A stretch of DNA of 64,000 nt from Bimuria novae-zelandiae CBS 107.79 (lineage: Eukaryota > Ascomycota > Dothideomycetes > Pleosporales > Didymosphaeriaceae), in contig ML976691.1 in assembly GCA_010015655.1 (NCBI GenBank), positions 103,849-167,848 on the forward strand. Direction: 5' to 3'. Numbering within the stretch: position 1 is the stretch's first letter; the number at the start of each line of letters is the position of its first letter. The position numbers and the translations under genes are program-made. Shown here piece by piece: positions 1 to 64,000 of this stretch. The notes beneath the pieces were generated by a model. The model saw only the letters and a program-made list of their open reading frames with translations, did not search any database and had not been told where the DNA came from.

Positions 1-542
1 ACCCCCATTAGGAAGCCTGTCTCGTCAAAGTTGTAGGTGTCTGTATCCTGTATGCCGTATGTCTGTCGCGTCTCCTCCACAAGCTTGTACCAGGCAGAGA
101 TCTTAACAGGATCCTCACAGAACGCGCGCTGACTGTGGAAGCTCCTAGTCCACTTGGTCTGTAGCTCTGGCTGAGCCTTGATGAAGCGTGATACCCAGTT
201 CTTACCCACTGGCTGTGGGGCAGGGATCTGGCCGCGCGCAGCGAGTAGATGGTCGGCCATCCTACGTACGTCGATGATGTAAGGTGGAAATCCACGTCGG
301 TTGAGGTCTAGTATCCACTCTACTAGAGCCTGCTCCTCTGTAGGATGTAGCTTTCGTTTCTGGGCGTTAGCAACGGCCCGAGGTAGGTGACCGTTGACAC
401 GTCGACGTAGGGTAGATCGATCGATATCATAGAGCCTTGCAGCGTTTCGGTAGCTAGAAACCTGTCTTATCTGAATCGCATGGGTCGATAGAGCTAGCCT
501 GGCTTCCTTTTCAAGCTGGCGGGTGCGTTGTGTGGTGGGCAT
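1..542 (-). CDS. pogo/Fot1-family transposase, N-terminal 180 residues (partial)
   Basis: The reading frame is open from the ATG at 540-542 to the window edge with no stop. Residues about 1-55 form a psq-type helix-turn-helix (motif around YRNAARLYDIDRSTLRRRV). Residues about 65-130 look like a CENPB/Tc5-type DNA-binding domain (EEQALVEWILDLNRRGFPP). The visible end, residues about 170-180, is the start of the DDE_1 catalytic domain, with NFDETGFLMG carrying the first catalytic Asp. It would bind the element's ends and cut and paste it at TA sites. A RIP-damaged homologue lies at 25.5-27.2 kb, whose translation can be aligned to this one (GFPPYII, NFxxTxF). The frame, domain order and terminal repeat are seen; activity is not established because the rest is missing. 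Confidence 0.85.
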   Translation of the reverse strand, partial: MPTTQRTRQLEKEARLALSTHAIQIRQVSSYRNAARLYDIDRSTLRRRVNGHLPRAVANAQKRKLHPTEEQALVEWILDLNRRGFPPYIIDVRRMADHLLAARGQIPAPQPVGKNWVSRFIKAQPELQTKWTRSFHSQRAFCEDPVKISAWYKLVEETRQTYGIQDTDTYNFDETGFLMG

Positions 543-624
543 CGTGGGTGTTGTGTAGAGACGCGTCGCGATCTTGGTGGGGTGGCTCAGTGACTGGTGT
601 GGCTCAATGACTGGTGAAACACGT
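1..624 (-). mobile_element. Fot1/pogo-type DNA transposon, 5' portion, cut by the window edge
   Basis: The element's 5' end lies at about 624 and it reads leftwards off the window. The terminal sequence in element orientation begins ACGTGTTTCACCAG and is preceded by a TA (625-626), the target dinucleotide of Tc1/mariner-pogo elements. The same terminus in inverted orientation closes the decayed element ending at 27158. The visible coding part is free of stops and shows no excess of TpA, so this copy looks unmutated and possibly recent. The 3' half and the second terminal repeat are outside the window, so completeness cannot be judged. Confidence 0.8.
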
Positions 625-626
625 TA

Positions 627-839
627 AGCGCCCCGCTTACTAAGCCAATACTATGTGACTTCCTCACCTGCACCAAAAGGTACGCACGAGAATACTTAAG
701 CCAAGTATTACTCGTATAGTATAATATATATAGGATATGCTAGGGTCAGCCACTAGCGCTAGTGTTTGATCCTAGCCTAGCCGGAACCTCTATAAGCGAG
801 AGAAGGCCACGTGTTCGACCGTGCCTACCTCGTTACAGT
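627..839. other. intergenic segment between two mobile elements
   Basis: No gene is visible. It contains a perfect 14-bp palindrome CACTAGCGCTAGTG at 751-764 and a short TA-rich run at about 718-735. Its role is unknown. Confidence 0.5.
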
Positions 840-1485
840 AGCTGATGCACGCCGTTAGCTGGTGCACGGCTTTTTACTAAGAAAATTAAGAAAAATACAA
901 AAGTTTAAAGTAATGTAACTTTTTAACTACTAATTCTTTTTTAAAAAAAAATTTTATTAAAATTATAAAGATAGATTTTATTTATAATTCTAAAATTTTC
1001 GTTTCTTAGTAATAATTAAATTTATAAAAAAAGTAAAAAAGTATAAAATTTTAGATATAAACTAAGCTATTTAAATCGGTTTTTATATTAAACTTTTCTT
1101 ATATAAAGGTCTATTTAGAGAGATAACCTATATACTTTAAAATATTCTTTTAGGAAAAAAAAACTTTATGTGATTTTTTAAATATTATATTAATATCAAA
1201 GTTTTAATATAAGAAGTGTTTTAAATAGCTTAGTTTATACATAAAAATTTTTTATTTTTTTATTTTAAAAACTTAAAATTTTATACTTTTATACTTTTTT
1301 ACTTTTTTTATTATTGTTAAGAAACTAAAACTTTAGAATTATAAATAAAATCTATCTCTATAACTCTGGTAAAGAAAGTTTTTAAAAAGAATTAGTAAGT
1401 AAAAAGTTATATTACTTTAAACTTTTATAATTTTCTTCATTTTCTTAGTAAAAAGCCATGCACCAGCTGACGGCGTGCATCAGCT
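840..1485. repeat. foldback/MITE-like element with about 250-bp inverted arms
   Basis: The left end reads AGCTGATGCACGCCGTTAGC and the right end, reverse-complemented, reads AGCTGATGCACGCCGTCAGC. The match continues through CTGGTGCAYGGCTTTTTACT and on into AT-rich sequence. TATAAACTAAGC at 1056-1067 pairs with 1228-1239. The right arm carries roughly 30 bp more than the left, and similarity fades in the centre (about 1096-1200). The outer 40 bp are GC-balanced and nearly identical between arms; the inner parts are TA-rich. No coding capacity is seen. No target-site duplication is obvious. This fits a non-autonomous foldback or MITE element; which transposase would mobilise it is unknown. Confidence 0.8.
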
Positions 1486-2058
1486 GCCAAAACAGGATAC
1501 CCCGCAGTGGGGCAGGAGGAAGGTGCATGGGGCTAAACTCGTGCCTGCTCACTACACTGACCAAATTATGTTATTTGCAAAACGAACATCTAAGCATCGA
1601 ACTTCGGCCATTCAGAACTGAGCTTCCAAAAGCTAGATTCGATCTAGAGTTTTAAAAGACCTTCACTCATGTAGGCTGGTGGCTCACTATATACGAGCAT
1701 TTTCGTATGTAGGTATTGACGGCATTGCCTGGAATTGCTCCGTCCAAACTTGTTTTCACGAGCTATACATACACTCTTTGCAAAAGATTGTACCATGGAC
1801 TGGGGGCCTTTACCGGGCGTATTCGTGACTCACCACCTCATGTCACGGGAATATAAGAGGTCGCCAACGCACCTACGAAGCGAGCTATCACATATTCCAA
1901 GACACAAATAATCAACACACACGTGCGCCTCCCTGGGGTACAAAAAGTCGACGAACACAAGGCCACTTACATCCCCAAATCGCGAACTCATCTTCGCACT
2001 CGAAAAAGTGCCCGGAACAGAACAGACACGCGCTCAGAATAAATCTGAAAGCTTCGCA
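1486..2058. other. intergenic region upstream of the ankyrin gene
   Basis: No convincing gene. A 65-codon frame begins inside the right arm of the foldback element and has no recognisable product. The stretch at about 1860-2058 probably holds the promoter and leader of the ankyrin-repeat gene; no clear TATA box is seen. Confidence 0.4.
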
Positions 2059-2892
2059 ATGGGCCTGCCAAAGTTACCAGCAGCAGTTGCCGCTACCATC
2101 GCATCGGGGGATCTTACCCGATTCAAAGAGCCCTATCAACCCAACAGCATGGCGCTGGAGGAAATCGCCAGCCAGGTTACCCAACACGGGCAGCCCCGCA
2201 TCGTGCAATGGTGCTGCGACCAAGGCTTCCGGCCTCCCAGGGAGTCTCTCAACAGTGAATTCTTCAGCTCCGCCGTGGTAGGGGCATCCCCGGCTGTCTT
2301 CCAGGTCCTGGTTGACCACGGCTTTGATCTCAACGCCCACGAAAGCGAGGCTTGCAGCGACGCACTAGCTTGCGCCGTCATGAGCGGCGAGTATGAATTT
2401 GCAAAGTGGCTGCTTGAGCACGGGGATCGAGCCACACCGCATGATCCGTATCACGGGCCCAGTGCTATCTCCTGGACAATCCGTGGCGACAGTGCTGACC
2501 AGGAAATGCTCAAGTTACTGCTTGACCACGGACACGATTTGGAACGCTCCGGTGCCGGGGTGGTGGCTGCGTATGAGGAGAATGTGGAGGCGCTGAGACT
2601 GCTCCTGGATCGCGGGCTCAACATCGACGACCGCGATATAGCTTGGTATTCCTACGATGGGGATAGCGATGAGTCGCACTAATGGGAAGGCACGGCGCTT
2701 TACTACGCTTGTAGGCGGGGAAACGTGGAGTGCGTCAAACTGTTGCTGCAGCGAGGCGCCGATCCGCTAGCTACAGACGTCAGAGGGACATCTTGCCTGG
2801 ATATCGCGAGACGGCGTGGCCATGAAGACGTTGTGAGGCTTTTGGAAGACAGCGGGTTGGTGAATACAGCCAACGAAGGTCAGTCACTTTAG
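2059..2892 (+). pseudogene. ankyrin-repeat protein interrupted by one in-frame TAA
   Basis: The frame runs from the ATG at 2059 to TAA at 2680-2682, then continues in the same frame without further stops to TAG at 2890-2892, giving 277 codons in all. Ankyrin repeats occur on both sides of the stop: before it repeats with SAISWTIRGD and EMLKLLLDHGHDL, after it TALYYACRRGNVECVKLLL, then SCLDIARRRGHEDVVRLL. The stop therefore cuts off the last one to two repeats. It reads CAC TAA TGG, so one C-to-T change of CAA (a CpA site, the RIP target) would explain it. Ankyrin proteins mediate protein contacts; no catalytic domain is present. It may be a recent pseudogene, a shorter functional protein (207 aa) or a strain-specific null allele. 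Confidence 0.75.
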
Positions 2893-3645
2893 GCTTCATC
2901 AAACAATCATTCTCCTCCTAAATCTCTCAAGGGCAGCAAGTGAGCCGTAACGTTGTTGATTAATCTACCTATGGTAGTGTTTATCTACACGGTGGAGCGA
3001 GCAGACGCTAAACCTCTATGGGGAAGGCGCGGAGACTCTAAGAACAGGACGTAGTAAAGGTACGGGCTGACAAAATCAAACCGGTCGCCTACCGCACTCC
3101 AAGAGACTGCAATGTACCAAACCCCATTTGTTCCGACCACTAGCCTGCATCAACTACAGGTTTCGAAAATAGGAGAACAGATCCGTAGTTGTGCACCTGA
3201 AATTATAGAGAAGCCTGAGGGGCCAAAATAGGAAGGTTCCAAAGCCTTCAGCGTTGATGTTGGCCGCCACTATTATCCAATTCATTTTGCCTGGTCGCCT
3301 CTCTGTCGTCACCGAGCTCTGCAAGCGTACTTTTAGAAAAAGCCTCCATCGTCCATTTTAATTAATTCCTTATGAATTAAAGACCTTGCTAGGGGGGAGA
3401 GGGGTTGCGGGCGAGGTAGTGCAATCTATTGGCAAGGGGTTTGAAAACTTAATCGCTCATTGAACGCTTAGGTAGCTACTTGCCGAAAAAGCTTCGAGTT
3501 GTCTCTCGTGCATCTAAAGTAGATTGTTATCCTAATATTATTGCTTGATCGACTTGTTCTTTTTCCATGTACTTTAAGTATGTGTAAGTCAGACCTGTCC
3601 TCTAGCAACCGAATACATCAGGTTGCCACAAACAAGACTAGAAGA
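2893..3645. other. intergenic region, no gene seen
   Basis: This lies between the ankyrin gene and the 3' end of the transporter gene on the other strand. No open frame of note, no transposon ends and no tRNA-like fold were recognised. Composition is ordinary. Confidence 0.4.
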
Positions 3646-4938
3646 CTAGAGTTTCTTGACGAGATTAACGTCCATCTTTAGACGAGCTAGTAGTACAAGA
3701 GCGGTGGATATAGCCGCCGTCCCGCCCGCATAGAAGATCGCTGGCCTATACAGCGCAATGGAGCTTCCCCGGTCCGCGTGCGTAGCTGTAATCAAGAAGC
3801 CCGCAATCGGATTCCCTAGCAGATCGCCGACACTCCAGCCTGTGACAGCCATGCCGATCCCGGCTGGCGCGGCATGTGGGCCCAGGAGCCTCCCAATGGC
3901 TGTGGGCATCGTGACAAAGAAGGCTCCGTTGGCGATTCCGTTCAGGGCGGCAAAGGCAGTTAGGACCGCGAAAGTGGAAGCGACAGACCAGATAGCCAAC
4001 ATGGTGATGGCGTTGAGGGCCATGGTCGCAAGGAGCATGTTGGTCGGCCCAAGCTTGTCACAAGCAAGGCCAGAACTGAGACGGCCCACGGCCATGCACG
4101 CGTTGTAGCAGGCCATGACGGCGGCAGCAGTCGTGGGGGATAGGCCGATCGAGGTCGCGACAGTAGGCAGGAAGAAAGATGGAATGTAGAGAGCAAAGAT
4201 GCCGACAAACCCAGCGATGAACAGAAGGAAGAAGCTCAAGTCCCGAAAGAGCGATGCGTTTATAGAGGAAGAGGATGGCTCCCTCTCCTTGATCAGCAGC
4301 GCGGCTGGAACACCGCTGGCCAGGGAGGCCAAAGCCATAGCACGGAAAGTCCAGGCGACGCCGACCTTGTCGATGAGCAGCTGCACGACGATGGCCATGA
4401 CGGTGGCGCCAATGCCGCCTCCGAGCTTGACCAGGCCGTTCGCTGTGCCCAGCCTGATGTGAAACCATTGCACAGGTAGACTGTTGGACATGGTGTACAT
4501 AAGGCTTCCGCCGATGCCGTACAGGGTGCCCGACACGAACAGGCCGCCGACACTGCGAACAGTGAAGCTGCCGACGAGCGTGCTGGCGCTAAACAACGAG
4601 ATGCCGAGCAGGGTGCTCCACCGCGCCCCAATAACGCCCGCCAGCCAGACGCAGGCTAGTGCCAGGGCGACTGTCAGTGACAAACCCACTGACCCTACAA
4701 AGGACAGCGTGCTCGCTGGAATGTCGCGCATGGTGCTCTGGGCGAGGAGGGCCGCCTGGAGGATGCCCCATGAGCCCGTCCACGCATTCACCCAGAAAGT
4801 CTGGACGAAGCACGCGAAAACGATGACCCAGCCGTAGCCACCATCGTGTATCGATGCGGATTCTGGGCCTTGATCTGGAGATTCGCGCTGACTGGTTATG
4901 GTATCGACTTCCATGCTATTAATAGAGCGGGATGCCAT
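3646..4938 (-). CDS. MFS transporter, monocarboxylate (MCT/Mch)-type
   Basis: This is a single uninterrupted frame of 430 aa, close to the usual length for fungal Mch/MCT-like carriers. After a short soluble N-terminus, residues about 33-65 carry the family signature DGGYGWVIVFACFVQTFWVN, in which the DGGYGWV motif precedes TM1. About twelve hydrophobic segments follow, with a charged central loop near residues 215-225 (KEREPSSSS). A Gly/Asn-rich signature typical of late helices (NGIANGAFFVTMP) is also seen. Such carriers sit in plasma or organelle membranes and move monocarboxylates, riboflavin or small metabolites; the substrate cannot be told from sequence. The start with MASRS is the first in-frame ATG; a second Met lies eight codons downstream. 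The oxygenase gene lies upstream on the same strand. Confidence 0.9.
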   Translation of the reverse strand: MASRSINSMEVDTITSQRESPDQGPESASIHDGGYGWVIVFACFVQTFWVNAWTGSWGILQAALLAQSTMRDIPASTLSFVGSVGLSLTVALALACVWLAGVIGARWSTLLGISLFSASTLVGSFTVRSVGGLFVSGTLYGIGGSLMYTMSNSLPVQWFHIRLGTANGLVKLGGGIGATVMAIVVQLLIDKVGVAWTFRAMALASLASGVPAALLIKEREPSSSSINASLFRDLSFFLLFIAGFVGIFALYIPSFFLPTVATSIGLSPTTAAAVMACYNACMAVGRLSSGLACDKLGPTNMLLATMALNAITMLAIWSVASTFAVLTAFAALNGIANGAFFVTMPTAIGRLLGPHAAPAGIGMAVTGWSVGDLLGNPIAGFLITATHADRGSSIALYRPAIFYAGGTAAISTALVLLARLKMDVNLVKKL

Positions 4939-5644
4939 TTCTTCTGGATTCCTGCCAAAGGTGTGTGTGTGCGTATATTTACTGTGACTTTGATGCCTGA
5001 TCTTGATTAGTGCGATAATAGAGAGACGGAGATTGAAGATGAGGATCTACGTATGGATGAAGATAGATAGTAAGTCAAATAGAGTACAATACCGTGAATT
5101 TCGCGTTCACTGGTTGAGCTAGTGAGACGCGATCTAATTGGAAAGTAGTGAAGTATGTAAGAGCGGGTTAAGGACAGAACATCTAGGTATGTTATTAGCG
5201 AATGCTACTTAAGTAAGCTAACCGGCTAATGCAAACTATACCGTATGCGAATAGAAAACCAGGAAAACCTAAACATCGATCCTACCTGCTAAAGGTGGAT
5301 AGCCGGTCAGCGATCAGTATTTGCCGCTGACCAGGTTAGCGAATCACGTCATGCCATCATCTGCATGTCCCTATGTACTGGTCATGATCGGCTGGTCGTC
5401 TTCTGTTGAGATGCACAATGGCCGGCGTGATAAATGCACACGTAGTAGCACGCATAGCGGATAAAAGGCACTCTAGGTTTGTGCGGGTGAGAGCTTCATC
5501 ATACCAGGGCCAAGGTGTCCTAGTTTGATTGCGAGCTGCCCGGTTACCATACCACCGGGAGTGGGCTAGCGATTTCCGCTCCCTCAAGAGTCCACTGTTA
5601 CTCTACAACCATGCCCTCCCCGTATGAAAAAGGGATAACAAACC
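4939..5644. other. intergenic region between transporter and oxygenase genes
   Basis: It should contain the promoter of the transporter (minus strand) and the 3' flank of the oxygenase. No gene or repeat was recognised. A 76-codon minus frame at 5357-5587 has no recognisable features. Confidence 0.4.
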
Positions 5645-6939
5645 TCATCCCTCAAGCCCTTCCCCCTCCCCCGGCCCTCCCTCCAGTGCTCCTATTTCCT
5701 TGGGCCTGGCATCGTACAGCTGTCCGACCCGCTTATTGTGTAACTCCAGAGCAGTCAGGCTGGGGAAGCGCTGCGGCGTCTCAGAGGTAACGAACTTGGG
5801 CATGGGCCCGACGACGGCGTGACGGTCCGCTTTGGCGAAGAGGGCGATGGTAAACCGCTCAGGCATAACGCCATCCTCTCTGTTCTTGAGCGACACGGGG
5901 GCGACGACGTGGTGCACAGCTGCTCTGAGGTGGCCGTTGGTCTTGTGCACGAGCGTGTCACCCACGTAGACGCCGACCTCGGTCGGGTCCCCTGTGGGCA
6001 CGACGGGCAGCCAGCCGCCGTTGACACGATCCTCCACCTCGAGCCCGCCCGTGGCATCCTGGAAGAGCAGCGTGAGGAAGCCAAAGTCCGTGTGCGCATG
6101 GCACCGCTTGATCTTGCCCGCCGCGAGCTTCGAGACCGCCAGCGGTGGGTAGTGCTGGATGCGCAGCTCGTCGACGTACGACGACATGCACGACGTGAAC
6201 GTCCCCACAGGCACATCTAGGCCGAGTTCGATAGCGGTCAAGACATCGCGTGCCAGCGTCATGCACTCCGGGAGGAAAGTGCCCTCCATCCAGTCGTGGA
6301 AGCCAGGAATGCTCGCGTCAGACGGCCACGGCGTTGCGTACTCGTCACCATCGCGGGTGTAGTCAAAGTGCTCCTATTGTTGGAGCAGTGTGGTCAGCTT
6401 TCCCAATTTCCGTGTCAGATTGTATCGAACGTCGACGTGGAGATTTGCTCACCTTGGCATCTACGAGTTCTTGATCCACGTCATCATCTTCACAGATTTG
6501 GAACTCGCCCCTCTGGTCCCTCTTGTTAACCTTTGAAGTTGCTTCGGAGCCAACGTAACTGTATCCCCGCTGCGGGTTGGCGTCGCGGACGTTGGCAATG
6601 GCGGCCTTTTCAGCCTCAGAAAGCTTGAAAAACTTTTCGCTCTGTCCTCGAATATCAGCTGAGTTCGACTCACTGGTTTTCAGCGCTCAAGTTGGAAACA
6701 GTTCTATTACCCATTCGTAGGCCTTCGTGATAGCTGTTGGACACGGGATGTATCAGCCGAGACATGAACACATTACGTGGTAAGGTGGATAGGGACGTAC
6801 TCTCTGCAGTAAGCCCATGGTTTGTCAATCTTGTAGCGCCATGCTTCTTGAATTCCTCAGTGACGCAATTGGCGAGCTCTCTGCGCTTCTGCTCTGTACC
6901 GTTTCGGAAAGCAGAGAAGTCGATCGCAGGAAGAGACAT
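5645..6939 (-). CDS. 2-oxoglutarate/Fe(II)-dependent oxygenase, isopenicillin-N-synthase-like
   Basis: The model has four exons: 6939-6801, 6733-6711, 6641-6453 and 6373-5645. The introns are 67, 69 and 79 bp, all GT...AG, and the product is 359 aa. Exon 2 is only 23 nt and is needed to build the conserved run NHGLTAETITKAYEWSEKFF. The N-terminus MSLPAIDFSAF matches DIOX_N. The double-stranded beta-helix carries the iron triad H211-x-D213 (CHAHTDFGF) and H271 (AVHHVV). The 2-oxoglutarate-binding RxS position is R290-F-T292, with Thr for Ser. The family hydroxylates, desaturates or closes rings in small molecules in the cytosol; the substrate is unknown. Domain identity is seen; exon joins are inferred from phase and conservation. 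Confidence 0.85.
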
Positions 6940-8054
6940 CTTGAGAAAGCGGCTGTAAGTGGTGGATGATGTAATAGTCCTAGAATAAGAGTTGGGCTAA
7001 TGTCGTCAACTGGGGAGTTAGAATGCGCTTTTTCCAGAGAGTCAGACTTCCTTTTCATACGGAATACCGGTGTGCTCAAGAGGAAATGATCTTCTCGGAG
7101 CGCAGATGACCTGAAAGGTTTACGCCCTTCCGTGTTGATTTGCGGGGTAGGCATTTTACAGGGTGGAACCGTGGGAGTGCAGAAAGATCTCCGTCAGCTC
7201 ATGGCGGTGTAGTCTTCAATATAGTCTTACGCGACTATACTGAAACAGTAAAGTTCAACGGCGTAAGCAAAAAGACCTGGTAAACCTGTTGTTCGCGGTT
7301 AGCAATTAACGACTATTTGCATTTGCATAAGCGAGGGCTGTCGTCATACACGATTACATGTTGTCATTTCTAGTATGATGGTTGAACATCGGTCCGATGT
7401 GCTTCGTGAAGCCTTAAATTTTGCCCTTGAGAATTCTCTCATACCGGATCGAAACATTGAGAAACCAAACTTGCAAGTCGCACCAGGCCTCCATGAAATC
7501 CGTCAGTAGATCGCTTCTGCGTTTTGCCGGCATTTGACTTAATTGAACCCAGCTGTTGATTACCTCCGTTTGGCTATCACGCTAAACCTGGTTATATCTG
7601 CGACGATTCGAAAACAGGCAAACGCTACACTTGGCAGCTAATTCAAGGATAACCGCAAAATAGGTTTCGAAGGAGTTTGAACGTACTATCGGTGCCCCAG
7701 TTTGCAGTCGTGCAAGAAGCACAGAATAAACCTACTTCGACGAATAGACTTCCGCCGCGCTGACGAGGAAGTATAAAAAATCCAATCATTATGGAGACAG
7801 CCTTGTTCAAGTCGCACATGCGTATGCAGATGAGCGACGTCACCGTTAATGAACGTACGCCTTTCGCCATGGCGCACAAGCTTTACGACATGTCGTACAT
7901 GGAGTTGAAAATTTGCCTTTTTACATAACTGTCCAGGTGACTTTAAGGGTACGGCAATCTCTATGGAGTCTAGCGCCGCGACTTGCATGGAGAAGCTGCC
8001 GACGCTGACATGTCATGGTAGATCCAGCTGCCTTGGTAGATAAACTAAAGTAGC
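6940..8054. other. intergenic region, no gene seen
   Basis: This is about 1.1 kb between the 5' end of the oxygenase and the 3' end of RPB12, both on the minus strand. Minus-strand frames of 78-109 codons (6825-7154, 7643-7988) overlap each other, lack recognisable domains and look like chance. No repeats or RNA genes were recognised. Confidence 0.4.
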
Positions 8055-8627
8055 CTACCTCGCCTCAAACTGCACCATCCTCCCCGTCCTCTTCTTCCAC
8101 ATAACCCTACTTCCACACTCCCTACACCTCACTGGCTCCCACATCCCCATCACCGGATCCATCGTCAACTCGACGTCCTTGCCGCAGAAAACCCCCAACA
8201 TGCTGTTCGCACCGCCAATGTGCCGGTCTGACCAGCCCGCGCAGATGTACGTGCAGGCCTTGAGGGGTGCGTCTGTTGGGGGTGCTGCGGTGCGGGTTTC
8301 TGCCGGGTCTGGTTTGGCGCGCTTGACTGGTGGGCGGCTAACCATTTTGATGCCTCCTGGGTTTTCGGCATTTGCAGGGCGGGGCGAGGCGGCGGGGGAG
8401 CGGGTGCGAGGTGGAGGGATGGCTTCGTCGGCGGCGTCGTCGTCGTCGTCGCTGGCGCTCTCGTAATCGCCTCCTTCTGTGCAGGATTAGGGTTTGTCCG
8501 AACCTGGCTCTGCGGGAAAGAGTGAAGGCTTACCGTCACTGTTCACGCTGGATCTCCGCTCCTGCTCCTCGTCGTCGTCATCGCGACTCGGTTTTCGAGA
8601 GTTGGATGCGGAGGCAGGGGGTGCCAT
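8055..8627 (-). CDS. RPB12: RNA polymerase I/II/III shared subunit Rpb12 (ABC10-alpha/RPABC4)
   Basis: Exon 1 is 8627-8534 and exon 2 is 8476-8055, with a 57-bp GT...AG intron, giving 171 aa as read. The C-terminus carries the diagnostic zinc-ribbon half and basic tail, [24 protein letters not shown] in part (CxEC then FEAR end). An acidic, Ser/Pro-rich, probably disordered N-terminal extension of about 105 aa precedes the core, longer than the roughly 60-70 aa of yeast and animal proteins. The first zinc half is unusual: YICAG is followed by W where C is expected, and a Cys appears 16 codons later (FCGKDVEL). Removing 8185-8232 (48 nt, in phase) would restore C-x-x-C-G-K; see findings. Rpb12 is an essential structural subunit of all three nuclear polymerases. 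Confidence 0.87.
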
Positions 8628-9011
8628 GATGGGTCGGAGGAACAGGCGACGTTCGTACTGCGTGTAGCTAGTTCTCTGGATCAGGGAGCGGGAATTCGTG
8701 CTTGGAGAAGGCGTAGTGGTGCAGCAGATATTTGAAAGTAACGAAGCAAAAGAACTGTACGATGCGGAGGACGCCATGACGGATTGGTCCTCTTGAACAA
8801 AGAAACTCGAGCGGCGTGGTGAGACTGTTGCAAACAGAACAAAGAAGACGGAGATGAACCGAGACGGCACGGTTGACGTGTGTTGCGCATTCCAGGAATG
8901 GAATGTTTCAGAAGGAACATATTTACAATATGATACAAATAGTATAATATACTTACAACATTCCTCGTGTCCTGCAAATTAGACACCGTGGCGTCACTCC
9001 CCCTTTCTAGC
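8628..9011. other. intergenic region between RPB12 and COQ8
   Basis: This is a spacer of 384 bp, with both neighbours on the minus strand. It holds the RPB12 promoter and the COQ8 3' flank. No further feature was recognised. Confidence 0.4.
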
Positions 9012-11752
9012 TCAGTACTTCTGGACGGCTTGTTCGAACAGTTCGCGACACGGGACTCTGCTGCCAAGTCGCGCGCAAAGTAGAAAGGCTCCACTCAGCT
9101 TTCGATGTAATGAGTACGTCTCTTCAGGAGGCGGTGCCAGGCGCTCCCTCACCATGATCGGAATCAGTCCTCGCACTCTATCTGTGATAGTCTGGTCTCT
9201 GAAGTCATACACTTCTGGTCCATCACGCTGGAAGGGTTCCGCAAGCGTCAGTACAGACTGAATGTGCGCGTCGAGCATAGGCTTGGACTCTGCACCCGTG
9301 AGGTAGCCCAGCTGAATTGACAAGTCGCGAATCGCAGTGCGATCGTTCTTGCTCGCTGCGATCAGGACGTTGATGTACGGGTCCACAAACTGCTCCGGGT
9401 ACTCCCTCGACGCTCCGAAGTCGAGAAGCTCAATCTTGTGCTCCTTTTCATTGTACAAGAAGTTTGTCCAGTTCGGATCTGTCTGCATGAACTTGAACTC
9501 CACAATCTCCCTTAGACATAAACGCAAAATTTGTGTACCGATCCAGTCGCGCTTCTCCTGGCTCAACGTGGGTAGCTTGGCGACACCTACGCCGTTGACA
9601 AGCTCTGCAGTCAGAACTTGTCTGCCGCAAGCTTCGGGAAATGTTTTAGGCACTTTGAAGACGTCGGGATCGTCGGCAAGAGCGGTGCGGAAGCGCTCTT
9701 GCCACTCGGCCTCACGGACATAGTCACATTCCCATGCCAGCTCTGTACGGGCATTGGCGATGGTTCGGTCGAGGAAAAGGCCTTTGGGCAAGAGGCGTGA
9801 AGCCGTGAGGAGGACGGAAAGGTTATTAAGGTCGGAGTCGATGGAGTCGGCTACACCCGGGTACTGCACTTTGACGGCTACCGTCTGCCCGGACTTGAGG
9901 ACCGCCTTGTGAACTTGGCCAATGGATGCTGCCGCAATAGGAAGTTCGTTGAAGGATTCGAATAGATCTCGCCAATCGCTGCCAATGTTGCTGGTAAGTA
10001 CCTTGTCTCGCTGCCATGCGGGCATGTAGTCCGCGCTGTCCTGGACGCGCTGTAAGACTTCGTGTATAGCCGGCGGCAACATCTTGATGTCCTGGAAGCT
10101 GATGATCTGACCCAGCTTGAGAGCGGCACCGCGCATCCGCGAAAGCTTCGCAACCAATATCTCCAAGTTGCCCGGGCTGAGCATCAAAGAGCCTCCGGTT
10201 GCTGCCGCAGTGCCAGTGACACGTCTCAAGCTCTCGCCGACCGCGCCAAACGCCATGCTGGTGCCTAGACCTGCGTATTCCCACAGGCGGCCGAATCGGG
10301 ATGATGGGACGCGTGATTCTCGTAATGCGTACGGTACTTTCTCTGGCTCGTTGCTCATCTCGGGGATCTGCGGTTGCGCTGTCAGTACATCAGTACACTT
10401 CACGTCGGATGTACGAGGGAACATGCACATACATCTGACTGGGTGCCTTCAGCAGCTTTCGCAAGCTGCGAGGCAAGCTCTTCCATTTCCCTCTCGGTTG
10501 TCCCAGATTGTGCCTGGTGTGATGTCGCTGTCGCTGCAGGTTGTAATTGTTTGACAGGCTCTTCAGGTTTTGATGGCTCCCTCTCGTCGCTCCTCCGCAC
10601 ATTGAATGTATCCTGATCGTGTCCTTGGGCAGTCCGCGTGTGATCCTGTGGTGTACGAGCAGAACCTTTGAGGTCAAGGTGAGGTTTCTGCTGGTAGGGG
10701 TTCCCTCCCAGCATCTTCGCGACACGTTGCGTGCGGAAAACATTGGTGTTGATGCCCTCCGGTACCGCGCCCTGTTCCGGTACTGCTGTCCGTTGTGGAA
10801 TATCCTCCTTCTGCATCTGCTCCTGAGCAGGCTCCGGCACTGAGTAGTACACGTCTTGATTTAGCTGCTCATCCTTGACATGACGGTCGCTCTCCTGGTC
10901 TGTCTCGGTATGTTTGGGTATCTGCGTCTGCGGTGAAGAAGATGGCGTGGATTTCGACTCTACCGATCGCGAGTAGAACACATCTCGGTCGTGTCCCTCT
11001 TGTAGCTTTTGTACTTTTTCGTTCGGAGCAGGGTGGTACGGTTCGTTCGCGTGCGAAGGAATATGGTCCAGGTCTTCATGTTCAGCGCGCATCTGCCCTG
11101 CCGACATGATACGGTCAGTAGAAGCACCAGTAGGTTTTCCCGGTAGCGGTATCGTAGATGCATCCGATTCCACAGGCTGCATGCCCTCATCATGCTTCTG
11201 CCTTGCATGGTGTTCGTCCGCAAGCGGTTCCTTTGGTGGCTCCGGTATGGGACGCTGGTTGAAAGTGTCCTGACCTCTCGCTTCTTCCTCCAGCGTCACT
11301 CCAGCGGAAGGGATCGTCCCGTCTGGAAGCGGCGCTCGTCTTGCCTCCTCTTGCTTCACACCCAGGTCTTCCTCGGCCGGGGGCTCAGCCTTGGTATTCT
11401 TCCCGGACCGGTCGTAATGATGGTCCTGCTCCAAGCCCGTCTTCGTGTCATCCCGTGGTCGCTCCTCCCTCACGGTATCTCTCCTTGGAATATATGCATC
11501 CTGTGATGCCGTCGCCCGCTGCGCCGCCTTCTCGGCGTACTTCGGTACCTCCTCGTTCAATCGCTGCGAGAGAGCGCGCGCCGCCTCCAGCGTAAGGGTA
11601 ATCCGGTCCGTCTGGCTCTTCGCAGCCTTGGCGAGGGTGGACGTCTTGCTGAAGACATCGAGCTGCTGCGACCGGAGCTTGATGTGCTGCTGCGCGACGC
11701 CTTTCGACGCATTGAACAGCTTCCACGCGTCGATGAGCCGTCGGCCTGCCAT
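9012..11752 (-). CDS. COQ8: COQ8/ABC1 (ADCK, UbiB-family) atypical kinase-like protein
   Basis: Exon 1 is 11752-10433 and exon 2 is 10367-9012, with a 65-bp intron (GTATGT...CCGCAG) and 891 aa. The ABC1 core lies in residues about 465-890. It has the KxGQ motif KLGQ at about 524-527, the Ala-rich nucleotide loop AAAS at about 585-588, the conserved Lys in VAVKVQYPG at about 606, the metal/catalytic stretch MQTDPNWTNFLY, and the DFG-like LLDFGASREY. Coq8 sits at the inner mitochondrial membrane, matrix side, and its ATPase activity supports coenzyme Q assembly. The first 440 residues are mostly low-complexity, with a short motif ([QRN]-[DN]-[ATV]-[FY]-x-x-R) recurring about six times. An in-frame ATG 19 codons upstream (11809) is possible, but MAGRRLIDAWKLFNASKG resembles the start of fungal homologues as I remember them. 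Confidence 0.88.
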
Positions 11753-12191
11753 TGGGATAAATACAATCACTGCTGCATCGGATGACGCATCGCAGAACGT
11801 CGACAGCAACAGAGAGGCCTCGTAAGACTATGGTTAAAAGACATGATAGCGTCATAGCTTCGAACTTCGGTTCGGCTGAAGCTCCACCGGGCGTGCTACG
11901 TGATTGGCTGGTATGGGACGCCACTCTAGACCCTTTTAGGAACCGTGTTATCCCACTTCCCTCACTCGATTGGCAATGCGCCGCTGCAGCTACTCGAGAG
12001 ACTATTCCAGATTTACATTTGCTGTCGCGCTTCTTACATGATAGCTTGGGCAGCGTGGTGTACTCCTTGGCTTTGGCCTCATCACACAGCACATTCGTTC
12101 GCGCCGCCATAGACGGAAGCTCTTACGAGGTTGGGGCCCGATACACGTCGCAAGAGCTTCAACGGGTCGTGATACGACTGGGTATCGAGAT
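11753..12191. promoter_or_regulatory. bidirectional promoter region of COQ8 and the NTA1-type gene
   Basis: The two coding regions point away from each other across 439 bp, so this stretch should hold both promoters. No convincing TATA box was found for either gene. Frames crossing it on both strands (11782-12195 plus, 11448-12110 minus) have no recognisable domain, and I treat them as chance. Confidence 0.5.
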
Positions 12192-13634
12192 ATGAAGATT
12201 GCACTTCTTCAATTCGCCCCAGATGTTGGCACGGTACAGGCCAACATCAAAAAGGCGGACGATTTTCTGCAACGTTCGAAGCTGCAAGGGCGCCTGGACT
12301 GGCTGATATTACCAGAGATGGCCTTTAGTGGTGAGTTATCTTCTCCTCATTTCTATGACGTGGAAAGAGCTTCGGGAAACATCTTGGAAGGTTGTGAGGT
12401 ACTCGGAGGTTCAAATTCCGTCTATTACCCAGCTCGCGAAGCGGAACTCACCCTACATTTCACTCGGAGTCTTGCCTCAGCATTGTACAGGCGAAACTTT
12501 ATGCCGCACTTGGTCAAATCCCTGTAGATGTCTTGGATAAATGTTCATGTTACACCTAATTGTGGAGGAAGAAACCTCGAACTCGGGCAATAAACAAGTC
12601 ACTTTCCAACATTCATAAGCTTATAATACCCAGGATACAACTTCCACTCCCTCGAAGAAATCACACCCTACCTCGAGCCCACAACAGCAGGCATATCAAC
12701 ACAATGGGCCATCCAAATCGCAAGACACCTTAACTGCCACGTAACAGTCGGCTACCCCGAGCAAACCACCGACTCACCACCAGTTAACTGTAAGTAAACC
12801 TTCACTTCACGTTATTAAATCAAAACTTTAAGCACTGTACATATAACCCTCTTCTTCCTTAACATCCTTAAGCTCCTCCCTGCACCCTATTGCCCTGTTC
12901 AACCCTACACTATCCCCTCCATCTCTACCAATCTTACCAAACCCCCAGACAACTCCACAGTAACCGTCTCCCCCACCGGCACCATCCTCGCCAACTACCG
13001 CAAATCCTTCCTCTACTACACAGACGAAACCTGGGCGACGGAGCCCGCCGCGCGCTTCTCCATCGCACACCTCGGCGCCCTCGGCCCCGTCGTCCAGGGC
13101 ATATGCATGGATATAAATCCCCACCGCTTCCTCGCGCCCTGGTCAGACTACGAGTTTGCGACTGCCGCGTTGCAGCCTGTGCCTCCTGCCTCCTCCGCTC
13201 CAGCACCAGCGTCAGACCTGAGTTATCTGAATCCTATTAACCCTGCTGGTGCGGCTCCGGGTGCGACAGGAGGTGGTGGTGCCAGCGAGAAAAATCCTCT
13301 CATAGTGGTATCCATGGCCTGGCTCTCTCACCTCAGCGCCGCAGAAATCGCCTCGACGCCCTCCTCGCCTGACGTCGCCACCGTTGCGTACTGGGTCGAG
13401 CGCTTCCAGCCCATTATCGAGCGCTCCAAAGAAGACCCGGGCAAACCTTGGTACGTGGTGCTGGCGAACCGGTGCGGGGTTGAGAAGAGCGTGTGCTATG
13501 CTGGGAGCAGCACCGTCGTAAAGATCGAGGGCGGTGATGTTAGTCTTTTCGAGACCTGTGGGAGGGGCGAGGAGAGAGTTTGTGTTGTGGATTTGGAGAG
13601 TGCGCCGAAGTTTAGCGTTAGGAGTGGGAGGTGA
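12192..13634 (+). CDS. NTA1: protein N-terminal asparagine/glutamine amidohydrolase (nitrilase superfamily)
   Basis: Exons are 12192-12330, 12634-12789 and 12949-13634, giving 326 aa. The introns are 303 and 159 bp, both GT...AG. The nitrilase catalytic triad is visible as E42 in WLILPEMAFSG, K117 in ANYRKSFLYYT and C151 in QGICMDINP. The joined run LPEMAFSGYNFHSLEEITPY spans the first junction. By homology to yeast Nta1 it deamidates N-terminal Asn and Gln to Asp and Glu, feeding the Arg/N-degron pathway in cytosol and mitochondria. Intron 1 is clearly longer than others here. A Pro/Ala/Gly-rich insert (residues about 180-215) interrupts the C-terminal half. Confidence 0.87.
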
Positions 13635-14384
13635 AAGGGGGAGGCGTTAGAGTTGTTGGCCTGGTATGCGTGATGGTTTCATGAATGGGGGTATGGGTAT
13701 GCTTGGGAATGTTATGAGATATGCGGATATAGAATAAACGTCGGGAGTGACCGAGTGGGTATTGCTCATAGCAGGGCTGCAGAGCCGCTTGTGCTTAGCT
13801 TTTGGTGACGTAGGTGCGTATTGCCTATGCCTGCCGGACGTGCGTATACACATGAATGGCTTAAATCTCTGAGACGAGCATATGAGGCGAAGATTGTGGA
13901 TGTCTGCCTCTCGAAGCGCAAGCCGCTTCGCCCGCTCAGCACTGAGCCACCGAGGTCCATGCGATTTAATCGTCCACGTATGAAGATTTGGAAAGTATGC
14001 ACTCATCGAAATAAGTGCCCCTCATGCATCAACCCGCTGCTCCTCAACTTGTCGCTTGCGGTAGGCAAAATGCCCACACTCATCATGGTCAGATCAGCGC
14101 ACCGCACATGTACTCATTCAGTCCAGCAAGTGATTCATTATATCCACTGCCTAACCCTCATTTTTCGAACCCATAGCGCCAGCCGAGTGAGTCTCATACC
14201 AGGAAAACCCCTCTCACTCTAATCATGAAATGCATACATCCATCATCCGTCCTTCGCCTATCCCGACATACTGACTGCCATGCCGTTCCCGTATCGCTCG
14301 CTCGCCGGACGTGAAAAGATTGAAGTTGGGAATCGAGAATCGTGAAGAGGGAGGGAGACGTATGGGTGAGTGTGGGCGAGGCGT
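13635..14384. other. intergenic region between convergent genes
   Basis: It holds the 3' flanks of the NTA1-type gene and RPL39. A 119-codon minus frame at 13647-14006 has no recognisable domain and lies in expected untranslated sequence. Nothing else was seen. Confidence 0.4.
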
Positions 14385-14666
14385 TTAGATGCCGATGCGG
14401 GTCTTGCGCCAGTGTCGCCTCTTGGCGTTGTAGCTACCACAATGTCAGTGTTCCAATCCCATAACAAAAATTTTGTCCGAGAGCGTGCGCAGAGTGAGAG
14501 AGTCGTACCGGATGGTATTGCCCGTCCTGAGGCGGATCCACTGCGGGATGGGGCGGTTCTGCTTCTGAGCTTTGGCAAGCTTTTGCTTAGTGCGGAAGGA
14601 CTTGTGGCTCTGCTATCTATTAGCAGGGCAATTGTGGGAGGGCAGACGGGCGGTACGTACCGGCAT
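14385..14666 (-). CDS. RPL39: 60S ribosomal protein eL39
   Basis: Three exons, 14666-14661, 14609-14509 and 14433-14385, encode 51 aa, the usual eL39 length. The introns are 51 bp (GTACGT...TAGCAG) and 75 bp (GTACGA...GGTAG). The product is almost identical in pattern to eL39 of all eukaryotes: [36 protein letters not shown] and [12 protein letters not shown] at the end. The first exon holds only ATG CCG, so the start depends entirely on the 6-nt exon. eL39 lines the lower peptide exit tunnel of the large ribosomal subunit. The gene is too short and too split to show as a long open frame. Confidence 0.96.
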
Positions 14667-15619
14667 CGTGACGACTTTGTCGGGTGTCGAGATGTCGGAG
14701 TGGGAGTCTTGCGGAGAGTTGTTGTGCTCCCGCTGGTGTCGAAATCACTGTGATCTAAGCGAGCGACCTTACTGTTTAAGGACTAGCACCATAAATCACG
14801 TGCCCGCGCCGAAACCCTTCACCCTGCGAGCTGAGATGCCGCTAAGACGTCGGAAATATTTCCAAGTTTACGATTTTTGATATTTAGGTCTGTTCCGCCT
14901 GTGGTAAACTCAGTATTAAGTTGTTTGTCATTGATTGGACGTCGCAGTCGAGACCGAATCAAGCCCGCCAAGGATCGGTAAGCCTCCTTCCATCTCCCAT
15001 GTCCGCGAGGCTTGACGCCTCAGCACTTCCAGACTGTGCGACAATCCATTGGGTCCGCACTTAGTCTCTATCGAAACTCTCTTGAAGGCCCCATGAGCAC
15101 GAAGAGCTTGGTACTGTGCTCTAGAGTTCTTCCACCAGTTCCTCCCAATGCGATTAGCTAAAGTACAGCCTACAGCAACGAGAGCACGCTGCTATCGCCA
15201 CTTATGGTTCTGAAATGAACGAACAGAAGATATTCTCTTAGTCTACCGCACGGGTCTCATATCTGGGGGCGGGCCGGCCAAGTAAGCCCGCGACCATGTT
15301 TCATATGCTCCTCTGGGCTGAGTTGGTGGGCATTGCGCAAGCAATGCAAGGTGAACCGCAGTCACTCGGAGTCGTGCATATCTGCATACGTTGCAAAGCT
15401 TACTGTTGCCAATATCGTATTTCAGGCCCAGACCCCGACCTAGAAATAATAACGAGCTCCTAGATAACATGAGGTTTCTAGGCGCCGCCGCGACACTGAT
15501 CCAAGCCTATAGGTCAAGCTTAGGTCAAGCTTGGCCCAAGAACTGACATCTTCAGCAGGTCCAAGACTACCTACTTCGCCCATACAACGAACACAGGAGC
15601 CACTAGAATTTGCAAAACG
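14667..15619. other. intergenic region upstream of RPL39 and the DUF7703-like gene
   Basis: Divergent spacer of 953 bp. It should carry the strong RPL39 promoter (minus strand) and the promoter of the plus-strand membrane-protein gene. No TATA-like motif could be assigned with confidence; no repeats or RNA genes were recognised. Confidence 0.4.
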
Positions 15620-16453
15620 ATGGCTGCCAATGACCCTGCCAGCTATGGGACCAGTCGTGTGATTCCGCGCGCAATGACAGCGTTCACCGCCATAGCTTGG
15701 TACAATGCTCTGGAACTCTTGACGATGTTGTTCCTCGTATTCAAGAAGTATTCGGGGCTCTACTTCTGCAGCTTGCTTCTCACCACAATAAGCGTAATTC
15801 CCTATGCTACAGGTAGGAAAGCAAGAAATTTCTCCTCAAGCGTACGACTGACCCATTGTTGTAAGGGCCGGGCTAGGGTAAAACCACATCACGAACCATT
15901 CTCACTTCAACGGAGCTGTGCTCCTCTCGAGCTGGATTATCATGGTCCCGGACAATCTTTAGTCATGTATTCCCGCCTCCATCTTGTCTGCCAGAATCCC
16001 ATGGTCCTGCGCTTCATCATCTGGATGATCATCGTCAATACGGTCCTGCTGTGCGTCCCAACCGTCGTACTCGATCTTGGCCAGTACAGCGCGAATCCGG
16101 ACGCCTACATCAGTGGCTACGCTGTCATGGAGAAGATACAGATGACCATGTTCACCACGCAGGAACTTCTCATATCTGTCATCTACCTCGTGGAAGTCTA
16201 TCGAATCCTCAAGTTTGCACTGGACGGCCGGACAAGGCAGGCGATGTGACGGCTCGTCGCAAGAAATTTGATCCACCTCGCTCTCGATCTGGCACTTCTG
16301 ACGCTGGAGCATTTCGATATGCACAGCATAGAAAAGACTTTAAAGTCATTAGCATATAGCGTTAAGCTTAAGATCGAGTTCGCTGTTTTAAGTCAGCTTA
16401 CACGCGCTTTGAGGCATCGGGATGTACCCACCTTGCGCATGGATGTCCCGTAG
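15620..16453 (+). pseudogene. DUF7703-like multi-pass membrane protein, disrupted
   Basis: Exon 1 (15620 to about 15811) encodes two to three membrane segments (MTAFTAIAWYNALELL, LYFCSLLLTTISVIPYATG) ending at a plausible GTAGGA donor. After about 15948 the frame resumes with GQSLVMYSRLHLVCQNPMV, LRFIIWMIIVNTVLLCVPTV and later helices. Three lesions are visible. Between them the expected run (FNGAVLLSSWIIMVP) lies in another frame and follows a TAA. One base is missing at about 15948 to rejoin GPGQS. An in-frame TGA at 16247-16249 stands where a Trp codon is expected, with RLVARNLIHLALDLALLTLE continuing the family pattern downstream. The family name is from memory of fungal 7-TM-like proteins; its function is unknown. 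Confidence 0.6.
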
Positions 16454-16885
16454 ACCGGGGAAGTCACATCTGTTATTGAGATTACAGAGGTGGTACAAGG
16501 GAACATCCCACGCGAGTGGAGGATGAGTGTTGGTGTTAGCGAGATCCTGTCGCCGCGCATGAGCTAGGAGGGGCGAGGAGCAGAGTCCCACTCTGAGTCT
16601 AGGCTCTGTGGATGCGATGTATCCAGGACGTCTTGGTTAACCCCAATATATGTAAGCCAATGAATGAAACATCACAATAGGGTCGAAGATTTGGTACTAA
16701 AATGTAACACAGCTTTGCTGAAGTCTAAGTATAGCGCTCACGCTACAAAGGAGTGTAAGAAAGTAGGGTATATGTACAATGGAACATCCAACTCGAATCA
16801 CACCACCGGCTCGTTCTTTCTCCCAACAACCTCGCCGTTCCCGGAGGAGTAGCGTCTCGTATCACGGTGAGGCCAAACAGGGCCC
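16454..16885. other. intergenic region between convergent genes
   Basis: 3' flanks of the DUF7703-like pseudogene and the secreted repeat protein. Nothing else was recognised. Confidence 0.4.
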
Positions 16886-17773
16886 TTAGGCACGGCGCAG
16901 CGTCGTCAATCCGCTAGGAGCGGCCTGACCGACACGAAACGAGGGAGCAGCGGTAGGCAAAGCACCGGGAGCACCGGGAGCACCAGGAGCACCAGGTTGC
17001 TGTCCACCGAAACCGCTGTCGCTACCAGGACCACCGAAGCCGCCAGTAGGCAGAGCAGCACCTGATTGCGGTCCGCCAAAGCCAGGGAATCCACTACCGC
17101 CCTCTTGACCCTGGCCGCCGAAGCCAGGGAATCCGCCAGTGGGTCGGGCAGCGCCGGATTGGCCTTGTCCACCAAAGCCAGGGAATCCGCTATCGCCCTC
17201 CTGTTCTTGTCCGCCGAAGCCGCTTGCGCCAGCAGATGGGAAGGCTCCAGTGGGCTTAGGGAGGTCTGAAGGGAACCCTGAAGGAAGACCACTGGGGAAG
17301 CCGCTGGGAAGGCCGCTGGGAATGCCGCTAGGGAAACCACTGGGAATGTCGGTTGGGAAAACACTGGGAATACCGGTAGGGAAACCGCTAAGGAGACCGC
17401 TGGGGATGCCGCTAGGAATACCGCTAGGGATACCGCTCTCCTGGCGACGCAAGATTGCAATGTCCAACTCAACTGGCAACGAGGGAGCAGCGCCAGATGG
17501 GAAACCACCAGTCGGGAAGGCAAATCCAGAGACACCGCTCGGCTTGTGGTGAGGGCGCCCGGGGCGTCCAGATGGGCGAGGGAACCCTGAACCACCATAC
17601 GGGAAGCCATTGCCGGGCCTTGGGATGCCGCTGGGGAACGCTGAAGGAATGCCACTTGGGAACCCGCTGGGCCAGCCGGTAAACTCAGGTTGAGCAGGCT
17701 CCTGAGCGGATTCCTGAGCGGAAGTGAAGGCGATGACTGCGAGGGCGCAGGAGAGCGAGGTGGACTTGACCAT
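16886..17773 (-). CDS. secreted Gly/Pro/Ser-rich repeat protein with dibasic sites
   Basis: A single frame of 295 aa with a clear signal peptide (MVKSTSLSCALAVIAFTSA, cleavage probably before QES). The mature chain is nearly all tandem tetrapeptides SG[FIL]P, in two blocks at residues about 33-60 and 112-165. Three units of the type GFPGFGGQGQxG follow at about 180-240, then GAPGAPGAPG. The mature part has no cysteine. Dibasic RR sites, the Kex2 recognition type, occur between the two blocks (AILRRQES, about residue 110) and four residues from the end (TLRRA). This resembles secreted structural or kexin-processed repeat proteins; no enzymatic domain is present. Repeat DNA here may vary in copy number between strains. 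Function not known. Confidence 0.75.
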   Translation of the reverse strand: MVKSTSLSCALAVIAFTSAQESAQEPAQPEFTGWPSGFPSGIPSAFPSGIPRPGNGFPYGGSGFPRPSGRPGRPHHKPSGVSGFAFPTGGFPSGAAPSLPVELDIAILRRQESGIPSGIPSGIPSGLLSGFPTGIPSVFPTDIPSGFPSGIPSGLPSGFPSGLPSGFPSDLPKPTGAFPSAGASGFGGQEQEGDSGFPGFGGQGQSGAARPTGGFPGFGGQGQEGGSGFPGFGGPQSGAALPTGGFGGPGSDSGFGGQQPGAPGAPGAPGALPTAAPSFRVGQAAPSGLTTLRRA

Positions 17774-19779
17774 TTTGGCTTGAGGAAAGAAGAGCGTCTA
17801 AACGGAAGAAGTGGATGTGAAAGAAAGCTTTAAGCGGGGAAGTTCAAGTGGAAGATGCAAAGTGTGCTGAAAATAAGGATACACACAGTGTACTCTGAAA
17901 CAAAGGCAAAGACTGGCAAGTCAGTGAAGAAGTGAATGGAAGGGCTTTTGAGCTGTGGTTGCTCCTTCTTCCTCGACTATCCCTAATATATGAGCGACCA
18001 TCTACCCAACACACGGTATTCTCTGATGCATACAAGCCTATGCATGACGTCTAAGCTTTTGCCTGCGTTTTTAGGCGCCGTGGTCTAGACTCTGCGCGCT
18101 CTTGCCCCATGGAGACGCAATGCTTGGGTAGAGCCTGTTTCATGAAACGCAGCGCCTCAGGCACTCGTCGGCATATCGTCCGCGTTGCACATCACGAATG
18201 AGCGTGAGGCATTATGATGCGTGAAGTTTCCGTGAAACGAATTTCTGGAGATGATTGCGCCACTTTGCATAGACGCGTATGCCGGGTGGGCCGCGCACCG
18301 TAGCGTTGGTGCGTGTCTCACGTATGAGCGGAGGAGCAATCAATCACGAACAAGATCTCCGCAATTCGTTTTTTACGCGGCAACGAAGCATGCGCGAAGG
18401 TTTTCAGGTACAGTGGGCTGATTTAGTCAGGAGTAGAAAAAGTTCGTTGTTGAGTCGGGTCGCAGTGAACCATGGTTGCGTGGGGATAGACCTTCGTAAT
18501 GTGTTCACCTGATGCAGCGATGTCACTGCAGCCCACTTCGCCGAAGCATGTCACTCGCGTAATGGTCCCTAGATTTATCTCCGGATGGTAACTTTCAAAC
18601 GTCAAATTCTACGTATCGGACCGTTGTTTCAGCTGAGCCGCGTTGCAAAAGAACGACTGGTCAGAGCGCGGTGACGCAAGCCTTCGTTTACTTCACATTC
18701 TAGCTTTACATGATGTGTATGGCCTTAGTCTGTTGATGGAAGCCTCTCCGCTGGTTGCGTCACTGGTGGAACCAAGTCGTCGTGGTCATTGGTACCGACA
18801 CAGGCTCGCTGCTAGCCTACCATAGGTTTCAATGGTAGGCGATCATTGCGCATTATGTGATCACTGATGGCGACATCGGCAAAGATCAGATTAAGGGGCT
18901 TCGTATGCTTATGCGAGTTATTTATCGCAGTAGGAATATGTTTGTCGAAGTGTATCGAAGGATGTCTATCACAACTGCCGGTCCAAGGGAAGTCTTCTCA
19001 AATCTTGGCTAGGATTTCTACCAGAAGCATTGTTTTAACAATCTAAAATAATCTATGCTAAATCGAGGAGCAGTATAACCCGCTGATTTATTTGTATCAT
19101 TGCATCATCGTATTGTTCTAAAGTGATAGTTTGGCGCTGGCGAGGCAGACTCTCAGCAAATGTCCTTCTTACAAGTCCGATGTTGGGTTGATCTATATCC
19201 TTGCAGGAACAGGACAGTCTGGAAATCCTCCAAGTGGTCGCAAAATCTCCAGTGGAGATCCAGCTCGCAGATTTCCATGGAACATACCTTAGGAGGATGG
19301 CGTGCCGATTCCAGACAGCTGGATCAAAGTAGGTGTAGTCAGCCACTGTATTACTCGTCCAGGAGTAACACACAGGACTAAGAGGTTGCTAAATAGAATT
19401 CTTTTACCTAACCTCGTAGCTTCACGATTGGGAATAGATTCTGTACCGTGCGGAAGGGTGAATAGAGATTGAGTTGCAATCTCTCTCTCTGTCATGGAAC
19501 TAGGTTAATACTAACATAGGCGGTTACGGTATATTGTTAGTAATATGCTGGAGTTGATGCGCGTGCAACATGGTTCCTCTTTGTCTATTCTGCGCGCTAC
19601 GGCTTTCATTGTCCACTGGCACATTCATATCCACTGCTGTTCTTGCTCAGTACAGAAGCGTTGCAGAGCAAACACCTACAGTAATGTCCATCCCTGTGGG
19701 TCGAATATCCCGCCGCGCAGAACCACGAACATCCTTTACTGTATACGCCGCGACTCTTAGTCACGCCCTGCTATACCGT
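17774..19779. other. 2-kb gene-poor region
   Basis: It includes the promoter side of the secreted repeat protein. A 9-bp stem, 8-nt loop hairpin lies at 18815-18840 (GCCTACCAT...ATGGTAGGC). On the minus strand around 19300-19500, a short run TPTLIQLSGIG resembles the GMC-oxidoreductase signature but is flanked by stops and could be a relic or chance. No intact gene was recognised. Confidence 0.45.
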
Positions 19780-21427
19780 CACCAGGTGGCGAGCTAATTC
19801 GTGATCGGTGTACGTAAGCAGCACTAGCCATCAACAACAGCCCCTCCATCTACAACAAAACTTCACCCTTACACCAATCACCCAAATCTCGTCCGATTCC
19901 TACGATGAGCAGCTCAATCAACGCGCCGCGAACGCCCGAACGCTCTAAACCTAATATCTAATATACTACGCCTACGAAATCAGCCTACCTACACCGTTGT
20001 AGCCACCGGGCGAATGGCGAGACTATTAACGACGTCAACAAGCTATTTCGAATCTCTAAGGCTATAGGCAAACGTTAGAGGCGTTAATAACGCAAACTAG
20101 GTATAGAGATCGCGCAAAGGCGTACGCGCAAACCTTTAGCTAAGCTTAATAGTAATAAGCTCGGGAGAGCTTTTTAAACGCCTATACAAGTTCTTAAACA
20201 CATGGCAGAGCCTAAGTAGAATCCCTACAGTTAACGCCCGCTTACCTATTAAGCTAAAAAGTATAGCGTTGAGCTCTCTAAGCGTTAGTTATAATATAAC
20301 TTTAGTCAACAACTCGACGCTCACATGTACATAGCGCCCTATAGTAATCCTTTAACAGACGCCAACAAAGCTACGCGCGTACAGTATGGCTAGTAGAATA
20401 AGGATATGCCTATTACAGGTTACTAGGATCAAGTTTTCTTCACTGACGAGGCTTATTTTAACCTACATAAGCGCCTCTAAAAGCCTCGTCAGCTGCGTCG
20501 ACGCGGGCAGCAAAAACGATATAGAAAAGTCACTAATATGCAGCCTCGGAGCGCTCCTAGGGGTTAGGTTTTACACATGTACGCCTGCGTCAACTAGGAC
20601 TTTAAATCAGAGCTCTACTTTTACAACGACGACAAAGAGATGCCTATAGTTATTAAGCCTCCGCCAAAACCTCGCAAAAGGATGTATGAGTCCTCTCAGC
20701 AGTACGAAAAGCGCGTACAAGAATGGGAGGCTCATAAGCCTCCCAAAGTCGACGTAGATCCTTAGGGGAACCATATAACGCAAGCCTACTATACAGAGCA
20801 TATACTGCCTACGTATATTAAGATCCTTAACGACGCGCGCACTCGTAATCCTTATAAATATCCTATTCTATAAGAAGACAATAACCTATTATATAGTATA
20901 AGATCAAAATATAACGTTGCGCGTATATTTAAGATATCTTAAGGAGTGCGGCTCCTTATACACCTAGGGAGGTCACCAGATCTCAATCCTACAGAAGGAT
21001 GCTGGCTCATCCTTAAAGAAAAGGCCAAAAGGCGTCTCCACAAGCCATGTGAAGGTGAGACGCCTTGGGATGGGACTACAAAACACCTCAAGGATATACT
21101 ACGGCAAATATGGGATGAGATCTCTATCAATGAGATCAGGGAGCTTATCGAGGAGATGCCAGATCGCTGCCAAAGGCTCATAGAAACTGGCGGCGAGAAG
21201 ATACGCTCACAACGCTGGTGAATATACTGTAGAGATCCTGAGATCTCAACACCAAATCTGAGCTCTACGCGTCAGATTTAAGCTTTAAAATCAAGTTCAG
21301 CCTCAAATCAAGTCAATATGCGTCAAGAACCTCAGGATCTCGACTTTGTATGGTGATTACTATGGGAGAACAAAATTTGGCGGTTGTGCTTACATAAACC
21401 GATCACGAATTAGCTCGCCACCTGGTG
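19780..21427 (+). mobile_element. Tc1/mariner-type transposon with 41-bp terminal inverted repeats
   Basis: The left end CACCAGGTGGCGAGCTAATT... (19780-19820) is repeated in inverted orientation at 21387-21427, with only two or so mismatches over 41 bp. The element is 1648 bp, a normal size for this class. A decayed transposase gene lies inside on the plus strand. The sequence left of the element ends in TATACCGT, so the true boundary may be a few bases further out at a TA. The first two-thirds are TA-enriched with many stops while the last 300 bp are not, a mosaic pattern of RIP-like mutation. Confidence 0.9.
19905..21221 (+). pseudogene. Tc1/mariner transposase, RIP-damaged
   Basis: The reading begins MSSSINAPRTPERSKP and reaches the stop at 21219-21221 with many TAG/TAA interruptions. 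Recognisable catalytic stretches are FFTDEAYFNLHKR around 20430-20470 (first Asp), EDNN around 20876 (second acidic position, next to a TAA), and HLGRSPDLNPTEGCWLILKE around 20960-21020 (third acidic residue of the D34D/E type). The last 92 codons (20946-21221) are open. Such enzymes cut and paste the element at TA dinucleotides. This copy cannot encode a full protein. Confidence 0.85.
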
Positions 21428-23509
21428 CCGTGTCTCGGCAGTCAGTGCGCAACATCACTCAATGCGCAACCCCGCGTGATAGCGCACCTACTTTGACGCG
21501 CCATAACTCTACTAATATAGATTTAATTAACGCCGCGATAGTAGTAGTCAAATTATAAAAGTAAAAAAAAAATTTATTATATAATAAAATTATAAAATAA
21601 TTTAGCGTTATATATTTTACGTTAATATATAAGTACGAACGTATTACGTAGGCGCGTATAATTATAAATACTACGCGCTATATACTTAGCCTATAATAAG
21701 AAAAGTAGCTCCTATAATATATTAAACGCTTTACTAAACATAGCCTTTCTTTTATACAGTAAATAATATAAAACTTTGCATCATGTATTACTTAAAAAAT
21801 ATAAGTATATTTTAAGTTAATTGCCTTATTAAGCGTAATAGCAACGCCTTAATATTACGCTAAATAATTAAAATTAATAGTAATTACTATAACGCTAATT
21901 TAGAGGCAAAATATAAGCTCTACTTTAAGCTTTTATATAATAAAATCGCGAAGTATAGTATAGAGCCTTATTACTACTATAATATAGTTTAAAAAGGATT
22001 TTTAATAGGCCTCTATATAAGAGTCGCTAAGTAAGGTAATCTATATAGGATAATAGTTATAAGTAGACCTTAATTAGTACATATATATACGCTAATAAAT
22101 TTATTATTAATTTATTATTAATTTATTAATTTAATGCTAGGAGCCTATGATTAAGCTAAAAAAAATTAATCTTTAATATTATAAAGTCTTTATTACCTTA
22201 TCTCCCTCTAGATAGTTAAATAACGAGATAGGCCTTTAATAGCTTTAATAAGTATTTAATTACTATATAAGAGAGAAAGCTAAAAAGACTTAATAAGTAT
22301 ACTAACTTTTAATCTTTAATAGCTATAGGTTTTACGTTACTATAAATTTTATTAATTATTATAACTAAAATAGGATTTTCCTAATTATATTTCCCTTTTA
22401 TTTAACGCATACGTTATAGCCTTTTAATATATATATATTTAAGTCTCTCTTAGCTACCTACTCTAATAAGCTTAACGCCTATTTATATAAGAGCTAATGA
22501 CTATTAATAGCTACTAAAAGAAACTTCTTTATACTCTTCTAAAGGGCCTAAACTATGTTAGTTACGCTATAATTAATTACTAAGACTTTTAAATATATAA
22601 GTATCTTAATACTAGATTTTATACTTATCTTTAAGTAATTTAATAAGGAACTCTCTTTAGAGGTAAAATTATAAAAAGCTCTATATTAGTACTTAACGTA
22701 TTAAATTAGCGTAAAATAAAGTAACTATTATACTTTATTATTAAAAATATTATAAATAAAGAGTCGCGTAAGCTTAGCTAAATAATATACTTAATTTTTA
22801 TATAAAAGTAACTCTTAAAGCGCGAGAATAAGGGCCTTTAAAAGGCCTTAAAGAATAAAAAATTACGTTAAATAAAGGGTAAGACTCTACCCTTAAAGTA
22901 ACTTAAAAAATAGTATAAAGGAGCTATTTTTTTATTACTTACTTAAGTATAAAGAGTGCACGATTTTTTTAGTTAATAAAAGGCTAAAAGAAATTATTGT
23001 AACTTTAAAAAAGTTAGTGATAAAAGATATAAAAAGTTAATAAATAGCTTAAAATTTATTTATTTTAAGAGAGGCGCGTTACGAGGGTAGTAGTTAAAAA
23101 TATATATACTAAAGAGAGAGCTAATTAGGCTACTAAGTAATATTTTTATTAATAGACTTATAAGGCTTAATAATAACTTTAAGAATATCTTAAAATTACT
23201 AAAAAAGGAAGTTAAAGAGCCTTAAAAGCTATTTATAAAATTATAAAGAGGAAGAAATCTACGCTAGCACTTATATACGTTAATATAATAATATTTATAT
23301 TATTAATGCTATTATCGCGTAGTAGCTATCTAGTTAAAACACTAAGTAGATATTTATAATCTAAGTTACTAGTAATTATCTACAGACCTAAGAAACCTCT
23401 CCACCAAAAAATCTCGTAATAATAGCTTTTATGTAGAGCTCTATAGCCTTATATTGTTGACGTTGCGATCATGTTGGGGTGATGTTGCGCACTGACTGCC
23501 GAGACACGG
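21428..23509 (+). mobile_element. heavily RIP-mutated pogo-type element A with 31-bp inverted ends
   Basis: CCGTGTCTCGGCAGTCAGTG... at 21428-21458 is matched in inverted orientation at 23479-23509 over 31 bp without mismatch. The interior is extremely TA-rich with no open frame of useful length. Just inside the left end, ATAACTCTACTAATATAGAT aligns to ATAACTCCACCAATATGGCT, the start-codon region of the neighbouring element B, and the differences are all C-to-T or G-to-A. So A and B are the same or sister families and A is the more decayed copy. Its left end abuts the mariner element directly. Confidence 0.75.
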
Positions 23510-25521
23510 TAATGCGCATGTTCGCGTAATGCGCACCCTAACAGAAATCCTCCCTATTTTCCACACCACATAACTCCACCAATATGGCTCCGATTGACGA
23601 TGCGCTTGCTGAGATAGAATCGCTGTAACCTAATAAAGGATTCTCCTATAAGAAAATAGCTAGCAAGTACGGTGTATGGCGTTTTACTTTAACACGAAGA
23701 TATAAGACTGGAACATAGTCGCGCGTAGAGAAGGCAATTAACTAATAAAAACTTACTTTATAATAAGAGGTAGAGCTTATTAACTATATAAAAGGGATTA
23801 TAGCGCGCTACTTAGTACCTATAAAAACGATAATATAAAATTTTGCGTTAATAATAGCTAAGGAGCTAGTAAGTAAGAGCTAGGTTACGCGCTTTATTAA
23901 CTAATATAGTATTTATTTAATCTCTTAATAGGTAGCTAGTATATATAGTAATTATTACTAAGCTGATTTAAGGGATAAACATAACTTATATTTTAATATT
24001 TTAGGCAATAAACTAAAGAATATAATATTAAGTCTTATTATACGTATAATATAAATAAAAAGGGCTTCCTTATTAGCGTTATTAGCAAATTAAAATAAGT
24101 GTTTAGTAGACGCATATAGAAGAATAAGGAGGTTATAGTATCTCTTTAAGATAGCTCTTACGAATAGATTACCCTTTTAGTATATATATACGCTAATAGA
24201 TTAGCGTTACTACTAAGCCTTATTTATTAAGCTACTAATAATAGTATATAATTAAGTTAAGTTATAAATATTAAAATAAAAAATTATAGTGTATACGTCT
24301 TCTCTTTACCCTTAGACTAGATAAATAATAATATTAGTCTTACCTAGCTTAAGTAGGTATTTAATTGCTATAGTAAGGTAAAAGCTTAATAATCTTACTA
24401 ATTACTTATCTTTAATAGCTATAGATCTTATATTACTATAGATTTTATTAACTACTATAATAAAAATAAGATTCTCGTAGCTCTACTTCCCTCTTATTTA
24501 ACGTATACATTTTAGCTACTTAATATAGTACTTTTTAAGCCTCTCTTATTAGCCTGCTTAGCTAGGCTTATAACGTACCTCTAAAAAAGCTAAGACCTAG
24601 TTTTAATTAAGAAAAATAATTACTTTATTCTTTTTTAAAAGGCCTAAATAAGCTTCTTTAAGAAGGGGATAATACTTAAGTCTTTTAAAGCTACTAGTAT
24701 ATTACCTTTTAACCTAGAGGTTATACTTAAAAGATTTACCTAAACCACCTAAGATAAGTAGAAATTACGAGAGAGCTTTACTTTAGTACTTAGTAAATTT
24801 AACTAGCGTAGAAACTTCGCTACTTACTTTACTATATTTTAGTTGAAAATAAGCTACTTTACTATAAGATTAATAGGCTTAAAGAGGCTCTATTAGCTAA
24901 GAAAAAGTATAAGAAAAAGGGTAAGCCTCTTAATCTTTAGTAATATTAAGAGTACTATAGGGATATAGTTTTATAGTTACTAAGGAAGGTTAGGGAGACT
25001 TATATACGTTAGTTTATAAAAGAGTATAAGGATAAGTAGTAGTAGCTTTAAAAAGTAAAAATAGTAAAGCTAAAGAAGGTAGCTAAGTTATACAAGGAAA
25101 GATCTAGCAGGAAAAGCGTGCTACGCGAGAGGCAGCTAAGAAGGCGAAGAAGGAGAAGGCTAAAAAGGCAGCTTAGCGCGGTGCCCAGAAGTCTGTCCGC
25201 GACGCAGAAAAAGCTCTATAATTATTCCAAAAGGATAAGAGAAAGGCCTCTCAGCCACCCCTACAGAGCATAAATCGTTAGAAACGTGTTGTTAATACTA
25301 CAGATATTAGGGAGACCTTAGAGGGCGCATTTGCTGCCCTAACTAAATCTAGACGCAGCCGCCGCAATATTATACTTTTAGATAGATTTAAATAGTGTAA
25401 ATTAATTATAAGGACTAATATAATACTCTGCTATAGACTCTTATAATAATAGCAACTATATGTGGCTCTATAGCCTTGTTTATTATAGAGCTGCTATGGT
25501 ATTAGGGTACGCATTACGCGC
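23510..25521 (+). mobile_element. pogo-type element B, RIP-mutated, less decayed at its ends
   Basis: A transposase-like reading starts at the ATG at 23584 (MAPIDDALAEIESL, then a stop, then GFSYKKIASKYGVWRFTLTR), a psq-type helix-turn-helix. Its C-terminal tail near 25100-25390 is basic ([12 protein letters not shown] after frame adjustment), as in Fot1-like enzymes. The sequence near the left end (CGCGTAATGCGCACCCTAA at about 23533-23551) recurs inverted at 25502-25520 with one transition, marking the terminal repeats. The right end runs straight into element C. The middle is TA-rich and stop-filled. Boundaries are approximate. Confidence 0.65.
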
Positions 25522-27158
25522 ACGGACACGTTATAGTGTCTTCTGCACGACGCTCCGAGACCGCCTTACAAGTATATAACTAAAAGTATTTGCCTACACC
25601 TACTAACGCAAGCTGCAGCCTCTTAAGGAGTAGTCTTTTATTTGGTAAATTCTTAACTTTAATTATTATGGATTTCCGCCTTATATTATTAACATATAAC
25701 GTATAGTAAATATTTTATTTACTAATTATAATTAAGATTCTTTATTACTATTATTAGTAAAAACTAGGCGTCGCGCTTTATTAGTAAATAGTTAAAGCTT
25801 TAAATAAAGTAAAATAATTTTTTTAACGCGCAAAATACAAAATTCTTATTAAAATTAGTATATAATTTAAGTTTATATAAGATACGCGCGTTGCGTATAG
25901 CATATTTAATTAGAATATATATAACTTTAATAAGACTAGATTTATAACAGGGGTTACTACTACGTTAAAAGTTATTACTAGCTCTAATACGATTAATTGA
26001 GTAACTATTATTTAGCTAGGTAATTACTAATAAGTAATAATAATTAAGTATATTAATACGTCTAACTAGTATTTACTATTATTTATAATTCTGTCAAGCA
26101 AGCTTTACTAAGCTAGCTAGTATAAAATTTTGTTACTAAACTAGGCTATTACTATTAGTAATAATAAATAAATAATAAATAAGCTTAGCCTTAAGTAAGT
26201 ACATTAATAGATATATAAAGTCGCGTATAGCAGGAGCGTACAGACTACTTATTCTTAATAAGTATAGCAGCCACGCTACGTCAGAGTTTAATCAGTTCTG
26301 TACAGAGAATAATATTATTACTCTCTGTATGCCAGCCTATACGTTACACCTTCTATAGCCACTTGATGTTGGCTGCTTCTCTCCTCTCAAGATAGCTTAT
26401 AGACATGAAGTTGGAGAGCTTGCACGCCAAGGTGTCTTTTATATAGATAAGCAGGAGTTCCTGTGTATCTATCCACGTATACGTTAGTTAGTACTGTTAG
26501 AGAGCAATATCTACGCTGGCTTTAGAGCGATAGGACTTATGCTATATTGTCTAGATCGCGTCCTATCCTGTCTAACCGTTGTCAGAACGCCGTCTCTACT
26601 AGGGACAGTAGCTAATCTAGGAGCAACCTAGATAGCTAAGTCGCTACGTATAACTAATTAGCTTTAGTAGCAGGCTTAACTTATATAAGACCTCCTTTAT
26701 TACTAGTTATAAAGCCTTATAAGTTAAGTAATTACGTAGCTTGTTAAAGGCTATTAGCTTATTATAAACTTAGTAATAATTTTAACTAAAAAGAACTTAA
26801 AGCTACGCGCTACTAATTATTACTAGTAATATAAATATTAAGAATAGTAATAGTATATAGCTTACAAAGGAGTTCTATAGGCTTAGGAAGGTCGTGCGCT
26901 TATTATAAAGGCTAAAAGGAGTGTTTAGGAGGGTAACTAAGCGGAGGCTACTTATGCGCGTATATAAGCTCCGCTAATATATAGTAAATACTATAAATAA
27001 AACTATAATAGGCGTTAATATAGAGCTATTTAATCTATTTTAGTTTAAAATCTTATTAAATTTAATTATGTAGATATAAAGATATTATACGGGAAGCTTT
27101 ACGTGTTTTAGTGGAATAGATAGGATGGTGGTGTTAACAGGATAGTGGTGGAACACGT
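25522..27158 (+). mobile_element. pogo/Fot1-type element C, 5'-truncated and RIP-mutated; sibling of the left-edge element
   Basis: The decayed translation follows the transposase at 1-542: TTLRDRL (about 25537), RKLQPLKE, GFPPYII (about 25670), then NFNKTRFITGV (about 25920) against NFDETGFLMGV. Further on is a well-preserved DDE_1 C-terminal part (SEFNQFCTENNIITLCMPAY, then PLDVGCFSPLK, about 26285-26390). The right end GTGGTGGAACACGT at 27145-27158, followed by TA, is the inverse of the terminus at 624. The 5' end and left terminal repeat are missing next to element B, so B probably inserted into or replaced them. Confidence 0.8.
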
Positions 27159-27160
27159 TA

Positions 27161-28107
27161 ATCTTCTAGCTACTTTGCTAATATACTTTAGATGTATCTC
27201 TACCTACTAGTAGTCTTAATAATAAAAATTACGATATTATAGTTGTGCTTTCCGCTATTATATTAGTACCACTAGAAGCTCCAACAGCAAGACACCCTTA
27301 TTCTACTATAAGTAACTGCATTTAGTGTCGCTTCGGGAGTCCTAAAGCATAGCTAGTTACACTACATTATAGCATATAAGAGTTTTAGGTTGTGCAGTCC
27401 TCGTTAATATACGCTCCAAATTTATCTGTTAAGCAGTGTAGGCTTTTGCGTTTCGGTAAGAGAACTTTGGATGCTTACGTAGTAGCGTATCATACACTTA
27501 GCGGCCTGCATTGTACACCATGCTATGCGCAGCTTAAGGTGTAGCGTATGCTCTAGAAGCTTCCCTCTAAAATTATAAGCATTTAGTGGCCATGTTGCTC
27601 TTGTAAGATTTACGAATCTTCGACGTGGCGAAGAATTATTATGTATATATACATGTACACCCCGTATCCTTGAACGGAGTAGTAGCGTGGATTTCAAAGC
27701 AGGCCCGTGCACAGAAGTAGCGCGCTCTTTCTAGAATAAAGAACTTACGTATACATTGTTTTATTACTGTCGCCAAGGTATCTTTTTCTTCTCTGTACAA
27801 TTTAATTCGGCAAAAGACCGCCTTACCACTTCTGGGCGTAATAATTCCCCATCTACCACTGTTTCCAATACACTACCACCAATGTGGCAGTGCGGCGAAA
27901 ACGGACTGAGATACCACTGTTTCTGACCCATACTCACGCCAATCCGATTGCGTCCTAGTCTAACGTTAGGCCATGAGGACTATGACTAATCTTTCCGATG
28001 CTGTAAGCAGAACTTCGCTGACTCCCCATCAAGAAATAAATCTAGGTGAAGTCCTTGTTTCTATCCAACCTGTGGGCTAAGTCACAGGACGAAAAACCTA
28101 CTAAAAC
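27161..28107. other. intergenic region right of the transposon nest
   Basis: Composition returns gradually from TA-rich to normal. A 96-codon minus frame at 27422-27712 has no recognisable domain. The last 150 bp should hold the promoter of the transcription-factor-like gene. No terminal repeats were seen. Confidence 0.4.
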
Positions 28108-29665
28108 ATGTTCGAATTTGTAACGGTCAACAACCCACACGAAACACGCGATCAGAAGCAGCAAAAGCGCATACGACAACACGCCATTCGCAATGGAATA
28201 CAAAACAAACGTAGAGAAGACGCCAAGAGAAACGAGAACTTCGTCGCTGTTGGTATCGATAGCTGGACCGGAAAATTGAGAAGTGTACAGCCGAGGGATG
28301 GAATAGCGATCGCAAAACCTGTGTCGGGCGGATTATTGGATCCGTTCGATTCTTTGCCAGGCGATGGTGAACGTCTGCGCGCACTGATGACACATAGTGA
28401 GTACTGCTTTACATGATATGGTATGACTCCGCTAAGGCACGCTAGAAAGTGCACGTTCTGCCGGGGAACCCGTGTTTTGTGTTGAGGAAGCCGGAAAAAT
28501 CTTTTTCGACGGCATGGACGATGTGTTTCGAGGCGCCTTGTCGGACCCGGCTTTGTTTCATGCACTCTCTCTCGCTCTGGCGTTTGCCGCCAACGCAAAC
28601 ATACCGAATGTGGAGTGCTTGACGCAGCGTGGGGCGACTCTGTACAATTTAAGGCAACGCATGTCCAATCCGCTTTTGGTCCCTTCAGTGTCGACATTGA
28701 CAGCGATGTTGTTGATTATAGGCTATGAGGTAACGTATTCTCAGCGTTTCGCACATCTAGGTTACTAATTCGTGTTTTAGTATCGTGTAGATGGCTCCAA
28801 CGCAAGTAGTATAGCGACGCACATAGGAGCCGTTAAACGCGTTCTAGAACTGACGGAAGCTTCCAACGTTAAAGTCTCGGATGCCATCAGACGAGCCCTC
28901 TTCTGGCAAGATCTTTACTCTTGTCTCTTCGTCGGTACTACGCGTTTATTCTCGCATCGCGACTATGAACAGTTCAACTTCGAGAGACTCCCCTCTTCAA
29001 CACCAGGATACATCATACCACCTGGGTTTGAGAGGATTATGGATGGCTTCCCCGACGCATATCTAGAAGTCGTTCTGGAACTTAACGCGCTCTGCACTCT
29101 GGTCGATTTGCGCTGCACTCCTGGCGGCCTTCCGATAATAGAATATCCCATCGATAACTTTCAGTATTGTATAGAATCTCGATTAGTTGATTTGCTTAGC
29201 CAAAATAAGGCCTCGGGCGCAGAAGACTTCATTTTGCAGGCATGCATCTTTGCCTGCTTCCTTGTCACATATAAGCTTTCAACTGGAATCTGGGAGGGGT
29301 GCTTTATCCCCGAGTATTGCGCTGCACAGATCATGAGCCTGCTGGATAAAGCGAAAGGGGATATAAGATTGGAAAAGGGCGGCTTCAAAAAGGTCTTGTT
29401 GTGGTTATTATTCGTGAGTGGCGCGCTGGCCAAGCGGAGTCGCGTTCGATTGCGTGCGGTAAAGATGATTCGAGATGGTTGCCGCGACCTTCTGGATGGA
29501 ATGCACGATGATTGGGATTCTCTGAGTGGGATCTGCAGGACGTTCATTTGGTCGAGTCACTCAATGGAACGAAAATCGTGGCGGTTCTGGCAGGAAGTAC
29601 ACTCGCCCTGGCAAGGAATTGGTCGGTTAGTGGAGGAACAGCCGATTGCCATGCATGCAGCGTAA
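28108..29665 (+). CDS. fungal-specific transcription-factor-domain protein (Fungal_trans_2-like)
   Basis: Exons 28108-28396, 28446-28729 and 28781-29665 give 485 aa. The introns are 49 and 51 bp; the second has a TTACTAATT branch-like site. The N-terminus MFEFVTVNNP followed by a basic Arg/Lys/Gln-rich stretch (residues about 13-45) is a common start for this class, which lacks a Zn2Cys6 cluster. The helical domain runs from about residue 85 to the end (ALFHALSLALAFAANANIPN, RVLELTEASNV, ALFWQDLYSCLFVG, LPSSTPGYIIPPGFERIMD). Such proteins are taken to be nuclear regulators, but without a DNA-binding finger that role is inference. Phase and reading frame are consistent across all joins. Confidence 0.82.
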
Positions 29666-29868
29666 GATGTTTGGAAATCTCTACAATTGCTGGCATAGAA
29701 TCCTACGGAAATGTCAAATTGTGGGGAAATCGAACGAAGGGCGTGGGTCAAAAAGGGCGGGAAATTTATCCCTTTTCCCTTCCAGATGATTAGTAATACT
29801 CCCATCATTCTTCCCATGAATCTCAACTTCAATTTCGCCTTCAACTTCTACTTACATCAAAGCTGCGC

Positions 29869-30589
29869 ATGATGGCGATACTAGTACAGGAAGCATCGGA
29901 TGCAGACATCCTACGTGCGTGCGAAATGGAGACCGCAGCATATGGCCCCGGTAATATGTCTGTATTCTTTCCAGGCCCCTTCCCACCAACTAGGTGGACT
30001 GGAAGAGCCACCCATATCATAGAAATGCGCAAGAACGACCCCACCGCACGACTTCTGAAAGCCGTCGACGAAGAAACGGGCGAACAAATCGCATTTGCAA
30101 AATGGCACATCTACGAGACACCCGAAGCAGTAGCGTCAGCGCCAACTCGACCTGTACCAGCGGGACCCGGAGTCAATGAAGAAGCATGCAAAGCGTTTTT
30201 TGGCGGTCTCATTCAACGCAAAAAGGCAATCATGGGAACTAAGCCCCACCTATGTATGTATAATCTCGGACTGTCTGTAGTCGCAGCTGACAAGTGCAGA
30301 TCTGCATATGCTGCATACGGATCCGAAGTATCAAAGGCGTGGCGCTGCCAGTGCGCTTTTAAGTTGGGGAACCAAAAGGGGTGATGAATTAGGTCTGCCA
30401 GCTTATCTTGAATCGAGCTCTCAGGCACATGTCCTCTATGGCAGACATGGATTTCAGGACGTGGAAGTATTAGAAGTGAATCTACAACAATTTGGCGGCG
30501 GCGAGAAAACGCACAGCGCGCCTTTGATGGTGCGCAAGCCTCAGGGCGATCGAGCTGATCGTGACTGTGAGAACAGTTCTGGAATATGA
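29869..30589 (+). CDS. GNAT-family N-acetyltransferase
   Basis: Exons 29869-30253 and 30300-30589 around a 46-bp intron (GTATGT...GTGCAG) give 224 aa. Motif A of the acetyl-CoA-binding fold is HTDPKYQRRGAASALLSWG (about residues 133-151), with the Q-x-x-G-x-G/A pyrophosphate loop as QRRGAA. Motif B is seen as HVLYGRHGFQDV. This is the typical layout of fungal GNAT proteins that acetylate small amines or protein N-termini; the substrate is unknown. The frame starts MMAIL, and either Met could be used. The gene lies 203 bp downstream of the regulator on the same strand, but no functional link is shown. Confidence 0.88.
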
Positions 30590-31710
30590 TGATCGGATAT
30601 ACTGTCAACAACGAGGCTGCTTTGCGAGAGCTAGGGTCAGATCCTTGCTTAAGATGAAATTATGACATCCTATCGTGTAGCGTGGTAGAAGATGATTCAA
30701 TGAAAGAGGTGATCTATTTAGCATGCCACTAGGAGCGAAACTCCATGTTGTCCTTGAACTACGTACCTGCCTGGCATGATGCCTTGCCCCTCCCTTCATG
30801 CCTCTAGGTAGGTACGTCGCCAAAGCGCACAGCATTGTAGAACAAAACCAAAAGGCTGTGTTATTCAACAGTTGACGGACTGCGAAAGAATTAAGAAATG
30901 TCCATAATATGTTAGACTGCTTGGGAAGCGACTTTTGAGAAAATGGTGGTGTTGTTGATTACATAACTAGCGCCGGCTGTCCTGACTCCACTTGTGCTAT
31001 TGGGGGGGCGAGTTTCATGATTCTCCGATGTCATCTCCACTGCCGTACTACTTCACGCTCAGCCACGCTCCTCACGTCTTGGTAGACGCTTTATACCAGT
31101 GAATAGGAAGGCATTGATAGTTTCTGCGTGCGCCAAACGAATTCTGACCGCCTGCAACTCTACACAGGCTTGATGCGTCGAATAGCAGGATTTATCACGG
31201 TGCTCTTCCAATCACATTCATACTGCGTAGACGAAAGAAGTACCGCTTCTGAGAAGGTATAATGCATTTCCATTTCCAAGTCTGTCTTCAGCCTTACCTA
31301 CAACCGGCGTTTCTTCCACATTAATTTCCGTACGACCACAAGCTGCACCTCATCCTGAGGAGAACAAGGTCTTCCGAAGATGCGCCAAGTCTGGCTAGGT
31401 CACATCTTCCCCATCTTCGGAGGGCAGAAGTGAAGGAACCATGTGCTCCGTGATAGGACGCCTACGTGCTAGAAGCCGCGCTTGGTGACAATGAGGATTC
31501 CTATGGCAGACCGTGGCTGGTGCCTTACCGGACTCCACACTGCACGCGTACGAGATGCTTACCCAGATTCGGACTTTGAATCGCACGCTAATTCACCCAA
31601 TTTGGTGCCTTTCGCGCGACATGCGATGCCGCTGCTGTTCATACATAACGGATGTTCAGTCCTCCGACACCACAAGCCGATAACCTAAGCTTACGTTTGC
31701 CATCTACCTC
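30590..31710. other. intergenic region, no gene seen
   Basis: This is 1.1 kb between GNAT and RTA1-type genes. Small frames occur on both strands (30605-30868 minus, 31482-31688 plus) without recognisable domains. An eight-base G run lies at about 31004-31011. No transposon ends were recognised. Confidence 0.4.
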
Positions 31711-32759
31711 ATGATGAATGCCTCAAATATCCTAAACCTCGTCGTTCGTGAAGCGTCCAAGAACAAGACCACCGCCAAACCTTTTCGATGCACGGTCGAT
31801 ACTTGTCCTCTCGAATACGCGATCATCAATTACCAACCAAATTTTGCCTGCAATACAATCTACGGTGTCTGCTTCGTCATATTATTTTTTGCTCAGCTCT
31901 TTTTCGGCATCCGCAAGAAGACATGGACTTATATGAGTGCTGTCTGCCTGGGGATATTTGGCGAAATAGTCGGTTATATTGGCCGGTTGATGCTTCACAA
32001 GAATCCTTTTGACATGAACAACTTCCTCGTGTGAGTGGTCAAGGGATGAAATACAGCCTGGAATCTTTTGTGCTAACGCTGTCCAGATACTTAGTGCCTT
32101 TGACTATCGCCCCTGCACTCCTCACTGGTGGCATCTATGTCTGCCTGAGCCGCGTAATCGTAGTTGTCGGCGCCGATTATTCCCGTATAAAGCCCAAGAT
32201 GTATACATACATCTTCGTCGGCTGCGACCTGTTATCTCTCATCCTCCAGTCAATTGGTGGCGCTATTGCCTCAATGGGGGGTAAGAAGGAGGCCACAGAC
32301 CTGGGTGTCCACATCATGATCGCTGGTCTGATTTCTCAGATCGTCTCCATGATCATCTTCTTCGTTCTCTGGGGAGACTTCGTCTTAAGAGTGCGTAAGG
32401 CGAAGGCTGCTGGAAACTTGGATGCGCGGGCTCCGCTTTACGACACCCTCCGAGCCATCAACTTCTTCCACTTGTTTCAATGGTCGCTCTTCCTTGCAAC
32501 ATTATTGATCTTCATCCGAAGTGTGTACCGTGTTGCCGAACTATGGAACGGTTTCAGCAGTCACCTTGCCAACGATGAGGTCACGTTTATGATCTTCGAA
32601 GGACCTATGATCATCGCCGCTGTCACCCTGATGACCGTGTTCCATCCAGGACGGGTCTTCGACGACCTCTGGATTGCTGCAGGCAAAGGCTACCGCTTTA
32701 TGAGGCAGGGTGACACTGGCTCTACTGACAAGGTTGAGGTCATCCAAAGGAATTGGTGA
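31711..32759 (+). CDS. RTA1-domain membrane protein (lipid-translocating exporter family)
   Basis: Exons 31711-32030 and 32087-32759 give 330 aa. The intron is 56 bp (GTGAGT...TGTCCAG) with a GCTAACG branch site. Seven hydrophobic segments are present, with family-typical stretches FGEIVGYIGR (residues about 92-101), LLTGGIYVCLSRVI after the junction, IFVGCDLLSLILQSIGG and FEGPMIIAAVTLMTVFHPG near the end. The short charged C-terminal tail (TGSTDKVEVIQRNW) would be cytosolic. The family includes yeast Rsb1, Rta1 and Rtm1, linked to phytosphingosine release and resistance to sterol-type inhibitors at the plasma membrane. The substrate of this member is not known. Confidence 0.92.
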
Positions 32760-33704
32760 AGAGTGCGAGTGGATTTCATTGGTCAATTAATTGTGCTTTT
32801 TCCAGTATCTTACAGGCATTAGAGGGGTTATGTAGCATATACTAGAGTACGGCGATGGTTCGGTTCTTAGATTTTGATAGTTCAGCTAGCTATACCCACA
32901 ATTTTCTTCAAATTTAGCATCATTCTCCGAGCAGACATTCTGAAACCACCATTTTGTCGCCTCTCTTGTATGGGCGCCGCAGAAGGATGGCATATCCCTT
33001 GAAAAGTCTTTCGTGTATTGTGTAGACGCATGCTGGCTAGATCAAGTCCTGAGGTCTACGCCTTCGTGCAGCGACCCTCTGTTAACCGGAGCCATTCGCA
33101 CATTGCGTGAACGCTTTCGAGGGTAGTCACCAATATGGTGGCGAGAAGCAACTAGCAGTGCAGAATGTGGAGAGATCAGATGGGTGCGCGAAGGACTTTG
33201 ACTTGTCATCTAAGCTTTGCTTCTCTCAGAAGGAAGCTGCCGCTGGAGCTCGATGCCGGGTGTACTTTCCTCCTTCATGCCTTCAGCCGGCAGCAGAAAC
33301 TTACCCACGACGGGAGTACCAATCCACAACAGTAGCAACTCACCCCTCACTTGATACATCGATTACTATCTATCTCCCTGGCAGCGAAACGGCGTTCACT
33401 TGCCATTGTAGTTTCACGCTTTCCTCGCGCACTGGTGCAACGAAGCAGCCGCTAAGCTTGGTGCTAGGCGTGCTTTCCTCTGCACCTACACCGCCAGCCG
33501 ACAGCAAAAACTCTCCTACTCCGTGCTCATACACCGACCACCTGTCCTTTTCACTGTAGCGAGGGGCCGCGAAGTGTGACCGCTGATACAGCTTTGTCCC
33601 CTCACGGTTGGTATGAGCACCCACGCGAATAACACCGCGAAATTGCATTACTTACATTTCATTAGCATGAGCGGCGGCCCCAGAGCAGTAGCCCCAGAGC
33701 AGCA
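32760..33704. other. intergenic region containing a duplicated gene tail
   Basis: Apart from the 85-bp repeat at 32976-33060 described separately, no intact gene is recognised. A 150-codon plus frame at 33107-33559 has no known domain. It holds two loosely similar stretches (around 33259-33300 and 33465-33515, TTTCCTCY...AGCCGRCAGCA), which suggests old tandem repetition like that of the downstream gene. Confidence 0.4.
32976..33060 (+). repeat. direct repeat copy 1: decayed tail of the gene at 33705-35466
   Basis: This stretch matches 35440-35523 over about 84 bp, beginning GCCGCAGAAGGATGGCA. It would encode the same C-terminal residues (AAEGWHIP and a stop) and continues into the 3' flank. 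Copy 1 differs by transitions and a 2-bp AT insertion. All the substitutions run from C or G in copy 2 to T or A here, as expected if copy 1 is the mutated one. Confidence 0.8.
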
Positions 33705-35466
33705 ATGCCAGATTACCACCCACCTTCCGAGGATGGACATGCCACTAAAGCGTCAGGCCCTCGTCCCCGGCAGTTAAGATTGAATACCACCCACCGTCTG
33801 AGGATAAACCCGCGACCAAAGCGTCAGGCCGCTCATCCTCCCCAGCAGCTGAGGTTGAATACCACCCACCGTTCAAGGATGAACCCGCTACCGAAGCGTC
33901 AAAATGTTCACCATCCCAAGCGGCTACATCCGACCACCACACACAGTCCCAGGGAGGTTACGACATGGATTCGCCTTTAGATCTATCTCATGGTAAGCCC
34001 CGCATTTACAGTACAAGAATAGATACTTATAACGTGTAGTCACAAAAGATCACGTTGATATCGCCGCTCACCAAGCATTCATACGCTTAAGGGGTACGAT
34101 CAAGTTTCAGCTCAACTACTCGTCCTTGGAAGACCTTCAAGACCACTTGCAACGCCAACTCCAACCGTACCCAAGACGGGAACTCCTGAAGCCACGAAGC
34201 CGAACTGTGCTAAGATTATTATGTGCTTCCCTAGCACAGTTATTTGTTGCCAAAGGCCGCCCGGTGTTTGAAGAAACACCGGACTACGAAGGGATGTTCA
34301 AGGAATGTCTCCCCTTTTTCCAGAGATGCCAACGATATCAGAGCAGGGAGGCACTTCGAATGCACATCAGTGGTTTACTTACTAAGACAAGAGGATCCGA
34401 GAGGTAGAGGAAGGATGCCTACAGCATCAGCGAATTAGTTGAACGGTTTGTTTCCAACGGTCACTGCATTATCTGGGCGCAAGGAGGCGATACGGCTGCT
34501 GTCGATGCGGTGCGTCCGGGTGAGGCTGTTCGCGTGGTACAGGAAGTCACAAGCACCAGTGGAATTGATGAAGTTGAGTGTAAGAGTATACAATTATGTA
34601 GGCGGGGAAGCCGCCTATATAGGGCTAGTGTGCTCCTTCCGTATGCCGGGGAGCGCCTCCCTGAACAGGAACAACAGGGACACGTGCCACTTGCCGCCTC
34701 TAGCACTCCCAAACCCGCAGCCAACCGTGAGAGAGACACCCGGACGGTCGGTACTGGAAGAGGGAGCAGCACGACATATGCTCAGCCGGCAGTAAACCAT
34801 CAGACAGAACCCCGGGCAGTCGTTACTGGAAGGGCCAGTCGCATCGCACATGCTCAGCCGGCAGCACGCAATCGGACTGATACCCATACAGCTAGTAAGA
34901 GCGCAGCGAATCCCATCACGCTACTCAAGTCAACAGCGAGCTATCAAGCAGAGACCCATGAAGTTACTAAAGGCGCAGCCGGTCATATCACCAAACCCAA
35001 GCGGGTAATCAATCGTCAGGAAAATAGTCACAGAGTCGGAGCGCAACGGGAAACCGCGCCATCGTCCGATGACGATGTATTGCCACTGTCGAACCAGGAA
35101 CACGGACGGTCGGGGGCTGCATCCAAGCGGCGATCTAACACTCTCGCCGAGGCACTAAACCCGAAGAAACACAGGCAGGCTGTTGCGAGTTCTGCGGTGG
35201 CAGACCCGCAGAGTGACCCTAGCCACGACAAGATGCCAGAACCCTCACTGGCAGATCATGCGTATCACGAGTTGCCGTCCGACGCGACTATCAAGGAACT
35301 ATCTGAGTGGATATACGAGAAGCACCCGCTGCTATTTAACGATCTAAACGGCATCACAAGAAGGAAGATTATACAAGAGACATGGCACCAATTGCAAAGC
35401 AAGAAACAGGACAATGCTGCAGCGCCAGCGGCAAGATCTGCCGCAGAAGGATGGCACATCCCTTGA
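33705..35466 (+). pseudogene. unrecognised repeat-bearing gene with frameshift and in-frame stop
   Basis: I do not recognise the family. Exon 1 (33705-33992) holds three degenerate units of about 70 bp encoding YHPPSEDxxATKASG-like text. Unit 1 is 4 nt short, which puts it out of frame with units 2 and 3. A 56-bp intron (GTAAGC...AAAAG, 33993-34048) joins G to ATC in phase. Exon 2 (34049-35466) runs on with a single in-frame TAG at 34405-34407 (GAG AGG TAG AGG), and sequence on both sides looks coding (LRLLCASLAQLFVAKGRPVF before, SISELVERFVSNGHC after). Residues further on form degenerate repeats of about 24 aa (AQPAVNHQTEPRAVVTGRAS type, 72 bp). The last 70 residues look folded (ELSEWIYEKHPLLFNDLNG). 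It may be a lineage-specific gene in decay. Confidence 0.55.
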
Positions 35467-35523
35467 AAAGTCTTTCGTGTATTGTGTAGACGCTGCTGGC
35501 TAGACCAAGTCCTGGGGCCCACG
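35440..35523 (+). repeat. direct repeat copy 2: C-terminal end and 3' flank
   Basis: This is the intact copy of the repeat at 32976-33060. It covers the last codons and stop of the unrecognised gene and about 57 bp of 3' flank. The two copies lie 2.46 kb apart, start to start, in the same orientation, consistent with an ancient tandem duplication of the gene of which only the upstream tail survives. Confidence 0.8.
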
Positions 35524-35709
35524 TGAGTCCGGTCCCGCGCTCTATCGTCGTATATCTTGCTGTACGAGAGCTTCCAGTGAGACGTGAATTCATTCATCGG
35601 AAAACCTCTCGGCTACACAGTCGTCATCCACAGTAATGTGAGAGCCGATCGTACGTACATCATTACTATGGGCTACTCGAAGCTTTACGCGTGACATCGG
35701 TCATCGTAG

Positions 35710-37785
35710 CTACTCAAGACCAGGGTCTGCTCTCAGAAGGTCTCCCTGCATTTTCAAAACAGGTTTAAATCGCTTAGCCATGTCCATAAGATCCATCCTG
35801 ACATTCACCATCTTCGGTCCTTTCCCATCCCAGAACTTTGAATCCTCAAGAGTCGGCATCAAGTCGCCCCAGGTACTGACGTCGTACGTATCAACAGTGT
35901 AATCACCTTCCCCCTTCCGTGGCGCACCCATCATCTCCAGAGTCATCAAGTAGTTCCACCTCGCAACATCTTTGTACTCCTGGTCTTCACCGTGGAGCAT
36001 TCGCTCGTATGTGTATCTACTGTTATTAATCAAAAAGATGTATGCATCCAGCTTGTGCTTGATGACGGTGCTTAGTTCCTGCGCGGAGACCTGGAAACTG
36101 CCGTCGCCTTCGAAGAGAATGGTGCGGCCGCCGGTGTTAAGTTCGCGCTGGGCGAGTGCGACCCCTTGGGCTGCTGGCAGCATGTGACCGATACTGAGCC
36201 AGATGGAAGAGTTAATGATAAGGGTGACATCTAGTGGCAGAACGAAGCCACGTCCACCAGGAAGAGGTGTGGCATTCGCACAAATGATGACGTCTTTGGG
36301 TCGGAAGTGCGAGGATAGGCGTAGGTTGAAGGTGTCTTGGTAGATGGGCGCCGAGTAGTCTGGAGGTGACAGAGCCTTTTGAACGTCTCGGATCTAGGGC
36401 AATCCAGCCGCTTCTGGAGGACTCGGTAGGCGTGAAGTGTCAATCTTGTCTAGCAGTTTTCGGAGCACACTCTTAACGTATAGACTAAGGGTTCCCGCAT
36501 AGCCAACTCCGATCACTTTACGACCGAAAGAAATAGTAATGCACTTGGGAGGGATATTGGTGTAACTCTGCATATTGACATTGGTCAAGAATGGGCTGAA
36601 GAGCAAGCAAAGGTCTGCAGTGCTTGTGTAAGGCGTGAAGTCGAGGGTGCCAAACTTCCCCGCGTCAATACCATGGTAGTTAGGCAGCGAACCATCGACG
36701 ATGCCACCCCCAAACGTGTAGCTTAATGTGGGGAACCCTGTGGTGCTCGCGAACCTATTGACTTCATCGACGATCTGGTCTGATGCTGCGAGGCCATCAA
36801 CCAGGACATACGGTTGCTTTGAAGCGTATATATGATTCAGAACCGTTTCCAAAACCTCGTCTTCAATTTCTTGATCATTTGTAAGAGGACTTAGATGCAA
36901 GGGAGTTGCTAGGGGTTCCTCCTGCACTGCCACCGTGACCATATCACTAGGCATCTCGAGGTAAACAGGTCGGCTTTCCTGGACGCATGCTTGCAGTGTC
37001 TGATCGATGAGCTCTATGGCGGTCATCGGATTGAAGAGTGCAGCTTGTGCAACGGTGTAATGTTTCCATATATTTGCGTGCACTCTCAACTTGCCATCTC
37101 CTAGACTGTGTTGTACGACTCCCCCGACGCGATATGTTTTCCGTGCAGGGCATCCTACGATGTGTACCTAGTGCATCTGTTAGCCAAAATATCTTGGGCT
37201 GCAAGTTGATGATCAGTCGAAACCTGACAGACGGTAAACGTTGGGAGAGATTGAAGCCCGGGCCGAAGCGACACTAACATAGCTGCCCAACTAGGCAGAC
37301 AGCTGGGCGAACAGACACTTCAGACGATGGTTCAAACACAGTTCGCGATGGCTGACAGAATGCCGAAACTTGACGTGCGAGACTACGCACCATCGGGCTG
37401 TACTCCACGTAGGCTCCAGCAACAGCATTGAGGGCATTCAACTCTCCCACACCATACTGGGTGAAGAGGGCCGATATCCCCTTGACTCTTGCGTGCCCGT
37501 CTACAGCATATTGTTGACATAAGGTTTGACTCTATCAATGATGTCGTAGAAACTTACATATCCTGCATTAGCTCGTTACAATTCCCAACCCATCATAGGC
37601 CTGCGGGCTTCATCCGATCCAAGGCAAGGAGGAAGAAGCCTCCCAGGGCACCCTGCCAACATATTACTAAAAGCGTAAATGGGGTTATAAGATGGATAGC
37701 TCATATGCACAGCCCTGACACCTAGTTGCCGCAAGCGAGTGAACAGGTAGGTGGCTAAGCTCACCGTTCCGCGACCCTTGTTGGA
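35710..37785 (-). pseudogene. pyruvate/indolepyruvate decarboxylase-like TPP enzyme, multiply disrupted
   Basis: Recognisable parts in order: TVSLATYLFTRLRQLGVRAVH (about 37770-37705), FFLLALDRMKPAGL then TGA at 37593-37595 then WVGNCNE, and [20 protein letters not shown] (about 37460). Next come VHIVGCPARKTY (37167 onward) and HSLGDGKLRVHAN. The central domain leads to a TAG at 36394-36396, and the TPP-binding part FEGDGSFQVSAQELSTVIKH follows. Lesions: the TGA (Arg expected), a missing base in the NEL-NAG run, and the TAG. In the TPP/magnesium motif, NNSRYTYE stands where NNxGYTxE is usual. GT...AG sites are plausible for a 223-bp intron (37168-37390), but 5' splice sites are unclear. Working relatives decarboxylate 2-oxo acids in the cytosol. 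This copy should be inactive. Confidence 0.82.
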
Positions 37786-39088
37786 GATCCAAATGCCTGA
37801 TACGTAAAATAAAACGCAGATGGACTTGCGTAGAGTATGTGACAGGGAGCTGTAGGTAGTTACAAGTTCAGCTTACGAACTTAAAATCCGCACTTCAAGG
37901 TGCAGCAACAAGTCACCTCTGGAGGATGGAGGAGAGTGCTGTAGGGTCGACTGTGTCACAAAACCGTGGAGTTCCATCGATGCTGACGCCAAGCCTGTTG
38001 ATCACGACCGCTTTGAGCCTTGCCGTGTATTCTACATACGTGCAATAACATTGAATGTGCGCCAGATTTGGTGTTTTAGTGTCCATGAAAGGAGGCATCT
38101 ACAGATAGGCGGCGGCTCCGCACAACTTCAGTCCCCACTCTACTTCCCAACCAGGTTAGCCCCACCCTAAAACGGGTGCTATACCAGCGTGTACCGAACC
38201 CCAATGTGGTCTCTCGGAGCCTCTCCACCAAAACCATCAACTGGTTACTGCACCGACATCGAGGTTTGTCGACATCATTCCGTTCTTGCATTCGCGCGGT
38301 TTCAATATAGTCTCGGAGCATATTCCCCGCACCATGTCCTGGGGTGTGTCTCGCCACAAAGATCTGAAACGCGTCTTTGAATCCCAACTCCTATGACGCA
38401 CAACACCATAGAACCTCTACGTGAACAGCTTTATTATCGGAGTTGCTTCTGGGCGAATCAGCAGATTCGGAGAGCTATTGCTTGTCATGTTAACAACAGC
38501 GCATTCGTATCTCGATCATACCTGCTAGGCTCAGGAGCAGATCCGGATGACGCCCGATACCTATGGTAGTTTACTTGCGTACGATACTTTCCTCAGTAAC
38601 GTTCGAAGTCAGTCTCGCTTTCTGTCTGAGGCTCACATCGGCCCACCCCACTGGACGTCATTTGCTGGGACACGTTCGCGCCGCCTAGTGCTTGAATTGA
38701 TCGTCGCCAACAGGCCGATACCCTAGTTCGATCAATGCGTGCTATTCTAGCGAGGGTTCTTCCCAGGGCCCCCACGACTCGGAACCTTATGACCAAGCCG
38801 CTAGAGTTTGGTTCGTGAGAATATGAATGCGGCTCAGGCACCTTTCTGTCTTTTTTGAGGCTCGCGATTACACTTTCGACAAATTCACGATGACGCAGGG
38901 TTAGGAGGTTGAACACTAATGATTACAATACTAGACTAGATATATCTCCTCGCGGTTCTCCCCACACTCTTTTCAACATCTATTTGCTCTTCAATCCTTT
39001 GTCCAAGAGTTGATCTCTTCCACATACTAATACTATAATTCGATCCTTCTTACCGATTTATCGTCACTTCAGTATAATAATAGCCACC
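37786..39088. other. 1.3-kb region without a recognisable gene
   Basis: Minus frames at 38076-38387 (103 codons) and 38593-38916 (107 codons) have no domains or compositional support. The last 150 bp probably hold the promoter and leader of the F-box-like gene. No repeats were recognised. Confidence 0.4.
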
Positions 39089-40963
39089 ATGGCACATACG
39101 CTCTCATTCTCTCCACTATCATTGGACCTTCCAAGCTCTCGTATGAGCGTCGACTTCTCGACATTCATAGCAGCACAACCGAAGCCGCAAAAAGCAGTAC
39201 CAAGGAAGCCACAACCCCCCATCCCAGGACCGCAGGGGATTACGCGGAAGCCCATAGAGCGGCCACTCCCTCTACCGAATGTCCAAGAAGAACCAGAACA
39301 ACTCTCCGCTTCCTCTTCACAGAAGTCCCGCAAATGGCCATGGGCGACGCGACAGCAACCTCCTGGCAGAGAGTCCCCAGCCATCCTACCGATGAGGAAG
39401 AACTCCAACGCCTCTACAACTTCAATCACTTCCGAAGCCTCGACCGCCGCGTCTTCAGTCTTCTCACGCAACCACTCCATCTCCACGAGCCGCACATCAC
39501 TCTCCTCAGTAGACTACCCCGATCCTCCGTGGAAGTCGTACACCAAACCGCGAATAACCCTGACCTCCCTACCCGTATCACTCCTAGAGACCATCTTCGA
39601 ATACGCCCTATGCCTCCCCTTGACAGTATCCGTCGGCCCCCCATGCTCCTCACAACGCCATATGCAATACCGCTACCATCGCGCCGGCCTCGACTACATC
39701 GACATCCAGCTCATCCGCAAACACCCCCTCTTCCTCGTCTCCCACCACATCCGTGCCGTCGCCCTCGATGTCTTCCTCACAAAATGCGACTTCGTCATCG
39801 ACCTGCACAGAATCTACCACACGAAGGTGTCCTCGACCGTCAACGACAACCTCAAGGCGTACGAGCGGTTCTGGATCGCGGAGCAGCCGCCGAAAATGGT
39901 GGCCGACACGCTGGGACAGCTGTCAAGGCTGAGTCTGCGGCTTCCGGTGCCGAGCTGCGAGAATGGCGGGCACAGGGGTCGCGCCGAGGAAGACTGGATG
40001 GATGGGAGTGATGGAAGGGGCGGCGGCGGGTGGAAGATTAAGAGCTTGAAGAGGGAGCAGGATGATGCGGCGAGGATCCTGCGGTGCTTGGAGGCTGTTA
40101 TGAAACTCGTCATGGCGGACCCGTCGGCTGCTGAGGTGCGTGGACGGGACCGCCGCAGTCGATCTCGCGGTCGCAGTGGCTCGTTGAAACGCAGCCTCTC
40201 GCGCGCGAGGAGCAAGAGTCGCGGTCGACGCGTCGAGAGCCGTGCCGACTCGCGGCAAGGCTGGGACGAGCAGTCGCAGCGCCGCATCAAGCGCCTCGAA
40301 GTAACTCTCGTCAAGAAGACGTCTCACGTCATGGTGCTCCCAGAGGTCCTGGGCCTTATCAAGCTGCTCCGCTCCGTCCCCGTCAGCGGTTTCACGAAGT
40401 ACTTCTTCGAGCTGGAAGAGCAGCAAGTCCTCTGGGCGAGTAAGCACCGCAAGCGATGGCAGGGTTTCGAGCCCGACGGGACGCGGCTGCTCGAAGGTAC
40501 GTANNNNNNNNNNNNNNNNNNNNNNNNNNNNNNNNNNNNNNNNNNNNNCAAATCATATATCTTATATACTTACTAAAATCAAACAGATCTCCAAAACCTC
40601 TCCATAGCCGACAGACCCCTCTCCCCGATCCGCACCCCCACGCAATTCCAATTCGTAAAAGTCGATCCCTCAGGCAGACTGCGAATCTCCAGCACCCCCG
40701 TCATCGTGCTGGAGCGGCCGGAGCCCGTCCCGCCTGCACCCACGCCTGTCGCGGCGCCCGCGGCGCGCCGCATGGGGCTGCCGTGGGCGCGTAAAAGGAC
40801 GGAGCACCAGCGTAAAGATAGTAGCGATAGCTTCGCGTACATGATCGACGAGGGGAAGCGCACGGTTGGGAGCAGTGGGACGAATACGTCCGGGCGGATT
40901 AATCCGCCGAGTGTGGAGGAGCTGAAGAAGATTGCTGAGGATATTAAGAATGGGCTTTATTGA
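39089..40963 (+). CDS. F-box-like hypothetical protein, assembly gap inside its intron
   Basis: Exon 1 is 39089-40496 and exon 2 is 40587-40963, giving 594 aa. The start is in a good context (CACCATGG). The intron begins GTACGTA, runs into 45 N, and ends ATCAAACAG, so its true length is unknown. The N-terminal 150 residues are Pro/Ser-rich and probably disordered. Around residues 157-175, ITLTSLPVSLLETIFEYALC resembles the first helices of an F-box, which recruits Skp1/SCF. The middle part (RKHPLFLVSHHIRAVALDVF) is of a type common in Pleosporales proteins. An Arg/Ser-rich insert (RSRSRGRSGSLKRSLSRARS, about residues 355-385) interrupts it. Function and partners are not known. Confidence 0.75.
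40504..40548. other. assembly gap (45 N)
   Basis: A run of 45 N sits seven bases after the intron donor. The size may be nominal. Repeat or homopolymer content in the missing piece cannot be judged. Confidence 0.99.
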
Positions 40964-41501
40964 TCTGGGGAGCGGTTTGCGAGAGGGAGGGTGTGTGGAT
41001 AGTGGCGTGAGGTAGATAACATAAGTATGAAGAGTGCCGGACACTCTGCACCACCACACCACCCGTACAAAATACGTTGCTTATATGAATCATATATACC
41101 CTCAGGTCACGCCCACACAGCTAGCACAGGTGAACACGGTATGCTTTGATTGTCATATAGATTCGCGCAACACAACGTCTACAAGGTATCTCCTCCAAAC
41201 CAATCGCTCTTCTCGCAGGTCGAACAAGTCCTATATACCCTCAGACAAGCCCTCATAATCGTTGCTTAGACCGGCTCACATGCTCGTATATCCACCCGCC
41301 CACCAGAGCCAAAACCCAACTCCATTGCGTATTCAATCAATCCTAGAAACCCACCCATATGTGCTCCATGTAAATGCACAACAATGTCTATACAAGAAAG
41401 AGACCCATCCTCGCGTTCCTCGGGCGTCTCGCCACCCGCGTTTCCAAAAGATTGCGTGTATCCGGAGAAGTGAACGAGGAAAGGTAGAAGAGAGGTGAGT
41501 A
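40964..41501. other. intergenic region between convergent genes
   Basis: 3' flanks of the F-box-like and PH-LRR genes. Short frames on both strands show no domains. Nothing else was recognised. Confidence 0.4.
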
Positions 41502-44500
41502 TTAGCTCGGAAGTCGTGGCCGGTGCCAAGCACTCCTATTCTGCTCGAAGCTCATTTCCATTTCCTTCTCCAACGCAGCCACGTGATCGCTCGGCGCCGC
41601 CCCGCCACCAAGCTGCACGTCCTTCTCCGCCGTGGGCGTACTCTCGATCTGGACTTTCTCGACCAGTCTCCCAAGACTAGTCGCCGTGTCGGGCCTCTCA
41701 AACTCTTCGTCGTCAACGTCCAAAGCCACGTGTATGCCGTTGGCAAGCTTGTAGTTGCGCTCCAGGTACTGCTGCAGTCGGTATTCCTGGCGCTCCCAGC
41801 TCTCGTCCACGAGGCTGAGCGCGGCTTTGATGTCTTGATCGGACATGCCCATGGGGAGACTTTTGTCTTTGTTCGAGGTGCGACCGTGGACCCTATTCGA
41901 GAATTTTTGGCGGACAGAAGAAGACCTCCTGTGACCTCCGGTGTGCATTTGCGTTGCTTCGTCGCGTAGCTGTTTGACTTGATCTTCCGTGGTCTTGAGT
42001 GCGAGCTGTCTGCTCTCGTGCATGGAGGGCATATACAACAAAGTGGTGTTGCGATGGAGGGCGTTCACGAGATCGGTGAAACCTTGTAGTGGGATTCCAT
42101 TGTTGTCGCAATAAAGCTGTTCTAGGGTGGTGTTTACTTTGAGAACATCGGCCAAAGTGTTCGCTCCTTGGAGGCCGAGCTTTTGATCTGAACATTGTTA
42201 GTCGACGGCGTTACGGTCTCCAGTATGACCACAGGTTTCACACTTACACTTGATCAACAGGACCCGTAAAGTGCGATTCCTCTGCAGCCCACGAAGCGCA
42301 CGGTTAATACCGACGCCTAACTTCGTGGTCTCGAGCCGAGAATCTTCGCCCGACATATCAAGCCATTCCAGCGTCTTGTTGTCTGAAAACATTTGTTCAA
42401 GCGCCTGGCAAGTCTCTTCCGAAGCATCGCTAGGCAACGAGGCACGGGACATATCCAAATGCCGGGTGGTGTTGTTTCGAGCGAACGCAATGATTAGTTG
42501 GCGGAAGTCCTCTTCTAATTCGAACTCGATTAGACGAATTGTGAGCTTCGACGGTGCTACGCCTTCTGCAATAGCATTCGTGAGTTCCGTCAAGCCGTGC
42601 TCAATGTAGTTCTCACTGACATCGAAGTGGAGTTCACGAGCTTTTCCGGGTGTCTCGTTCATGGAACGTAGTAGAAATGCGACTGATTCTCCCGTGAGAA
42701 AGCAATGGTCCAATCGGAGCTCCCGGAGAGCTGCTGACTGCTTGTAGTTACAGAGATAACTAAAAGCTTAAATTAGCATAGCCATTCCGGACCAATATGA
42801 CACCCCATAACGGCGTACCTCTGCTGCAGAATAAGGAAATGATGAAACCTACCATGCTATCGCATCGACTGTTGCACGGTTCAGCGAAGTGCCACTGAAT
42901 ATCAACTCTTGTAGCCTCCATGCCTGAAAGGTCTCAACTGTTATAAGGGGCTCATCGCCGGAAGTTCGGGCAACATTGGAGAGGTTGAGCTTTGTGAGGT
43001 ATCCAAAAACTCCGATCTGCGAATCGAAAATGGAAGGGGAAATCCGGAACGGGTTCGACGAGAGGTTTAGAGCTTCCAATGTGTTCTCTTGCGACCGAAG
43101 CGCGTCCAAAACAAGAGAGAGAGACCGATCGGTGAGCCCGCAGCCACTCAACTCCAACGCTCGAAGGTGGCAGGAGCGTTCAACAGCTGCAGCTACCAAA
43201 TAGTCTAGGTCTGTTTCCCCTAGTTGGATGTTGTTCAATGCAATCCAGTCCACGTTGGTTGACTGATATTTACAAAGTGGAAATAGAGCTTCCACGATAC
43301 CGCACCCAACGTCTCTTGTTTTCGTTGCGGATACAAGATGATCTCTAGGCTTCCTGTTGATACATCCAGAGAAGTCCAATCGCCTAAGTCGTCGGCTTGT
43401 TACGGCCAAAGCTCGAATTTCTTGCACGAGCAAACACGATCGTCCAAGTTCTTCGACATCTAAACGCAGCACAGTCCCACGCTTGGTTTTTGTACAAACG
43501 TGATCGTCGCCAAAGTCGTCTGTCAAACCATTAAGACTGTCTAGCGACACGCCTTTGAACGAGATGCCACCGAAATTCTCGTTGTATCGCAATGAGCGCA
43601 TGACGGCCAGAAGCTCAAGATCTGTGTAGTGGGCTCGACGTCCAACGGGGCGCAGGAGTTCGAAACGAGGATGGTCTTCATCAGGATATGTGATGGCATA
43701 ACGAATGTTTGTTGGCTTCACACCATACGCAACACAGTATGCGATAAGCGTTCGATCTAGGCTGTCTTGATTGATGCCGTGGGGGCTGACCTGTCGTAGG
43801 ATGTCATGTTTTACAGCATCGGGGACGAGGAAATGGTACGGGCGCGATTCCCACTCGGGCCTTAGACTCTCTTCAACGTACCGTAAACGCACGGCGATGT
43901 CGTGAGAAGCGAGCGAGGCTAGATGGAACACTTTTGGTCGTTGGAGAGGTGTTCGAAAAGTAAGCTCGAAAGTATCATCAAGCTCGCTAACGTGCAATTC
44001 TGTGACGGCGAGAATACCATGAGACGACTGGGCCCCGTTTGAAGACAGAGACGGAGTGGATGCTCGTTGAGATTGTGGTTTGAACAGGGGTATCAGATGA
44101 ACTTTGTGGACTCCAATTGCTAGGAAACAGACAGTTGCAAGAGTTTTGGGAAGGTCGTCTGATGATGCCCGCGAAGTGCTTTTGCTAATTGGACGTTGCA
44201 CGACCTTGTAGATGGCGTAATGTAAAGGGTCATAGTCCATGTCGTGGTCGACGACACGGGCGGCCAGATGGGAATTGTACGCTGAGAGTGGATTGGAATC
44301 CGCCAGTCGAACCTGGTTGGCAGCTTCACGGATTTTGGCAAGCCAGGCGTGCATTTCGTCCGGGTCTCCAAACTGCAGGGTCATGGAAGAAGCCTGGTTC
44401 GTCTCCTCGTCCAAGTAGAACACCTCAAAGGCAAAATGTGGTCTCCCATCTTCCTGGTGGAAGACTGCTACAATCTGACGGAGCGGCGTGCCACTGTCCC

Positions 44501-45134
44501 GATCGCCAGAATGGTCGGAGGCCAACGATTGGAGCTCATGAGAGGACCCGGTAGAAGGAGTCTGACTATGTCGATATGAGGAATATGAGGACACACGTTT
44601 ATACGCGGGAGTTAAGATGGGAAAGACCTCGGCGGCTTTTTGGTGGTTTTTGAAGCGCAGAAGATGCGTGTCTGTAAGAACAAGGTACTCTTTCTTCTTC
44701 CGGAACATGGAGCTGCTTGTCTGCACCTCTCCATGGAGCAGCGGCTGCGGGACACTCGACAGCTCCTCGGGCTGCATCCAGCAGTTGGATAGCGTGCGGG
44801 CGCGGAAGAAGTTTGGGGACAGCGAGTCCTCGTCGCCTTCCGGCAGGCGCATGCTCTTCAATGAGCCGAACACTGAGCTCGCGCGCTTGCCGCTCCCATG
44901 CGAGGCGGGCGACCGCAGCGTCGGGCTTCCTCCTGGGGTGAGTCCATTGAGGGTATCGTCGTCAACCAGCTGCGAGGAGGCGGTGGAAAGGGTAGTCCTG
45001 AGCGATGCGGTGCGCCTCTTTCTAAGCAGGTTGAACGGCTCTTCCTTGTCCTTGACGCTCTGCGCGCCGGCGAGCGAGCTGCGGCCGAAGAAGCTGCGCC
45101 GCTTGCTGGACATGTTGGGCGTCCGTAGAGGCAC
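41502..45134 (-). CDS. PH-domain and leucine-rich-repeat protein
   Basis: Exons 45134-42853, 42759-42248 and 42187-41502 give 1159 aa. The introns are 93 and 60 bp (GTAGGT...TTTTAG; GTAAGT...TTCAG with a GACTAAC branch). The N-terminal 110 residues are Ser-rich. A pleckstrin-homology-like domain follows at about 118-275 (LLHGEVQTSSSMFRKKKEYL, VLTDTHLLRFK, then MTLQFGDPDEMHAWLAKIRE). After a second folded region, leucine-rich repeats of the ribonuclease-inhibitor type occupy about 610-960 (LRALELSGCGLTDRSLSLVL, LEALNLSSNPF, RELRLDHCFLTGESVAFLLR). The C-terminal 150 residues are helical and polar. The order PH then LRR recalls CARMIL-type actin regulators, but that is an analogy. An alternative start is MSSKRRS, seven codons in. 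Confidence 0.87.
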
Positions 45135-45764
45135 GCGCCGTCCAGGGCAAGCTCAAAAGCTCATGCCGCGCGGACGGCTCGGAATCGAAGGTGGTAGCAC
45201 GCACACTAGAGAAGCAGGTGAGGTCGCGCTGGGACGTGGGTGGCAGACCAATCAGCCACGCGCCTAGAGTGATTCGCCGGCGTGGGGCATGCAGTCACGG
45301 GAGCTAGAATCTCAGCTGGAGGTGCAGCTGAAAGTGCGTGCATATAGACCGGTGCGGTGGGTGTCTGCGTATACAGCAGAGGCAGCAGCATATGGCACAG
45401 CGTTAGAGTAATCACCAGCTTGCCTAGTTCCGGGCCATGAGAGTGACCGCAGCGGGGATCCAGGAACCTGGTCTTTGCTAATTACTGCCACGCCAGCGGC
45501 TGAAATTGGATATCAAAGGCCGCGAGCACCGCAGACACCCCCTAGTACAGGCCGTGGCAGGACAGCGGCTACGTAATAATACGCGGCCGATCGCAATCGC
45601 TTCATCGCTACCTCATCGCTTGCGGCCGCGGCTAAAAGCGCAGGGATGGCGCGAGCCCGGGACGGAACAACCTTCTTCCGCCAAAAAGTTTCTAGGAAGG
45701 CGCGTCGCAGCGCGTGCCTGCCGTACTCGCCCTGAATACCATCCATCCGCTGCCAGCTTCCTCG
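45135..45764. promoter_or_regulatory. divergent promoter region of the PH-LRR gene and PET127
   Basis: Both coding regions start from this 630-bp spacer in opposite directions. No TATA box is evident. Two NotI-like GCGGCCGC-type cores occur near 45580-45626, within a GC-rich stretch. No gene was recognised. Confidence 0.45.
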
Positions 45765-48297
45765 ATGAACCGATGCTCGCTGCCGACGTCTCTGCAATTG
45801 CGAGCCCCGCTCCCCCGCACGCCATGGATCCATAGTCGTCTCCCGCACCATGGCCGCAGCTTTGCCTTCGCCGCCCGGTTAGCCAAGGAGAAGGGGACGG
45901 AAGAAGCCGGCCCCGAGCCGGAGCAGGGGCATCAGAACGGAAGCAAGAAGAGTGAAAAGAAGAGCGAGAGTGGGAAGCAGGGCAGTGACGAGGGTGGCAA
46001 GCCCGCCAACAAGAAAAAGGAAGGAGAGAAGCAGGCCAGTGATGGCAGTGGCAAGAAGGCTGGCAAGAAGAAGGGGAACAAAGGCAAGAAGACCAAGAGT
46101 GAAAATGACGACCCCAACCATACCGAAAATGGGCTAAAAGGGAGGCGTGCGCGAGTCAGGAAACTGATCGCACAAAGCAAAAATGAGAATAAGACGGTCG
46201 AAGGGAGAATTGCCCGTATGCGAAAGCAAATCGAGGCGATTCAGAAGACCAACAAGGAGATATACGGGGACATTCCAGCTCGGCAAGTTCCGTCTGGAAA
46301 CGGCCTTTCGATTAGGAAACACTTGACTGGTTTGGGTGAAGGTCAGAGCCTCAAAGATGCTCTTACCGGTGCAAGTGCAAAGGGAGGGAAGCCGAAGAAG
46401 CCGGGGGCAGGTGTATCCATAGCAGACTTTGAGACGCTTGACATCAAACACCTGAATCCCGAAGAGCTAGACTTTGCACCCGTCGACCACAAGATCCCTC
46501 CTGTTCCTAGGCTCTCGTACGGCTTAGACCGCGTTCTCTTCAGTCCTGGCGTCTATCGCCTTCAGGATCCACGCTCACGAGTCTACAACTTTGACCCGTA
46601 TCTCGAGAAGATCATGTCTGTGGAAGAATTCAACTTTGATGCTTTGAGTGAATACAAGACGTCTTCCAAGGACGAGGAACTCTTAGCTCTTACTCAGCGC
46701 ATGGGAACTAAGTTTACCGGGTCTACCTCGAGCATGTCGGGCGTTCTACAACATTTCCACTTCCTGCTTTCGAACTTCCGTCCACTTAACCATGAAATGC
46801 TCTCCAAGAGTTTTCCTTCGCCGACTGATAAATTCTCCAAAATCACAGAAGGACCGAGCGCCATCTTCCTTCGGTGGAAAGATGGCATCTATGCTATTGA
46901 TGCTGACAAAGCGTACGATCAGCCAAATATCATGAGTTGGCTGGGACATTCTCTCGAGAAACTTCTCACTGTTGATCGCAAAGAATTTGAACGATATCGA
47001 CGCTCTAGTAGCGATGCTGCACCGGGCGAGGACGAGTCGGCGCGGTGCTACCATTATTCAAGACTGGGAAATTTCCTCATGCGCTCTCAACTAGACGCGC
47101 ATGACCCACGCTTGCCCGGGACAGGGATCTTTGATCTGAAAACACGCGCTGTCGTGTCGATTCGCATGAACCACCAGGAGTATGAGACAGGGAAAGGATA
47201 TCAAATCCGACATGACCACGGCGAATGGGAATCCTACGAGCGCGAATTCTACGATATGACAAGAGCCACCATGTTGAAGTACTCCCTACAAGTCCGTATG
47301 GGCCGAATGGACGGAATCTTCGTTGCGTATCACAACGTTGACCGCATTTTTGGTTTCCAATATCTCCCGCTGGAGGATTTGGATAATGTTTTGCATGGCC
47401 AGAAAGACACTTGCTTGGGCAACCAGGAATTCAAGATGAGTATCGCTTTATTGGACGAACTGATGCAGAAAGCGACCGAGAAGTATCCCGAGCAGGTCAG
47501 TACTTCGTTTGCATGATTGAATCCTACAAGCTAACGTATAGCAGACACTTCGTTTGCACTTCCACACACATAAGAGTAGCCGCGGTAACCCACCATTCAT
47601 GTATATTTTTGCCGAGCCTGTCACCGAGGAGGAAGCGGATGCGATCCAGAACAAGAACCAGGAAGCATACAAAGCATTTGAACGGGATGTCGTAGGCATC
47701 AAGAAGGATGATCCAGCTTTGCAGGCGGAGTGGCACGAGATCCAAGACCGGGTAGACGAAGAGCTCGATGGCGATGGCGAAGGCGAAGTCGCGGAAATGA
47801 AAGAAGCAAAAGAGGTCGAAGCTGTTGATGAAAGCGAGGCTTCTGATCAAGGGTCGGTCGCATCGTCAACTGAAGAAGGCACAGAACAAGCCGACGAGCC
47901 CTTGGTGGAAGAAGTTAAGAAGGAAAGGTCTGAAACCCCCAAAGGTCCTTTGATAGGATGGACCTTGGCTGTCCGGCATCGGCTGAATGGTTCCTATGTT
48001 GAAAGACCCCAAAGTCTGGAGCCCAATGACAGCTGGACGATCGAGTACCACATCCGAGAGCTCAACGAAGATGATCGGTGGAACCTGTATGAGAAGGTCA
48101 AGACGAAGCGCAATAAGCTCATCGGCGAAGCACGAGAGGAAACGAGTGCCAGCTTACAAACGTACCGCGCCTTGATCAACAAGTACACGGAGAAAGGCCG
48201 CAAGTGGAGAGAGGAGCAGGATGCGTTGGCGGCGCAGACAGAGGCGAAGGTGTTCCAGCCACTGGGGCCAGGCTCGGAGGTCGAGAGCACTGGTTGA
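45765..48297 (+). CDS. PET127: mitochondrial Pet127-family protein
   Basis: Exons 45765-47495 and 47545-48297 give 827 aa. The 49-bp intron (GTCAGT...ATAGCAG) contains a GCTAACG branch site. The first 35 residues are Arg-rich and free of acids (MNRCSLPTSLQLRAPLPRTP, then HHGRSFAFAARLAK), a likely mitochondrial presequence. A Lys/Gly/Ser/Glu-rich disordered segment follows (about 40-125). The Pet127 core, about residues 220-660, shows KFTGSTSSMSGVLQHFHFLL, FRWKDG-like sequence and the RPLNHEMLSKSF region. The tail is acidic. Yeast Pet127 is an inner-membrane protein needed for 5' processing and turnover of mitochondrial RNA. A GTG 17 codons upstream is in frame but ATG at 45765 is preferred. 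Confidence 0.88.
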
Positions 48298-48785
48298 AGA
48301 CAGCATATGATACCCAAGAGACGAGTGTACAATATGTAGTTTGTGTAAGATAGCGTTTGTGTTGTATTGTATTGTTGTATCATAGGGAAGAATTGGATTA
48401 GACGTCGAAAGTTTGCATCAACACACGTTATGATATGTACAAGCACGTTGCGATGTTTGTCTATTACCCACGTGAAACCTAGGCGTGGGACGGACATTCC
48501 ATCCATAAAGTGAGTGTCTCGCAGTGCAAGGATGAGTGAGTGCTGACTCGTGGGCTCGCCAAGCACGGATTCGTACCTTGTCATGGGTCTTGGTAGAGAG
48601 CAGCTTTGTTGATTGCGCCCGCGATTGCCTCCAAACGCCATGCGGGCCTTTCCTGCTCCTTCTTCGCGCTTCTGAAGTGCTTGGGCCTGTCCAACTTAAA
48701 CCTGCCACGTCCGCCTTCTGCACGCGCACACGACAGCTTCAGCACCTCCGGCGCAACTCCGCACATTTGCATACTCAACGCAATC
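48298..48785. other. intergenic region between PET127 and the UBA/USP-like gene
   Basis: 488 bp, both neighbours on the plus strand, so it holds the PET127 terminator region and the next promoter. No distinct motif was recognised. Confidence 0.4.
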
Positions 48786-51436
48786 ATGGCTAGCGAAGAG
48801 AGCATAGATACGCTTTGCATGCTCACCGACTATCAAATCGACAGAGACCAAGCTGCTCAAATACTGAAGGTACAGCTTGCCCTGGTCGTTCTGTTACTTC
48901 GACTCACAGCTTCTTAGATATCCGGCAATGATGTCTTGAAGGCCTCGAACAAATTCTTCGATGCGCAAACGCTGCCAAACGGGATTGCAAACCTGTTAAA
49001 GCAGGGCGATAATGGCTGGGACGACAACCTCATGGGAACTGCCGGGTATGGCCCGCACTACGAGGGCAGCAACCTCAACAGCAACGTTCCCTGCATGTCT
49101 GCCCCGCCCGTTGCCTGGCGCACGTGCTGACACAGTCTACACAGCATTTCGTATTGACCATGATGTTGACTATGCCCGCAGTACAGGCCCCAACAGCGCA
49201 GCGCCCACGCGCCCGCCGTCGCGAACCAGCCAGCGCCCCGGCTCCGCCCTGTCGACGCACATGGGCGACGTACCTATGCAGAGTCCGTTCCACTCCGACG
49301 CTGGGTCGTGGCAGAACATCGAACCGCTGACGGGGTTCTCAGGCGTCGAGACCGGGCAGGAATCGGGCGTAGTGGGCAGCTCAGGTACCCCAGGAGTCCT
49401 CCGTCCTGCTACCCAAAGCTACTACGACAGCGCCTCGTGGGCACTAGTTCCTGCTACAAAGAGTACTGAGTATATTCCAGATGCTTCTGTGAACGCTCAG
49501 ATACGCGGGAACAATCCTGGCTTCATCAAACCGACCGTCGGCGACCATCACCTCCCTGCGTTGATCACCATACTCCATTCGATCCCGGTTATGCGCAATG
49601 CCCTGCTTGCTCCCGAGATTGCGGCGAGCGACTACTGGTGTGGCGAGGAGTGGTGGAAAGGAACTGCGTCTGCTGCGTCCATCACAGTGGCTGACGACCC
49701 CGAATTCGAAGCTACTTCAGAACTAGAACTTCTGTACGAGGTACAGCGTCTGATCGCCTTCCTGGATGCCAGTGAGAGGTCGTATGCTAGTCTCGAATCG
49801 CTTCTCCAGCTTGACGCATGGAATCAAGCAAGCTTCGACTCCCCGGATGAGCGCATACGAGATATTACCAACGACGCACTCAAATTCCTTCTGAGGTGGG
49901 GCCATATGTATCAAAAGCATGCACCCACGGCGCAGTTGGACGGCGTCTTTCGATCTACTATCAACGTCAACGGCGAGAAAGATGAGAGTGCCATGTTCGA
50001 AGTCTCAATGGACAGCGTGCCTAGTCATCTAGCGGGACCCACTCTATACGATGCTGTCGATGCGACAATCTTTGGCGATGCCGGAAACGCCCATATCCTC
50101 AATCTAAGCAATATCCTCGTCCTTACGCTGAACCCTGGCGGGCCCAAACGAATCTGCAAAATCCCTCATGTCCTCTACGCGGATAGATACCTCGAAGAGA
50201 ATAGAGCAATGGCTGAGGCCAACTTTTCTGACAAGAACAAATACCACCAGCGACTAGCAGAGCTCGACGCCGAGGTTGACAAGCTGAAATATCACACGCC
50301 GCAGAAAATCCAGTATCCGCACAAGATGGAGACCTTGAAGCTTCTCAGAGCCAGCATGGGAGCGTTTGACTCTGATACAGGGGCCATGACGGAAAACCGC
50401 AAGGACGTCACCATCTTGAATGAACTTCAGTCCATTTACAATAGCGTGGAACGCAAGCTGAATGGTAAGACGCTAGCTACGGTGTCCTATACAACGTCAT
50501 ATTGCCTCAAGATAGGTGATGCGACGCCCGAAACTTTCGCCTAGTCATGTGTCGCTTCGGACTGCCGCTAACGACTATATAGCATTAGAAGACGAGAAGA
50601 AGAAGGCAAAGGAAGCCCTTGACGAGATCTCGGAGCGTTTCCGAGCACCGATGGAAGAACCCGACTCAGATGAAACGGCGTCCGAAGACCTCTCCCAGCA
50701 CAAGTTCACTCGACCTTATAAGCTCCGTGGCGTCGCCAAATCTAAGACCGAGTACTATATTTGCCGCCCCATCAAAGATTCTGGGCCTTTCGAGAAAGAC
50801 GAGGCATGGTGGTCCATCAAATACAAGTTGCAGGCAGATACCAATGAATTAGCCGACATCGATTATGCTCAGAAAGATATCAAAGAAATCCTCAACGAGA
50901 TCTCGGAGCTTACTGATCCCGCCATCCTTGTGTACGCCAATGAAACAGCATTCACACCCGATCCCGTGCCGCTGTCGGAGAAGCTGGACGCGTTCATCAA
51001 GAAGGACAATGCGAACTTTCAGCAAAAGGTGAAAGAGGATCGGGCAGCTGCACCGGCGGGCTGGGGAGATGAATACGCTGCACACGGATACGATCAGGAC
51101 GATGGAAACCAGGTAAATGGAAACTGGTTCGAAGGAGATAATGGTTGGGGCTCCTCAAACGGAGCAAACGCTGAAGAGTACTATCAACAGGGCGGCTTCG
51201 CATCCTCGAAGACTCTCACGCCTGACACAGATATCGAGCCGCCGCCTTACCAGGACGAGGTCCCCGATGAAGTTGTAGAAATTCACCTGGACGAGTTTAA
51301 GGGGGAGAAAGGCGAGGACGGGAGGGAGAGTCGGGCGAAGAACCGCGCGGAGGATGTGGAGATGGCGGATGCGGAGGCGAGTGCGGGGCAGACGGAGCAC
51401 ATTGAGGTTGTGGGGGAGGAGAGAAAGGGTGGCTAG
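48786..51436 (+). CDS. UBA-like, USP-fold-like protein, probably non-catalytic
   Basis: The model has exons 48786-48869, 48918-49045, 49182-50464 and 50583-51436, giving 782 aa. Introns are 48, 136 and 118 bp. The N-terminus (residues about 1-45, DTLCMLTDYQIDRDQAAQIL...GNDVLKASNKFFD) is a UBA-like three-helix unit. The region about 155-560 has the spacing of a ubiquitin-protease fold, but where a Cys box would be it reads HHLPALITILHSIPVMRNAL, with no GNTCY-type motif. A coiled-coil segment (about 490-545) and an acidic tail follow. Fungal homologues are, to my memory, annotated as ubiquitin-interaction-motif proteins. The second intron is the weak point: an open stretch reading FRIDHDVDYARS just upstream of 49182 may be coding in a different arrangement. 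Role in ubiquitin binding is inferred. Confidence 0.7.
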
Positions 51437-51922
51437 TGTCGGCTTACGGGAGGGACACTTTTTGGATACGAAAGTCGGGTCTTGTGCATTTGCATGGGTG
51501 TGGGCATAGCCTGGTGTGTATTCTTTGCATGGCGGCGGATGGGTGGGTGCATTGTTCCTAAATGTAATGTTTACACTCGAGCACGGTGGGTCTGAGGCTG
51601 TTAGACGCATCCATTCGAAGTTTATCGGGTTACAGTAGAGGGTAGTGAGACTAAGTAGGGAAAAGCTTACATTCATCGAAGCTTGGCAGATATTCCCATG
51701 GTGATGTTCGCGCAGCGAGCCATATCTGAAGCGCAATCACGGCGATATCTACCGTGAAGAGACGGTGCATCGGTGGTGATCGAGCGGTGGGAGAGCGTGC
51801 CGAGATGACGTGGGGAAAAGCACCAGAGCGAGCTCGTCGTCATGGTACTGGATGCCCTCGGAACGACAATGGGCGTAGGGCGTAGGTATTATGTCAATTC
51901 TCCTAGCTAGAGACTATCCCCC

Positions 51923-51953
<31 letters not shown>

Positions 51954-52519
51954 AAAAAAAAAAACCTAGCCAGGGGAATGTATCCGGATGCCTGTTTGAT
52001 TGTTCGGGGTTTGTGGGTAGGCCGTGTGCTGTAGCGGGTGCTGTGGGCTGACTAGGCTCGGTCGTGGGGAGTCGTTTGAGTTAGTGTGATGAGAAGGTGT
52101 CGGATGGTGCACAGGTATTGGGAGGTTTTTAGAACGGATAGCGGTTACGGCGGTGTACAGTTAGAAATTAGACTTTCAAAAAGAGGGAAGGGGTTCTAGC
52201 TTTGCATCGGACGATCTGTCATAGTGGTTGGTGACGATACAAGAAAACTTGCAGGTTTTCTGGAGCTCTGTATTCGTACATGAGATGTGGGAAAGCGATG
52301 TTGGCAAAACGGGCCAAATTCTTTCCGCGACGGATTGCCTGCGAGGAAATCTCGTTTCAGGCACATTGGTAAGTGACTAGAGGAATATGGCTTGTTGCTC
52401 ACGTTGTATAGAAATCTTGGCGTTTTTAACGATGATAAATGAGGAACAAGACACTTTGGAAAAATAATACTATAGTTCCTGAAGCCTGGTCATTGCCTGT
52501 AACTACACGCTATAGCTTA
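51437..52519. other. intergenic region between convergent genes
   Basis: 1.1 kb of 3' flanks from the UBA/USP-like gene and the HeLo-PP1 gene. It contains the C/A homopolymer tract described separately. No gene was recognised. Confidence 0.4.
51918..51964. repeat. homopolymer tract of 26 C followed by 21 A
   Basis: An uninterrupted run of C (51918-51943) passes directly into a run of A (51944-51964). Tracts of this size are often mis-sized in assemblies. It lies 0.5 kb from either neighbouring coding end. Confidence 0.95.
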
Positions 52520-54682
52520 TTACAATGCAACAATTCTTGTGGCTACAACACTGGCAGGGCCTTCTTGGATCCCCTTATGTCGCCAGGTTCGATTATCTGA
52601 TTGATAACGTATCAGCAACCAGCAGCTTGCGTAAAGAAACAGCAGGCCTACCTTGAAGAACCACATCAGGTCTTCGGGGATGATCATCATCGCGCCCGAA
52701 TGATCGATTTCGCTACCATACTTCGTAGCGCTGAATAAAGTGACGAGGTGCCGGTCTCCGAGGAACTCATAATCGTCCTCGACGACTTGGTGAGCGCGGA
52801 CGAGAAGACGAAGGTTGTGTTTTTGCAGAAACTGACTGAGAATATCTGCCTCGTACGTACAAGAGGCGCCTTTGACTTTGAGAGACCAGTTGGTTTGGTG
52901 CTTGTCATCGTCGGGCCAGAGTAGGTCATGTAATAACCCGCGAGCTGGAATCTGTTAAAGTCAGCGTGCAATACTCTTGCGCATGTGTCCGGATGCTCCA
53001 CAATCAGGGTGTACAAAGAAGACGTAATACATACATCTATCGGTCTACGGATATTTCTGATTTGTTGGAGAGAGTCCAGATGCGGACTGAATCCTCCATG
53101 GGCAGCGAGTATCTCATCGTTCACCAGGGCAGCTATCGGCATGCAATCGAAAGTCTCTATGAAGCTTTTCCACAATTTAACGCCATACCGGCGCTTGCAC
53201 TCGTCGTAGAAGCCCCATATGCGATTCATAGACGCACATTCGTGGTTCCCACGGAGCAGGAAAAAGGTCTCCGGAAACTTGATTTTGTAGGCGAAGAGTA
53301 GACAGATAGTTTCTAGACTTTGTTTTCCGCGATCTACGTAGTTCCCTAGGAAGAGGTAGTTCGCGGCGGGAGGGTATCCGCCGTACTCGAAATATTGGAG
53401 AAGGTCGTGGTAGTGGCCGTGTATGTCGCCGATAACCTGGATAGAATATTGAGCTACTGAGGGGAAGGTGCGGACTGGCTTACCTTGACGGGTGCGTCGA
53501 GCTCCAAGAGTGGGGGCTGAGACAGGAAAATGTTGCTTGCATCGGTGCATAAGCTGTGGATCTTGGACTCTTCTAATTGGATTTTTTTCCCTGGGGGATG
53601 ACCACGAACAGCAAGGAGGGCGTCGATTACATCGTCTACATACCAGGAAGGAGGTGTCGGATTGGTTGTGCTACTGGTCACAGGAGGAATCGGCTCTTCG
53701 ATCGTGCTGGTCCCACTATATGCAGGTGTCGAGATTCTGTCGTAATAGGAAGCTGTCCGGTTGCTAAGTCCCGTCTCAAAGAGAGTTTTAGAATCGCGTG
53801 CTCGACTAGAGACCGGGGCTTCATGGAGATCGGAGTCTTTGGAAGGTATCCAGTCGTGAATGCGGTCGAACTCGTCCGTAGTAAGAGGCTCCCCAAGAAC
53901 GGAGCCCTCCCTTATCGAGGCACTCGTACTTGCGTGAAACGTTTTGGCTGATTTTAGAAGCCGATCAGTCCTTTGGCTGTGAGATTTCGTGCTTTGCAGA
54001 TCGACTATTCGCGCCTCCAGTGAGGCGAGGTGGCCTTGTATGTTGGCATTGCCCTCATACATCCCACGCTTTATTGACCGGATATCCCCACGGATGTTTG
54101 CACCATTCTCGTGCTGCATACAGCTATGTAGTGTAAGCATCTCCAATCAACAATTATCAGAATGCCGAACGAACATAGATATATTGATTAATCCCATCTG
54201 TAAAGCGAGGGAGTATGTGCGGAGTTCGTCCTTCTTCGACGTAATGCTCTTCATCCGCTTGGCTAGACTCGCCGCGGTCATCGGTCTCCGTAGTATGCCT
54301 TTCTTCAATGCGGTCTCTCTTTGCACTTCACCCAACATGGTTTCCATGCTCTGGAGGGTTGGGACACAATCCTTGATTTGTTGTCCCATGGTCATCCAAA
54401 GATCAGAGGATGGCCCTCGTAGCAAAATCGGATGTTTCGCTAAAGTTGAGCGAATATCCGCAGCAGCTCTCTTGAGCGATTCCGCTTCATTGCAGAGCGC
54501 TTTGACACTATCGTCGACGTCTCGCACATTCTCTGTAATTGTGTACAAGCAGAGACCAATCTGATCAGCGGTCAGCCTTCGATAAACAAAGGCAGCCGGA
54601 CTGATGGAAATGATCTACTCACCTTCGTAGCGGCACCGATGATAGCCAAGCATGATGCAGTGAGAGAAACAGGGTCGGCCAT
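52520..54682 (-). CDS. HeLo-like/STAND N-terminal domain fused to a PP1-type Ser/Thr phosphatase domain
   Basis: Six exons: 54682-54623, 54560-54175, 54123-53484, 53436-53035, 52951-52652 and 52573-52520. They give 613 aa; introns are 62, 51, 47, 83 and 78 bp. Residues 1-149 match the fungal N-terminal domain of STAND proteins ([51 protein letters not shown]). Residues about 150-300 are a polar linker. PP1 homology starts near 308 ([13 protein letters not shown]) and continues GDIHGH (365), [19 protein letters not shown] and [13 protein letters not shown]. GDxVDRG is GNYVDRG, so the bridging Asp is N394; an expected NDRG is KVKG; SAPNYCGE is SATKYGSE. Other metal and His ligands remain. There is no NACHT/NB-ARC or repeat domain. 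Joins 2 and 5 are the least certain. A signalling or incompatibility role is inference. Confidence 0.82.
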
Positions 54683-56345
54683 GATTGTAATTTACTCGGG
54701 GACAAGCGCGTACATAGATATGCGTTCCGCTGATGTGCAGTCGTCCAGCTGCCTAGCCCGTTGAGTTTGATTCTGACGAGCTGAGGCCAAGAGGCTGTGG
54801 ACAAGTCGGCCGGCGAGAGAGCGGCGTGCTCAAACTGGATTGGTGGGCGCCACGATCCCAAAATTTCCCCGCGTGACTTGTCGTCCCTAGACACTACTGC
54901 ATCTATCTCAAACATCCTCAAATGGATAGAACATATATTTTTTCATTATAGTATGTGCTTACAAACTCCTGCTATTAGAGGAGCGAAATGCACCATAGCG
55001 TATAGGTTCGAGTGTTGAAATCAACAAAGCGATGCTCTCTGTATCGGGCCTCATCATGCCCTAAACGCCGCTGCCTCGCGCGTATGTATATTGAAGCATG
55101 GAGTGTGCTAAAGGTTTCCAAAAAAGGTCAACTTGGGGGTATTTCTTCGCATTGACCCCATATTCGTGGTCAAATCCGCGGCCTGATGTGGCTTGGAAGC
55201 AGGTGAAGACGAAGTACGATATCGATACGTCATGAATCGATCCATAGAGCTCATTGACCCATAATTTCAACATAGGATGGTCGAGGAGATCCTCGGCAAA
55301 GTGAAGGTCGACAAGAATCAGGTAACAAAGATGATCATCGCTGCAGCAGTGCTTCCCTTGTCAAGCCCAAGTGCGCAGGAACCAACCGTCAGCAGTGGAT
55401 ACGTTCCAGTGAGGGAGAACATATAATTACTTTCTTAAGCGTTTCATCCCGAGGAGTATTAAGACCAGCATACGCATAGAAACGTAGTTGTTGAGTCCTT
55501 CCATACGAGAGAAGGATCGACAACTTGGGAAAGAACCGCAAGTATACGATTGATTTGGGCATAGATTCGATTCATGAATTCCATGTGGTATTCGATATCC
55601 CCTGCGTCTTCTTGGTTTGTGCATTCCTGACCTATCTAGAAATATGGTTATTAGTCGTAGGACCAGCGGCTCCATGCTTCCGTTAAAGCATGACTATTAT
55701 TGCATGACTGCGATCTAGAAGACGATGGATACCCTACAGCGGTAACCGAAAAGCTGTTTTTTACACATCAGGTCTTTACCTAAGCGCAACCTTGGGAAAT
55801 CTGGGCAGGTTATCCAAGTGATGGCGGTTCGACTCGGAGTGACTCCGTCGCCATCCACCATGAGCATTTTGGAACGTACTTGAGTATTGTAAGCCTGAGT
55901 AGAAATGGAGGTTCATATCTAGGGGCATTGTCCGCACGAGATGAAGAGGACAGTTGAGAGGCATCGGAGAACCCGCCGCCAAGAAAGGTCGAAGCCAAGC
56001 CTGTTCCGCTGGGATGGCTAACGTCCTGTGGGGCACGCGTGATACCGAGCTATGGCAAATGAGAATTCCCACGTTGCAGCATTTATGACCTAGAAAATGA
56101 TGACACCAAGAACATCCCGTGGCCGATGATAAAGGCATCGGCTGGAGTCCTATCGGAACGTTGTCGTATCTCCGCCTTGCCTTGCCTCGCTTCTCACGTT
56201 TTTGAGAACCACGTTCCCCACCGCCGCCGAGGATCCATGCATACACTAGTCTTACGCAGTCAGTACCAACCGCAACTGGCACCTATAAATAATCGTTATC
56301 TCTTGATTGCCTTGCGATGACGACCTCAAAATGCCTCAGTACAGG
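54683..56345. other. 1.7-kb intergenic region
   Basis: It holds promoters of the HeLo-PP1 gene (minus) and the amidase-like gene (plus). A minus frame around 55061-55330 (ending YTYARGSGV) is open for about 90 codons with ordinary amino-acid composition but no recognisable domain; it could be a relic. A 168-codon minus frame at 55776-56282 is low in support. No repeats were recognised. Confidence 0.4.
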
Positions 56346-56353
56346 TATAAAAG
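56346..56353 (+). promoter_or_regulatory. TATA box of the amidase-like gene
   Basis: TATAAAAG lies 53 bp upstream of the ATG at 56399, a normal fungal spacing. It is a consensus match only. Confidence 0.6.
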
Positions 56354-56398
56354 ACAGTATGGCAACGCGGGAGCAGTGCAGCGTGCCGCTTGCTCAAG

Positions 56399-58393
56399 AT
56401 GGCCGGTCTCTTGTTCTCCGCGTCTTTGACCGCTCTATTGGCGTCGATCTCCGTATCCGCAGTTCCCATCGTTAAGAGAAACGAGTACACCTTCATTTTG
56501 AACAATCCCTATGGAGACGCCATCTTTGAGCTCGGGAACGTCTCGTATCTCGCAAATACGGTGCATCCCAAGGCCGTTCTTGCAACGGATTGCAAGGCTG
56601 CCACATCATTGCTCCCGATTACAGTAGTGAAGACAAATGAATCGACTATATCCCAGGCCACTTTAGAAGGAATCATTTCATCCTACCTGGAAGCCGACGA
56701 TGTCTTCAGCCACGACTTCTTGGATGGCTTGTACATTTCTTCGACAGTAAGGTCATCGCTGGACGCATCTGCAGTGGAATACCTCGGATCGTTCAGCACC
56801 AGCTTCATCTTCGTGGACGACTCGATTTCCGGAGATGGGCCTTTCTCGAAGATCTCAATAAAATCTTCTGCCGACATGCCTGCGGGACCCTACCTAGCGT
56901 CTATTGAGGAGGGGTCGGTCAGCTTGGCAACTGTTTACCGGCTGTGTCCGGATACGTACCGAACGTTTCTATTTGGTGCATACAATACCAACGATGGCGA
57001 ACAGAACCACTCACCTCTTGGTGTCTTCTTGCCGAAGTTTTGGGATCCTATGATTCCGTAAGTCTGACAACCATTTGAACTTTCAATCTCGCTGACTCTG
57101 CTCAAGTGTGCCTCGTGTATATACTATTGGGGAGACGATAGACCACTTGCGGGCGAACGTGTTGCCATCAAAGATTTGTACGATGTTAAGGGCCTCCAAA
57201 CCTCCGGCGGAAGCCAGGCTTGGGTCTACATCACGCCGATTGCCAATGGAACCGCGCCTTCGGTTCAACAGATCTTCGACCTTGGAGGTGTCGTAGTAGG
57301 AAAGCAAAAGCTTGCCCAGTTCGCATCAGGTGCAAACCCCTGGGAGTGGCAGGATGAGCACTACCCGTTCAATCCCAGGGGTGATGGATGGCTCACCTGT
57401 TCTGCATCTTCTTTTGGCGGAGGCTGCTCGATCGCTGCATATGACTGGCTTGACTACGCCATAGGAAGCGACACCGGATCATCAATGAGGAGACCAGCTG
57501 CGGTATCCGGCACTTACTGCCAGCGTCCAAGTCAGGGCATGATTTCTCTTGAACGGGTTCTGCCTCTTGGAGGTGCCAGTGACACGGCTGGCGTATTTTC
57601 ACGCGACCCTTACAAGTGGATCAAGTTCGCAAAGAACTGGTACTCGCCCTCCCTTCATCAGGATGCTTCCATCACAGGTCTGTCACCTCTTTAAGTCCCT
57701 GACAATTATCTTTTTCCCAAGACCATCCTGTATCCCACCGACTATCTACCCTTGAACAACTCAGCCGCAGAGCCCATCCTTCAAGACTTCATTGCGAATA
57801 TGTCAAGAATCCTCAACATGACGGTGAAGGAGTTCAACTTTACTGCAACTGTTCAAAACTGGACTGATCCTCTGGCTTCCAATCTCACCACGTTGACCGC
57901 GTCGACTTCGGTTATCAACACGTGGTCCACATGGGAGGTAATTGGAAGGTCTCTCACTACTGCCTGGGTCGCTCTGTTCGACGGACGCTTCCCCCCGATC
58001 GATCCCGCACGCCGCCCTGGCTGGCGCGCCTTCAACGAATCCCGCACAAACCAGACAGCATACAACGCAGCCCTGGTCACTAAAAACATCGGAGTCGAAT
58101 GGTACGAGCGCGAACTGAACGAGTCCCCAGACGCTTCGTACCTTGCTGCTCTGCCCAAGGGTACAAAGATCACTGGTGCAAACATCTGCCCAATATTCGG
58201 CTGCGCTGATTTCACTGTTCCAATCGGACAGGTCCCGTATCAATCCAATATTACGTTCCACGAAGAGATGGTTCCTGTCACTATCAACATGGTGGTGAAG
58301 CGGGGTTGTGATTTTATGATCTATAATATGATAGAAAAGCTGGTGGATGAGGGCGTGTTGAAGACAGTGAAGACGGGGAGGACAGCATACTGA
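56399..58393 (+). pseudogene. amidase-signature enzyme with fungal N-terminal domain, two lesions
   Basis: The first exon, 56399-57057, starts with a signal peptide (MAGLLFSASLTALLASISVS) and an N-terminal domain of the kind preceding some fungal amidases. A GTAAGT...CTCAAG intron (57058-57106) follows. The amidase signature is clear: [17 protein letters not shown] (catalytic Lys), [21 protein letters not shown] (cis-Ser region) and [12 protein letters not shown] (nucleophile Ser; GSDTGGS is usual). One base appears missing near 57112, because the exon leaves the splice in a frame offset from [24 protein letters not shown] at 57692-57694 interrupts GLSPL...[13 protein letters not shown], which continues in the same frame to 58393. 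CAA to TAA explains that stop. Relatives hydrolyse amides; this allele should be truncated. A sequencing error at the frameshift is possible. Confidence 0.75.
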
Positions 58394-58748
58394 GTGCTTT
58401 AACGAACGTGTCAACGAAACAAGAGAAATGAACAATAGAAATGATAATAAAATCAAGTGCATGCGTTTAGTCCGGCATTGGCATTTCTCTAAGGCGGTCT
58501 CCTCCAAGCTAACAGGTCGTTGACCACACCTTCCCGCTGTGTCGTAAATTGTCCGCGTTAGGTCAGAAGAAGACTAGCACCTGCACGCTTCCAGCCTCAC
58601 CATTCACCCTCCAGACTTGGCAAATGACTCATTTCCCATCATTGCCTACTACGAACAATACCGGTTTTTGAGCAAATCAAGAATGAAACGGCTGTTCGAC
58701 ACCACGCTGCACGGCGCCAACGCCGCGCGCTGAAAGCACCACGGACGT
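58394..58748. other. intergenic region
   Basis: 3' flank of the amidase pseudogene and upstream region of the APH-fold gene. Nothing besides the TATA box described separately was recognised. Confidence 0.4.
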
Positions 58749-58756
58749 TATAAAAG
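58749..58756 (+). promoter_or_regulatory. TATA box of the APH-fold kinase gene
   Basis: TATAAAAG lies 41 bp upstream of the ATG at 58797. It is a consensus match only. Confidence 0.6.
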
Positions 58757-58796
58757 CCCGTCGACGGCTCAATCTTTCCCGCACAAGAACGCCAGC

Positions 58797-59894
58797 ATGA
58801 CCGATGAATACGATCCAACCACCGGAAACGGTCTCTCCGCCTATCTCACATCCCAAAAGATCAACCACTCCTCCGTTCAACTCCTAACCGGCGGCACCGC
58901 AAACTATGTCTACCGCGTCACACTCCCATCCGGCTCAACCACCATCTACAAACACGCAGCGCCATACCTACACTCCAACACCGCCTTCTCCTTCGACCCC
59001 GCAAGAATGGACTACGAGAACCGCATCCTCGAAATCCTCCCACCCCTGTTCCACGCCCAACTCCCAGATTCAAACGTCCACGCAGTAAGCGTGCACTCGT
59101 ACGACCGGGCCAGAAAGCTGCTCTGCCTCTCCGACGGCGGCCCCCGCCACTTAAAAGACGCATACACCGATCCCACCCTCAACATCCCCAAGATAGGGGC
59201 GGAGCTCGGGAAATGGCTCGCCGCACTGCACACCTCCACCCCTGCCACGCCGCTCTCTCTCACCCCCACCGACACCAGCCTCAAAGCGAACAATCCAATC
59301 GGTGTATCCATCTACCGGTACGCGTATCAAAATCTGCACCTCGCGTTCGCACAATACCTCCCCGATGACGTTGCCCTCGCCCACGAGGTCAACGAGGTCT
59401 ACGGTTCCCGTCTCACGCACGAGAATGAATGTCTCTGCCACGGCGACTTCTGGCCTGGAAATGTGCTGCTCAAGAACCCCTCCACCTCGAGCTCGTCTAC
59501 CCCCACCTCAGTGGACCTCACAGTGGTGGACTGGGAAATGTCCCGCCGCGGTACCTCCGCCACCGACGCCGCACAGTTCTGCGCCGAAGCCTTCCTGCTC
59601 GACCGGTTCCGCGGGGCCCGCGGTTTACTCCCTGCATTTCTAAATGCTTATCTCGCAGTGCGCGGGGGAAAGGCGCTTGGGCGGGAGTGGTTTGCGAGGA
59701 TAGCGGTGCACTGGGGTGTGCATGTGGGGTTTTGGCCGACGAGGGTGGAGTGGACGGATGGGGAGGGGACGAGGGAGTTAGTTGAGATGGGGGCGCAGGT
59801 GTTGAGGGCGGTGATAGAGGGGAAGTGGGGAGTGTTGTTTGCGGGAGAGCTGTTTAGGGGGGTTGATACGAGGTTTATGGATTTCGAGGGATAG
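58797..59894 (+). CDS. APH-fold phosphotransferase (aminoglycoside/choline-kinase-like)
   Basis: A single exon of 365 aa. The kinase-like fold is seen in order: a Gly-rich nucleotide loop QLLTGGTANYVYRV (about residues 28-41), the ATP-anchoring Lys in TTIYKHAAPYL, the Brenner motif CHGDFWPGNVLL (catalytic Asp, about residues 219-230), and the metal-binding VVDWEMSRRGTSATD (about residues 246-260). Fungal proteins of this family phosphorylate small alcohols such as choline, methylthioribose or fructosamines; antibiotic resistance is not implied. The substrate is unknown. The gene has no introns and its own TATA box. Confidence 0.9.
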   Translation: MTDEYDPTTGNGLSAYLTSQKINHSSVQLLTGGTANYVYRVTLPSGSTTIYKHAAPYLHSNTAFSFDPARMDYENRILEILPPLFHAQLPDSNVHAVSVHSYDRARKLLCLSDGGPRHLKDAYTDPTLNIPKIGAELGKWLAALHTSTPATPLSLTPTDTSLKANNPIGVSIYRYAYQNLHLAFAQYLPDDVALAHEVNEVYGSRLTHENECLCHGDFWPGNVLLKNPSTSSSSTPTSVDLTVVDWEMSRRGTSATDAAQFCAEAFLLDRFRGARGLLPAFLNAYLAVRGGKALGREWFARIAVHWGVHVGFWPTRVEWTDGEGTRELVEMGAQVLRAVIEGKWGVLFAGELFRGVDTRFMDFEG

Positions 59895-60554
59895 AGTGGC
59901 CGCCGGCGTTGGCATTGAAGGCTGTTGAGACGCGGTGGTCTGAGTTACTCCCAGGAGCATGGAATAACAGATGGCATCCCACCTCTAGCGCAAAGCTGAA
60001 AGTCGGCTATTCTATCACCTATTGTAGGGTAACACATAGTCGCTTGAAGCTGAAGGTTAGTCGTTGTATTACATATCCTAGGGTGACACGCTGGCCACGA
60101 CATCAAGTCCTTGTAGCTAACTTTTAGCATTATGTGAGAGCCCGCATCACGTTGAGTCAAGCGATGTCACTCACGATGCACTTGGCTCTCACCTTCAACT
60201 TCTCTATTTTCCGCCCTCAACGTACCTCCGCACATCCTCTCTTGCATATATAATACAATTGCTGAAGAGGTACCCAGACGCGGAAGTGCTCCCAACGGCT
60301 CCCAACGCGGGAGACGCCCGTACCATGCCATGCATTATGTTTTCGGTCGTATGCTCTCCGCCAAACGCCCCCGACGACTCTCTAAACTCTTTGATACAAG
60401 AAGGATAACATTCATCCATTACCTAAGCTCCCTCTCAATCCTCTCGTTCCATTCGTCTGAATAAGAGTTCCATTCCATGTCGTTCCAATGCTCGTGCGCT
60501 ATGAGGGGGTATTGTAGCTAAAAATGCGGCAAGCGTAAATGCAGCGGCTTAGAG
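59895..60554. other. intergenic region between convergent genes
   Basis: 3' flanks of the APH-fold and striatin genes. It includes a 54-bp tandem duplication described separately; a 72-codon frame (59909-60127) spans it but has no other support. Confidence 0.4.
59992..60099 (+). repeat. two degenerate tandem copies of a 54-bp unit
   Basis: AGCTGAA recurs exactly 54 bp apart (59994 and 60048), and the rest of each unit matches partly (TAGGGTRACAC near each end). Differences are mostly transitions. The unit is a multiple of three, and one frame reads KLKV..xITYxRVT twice, but coding is not supported. Confidence 0.6.
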
Positions 60555-63228
60555 TCATCTGGCGAAAACTTTAACCACGCCGTCGCCACCCGCTGAGACG
60601 ACCAGGCGGCCGTCCTGGCTCCAGACGACACTGCAGACACCCTCACCACGCATGATGCGGTGCGCGGTGATCTCCTGTGTGCATATGCGCTTATCGAGAG
60701 ACCAGAAGCGAATAGAGGCATCGTGACCCGCCGAGACGGCTTCATGGCCGTCTTTGCTGATGGCGAGGGAGGAAATGGCGGCCGGGTGAGCAAGCATGTT
60801 GTAGGTGCATTGGCCTTTGCCCAGATTAGTCAACAGAATATGAACTGAGTGAGAGGAGCAAAGCTTACCAGAGTTGGCATCGTAGAATCTGATGAACTGG
60901 TCTTCATGCCCACTGATGATGACGCCCTCCACACCGCCAGTATCGCCTGATCCCGTCGGGCCGTGAACAGCGCCCTCTTCGTCAGACCCTCGAGTGGCAT
61001 CTTGCGACGACGTGCCTTCTATGCTCTGTGAAGTGGTCACTACGGACGTGATGCCCGTCGCTGGAGTGCCGTCATATGTTTCAGCGCTAGCCATTCCAAT
61101 CAGCTCCTCGCCAGTCCGTGTGTCATACACAAGGATCGAAGCATCAGTGAATGACACCACAAAATTCTCTCCATTTGGGGAAAGAGGACTGATGCATGTA
61201 GGTGAGGGATGTGTGGCTCGCTCGATGGTGTGTACTAGCATGTAGTGGAACGGTGTCGACGTCGCGATGCTCGGTTGTGGAGACGAAGGGTAGTTAGATC
61301 CTGACGTTACCGAATGCCTCCGGCTTCCACCAACACCGCGGCGCGAGCCGGTCTGGGGCGACACCGGCTGCGGGGGCGCGCTTACAGCCCAAATCTTTAT
61401 GGTACCATCTGCAGAGCCTGATGCGAGCAATACACGGTCAGGACCACCGTAGTTGCTACAATCTGCACCGAACACCGAATGACATGTTGCCGGTAGTACG
61501 CATACAGTCCAGACAGCATCTGTATGCCCATCCAGGGTGGCTTTGGGGTCCACACGACCTCTCTCCCATACACGGATTGTAGCGTCTTGGCCTCCAGAGA
61601 ATATCCAGCCGTCGCCAGACACTCTGCCACCTGTCGCGAAGGAGGCCGTTGATGGACAAGCCGCCAGAGATGTTACTATCCCGTCATGACCGCGATGTGA
61701 CCAATAAGGAGATATGTCCAGATCGGTATTCATGCTATGCTGGTTGGCATAGCTTGCCGGAATGATCCACCTCTTGATCATGCCATCATCGCCCGCAGTA
61801 CAGATTTCCGGTTCGGCGGGACTACCACCTCCGGTGAAAATGACCGATCGTACAACGTCGAGGTGGCCGCGAAGAGCGAATCTTACTTTGAAGTTCTGCG
61901 GATCAGATCGTGCTACTTGACTGGACGCTTCATCAACTTTGCCTTGGCTCACCCGCCTCCTGTGCTGTTCGGCGCTGGTCTTTCGCTTCTGGCGTGGAGG
62001 CGAAGTTGCTGGGATGCTATCGGCTTTGGGGAAAGGCTCGTCTGGTCTTCCCGAGAGCGGCATCTCCGTAGTATTGTCGGCGGACGACTCTGGCGGGTCA
62101 AAATCCCAGTCTTCACGATTGTCTGCCGGCACCTGAGTAATCCCCAGACTGTGCTCTTCCGGGGTGGGAATTGGATTACCATCCTTGTCAAAGGTATAGA
62201 TGAGCTGTTCCACGACTTCGTCGGGCCGTGCAGAATCAGTGTTCTGAGGTGGCGGCTCTTGCTGCTGCGGTTGAGTAAATGGAGAAGGATCTGCATGAGT
62301 TGGCTGGTGTATCGGACCCGGGGGGTCCCGCGTCATTGGCGTGGATTGCGGATGAGGAGTTGATGATGAAAAGGGAAGGATTTCTACGGATGTAGGAATG
62401 ACGGGCGGTGCGTGGTTGGGAAGTGTTCTGCCAGGCGCGGTTGGAAGCTGCGTCGGCAATCCCTGGTGACGATATAAATCATCTAGGGAAGGCTGGCCGT
62501 TGTTCAGGAAACCAGAGCTGTTGTCTAATCCATGGTGTCCTGGATGTGGGGCTGGCTGAGCAGGCGGAGTCAAAAGATAGGTGATCTCCTCCACGCATTT
62601 TGTGAGGAACATTTTGGATTGCTCTCGGATGCTGTCTCGCTCTCGCTCGGCTTCGGCGTGTTCTGCGGACTCCGGGTCGACGTCGAGGAATGAATTATGG
62701 TGCTTAGTTTGAGCTAGATTGCCTTTCGAGTCAGCTTGGTTACGAGAGAGGGAGCAGCACAATGAGGAGTGTTTGCGCACGCTTAACAGGTCCCATACCG
62801 CTCTTAGGGTCTACTTTCGCCTTGCCCTTCTTTTCATCTGCTGTTGACTGGGCATTCGCGCCCGCGCCGCCGGCCTTGTTCTTCGCCCGCTCGTTCGTCA
62901 AGGCTTGCTCGAGCATGCGAATGTGCTTGTTCAGTTGGTCGTTCAGCTTCTTCGCACTCCGGACCTCGCCCTCCTGCTTTGCGATTTTCGCCTTCATTTC
63001 TGCGCGCTCAATGTCCCAGGCGTTTCGCGCACGCTCGTGACTGTGCCATTCCAGCTGCAGAAAGCGCATAACCCCTGTGCTCGCTGTCAGTACATTTCTT
63101 GCCAAACAACAACCATAGCTGCGGTATCCTTTACCCTGCAGCGTGTACTCGGTCCCTGTCGGCGCATTGCCATCGCCTGTGCCAGCGGCGCCGCCCGCAT
63201 TCATGGCCGAGGGCGACTGCCATGCCAT
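60555..63228 (-). CDS. striatin-family STRIPAK scaffold (Pro11/StrA-like)
   Basis: Exons 63228-63135, 63074-62799, 62722-60869 and 60814-60555 give 827 aa. Introns are 60, 76 and 54 bp; the last is a multiple of three and has a TTGACTAAT branch site. The striatin N-terminal domain is clear: [20 protein letters not shown], then a coiled coil of about 55 residues ([20 protein letters not shown]). A Pro-rich linker leads to WD40 repeats from about residue 430 to the end ([66 protein letters not shown]). Striatin is the PP2A-binding scaffold of STRIPAK, which in filamentous fungi controls hyphal fusion and sexual development. Frame and splice phases agree throughout. Confidence 0.93.
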
Positions 63229-64000
63229 CACGTCGCTCCTCTGGGGTGGTGTCGTGTTAATTCAAGCGGGTGTCAACATGCGGCGAGGTGGTGTTGACCA
63301 GGCGTGGATAGCTGTCCAGAACGAAGCTCGGATCGGGCAGGCGCACGGGCGGATCCGGGGCAGTGACGATGCGGAGAAAGTCAACAGGGCGTCGTGGAGG
63401 GTGCACAAAGGGCGCGCAGCAGCCCGGCAATTCAAACAAGCTGCCAGTGGCTCGCGGCACGGAAAGGGAGCGCTGCACGTCGTGGTGGTGCCCCAGTAGA
63501 GTGCCAAGCGACTCCGTCGAGCCCTTTCCTATTCGGGCCTAGCATCTGCATGAGCCGAATGCGACAGCGGATGCACGATGGACAGCATGCCAATCTTTGT
63601 GCTACACGTAAAACGCTTGTACTATATTCCAACAGCCGTGCGTTGTATTCAAACTTGGATGTATATTCTGCTGCATTCTATACTCAGTACCAATCTTTTC
63701 CTTGACCTTGAGGTCAGGTATTCGACTACGGACACTTTGGCGGGTAGCTGCATATGGGACGAATCCACTACGTTCAACCGCCTTTGACATCGTTAAGAAC
63801 GAACAGAGTACGAAGTACCTCACTTCATGGGAGCATCTGCTTAATCGGTATGTTTTCGATACGATGAAAAAGTCGGTTCCTCATCTATTCCGCAAGGATA
63901 GCCATCCCAGACCATTACTGCCTCACTGACAATCTGTGGCGCCAGGTCAAGTCGTGGAGGTCCGAAACTTACAGTACCTTTACAACTTTCTTCAAGATAC
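63229..64000. other. intergenic region upstream of striatin, to the window edge
   Basis: It holds the striatin promoter. Frames on both strands (63143-63499, 63394-63705, 63702-63929 plus; 63257-63507 minus) overlap each other and lack domains. No gene or repeat was recognised. Confidence 0.4.

Follow-up and report, generated by a model that had tools for sequence, protein, structure and literature searches.

A gene of Bimuria novae-zelandiae that joins a HeLo-like N-terminal domain to a predicted pseudophosphatase derived from PP1

What might a fungus do with a PP1 phosphatase domain placed behind a HeLo-like N-terminal domain, and is such a combination the product of a single gene? The question is posed by a locus within a window of 64,000 nucleotides (the whole stretch of DNA analyzed; contig ML976691.1, positions 103,849 to 167,848) of Bimuria novae-zelandiae CBS 107.79. 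An earlier note had assigned one fused gene to positions 52520..54682 of the window. The ATG is located at 54682, as proposed, and the stop codon ends at 52543, a little short of the other limit. The gene is read from the minus strand and comprises six exons encoding 613 residues, separated by five GT-AG introns of 62, 51, 47, 83 and 55 nt, four of which have lengths that are not multiples of three; the 51-nt intron 2 contains an in-frame stop. The start codon assignment is firm because the frame is closed by a TAA that begins 12 nt upstream of the ATG. Exon 1 (54623..54682, residues 1-20) contains the start codon and the first part of the HeLo-like domain, and exon 2 (54175..54560, residues 21-148, with codon 149 split) the rest of this PF17111 domain, predicted at low confidence to be entirely helical. 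Exon 3 (53484..54123, residues 149-362) encodes the end of the PF17111 match, three predicted helices (residues ~152-220), a low-confidence linker and STPPase_N. The two halves of the Metallophos domain are encoded by exon 4 (53035..53436, residues 363-496) and exon 5 (52652..52951, residues 497-596), and exon 6 (52543..52596) adds residues 597-613 and the stop. Papers are cited below by PMC number.

Since exon 3 carries the end of PF17111, the linker and STPPase_N within one open frame, the join of the two domains is independent of the choice of introns. There are no Met codons between residues 170 and 432. In a codon-usage score trained on 1944 codons from Pfam-supported ORFs of the window, the frame of the fusion gene exceeded the five other frames in all four segments, the linker included, with the smallest margin in residues 1-148 (0.028 vs -0.021). 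The bridging exon, the lack of Met from 171 to 431 and the coding signal in the linker bear out the single fused gene, and at the level of the gene model the fusion of the HeLo-like domain with PP1 is confirmed. Intron 2 (54124-54174, minus strand) starts with GTTCGT, an uncommon intron donor; its retention, with the in-frame stop, would yield a HeLo-like domain without the PP1 part.

The N-terminal domain was identified by Pfam as PF17111 (PigL_N, the same as Helo_like_N) at residues 2-208, with 28.0 bits versus a cut-off of 27.2; the match spans positions 1-194 of the 209-position profile and, at +0.8 bits, is marginal. It nevertheless agrees with the HeLo-like assignment made earlier, and the claim that NACHT, NB-ARC and repeats are missing also held, as no Pfam match to these families was obtained in the fusion protein up to E = 1. 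NCBIfam gave three matches, none close to its cut-off. A single-sequence model of exon 2, which is a weak model (mean pLDDT 63.7), contains three long helices and a short one spanning four residues; it had no structural match in the PDB at E<=0.001, and for residues 1-192 the best E against the PDB was 0.4. Four of the 12 PF17111 matches listed for the genome lie directly upstream of a same-strand NACHT match (C4, C11, C18 and C100), the one on C18 being counted although it is under the Pfam curated cut-off; the domain had indeed been described as typical of NLR/STAND proteins. Ten ORFs near PF17111 matches were scanned. The downstream ones at L046 and L047 match NPHP3_N, with a NACHT match at L047 just under its cut-off, and one at L051 is a WD40 array. 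Because NACHT, NPHP3_N and WD40 ORFs adjoin PF17111 matches, the family is a receptor N-terminus in this genome. The sole PF17111 paralogue found with the full protein (L050, 1107-2303, plus strand; 25% over residues 1-197) is a 399-residue ORF without a NACHT match, and the next ORF, when scanned, had no Pfam match. HeLo-like domains are grouped with the four-helix bundles of MLKL-type executioners, and for the largest HeLo-like cluster of that study no good model was obtained (PMC9815663).

Descent of the fusion from an NLR, as a remnant, was considered and rejected. Residues 229-262 are reminiscent of a pre-NACHT linker (WLSxPDPS...). With a pre-NACHT profile made from 7 of the genome's own 32 pre-P-loop segments (40 loci), however, the linker scored only 1.8 bits, a value equalled or exceeded by 32 of 470 scored shuffles of it (500 made).

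The PP1 part occupies residues 311-602, with STPPase_N at 311-357 (59.9 bits) and Metallophos at 360-553 (130.2 bits), so that the phosphatase assignment was confirmed by Pfam. Contig 84 of the genome (77.4 Mb, 191 contigs) carries a separate, canonical PP1 gene that stands alone (L002); its product and human PP1-gamma share 88.8% identity over 295 residues. All three introns of the stand-alone gene coincide in codon and phase with introns 3, 4 and 5 of the fusion gene; the common sites fall between APIK and ICGD, RPTD and IPDC, and CSFQ and ILKP. A gene on C20, labeled PPZ-like from its long single frame and its identity, is uninterrupted across the region of the PP1 introns. Because the introns coincide with those of the PP1 gene and the PPZ-like gene has none there, the phosphatase domain is, as judged by gene structure, a genomic duplicate of PP1. 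The fungus's own PP1 is also the nearest relative of the domain, with 62% identity over 292 residues and no gap, followed by the PPZ-like locus with 51% and by six others with 35-43% over the aligned parts.

The duplicate appears to be old. Only 35% of the third codon positions are identical in the fusion and its own PP1, and the four-fold sites (8 of 46 identical) do not agree above chance and look saturated; dN is 0.29, whereas dS was not computable, NG86 having returned no value. Copies that evolved neutrally in simulation to the same protein identity acquired ~5 stops each, and 1 in 1000 was stop-free. The near-random four-fold sites, the conserved protein and the rarity of stop-free neutral copies indicate that the PP1 part was kept as a protein under long purifying selection. 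The duplication is not datable to a clade because the PP1-placement tree has weak support (63 and 77) and because, of the 32 residues that distinguish own from human PP1, 10 in the fusion agree with own PP1, 7 with human PP1 and 15 with neither.

The active site was compared at 12 catalytic positions in human PP1 numbering. Six of them are the metal ligands given in PMC10066265, and six are other catalytic residues. Ten of the 12 are intact in the fusion. The exceptions are N394 (codon AAC, 53341..53343, minus strand), which corresponds to PP1 position 92, an Asp in PP1 and a ligand of both metals, and K523 (codon AAA, 52871..52873, minus strand), which corresponds to position 221, an Arg in PP1. 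Thus five of the six metal ligands are kept and D92N is the one that changed, while R221K preserves the charge. Both changes had been overlooked in the earlier note, in which the catalytic domain was called complete in length, as indeed it is. Asp and Arg occupy positions 92 and 221 in all eight other PPP loci found in the genome, seven of which are also readable at positions 64 and 66, and the PPZ-like gene, a separate locus, has all 12 positions intact. The genome's other PPP domains, together with human PP1, define 53 PPP-invariant columns (data in at least 7 of 9 rows). Ten of these are broken in the fusion, against 0 to 6 in each of the nine comparison sequences when it is left out in turn.

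Asp92 of PP1 ligates both metals, both of which are required for activity, and the stability of PP1 needs a metal at M2 (PMC10066265), so that D92N could also cost stability. The same paper reports that PP1 H66K, which is without metal M1, still has normal affinity for inhibitor-3. By the metal-ligand test the fusion does not pass as a PP1 enzyme, and what is found, loss of catalytic residues (D92N, R221K) in a PPP fold otherwise kept over 292 gap-free residues, is what characterizes a pseudophosphatase. The protein is predicted to be one and, with loss of catalysis inferred from these replacements, probably does not work as an enzyme. The loss may be partial or recent, since the active site still has 10 of its 12 residues, a number also retained in 81 of 1000 neutral simulations. 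No paper on D92N in PP1 was found in the literature searched, which covered few subscription papers. The fusion is probably an extra PPP locus beyond the usual set, because eight PPP genes appear in the available portion of the table for Neurospora crassa (PMC3931568) and eight loci were found here in addition to the fusion.

Replacement of a metal ligand and a phosphate-binding residue, both intact in the eight other PPP loci, weakens the suggestion that the N-terminal domain recruits or localizes a working phosphatase; the other option raised at the time, a decoy, would fit these residues better. The fusion can be read as having the layout of MLKL, in which the place of the pseudokinase is taken by a phosphatase fold. 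MLKL, plant MLKLs such as Pm13 (PMC12881547, PMC10951266) and fungal HELL-kinase proteins begin with a domain of the HeLo/4HB superfamily, to which the marginal PF17111 match would assign the N-terminus of the fusion. A helical connector follows in these proteins, three helices forming the brace of Pm13 (PMC12881547, PMC10951266); at residues ~152-220 of the fusion three helices are predicted (block pLDDT 67-89 in a weak single-sequence model). In both the C-terminal domain stems from a signaling enzyme and an NB domain is missing. In contrast to the MLKL-type proteins, the fusion has a PP1 fold instead of a kinase fold, which sets it apart from the MLKL pseudokinases, and a long low-confidence linker after the helices. 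Tight MLKL-like coupling is disfavored because residues 240-308, which lead from the helices to the PP1 part, have a pLDDT under 50. The bundle of MLKL is set free when its pseudokinase becomes phosphorylated, and in fungi some HELL domains form part of a kinase or pseudokinase protein (PMC12881547); the word "phosphatase" is absent from the main text of this review. The genome itself contains an ORF with an MLKL-like layout (L053, G000:C5:519500-527000; 1454-3376, minus strand, 640 residues) that matches HeLo with 107.1 bits, DUF7580 with 29.9 bits (cut-off 27) and Pkinase with 20.9 bits, below the cut-off of 31.7. Fungal NLRs with HeLo-like N-termini share the PF17111 family with the fusion, upstream of NACHT in this genome, but the fusion has neither NACHT/NB-ARC nor repeats; it would be a variant of the HeLo/MLKL architecture type and is not an NLR.

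The MLKL-like order, the HELL-kinase proteins and the HeLo-kinase ORF favor a model in which a PP1-derived pseudophosphatase controls the output of the HeLo-like domain. The model is plausible but tentative, because the linker is long and of low confidence and the PF17111 score is marginal. In this model a copy of the PP1 gene would have been joined to the end of a HeLo-like domain and have become a pseudophosphatase. Its PP1-shaped part would serve as a docking surface, not as an enzyme, and would hold partners of the RVxF type or foreign proteins that attack PP1. Its engagement or release would cause the HeLo-like domain to oligomerize at the membrane, which would be the output of a receptor that lacks an NB domain and is built, like MLKL, from a four-helix bundle, connecting helices and a pseudoenzyme. 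We infer that the protein docks partners, acts at the membrane and is linked to defense or incompatibility, and that it would switch on its HeLo-like domain upon sensing interference with PP1. A more specific version, which is rather doubtful, makes the protein an MLKL-like executioner gated by the pseudophosphatase: the PP1 shape would be a bait for proteins that seize or inhibit PP1, engagement would free a membrane-permeabilizing bundle, and PP1 would be guarded by an NB-free receptor of immunity or allorecognition.

Decoy logic has a fungal precedent, as kinase-derived decoys have been proposed in NLRs of Sordariales (PMC12258605). In the CHK2-like putative decoy, as in the fusion, a conserved signaling enzyme was duplicated onto an immune-type module; there, however, a kinase was added to a complete tripartite NLR, whereas here a phosphatase stands without an NB domain or repeat. 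In MLKL-type proteins a helical bundle that acts on membranes is combined with a kinase, dead or living. If the proposed model is true, a version with a dead phosphatase would mean that enzymes of different folds can take the role of the switch and that PP1, an essential hub, is something fungi may guard. PPP-family pseudophosphatases are few. They were predicted in kinetoplastids in 2007 (PMC2175518), and PfPPP8 of Plasmodium was presented in 2023 as the first to be experimentally characterized (PMC10317984); a PP1-derived member of this group linked to a HeLo-like domain would be a new combination. The kinetoplastid proteins share with the fusion a PPP domain with changed catalytic residues. 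They and PfPPP8 belong to other lineages, and the available parts of the two papers do not mention a HeLo domain (PMC10317984, PMC2175518). In the literature searched, with few subscription papers covered, no paper on a HeLo-like/PP1 fusion was found.

What the PP1 part might hold was assessed from docking residues listed in PMC9582199, PMC3387161 and PMC10066265. Eight of the nine positions of the hydrophobic RVxF groove are conserved, C291W in the pocket being the exception, as are all four of acidic patch 1. Less is left of the polar contacts made with the basic RVxF residue (1 of 3, with D166N and D242R), of acidic patch 2 (2 of 6) and of the pocket for Lys59 of inhibitor-3 (2 of 4). Own PP1 has the groove complete (9/9); the PPZ-like domain has 9/9 in the groove, 4/4 in patch 1, 1/3 of the polar contacts, 2/6 in patch 2 and 2/4 in the Lys59 pocket. 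The groove alone is not decisive, since at least 8 of its positions survived in 74 of 1000 neutral runs. This, together with the mixed preservation across the surfaces, makes a changed set of partners more likely than simple mimicry of PP1. No RVxF motif occurs in the N-terminal part of the fusion, the single pattern match being KIKF at 413 within the PP1 part. The sequence GILR at residues 108-111 (exon 2) conforms to the SILK pattern for PP1 docking; it is no more than a lead and is absent at that place in all nine of the genome's own PF17111 proteins aligned with the fusion.

An alternative is a PP1 antagonist outside immunity, a pseudophosphatase that soaks up PP1 regulatory subunits in a dominant-negative manner while the HeLo-like part contributes just oligomers or a membrane address. 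We consider this possible, though unlikely. It accords with the retained groove and with the surroundings of the gene, which include housekeeping-type genes (Pet127 and a WD40 ORF whose striatin match falls short of the cut-off); none of the 45 NACHT matches listed for the genome is on this contig. Arguing against it are the eroded polar contacts and acidic patch 2, though these are no more eroded than in the PPZ-like domain, and the recurrence of PF17111 upstream of NACHT in the genome.

It is likewise unlikely, and slightly more so, that the protein remains an active, if altered, phosphatase brought to a membrane by its HeLo-like domain, in the manner of PPZ or PPQ with another N-terminus. 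The 10 intact catalytic positions, the gap-free alignment with PP1 and the purifying selection would be expected of an enzyme, and yeast PPQ1 shows that a fungal PP1-like protein can have an N-terminal extension of its own (PMC6506691). PPZ, PPQ1 and the fusion all have a PP1-like catalytic domain after a long extension; that of PPQ1 is Ser- and Asn-rich, and a HeLo domain is not mentioned in the available part of the paper (PMC6506691). The altered residue, however, binds both metals in PP1 (PMC10066265) and is Asp in all eight other PPP loci found. PfPPP8, in which two Asp of the GDXXDRG motif are replaced by Asn, showed no activity (PMC10317984). Restoration of both Asp did not yield activity (PMC10317984), for which reason PfPPP8 is no proof that the Asp change alone kills. 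The first Asp of the motif is Asn in both proteins; PfPPP8 has lost both (GNLINRG) and has an altered motif spacing, in contrast to one Asp and Arg221 changed and a PP1-like spacing in the fusion (PMC10317984).

A decaying or mis-assembled gene would account for the active-site losses and is nonetheless very improbable, given a frame of 613 codons intact over six exons, a coding signal in all four segments, a protein conserved at near-random four-fold sites and 292 residues aligned to own PP1 with 0 gaps. Two adjacent genes are the least probable of all, because exon 3 is common to both domains and residues 171-431 are without Met.

A second HeLo-like/PP1 fusion was not seen, as a comparison of the candidate loci listed for PF17111, for PF00149 and for the whole protein gave no further locus with both domains; this result is weak because the search, made exon by exon, lists scored candidates only, and it misses the PF17111 domain of the fusion gene itself. 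No relatives of the fusion protein were found in the viral contigs searched, and no NLR or HET gene among 25 scanned of the 38 window ORFs of at least 190 residues; the latter result, like the lack of listed NACHT matches on the contig, counts against the favored model. The HeLo-kinase ORF has a divergent neighbor, a Metallophos ORF of 368 residues (L053, 4027-5133, plus strand, 46.8 bits). Striatins are regulators of PP2A, and the WD40 ORF with the striatin match below the cut-off is located at 60555-62810 (minus strand), ~6 kb from the PP1-like gene. A homopolymer tract, a T run followed by a G run on the minus strand, occupies 51918-51964. At 56351-58393 (plus strand) one frame contains three successive open stretches, the middle one matching Amidase, and the stops that split them are either introns or breaks. 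The block at 20001-28000 is AT-rich, with a GC content of 0.27-0.39 compared with 0.48-0.59 in most of the remainder of the window, as expected for a mutated repeat island.
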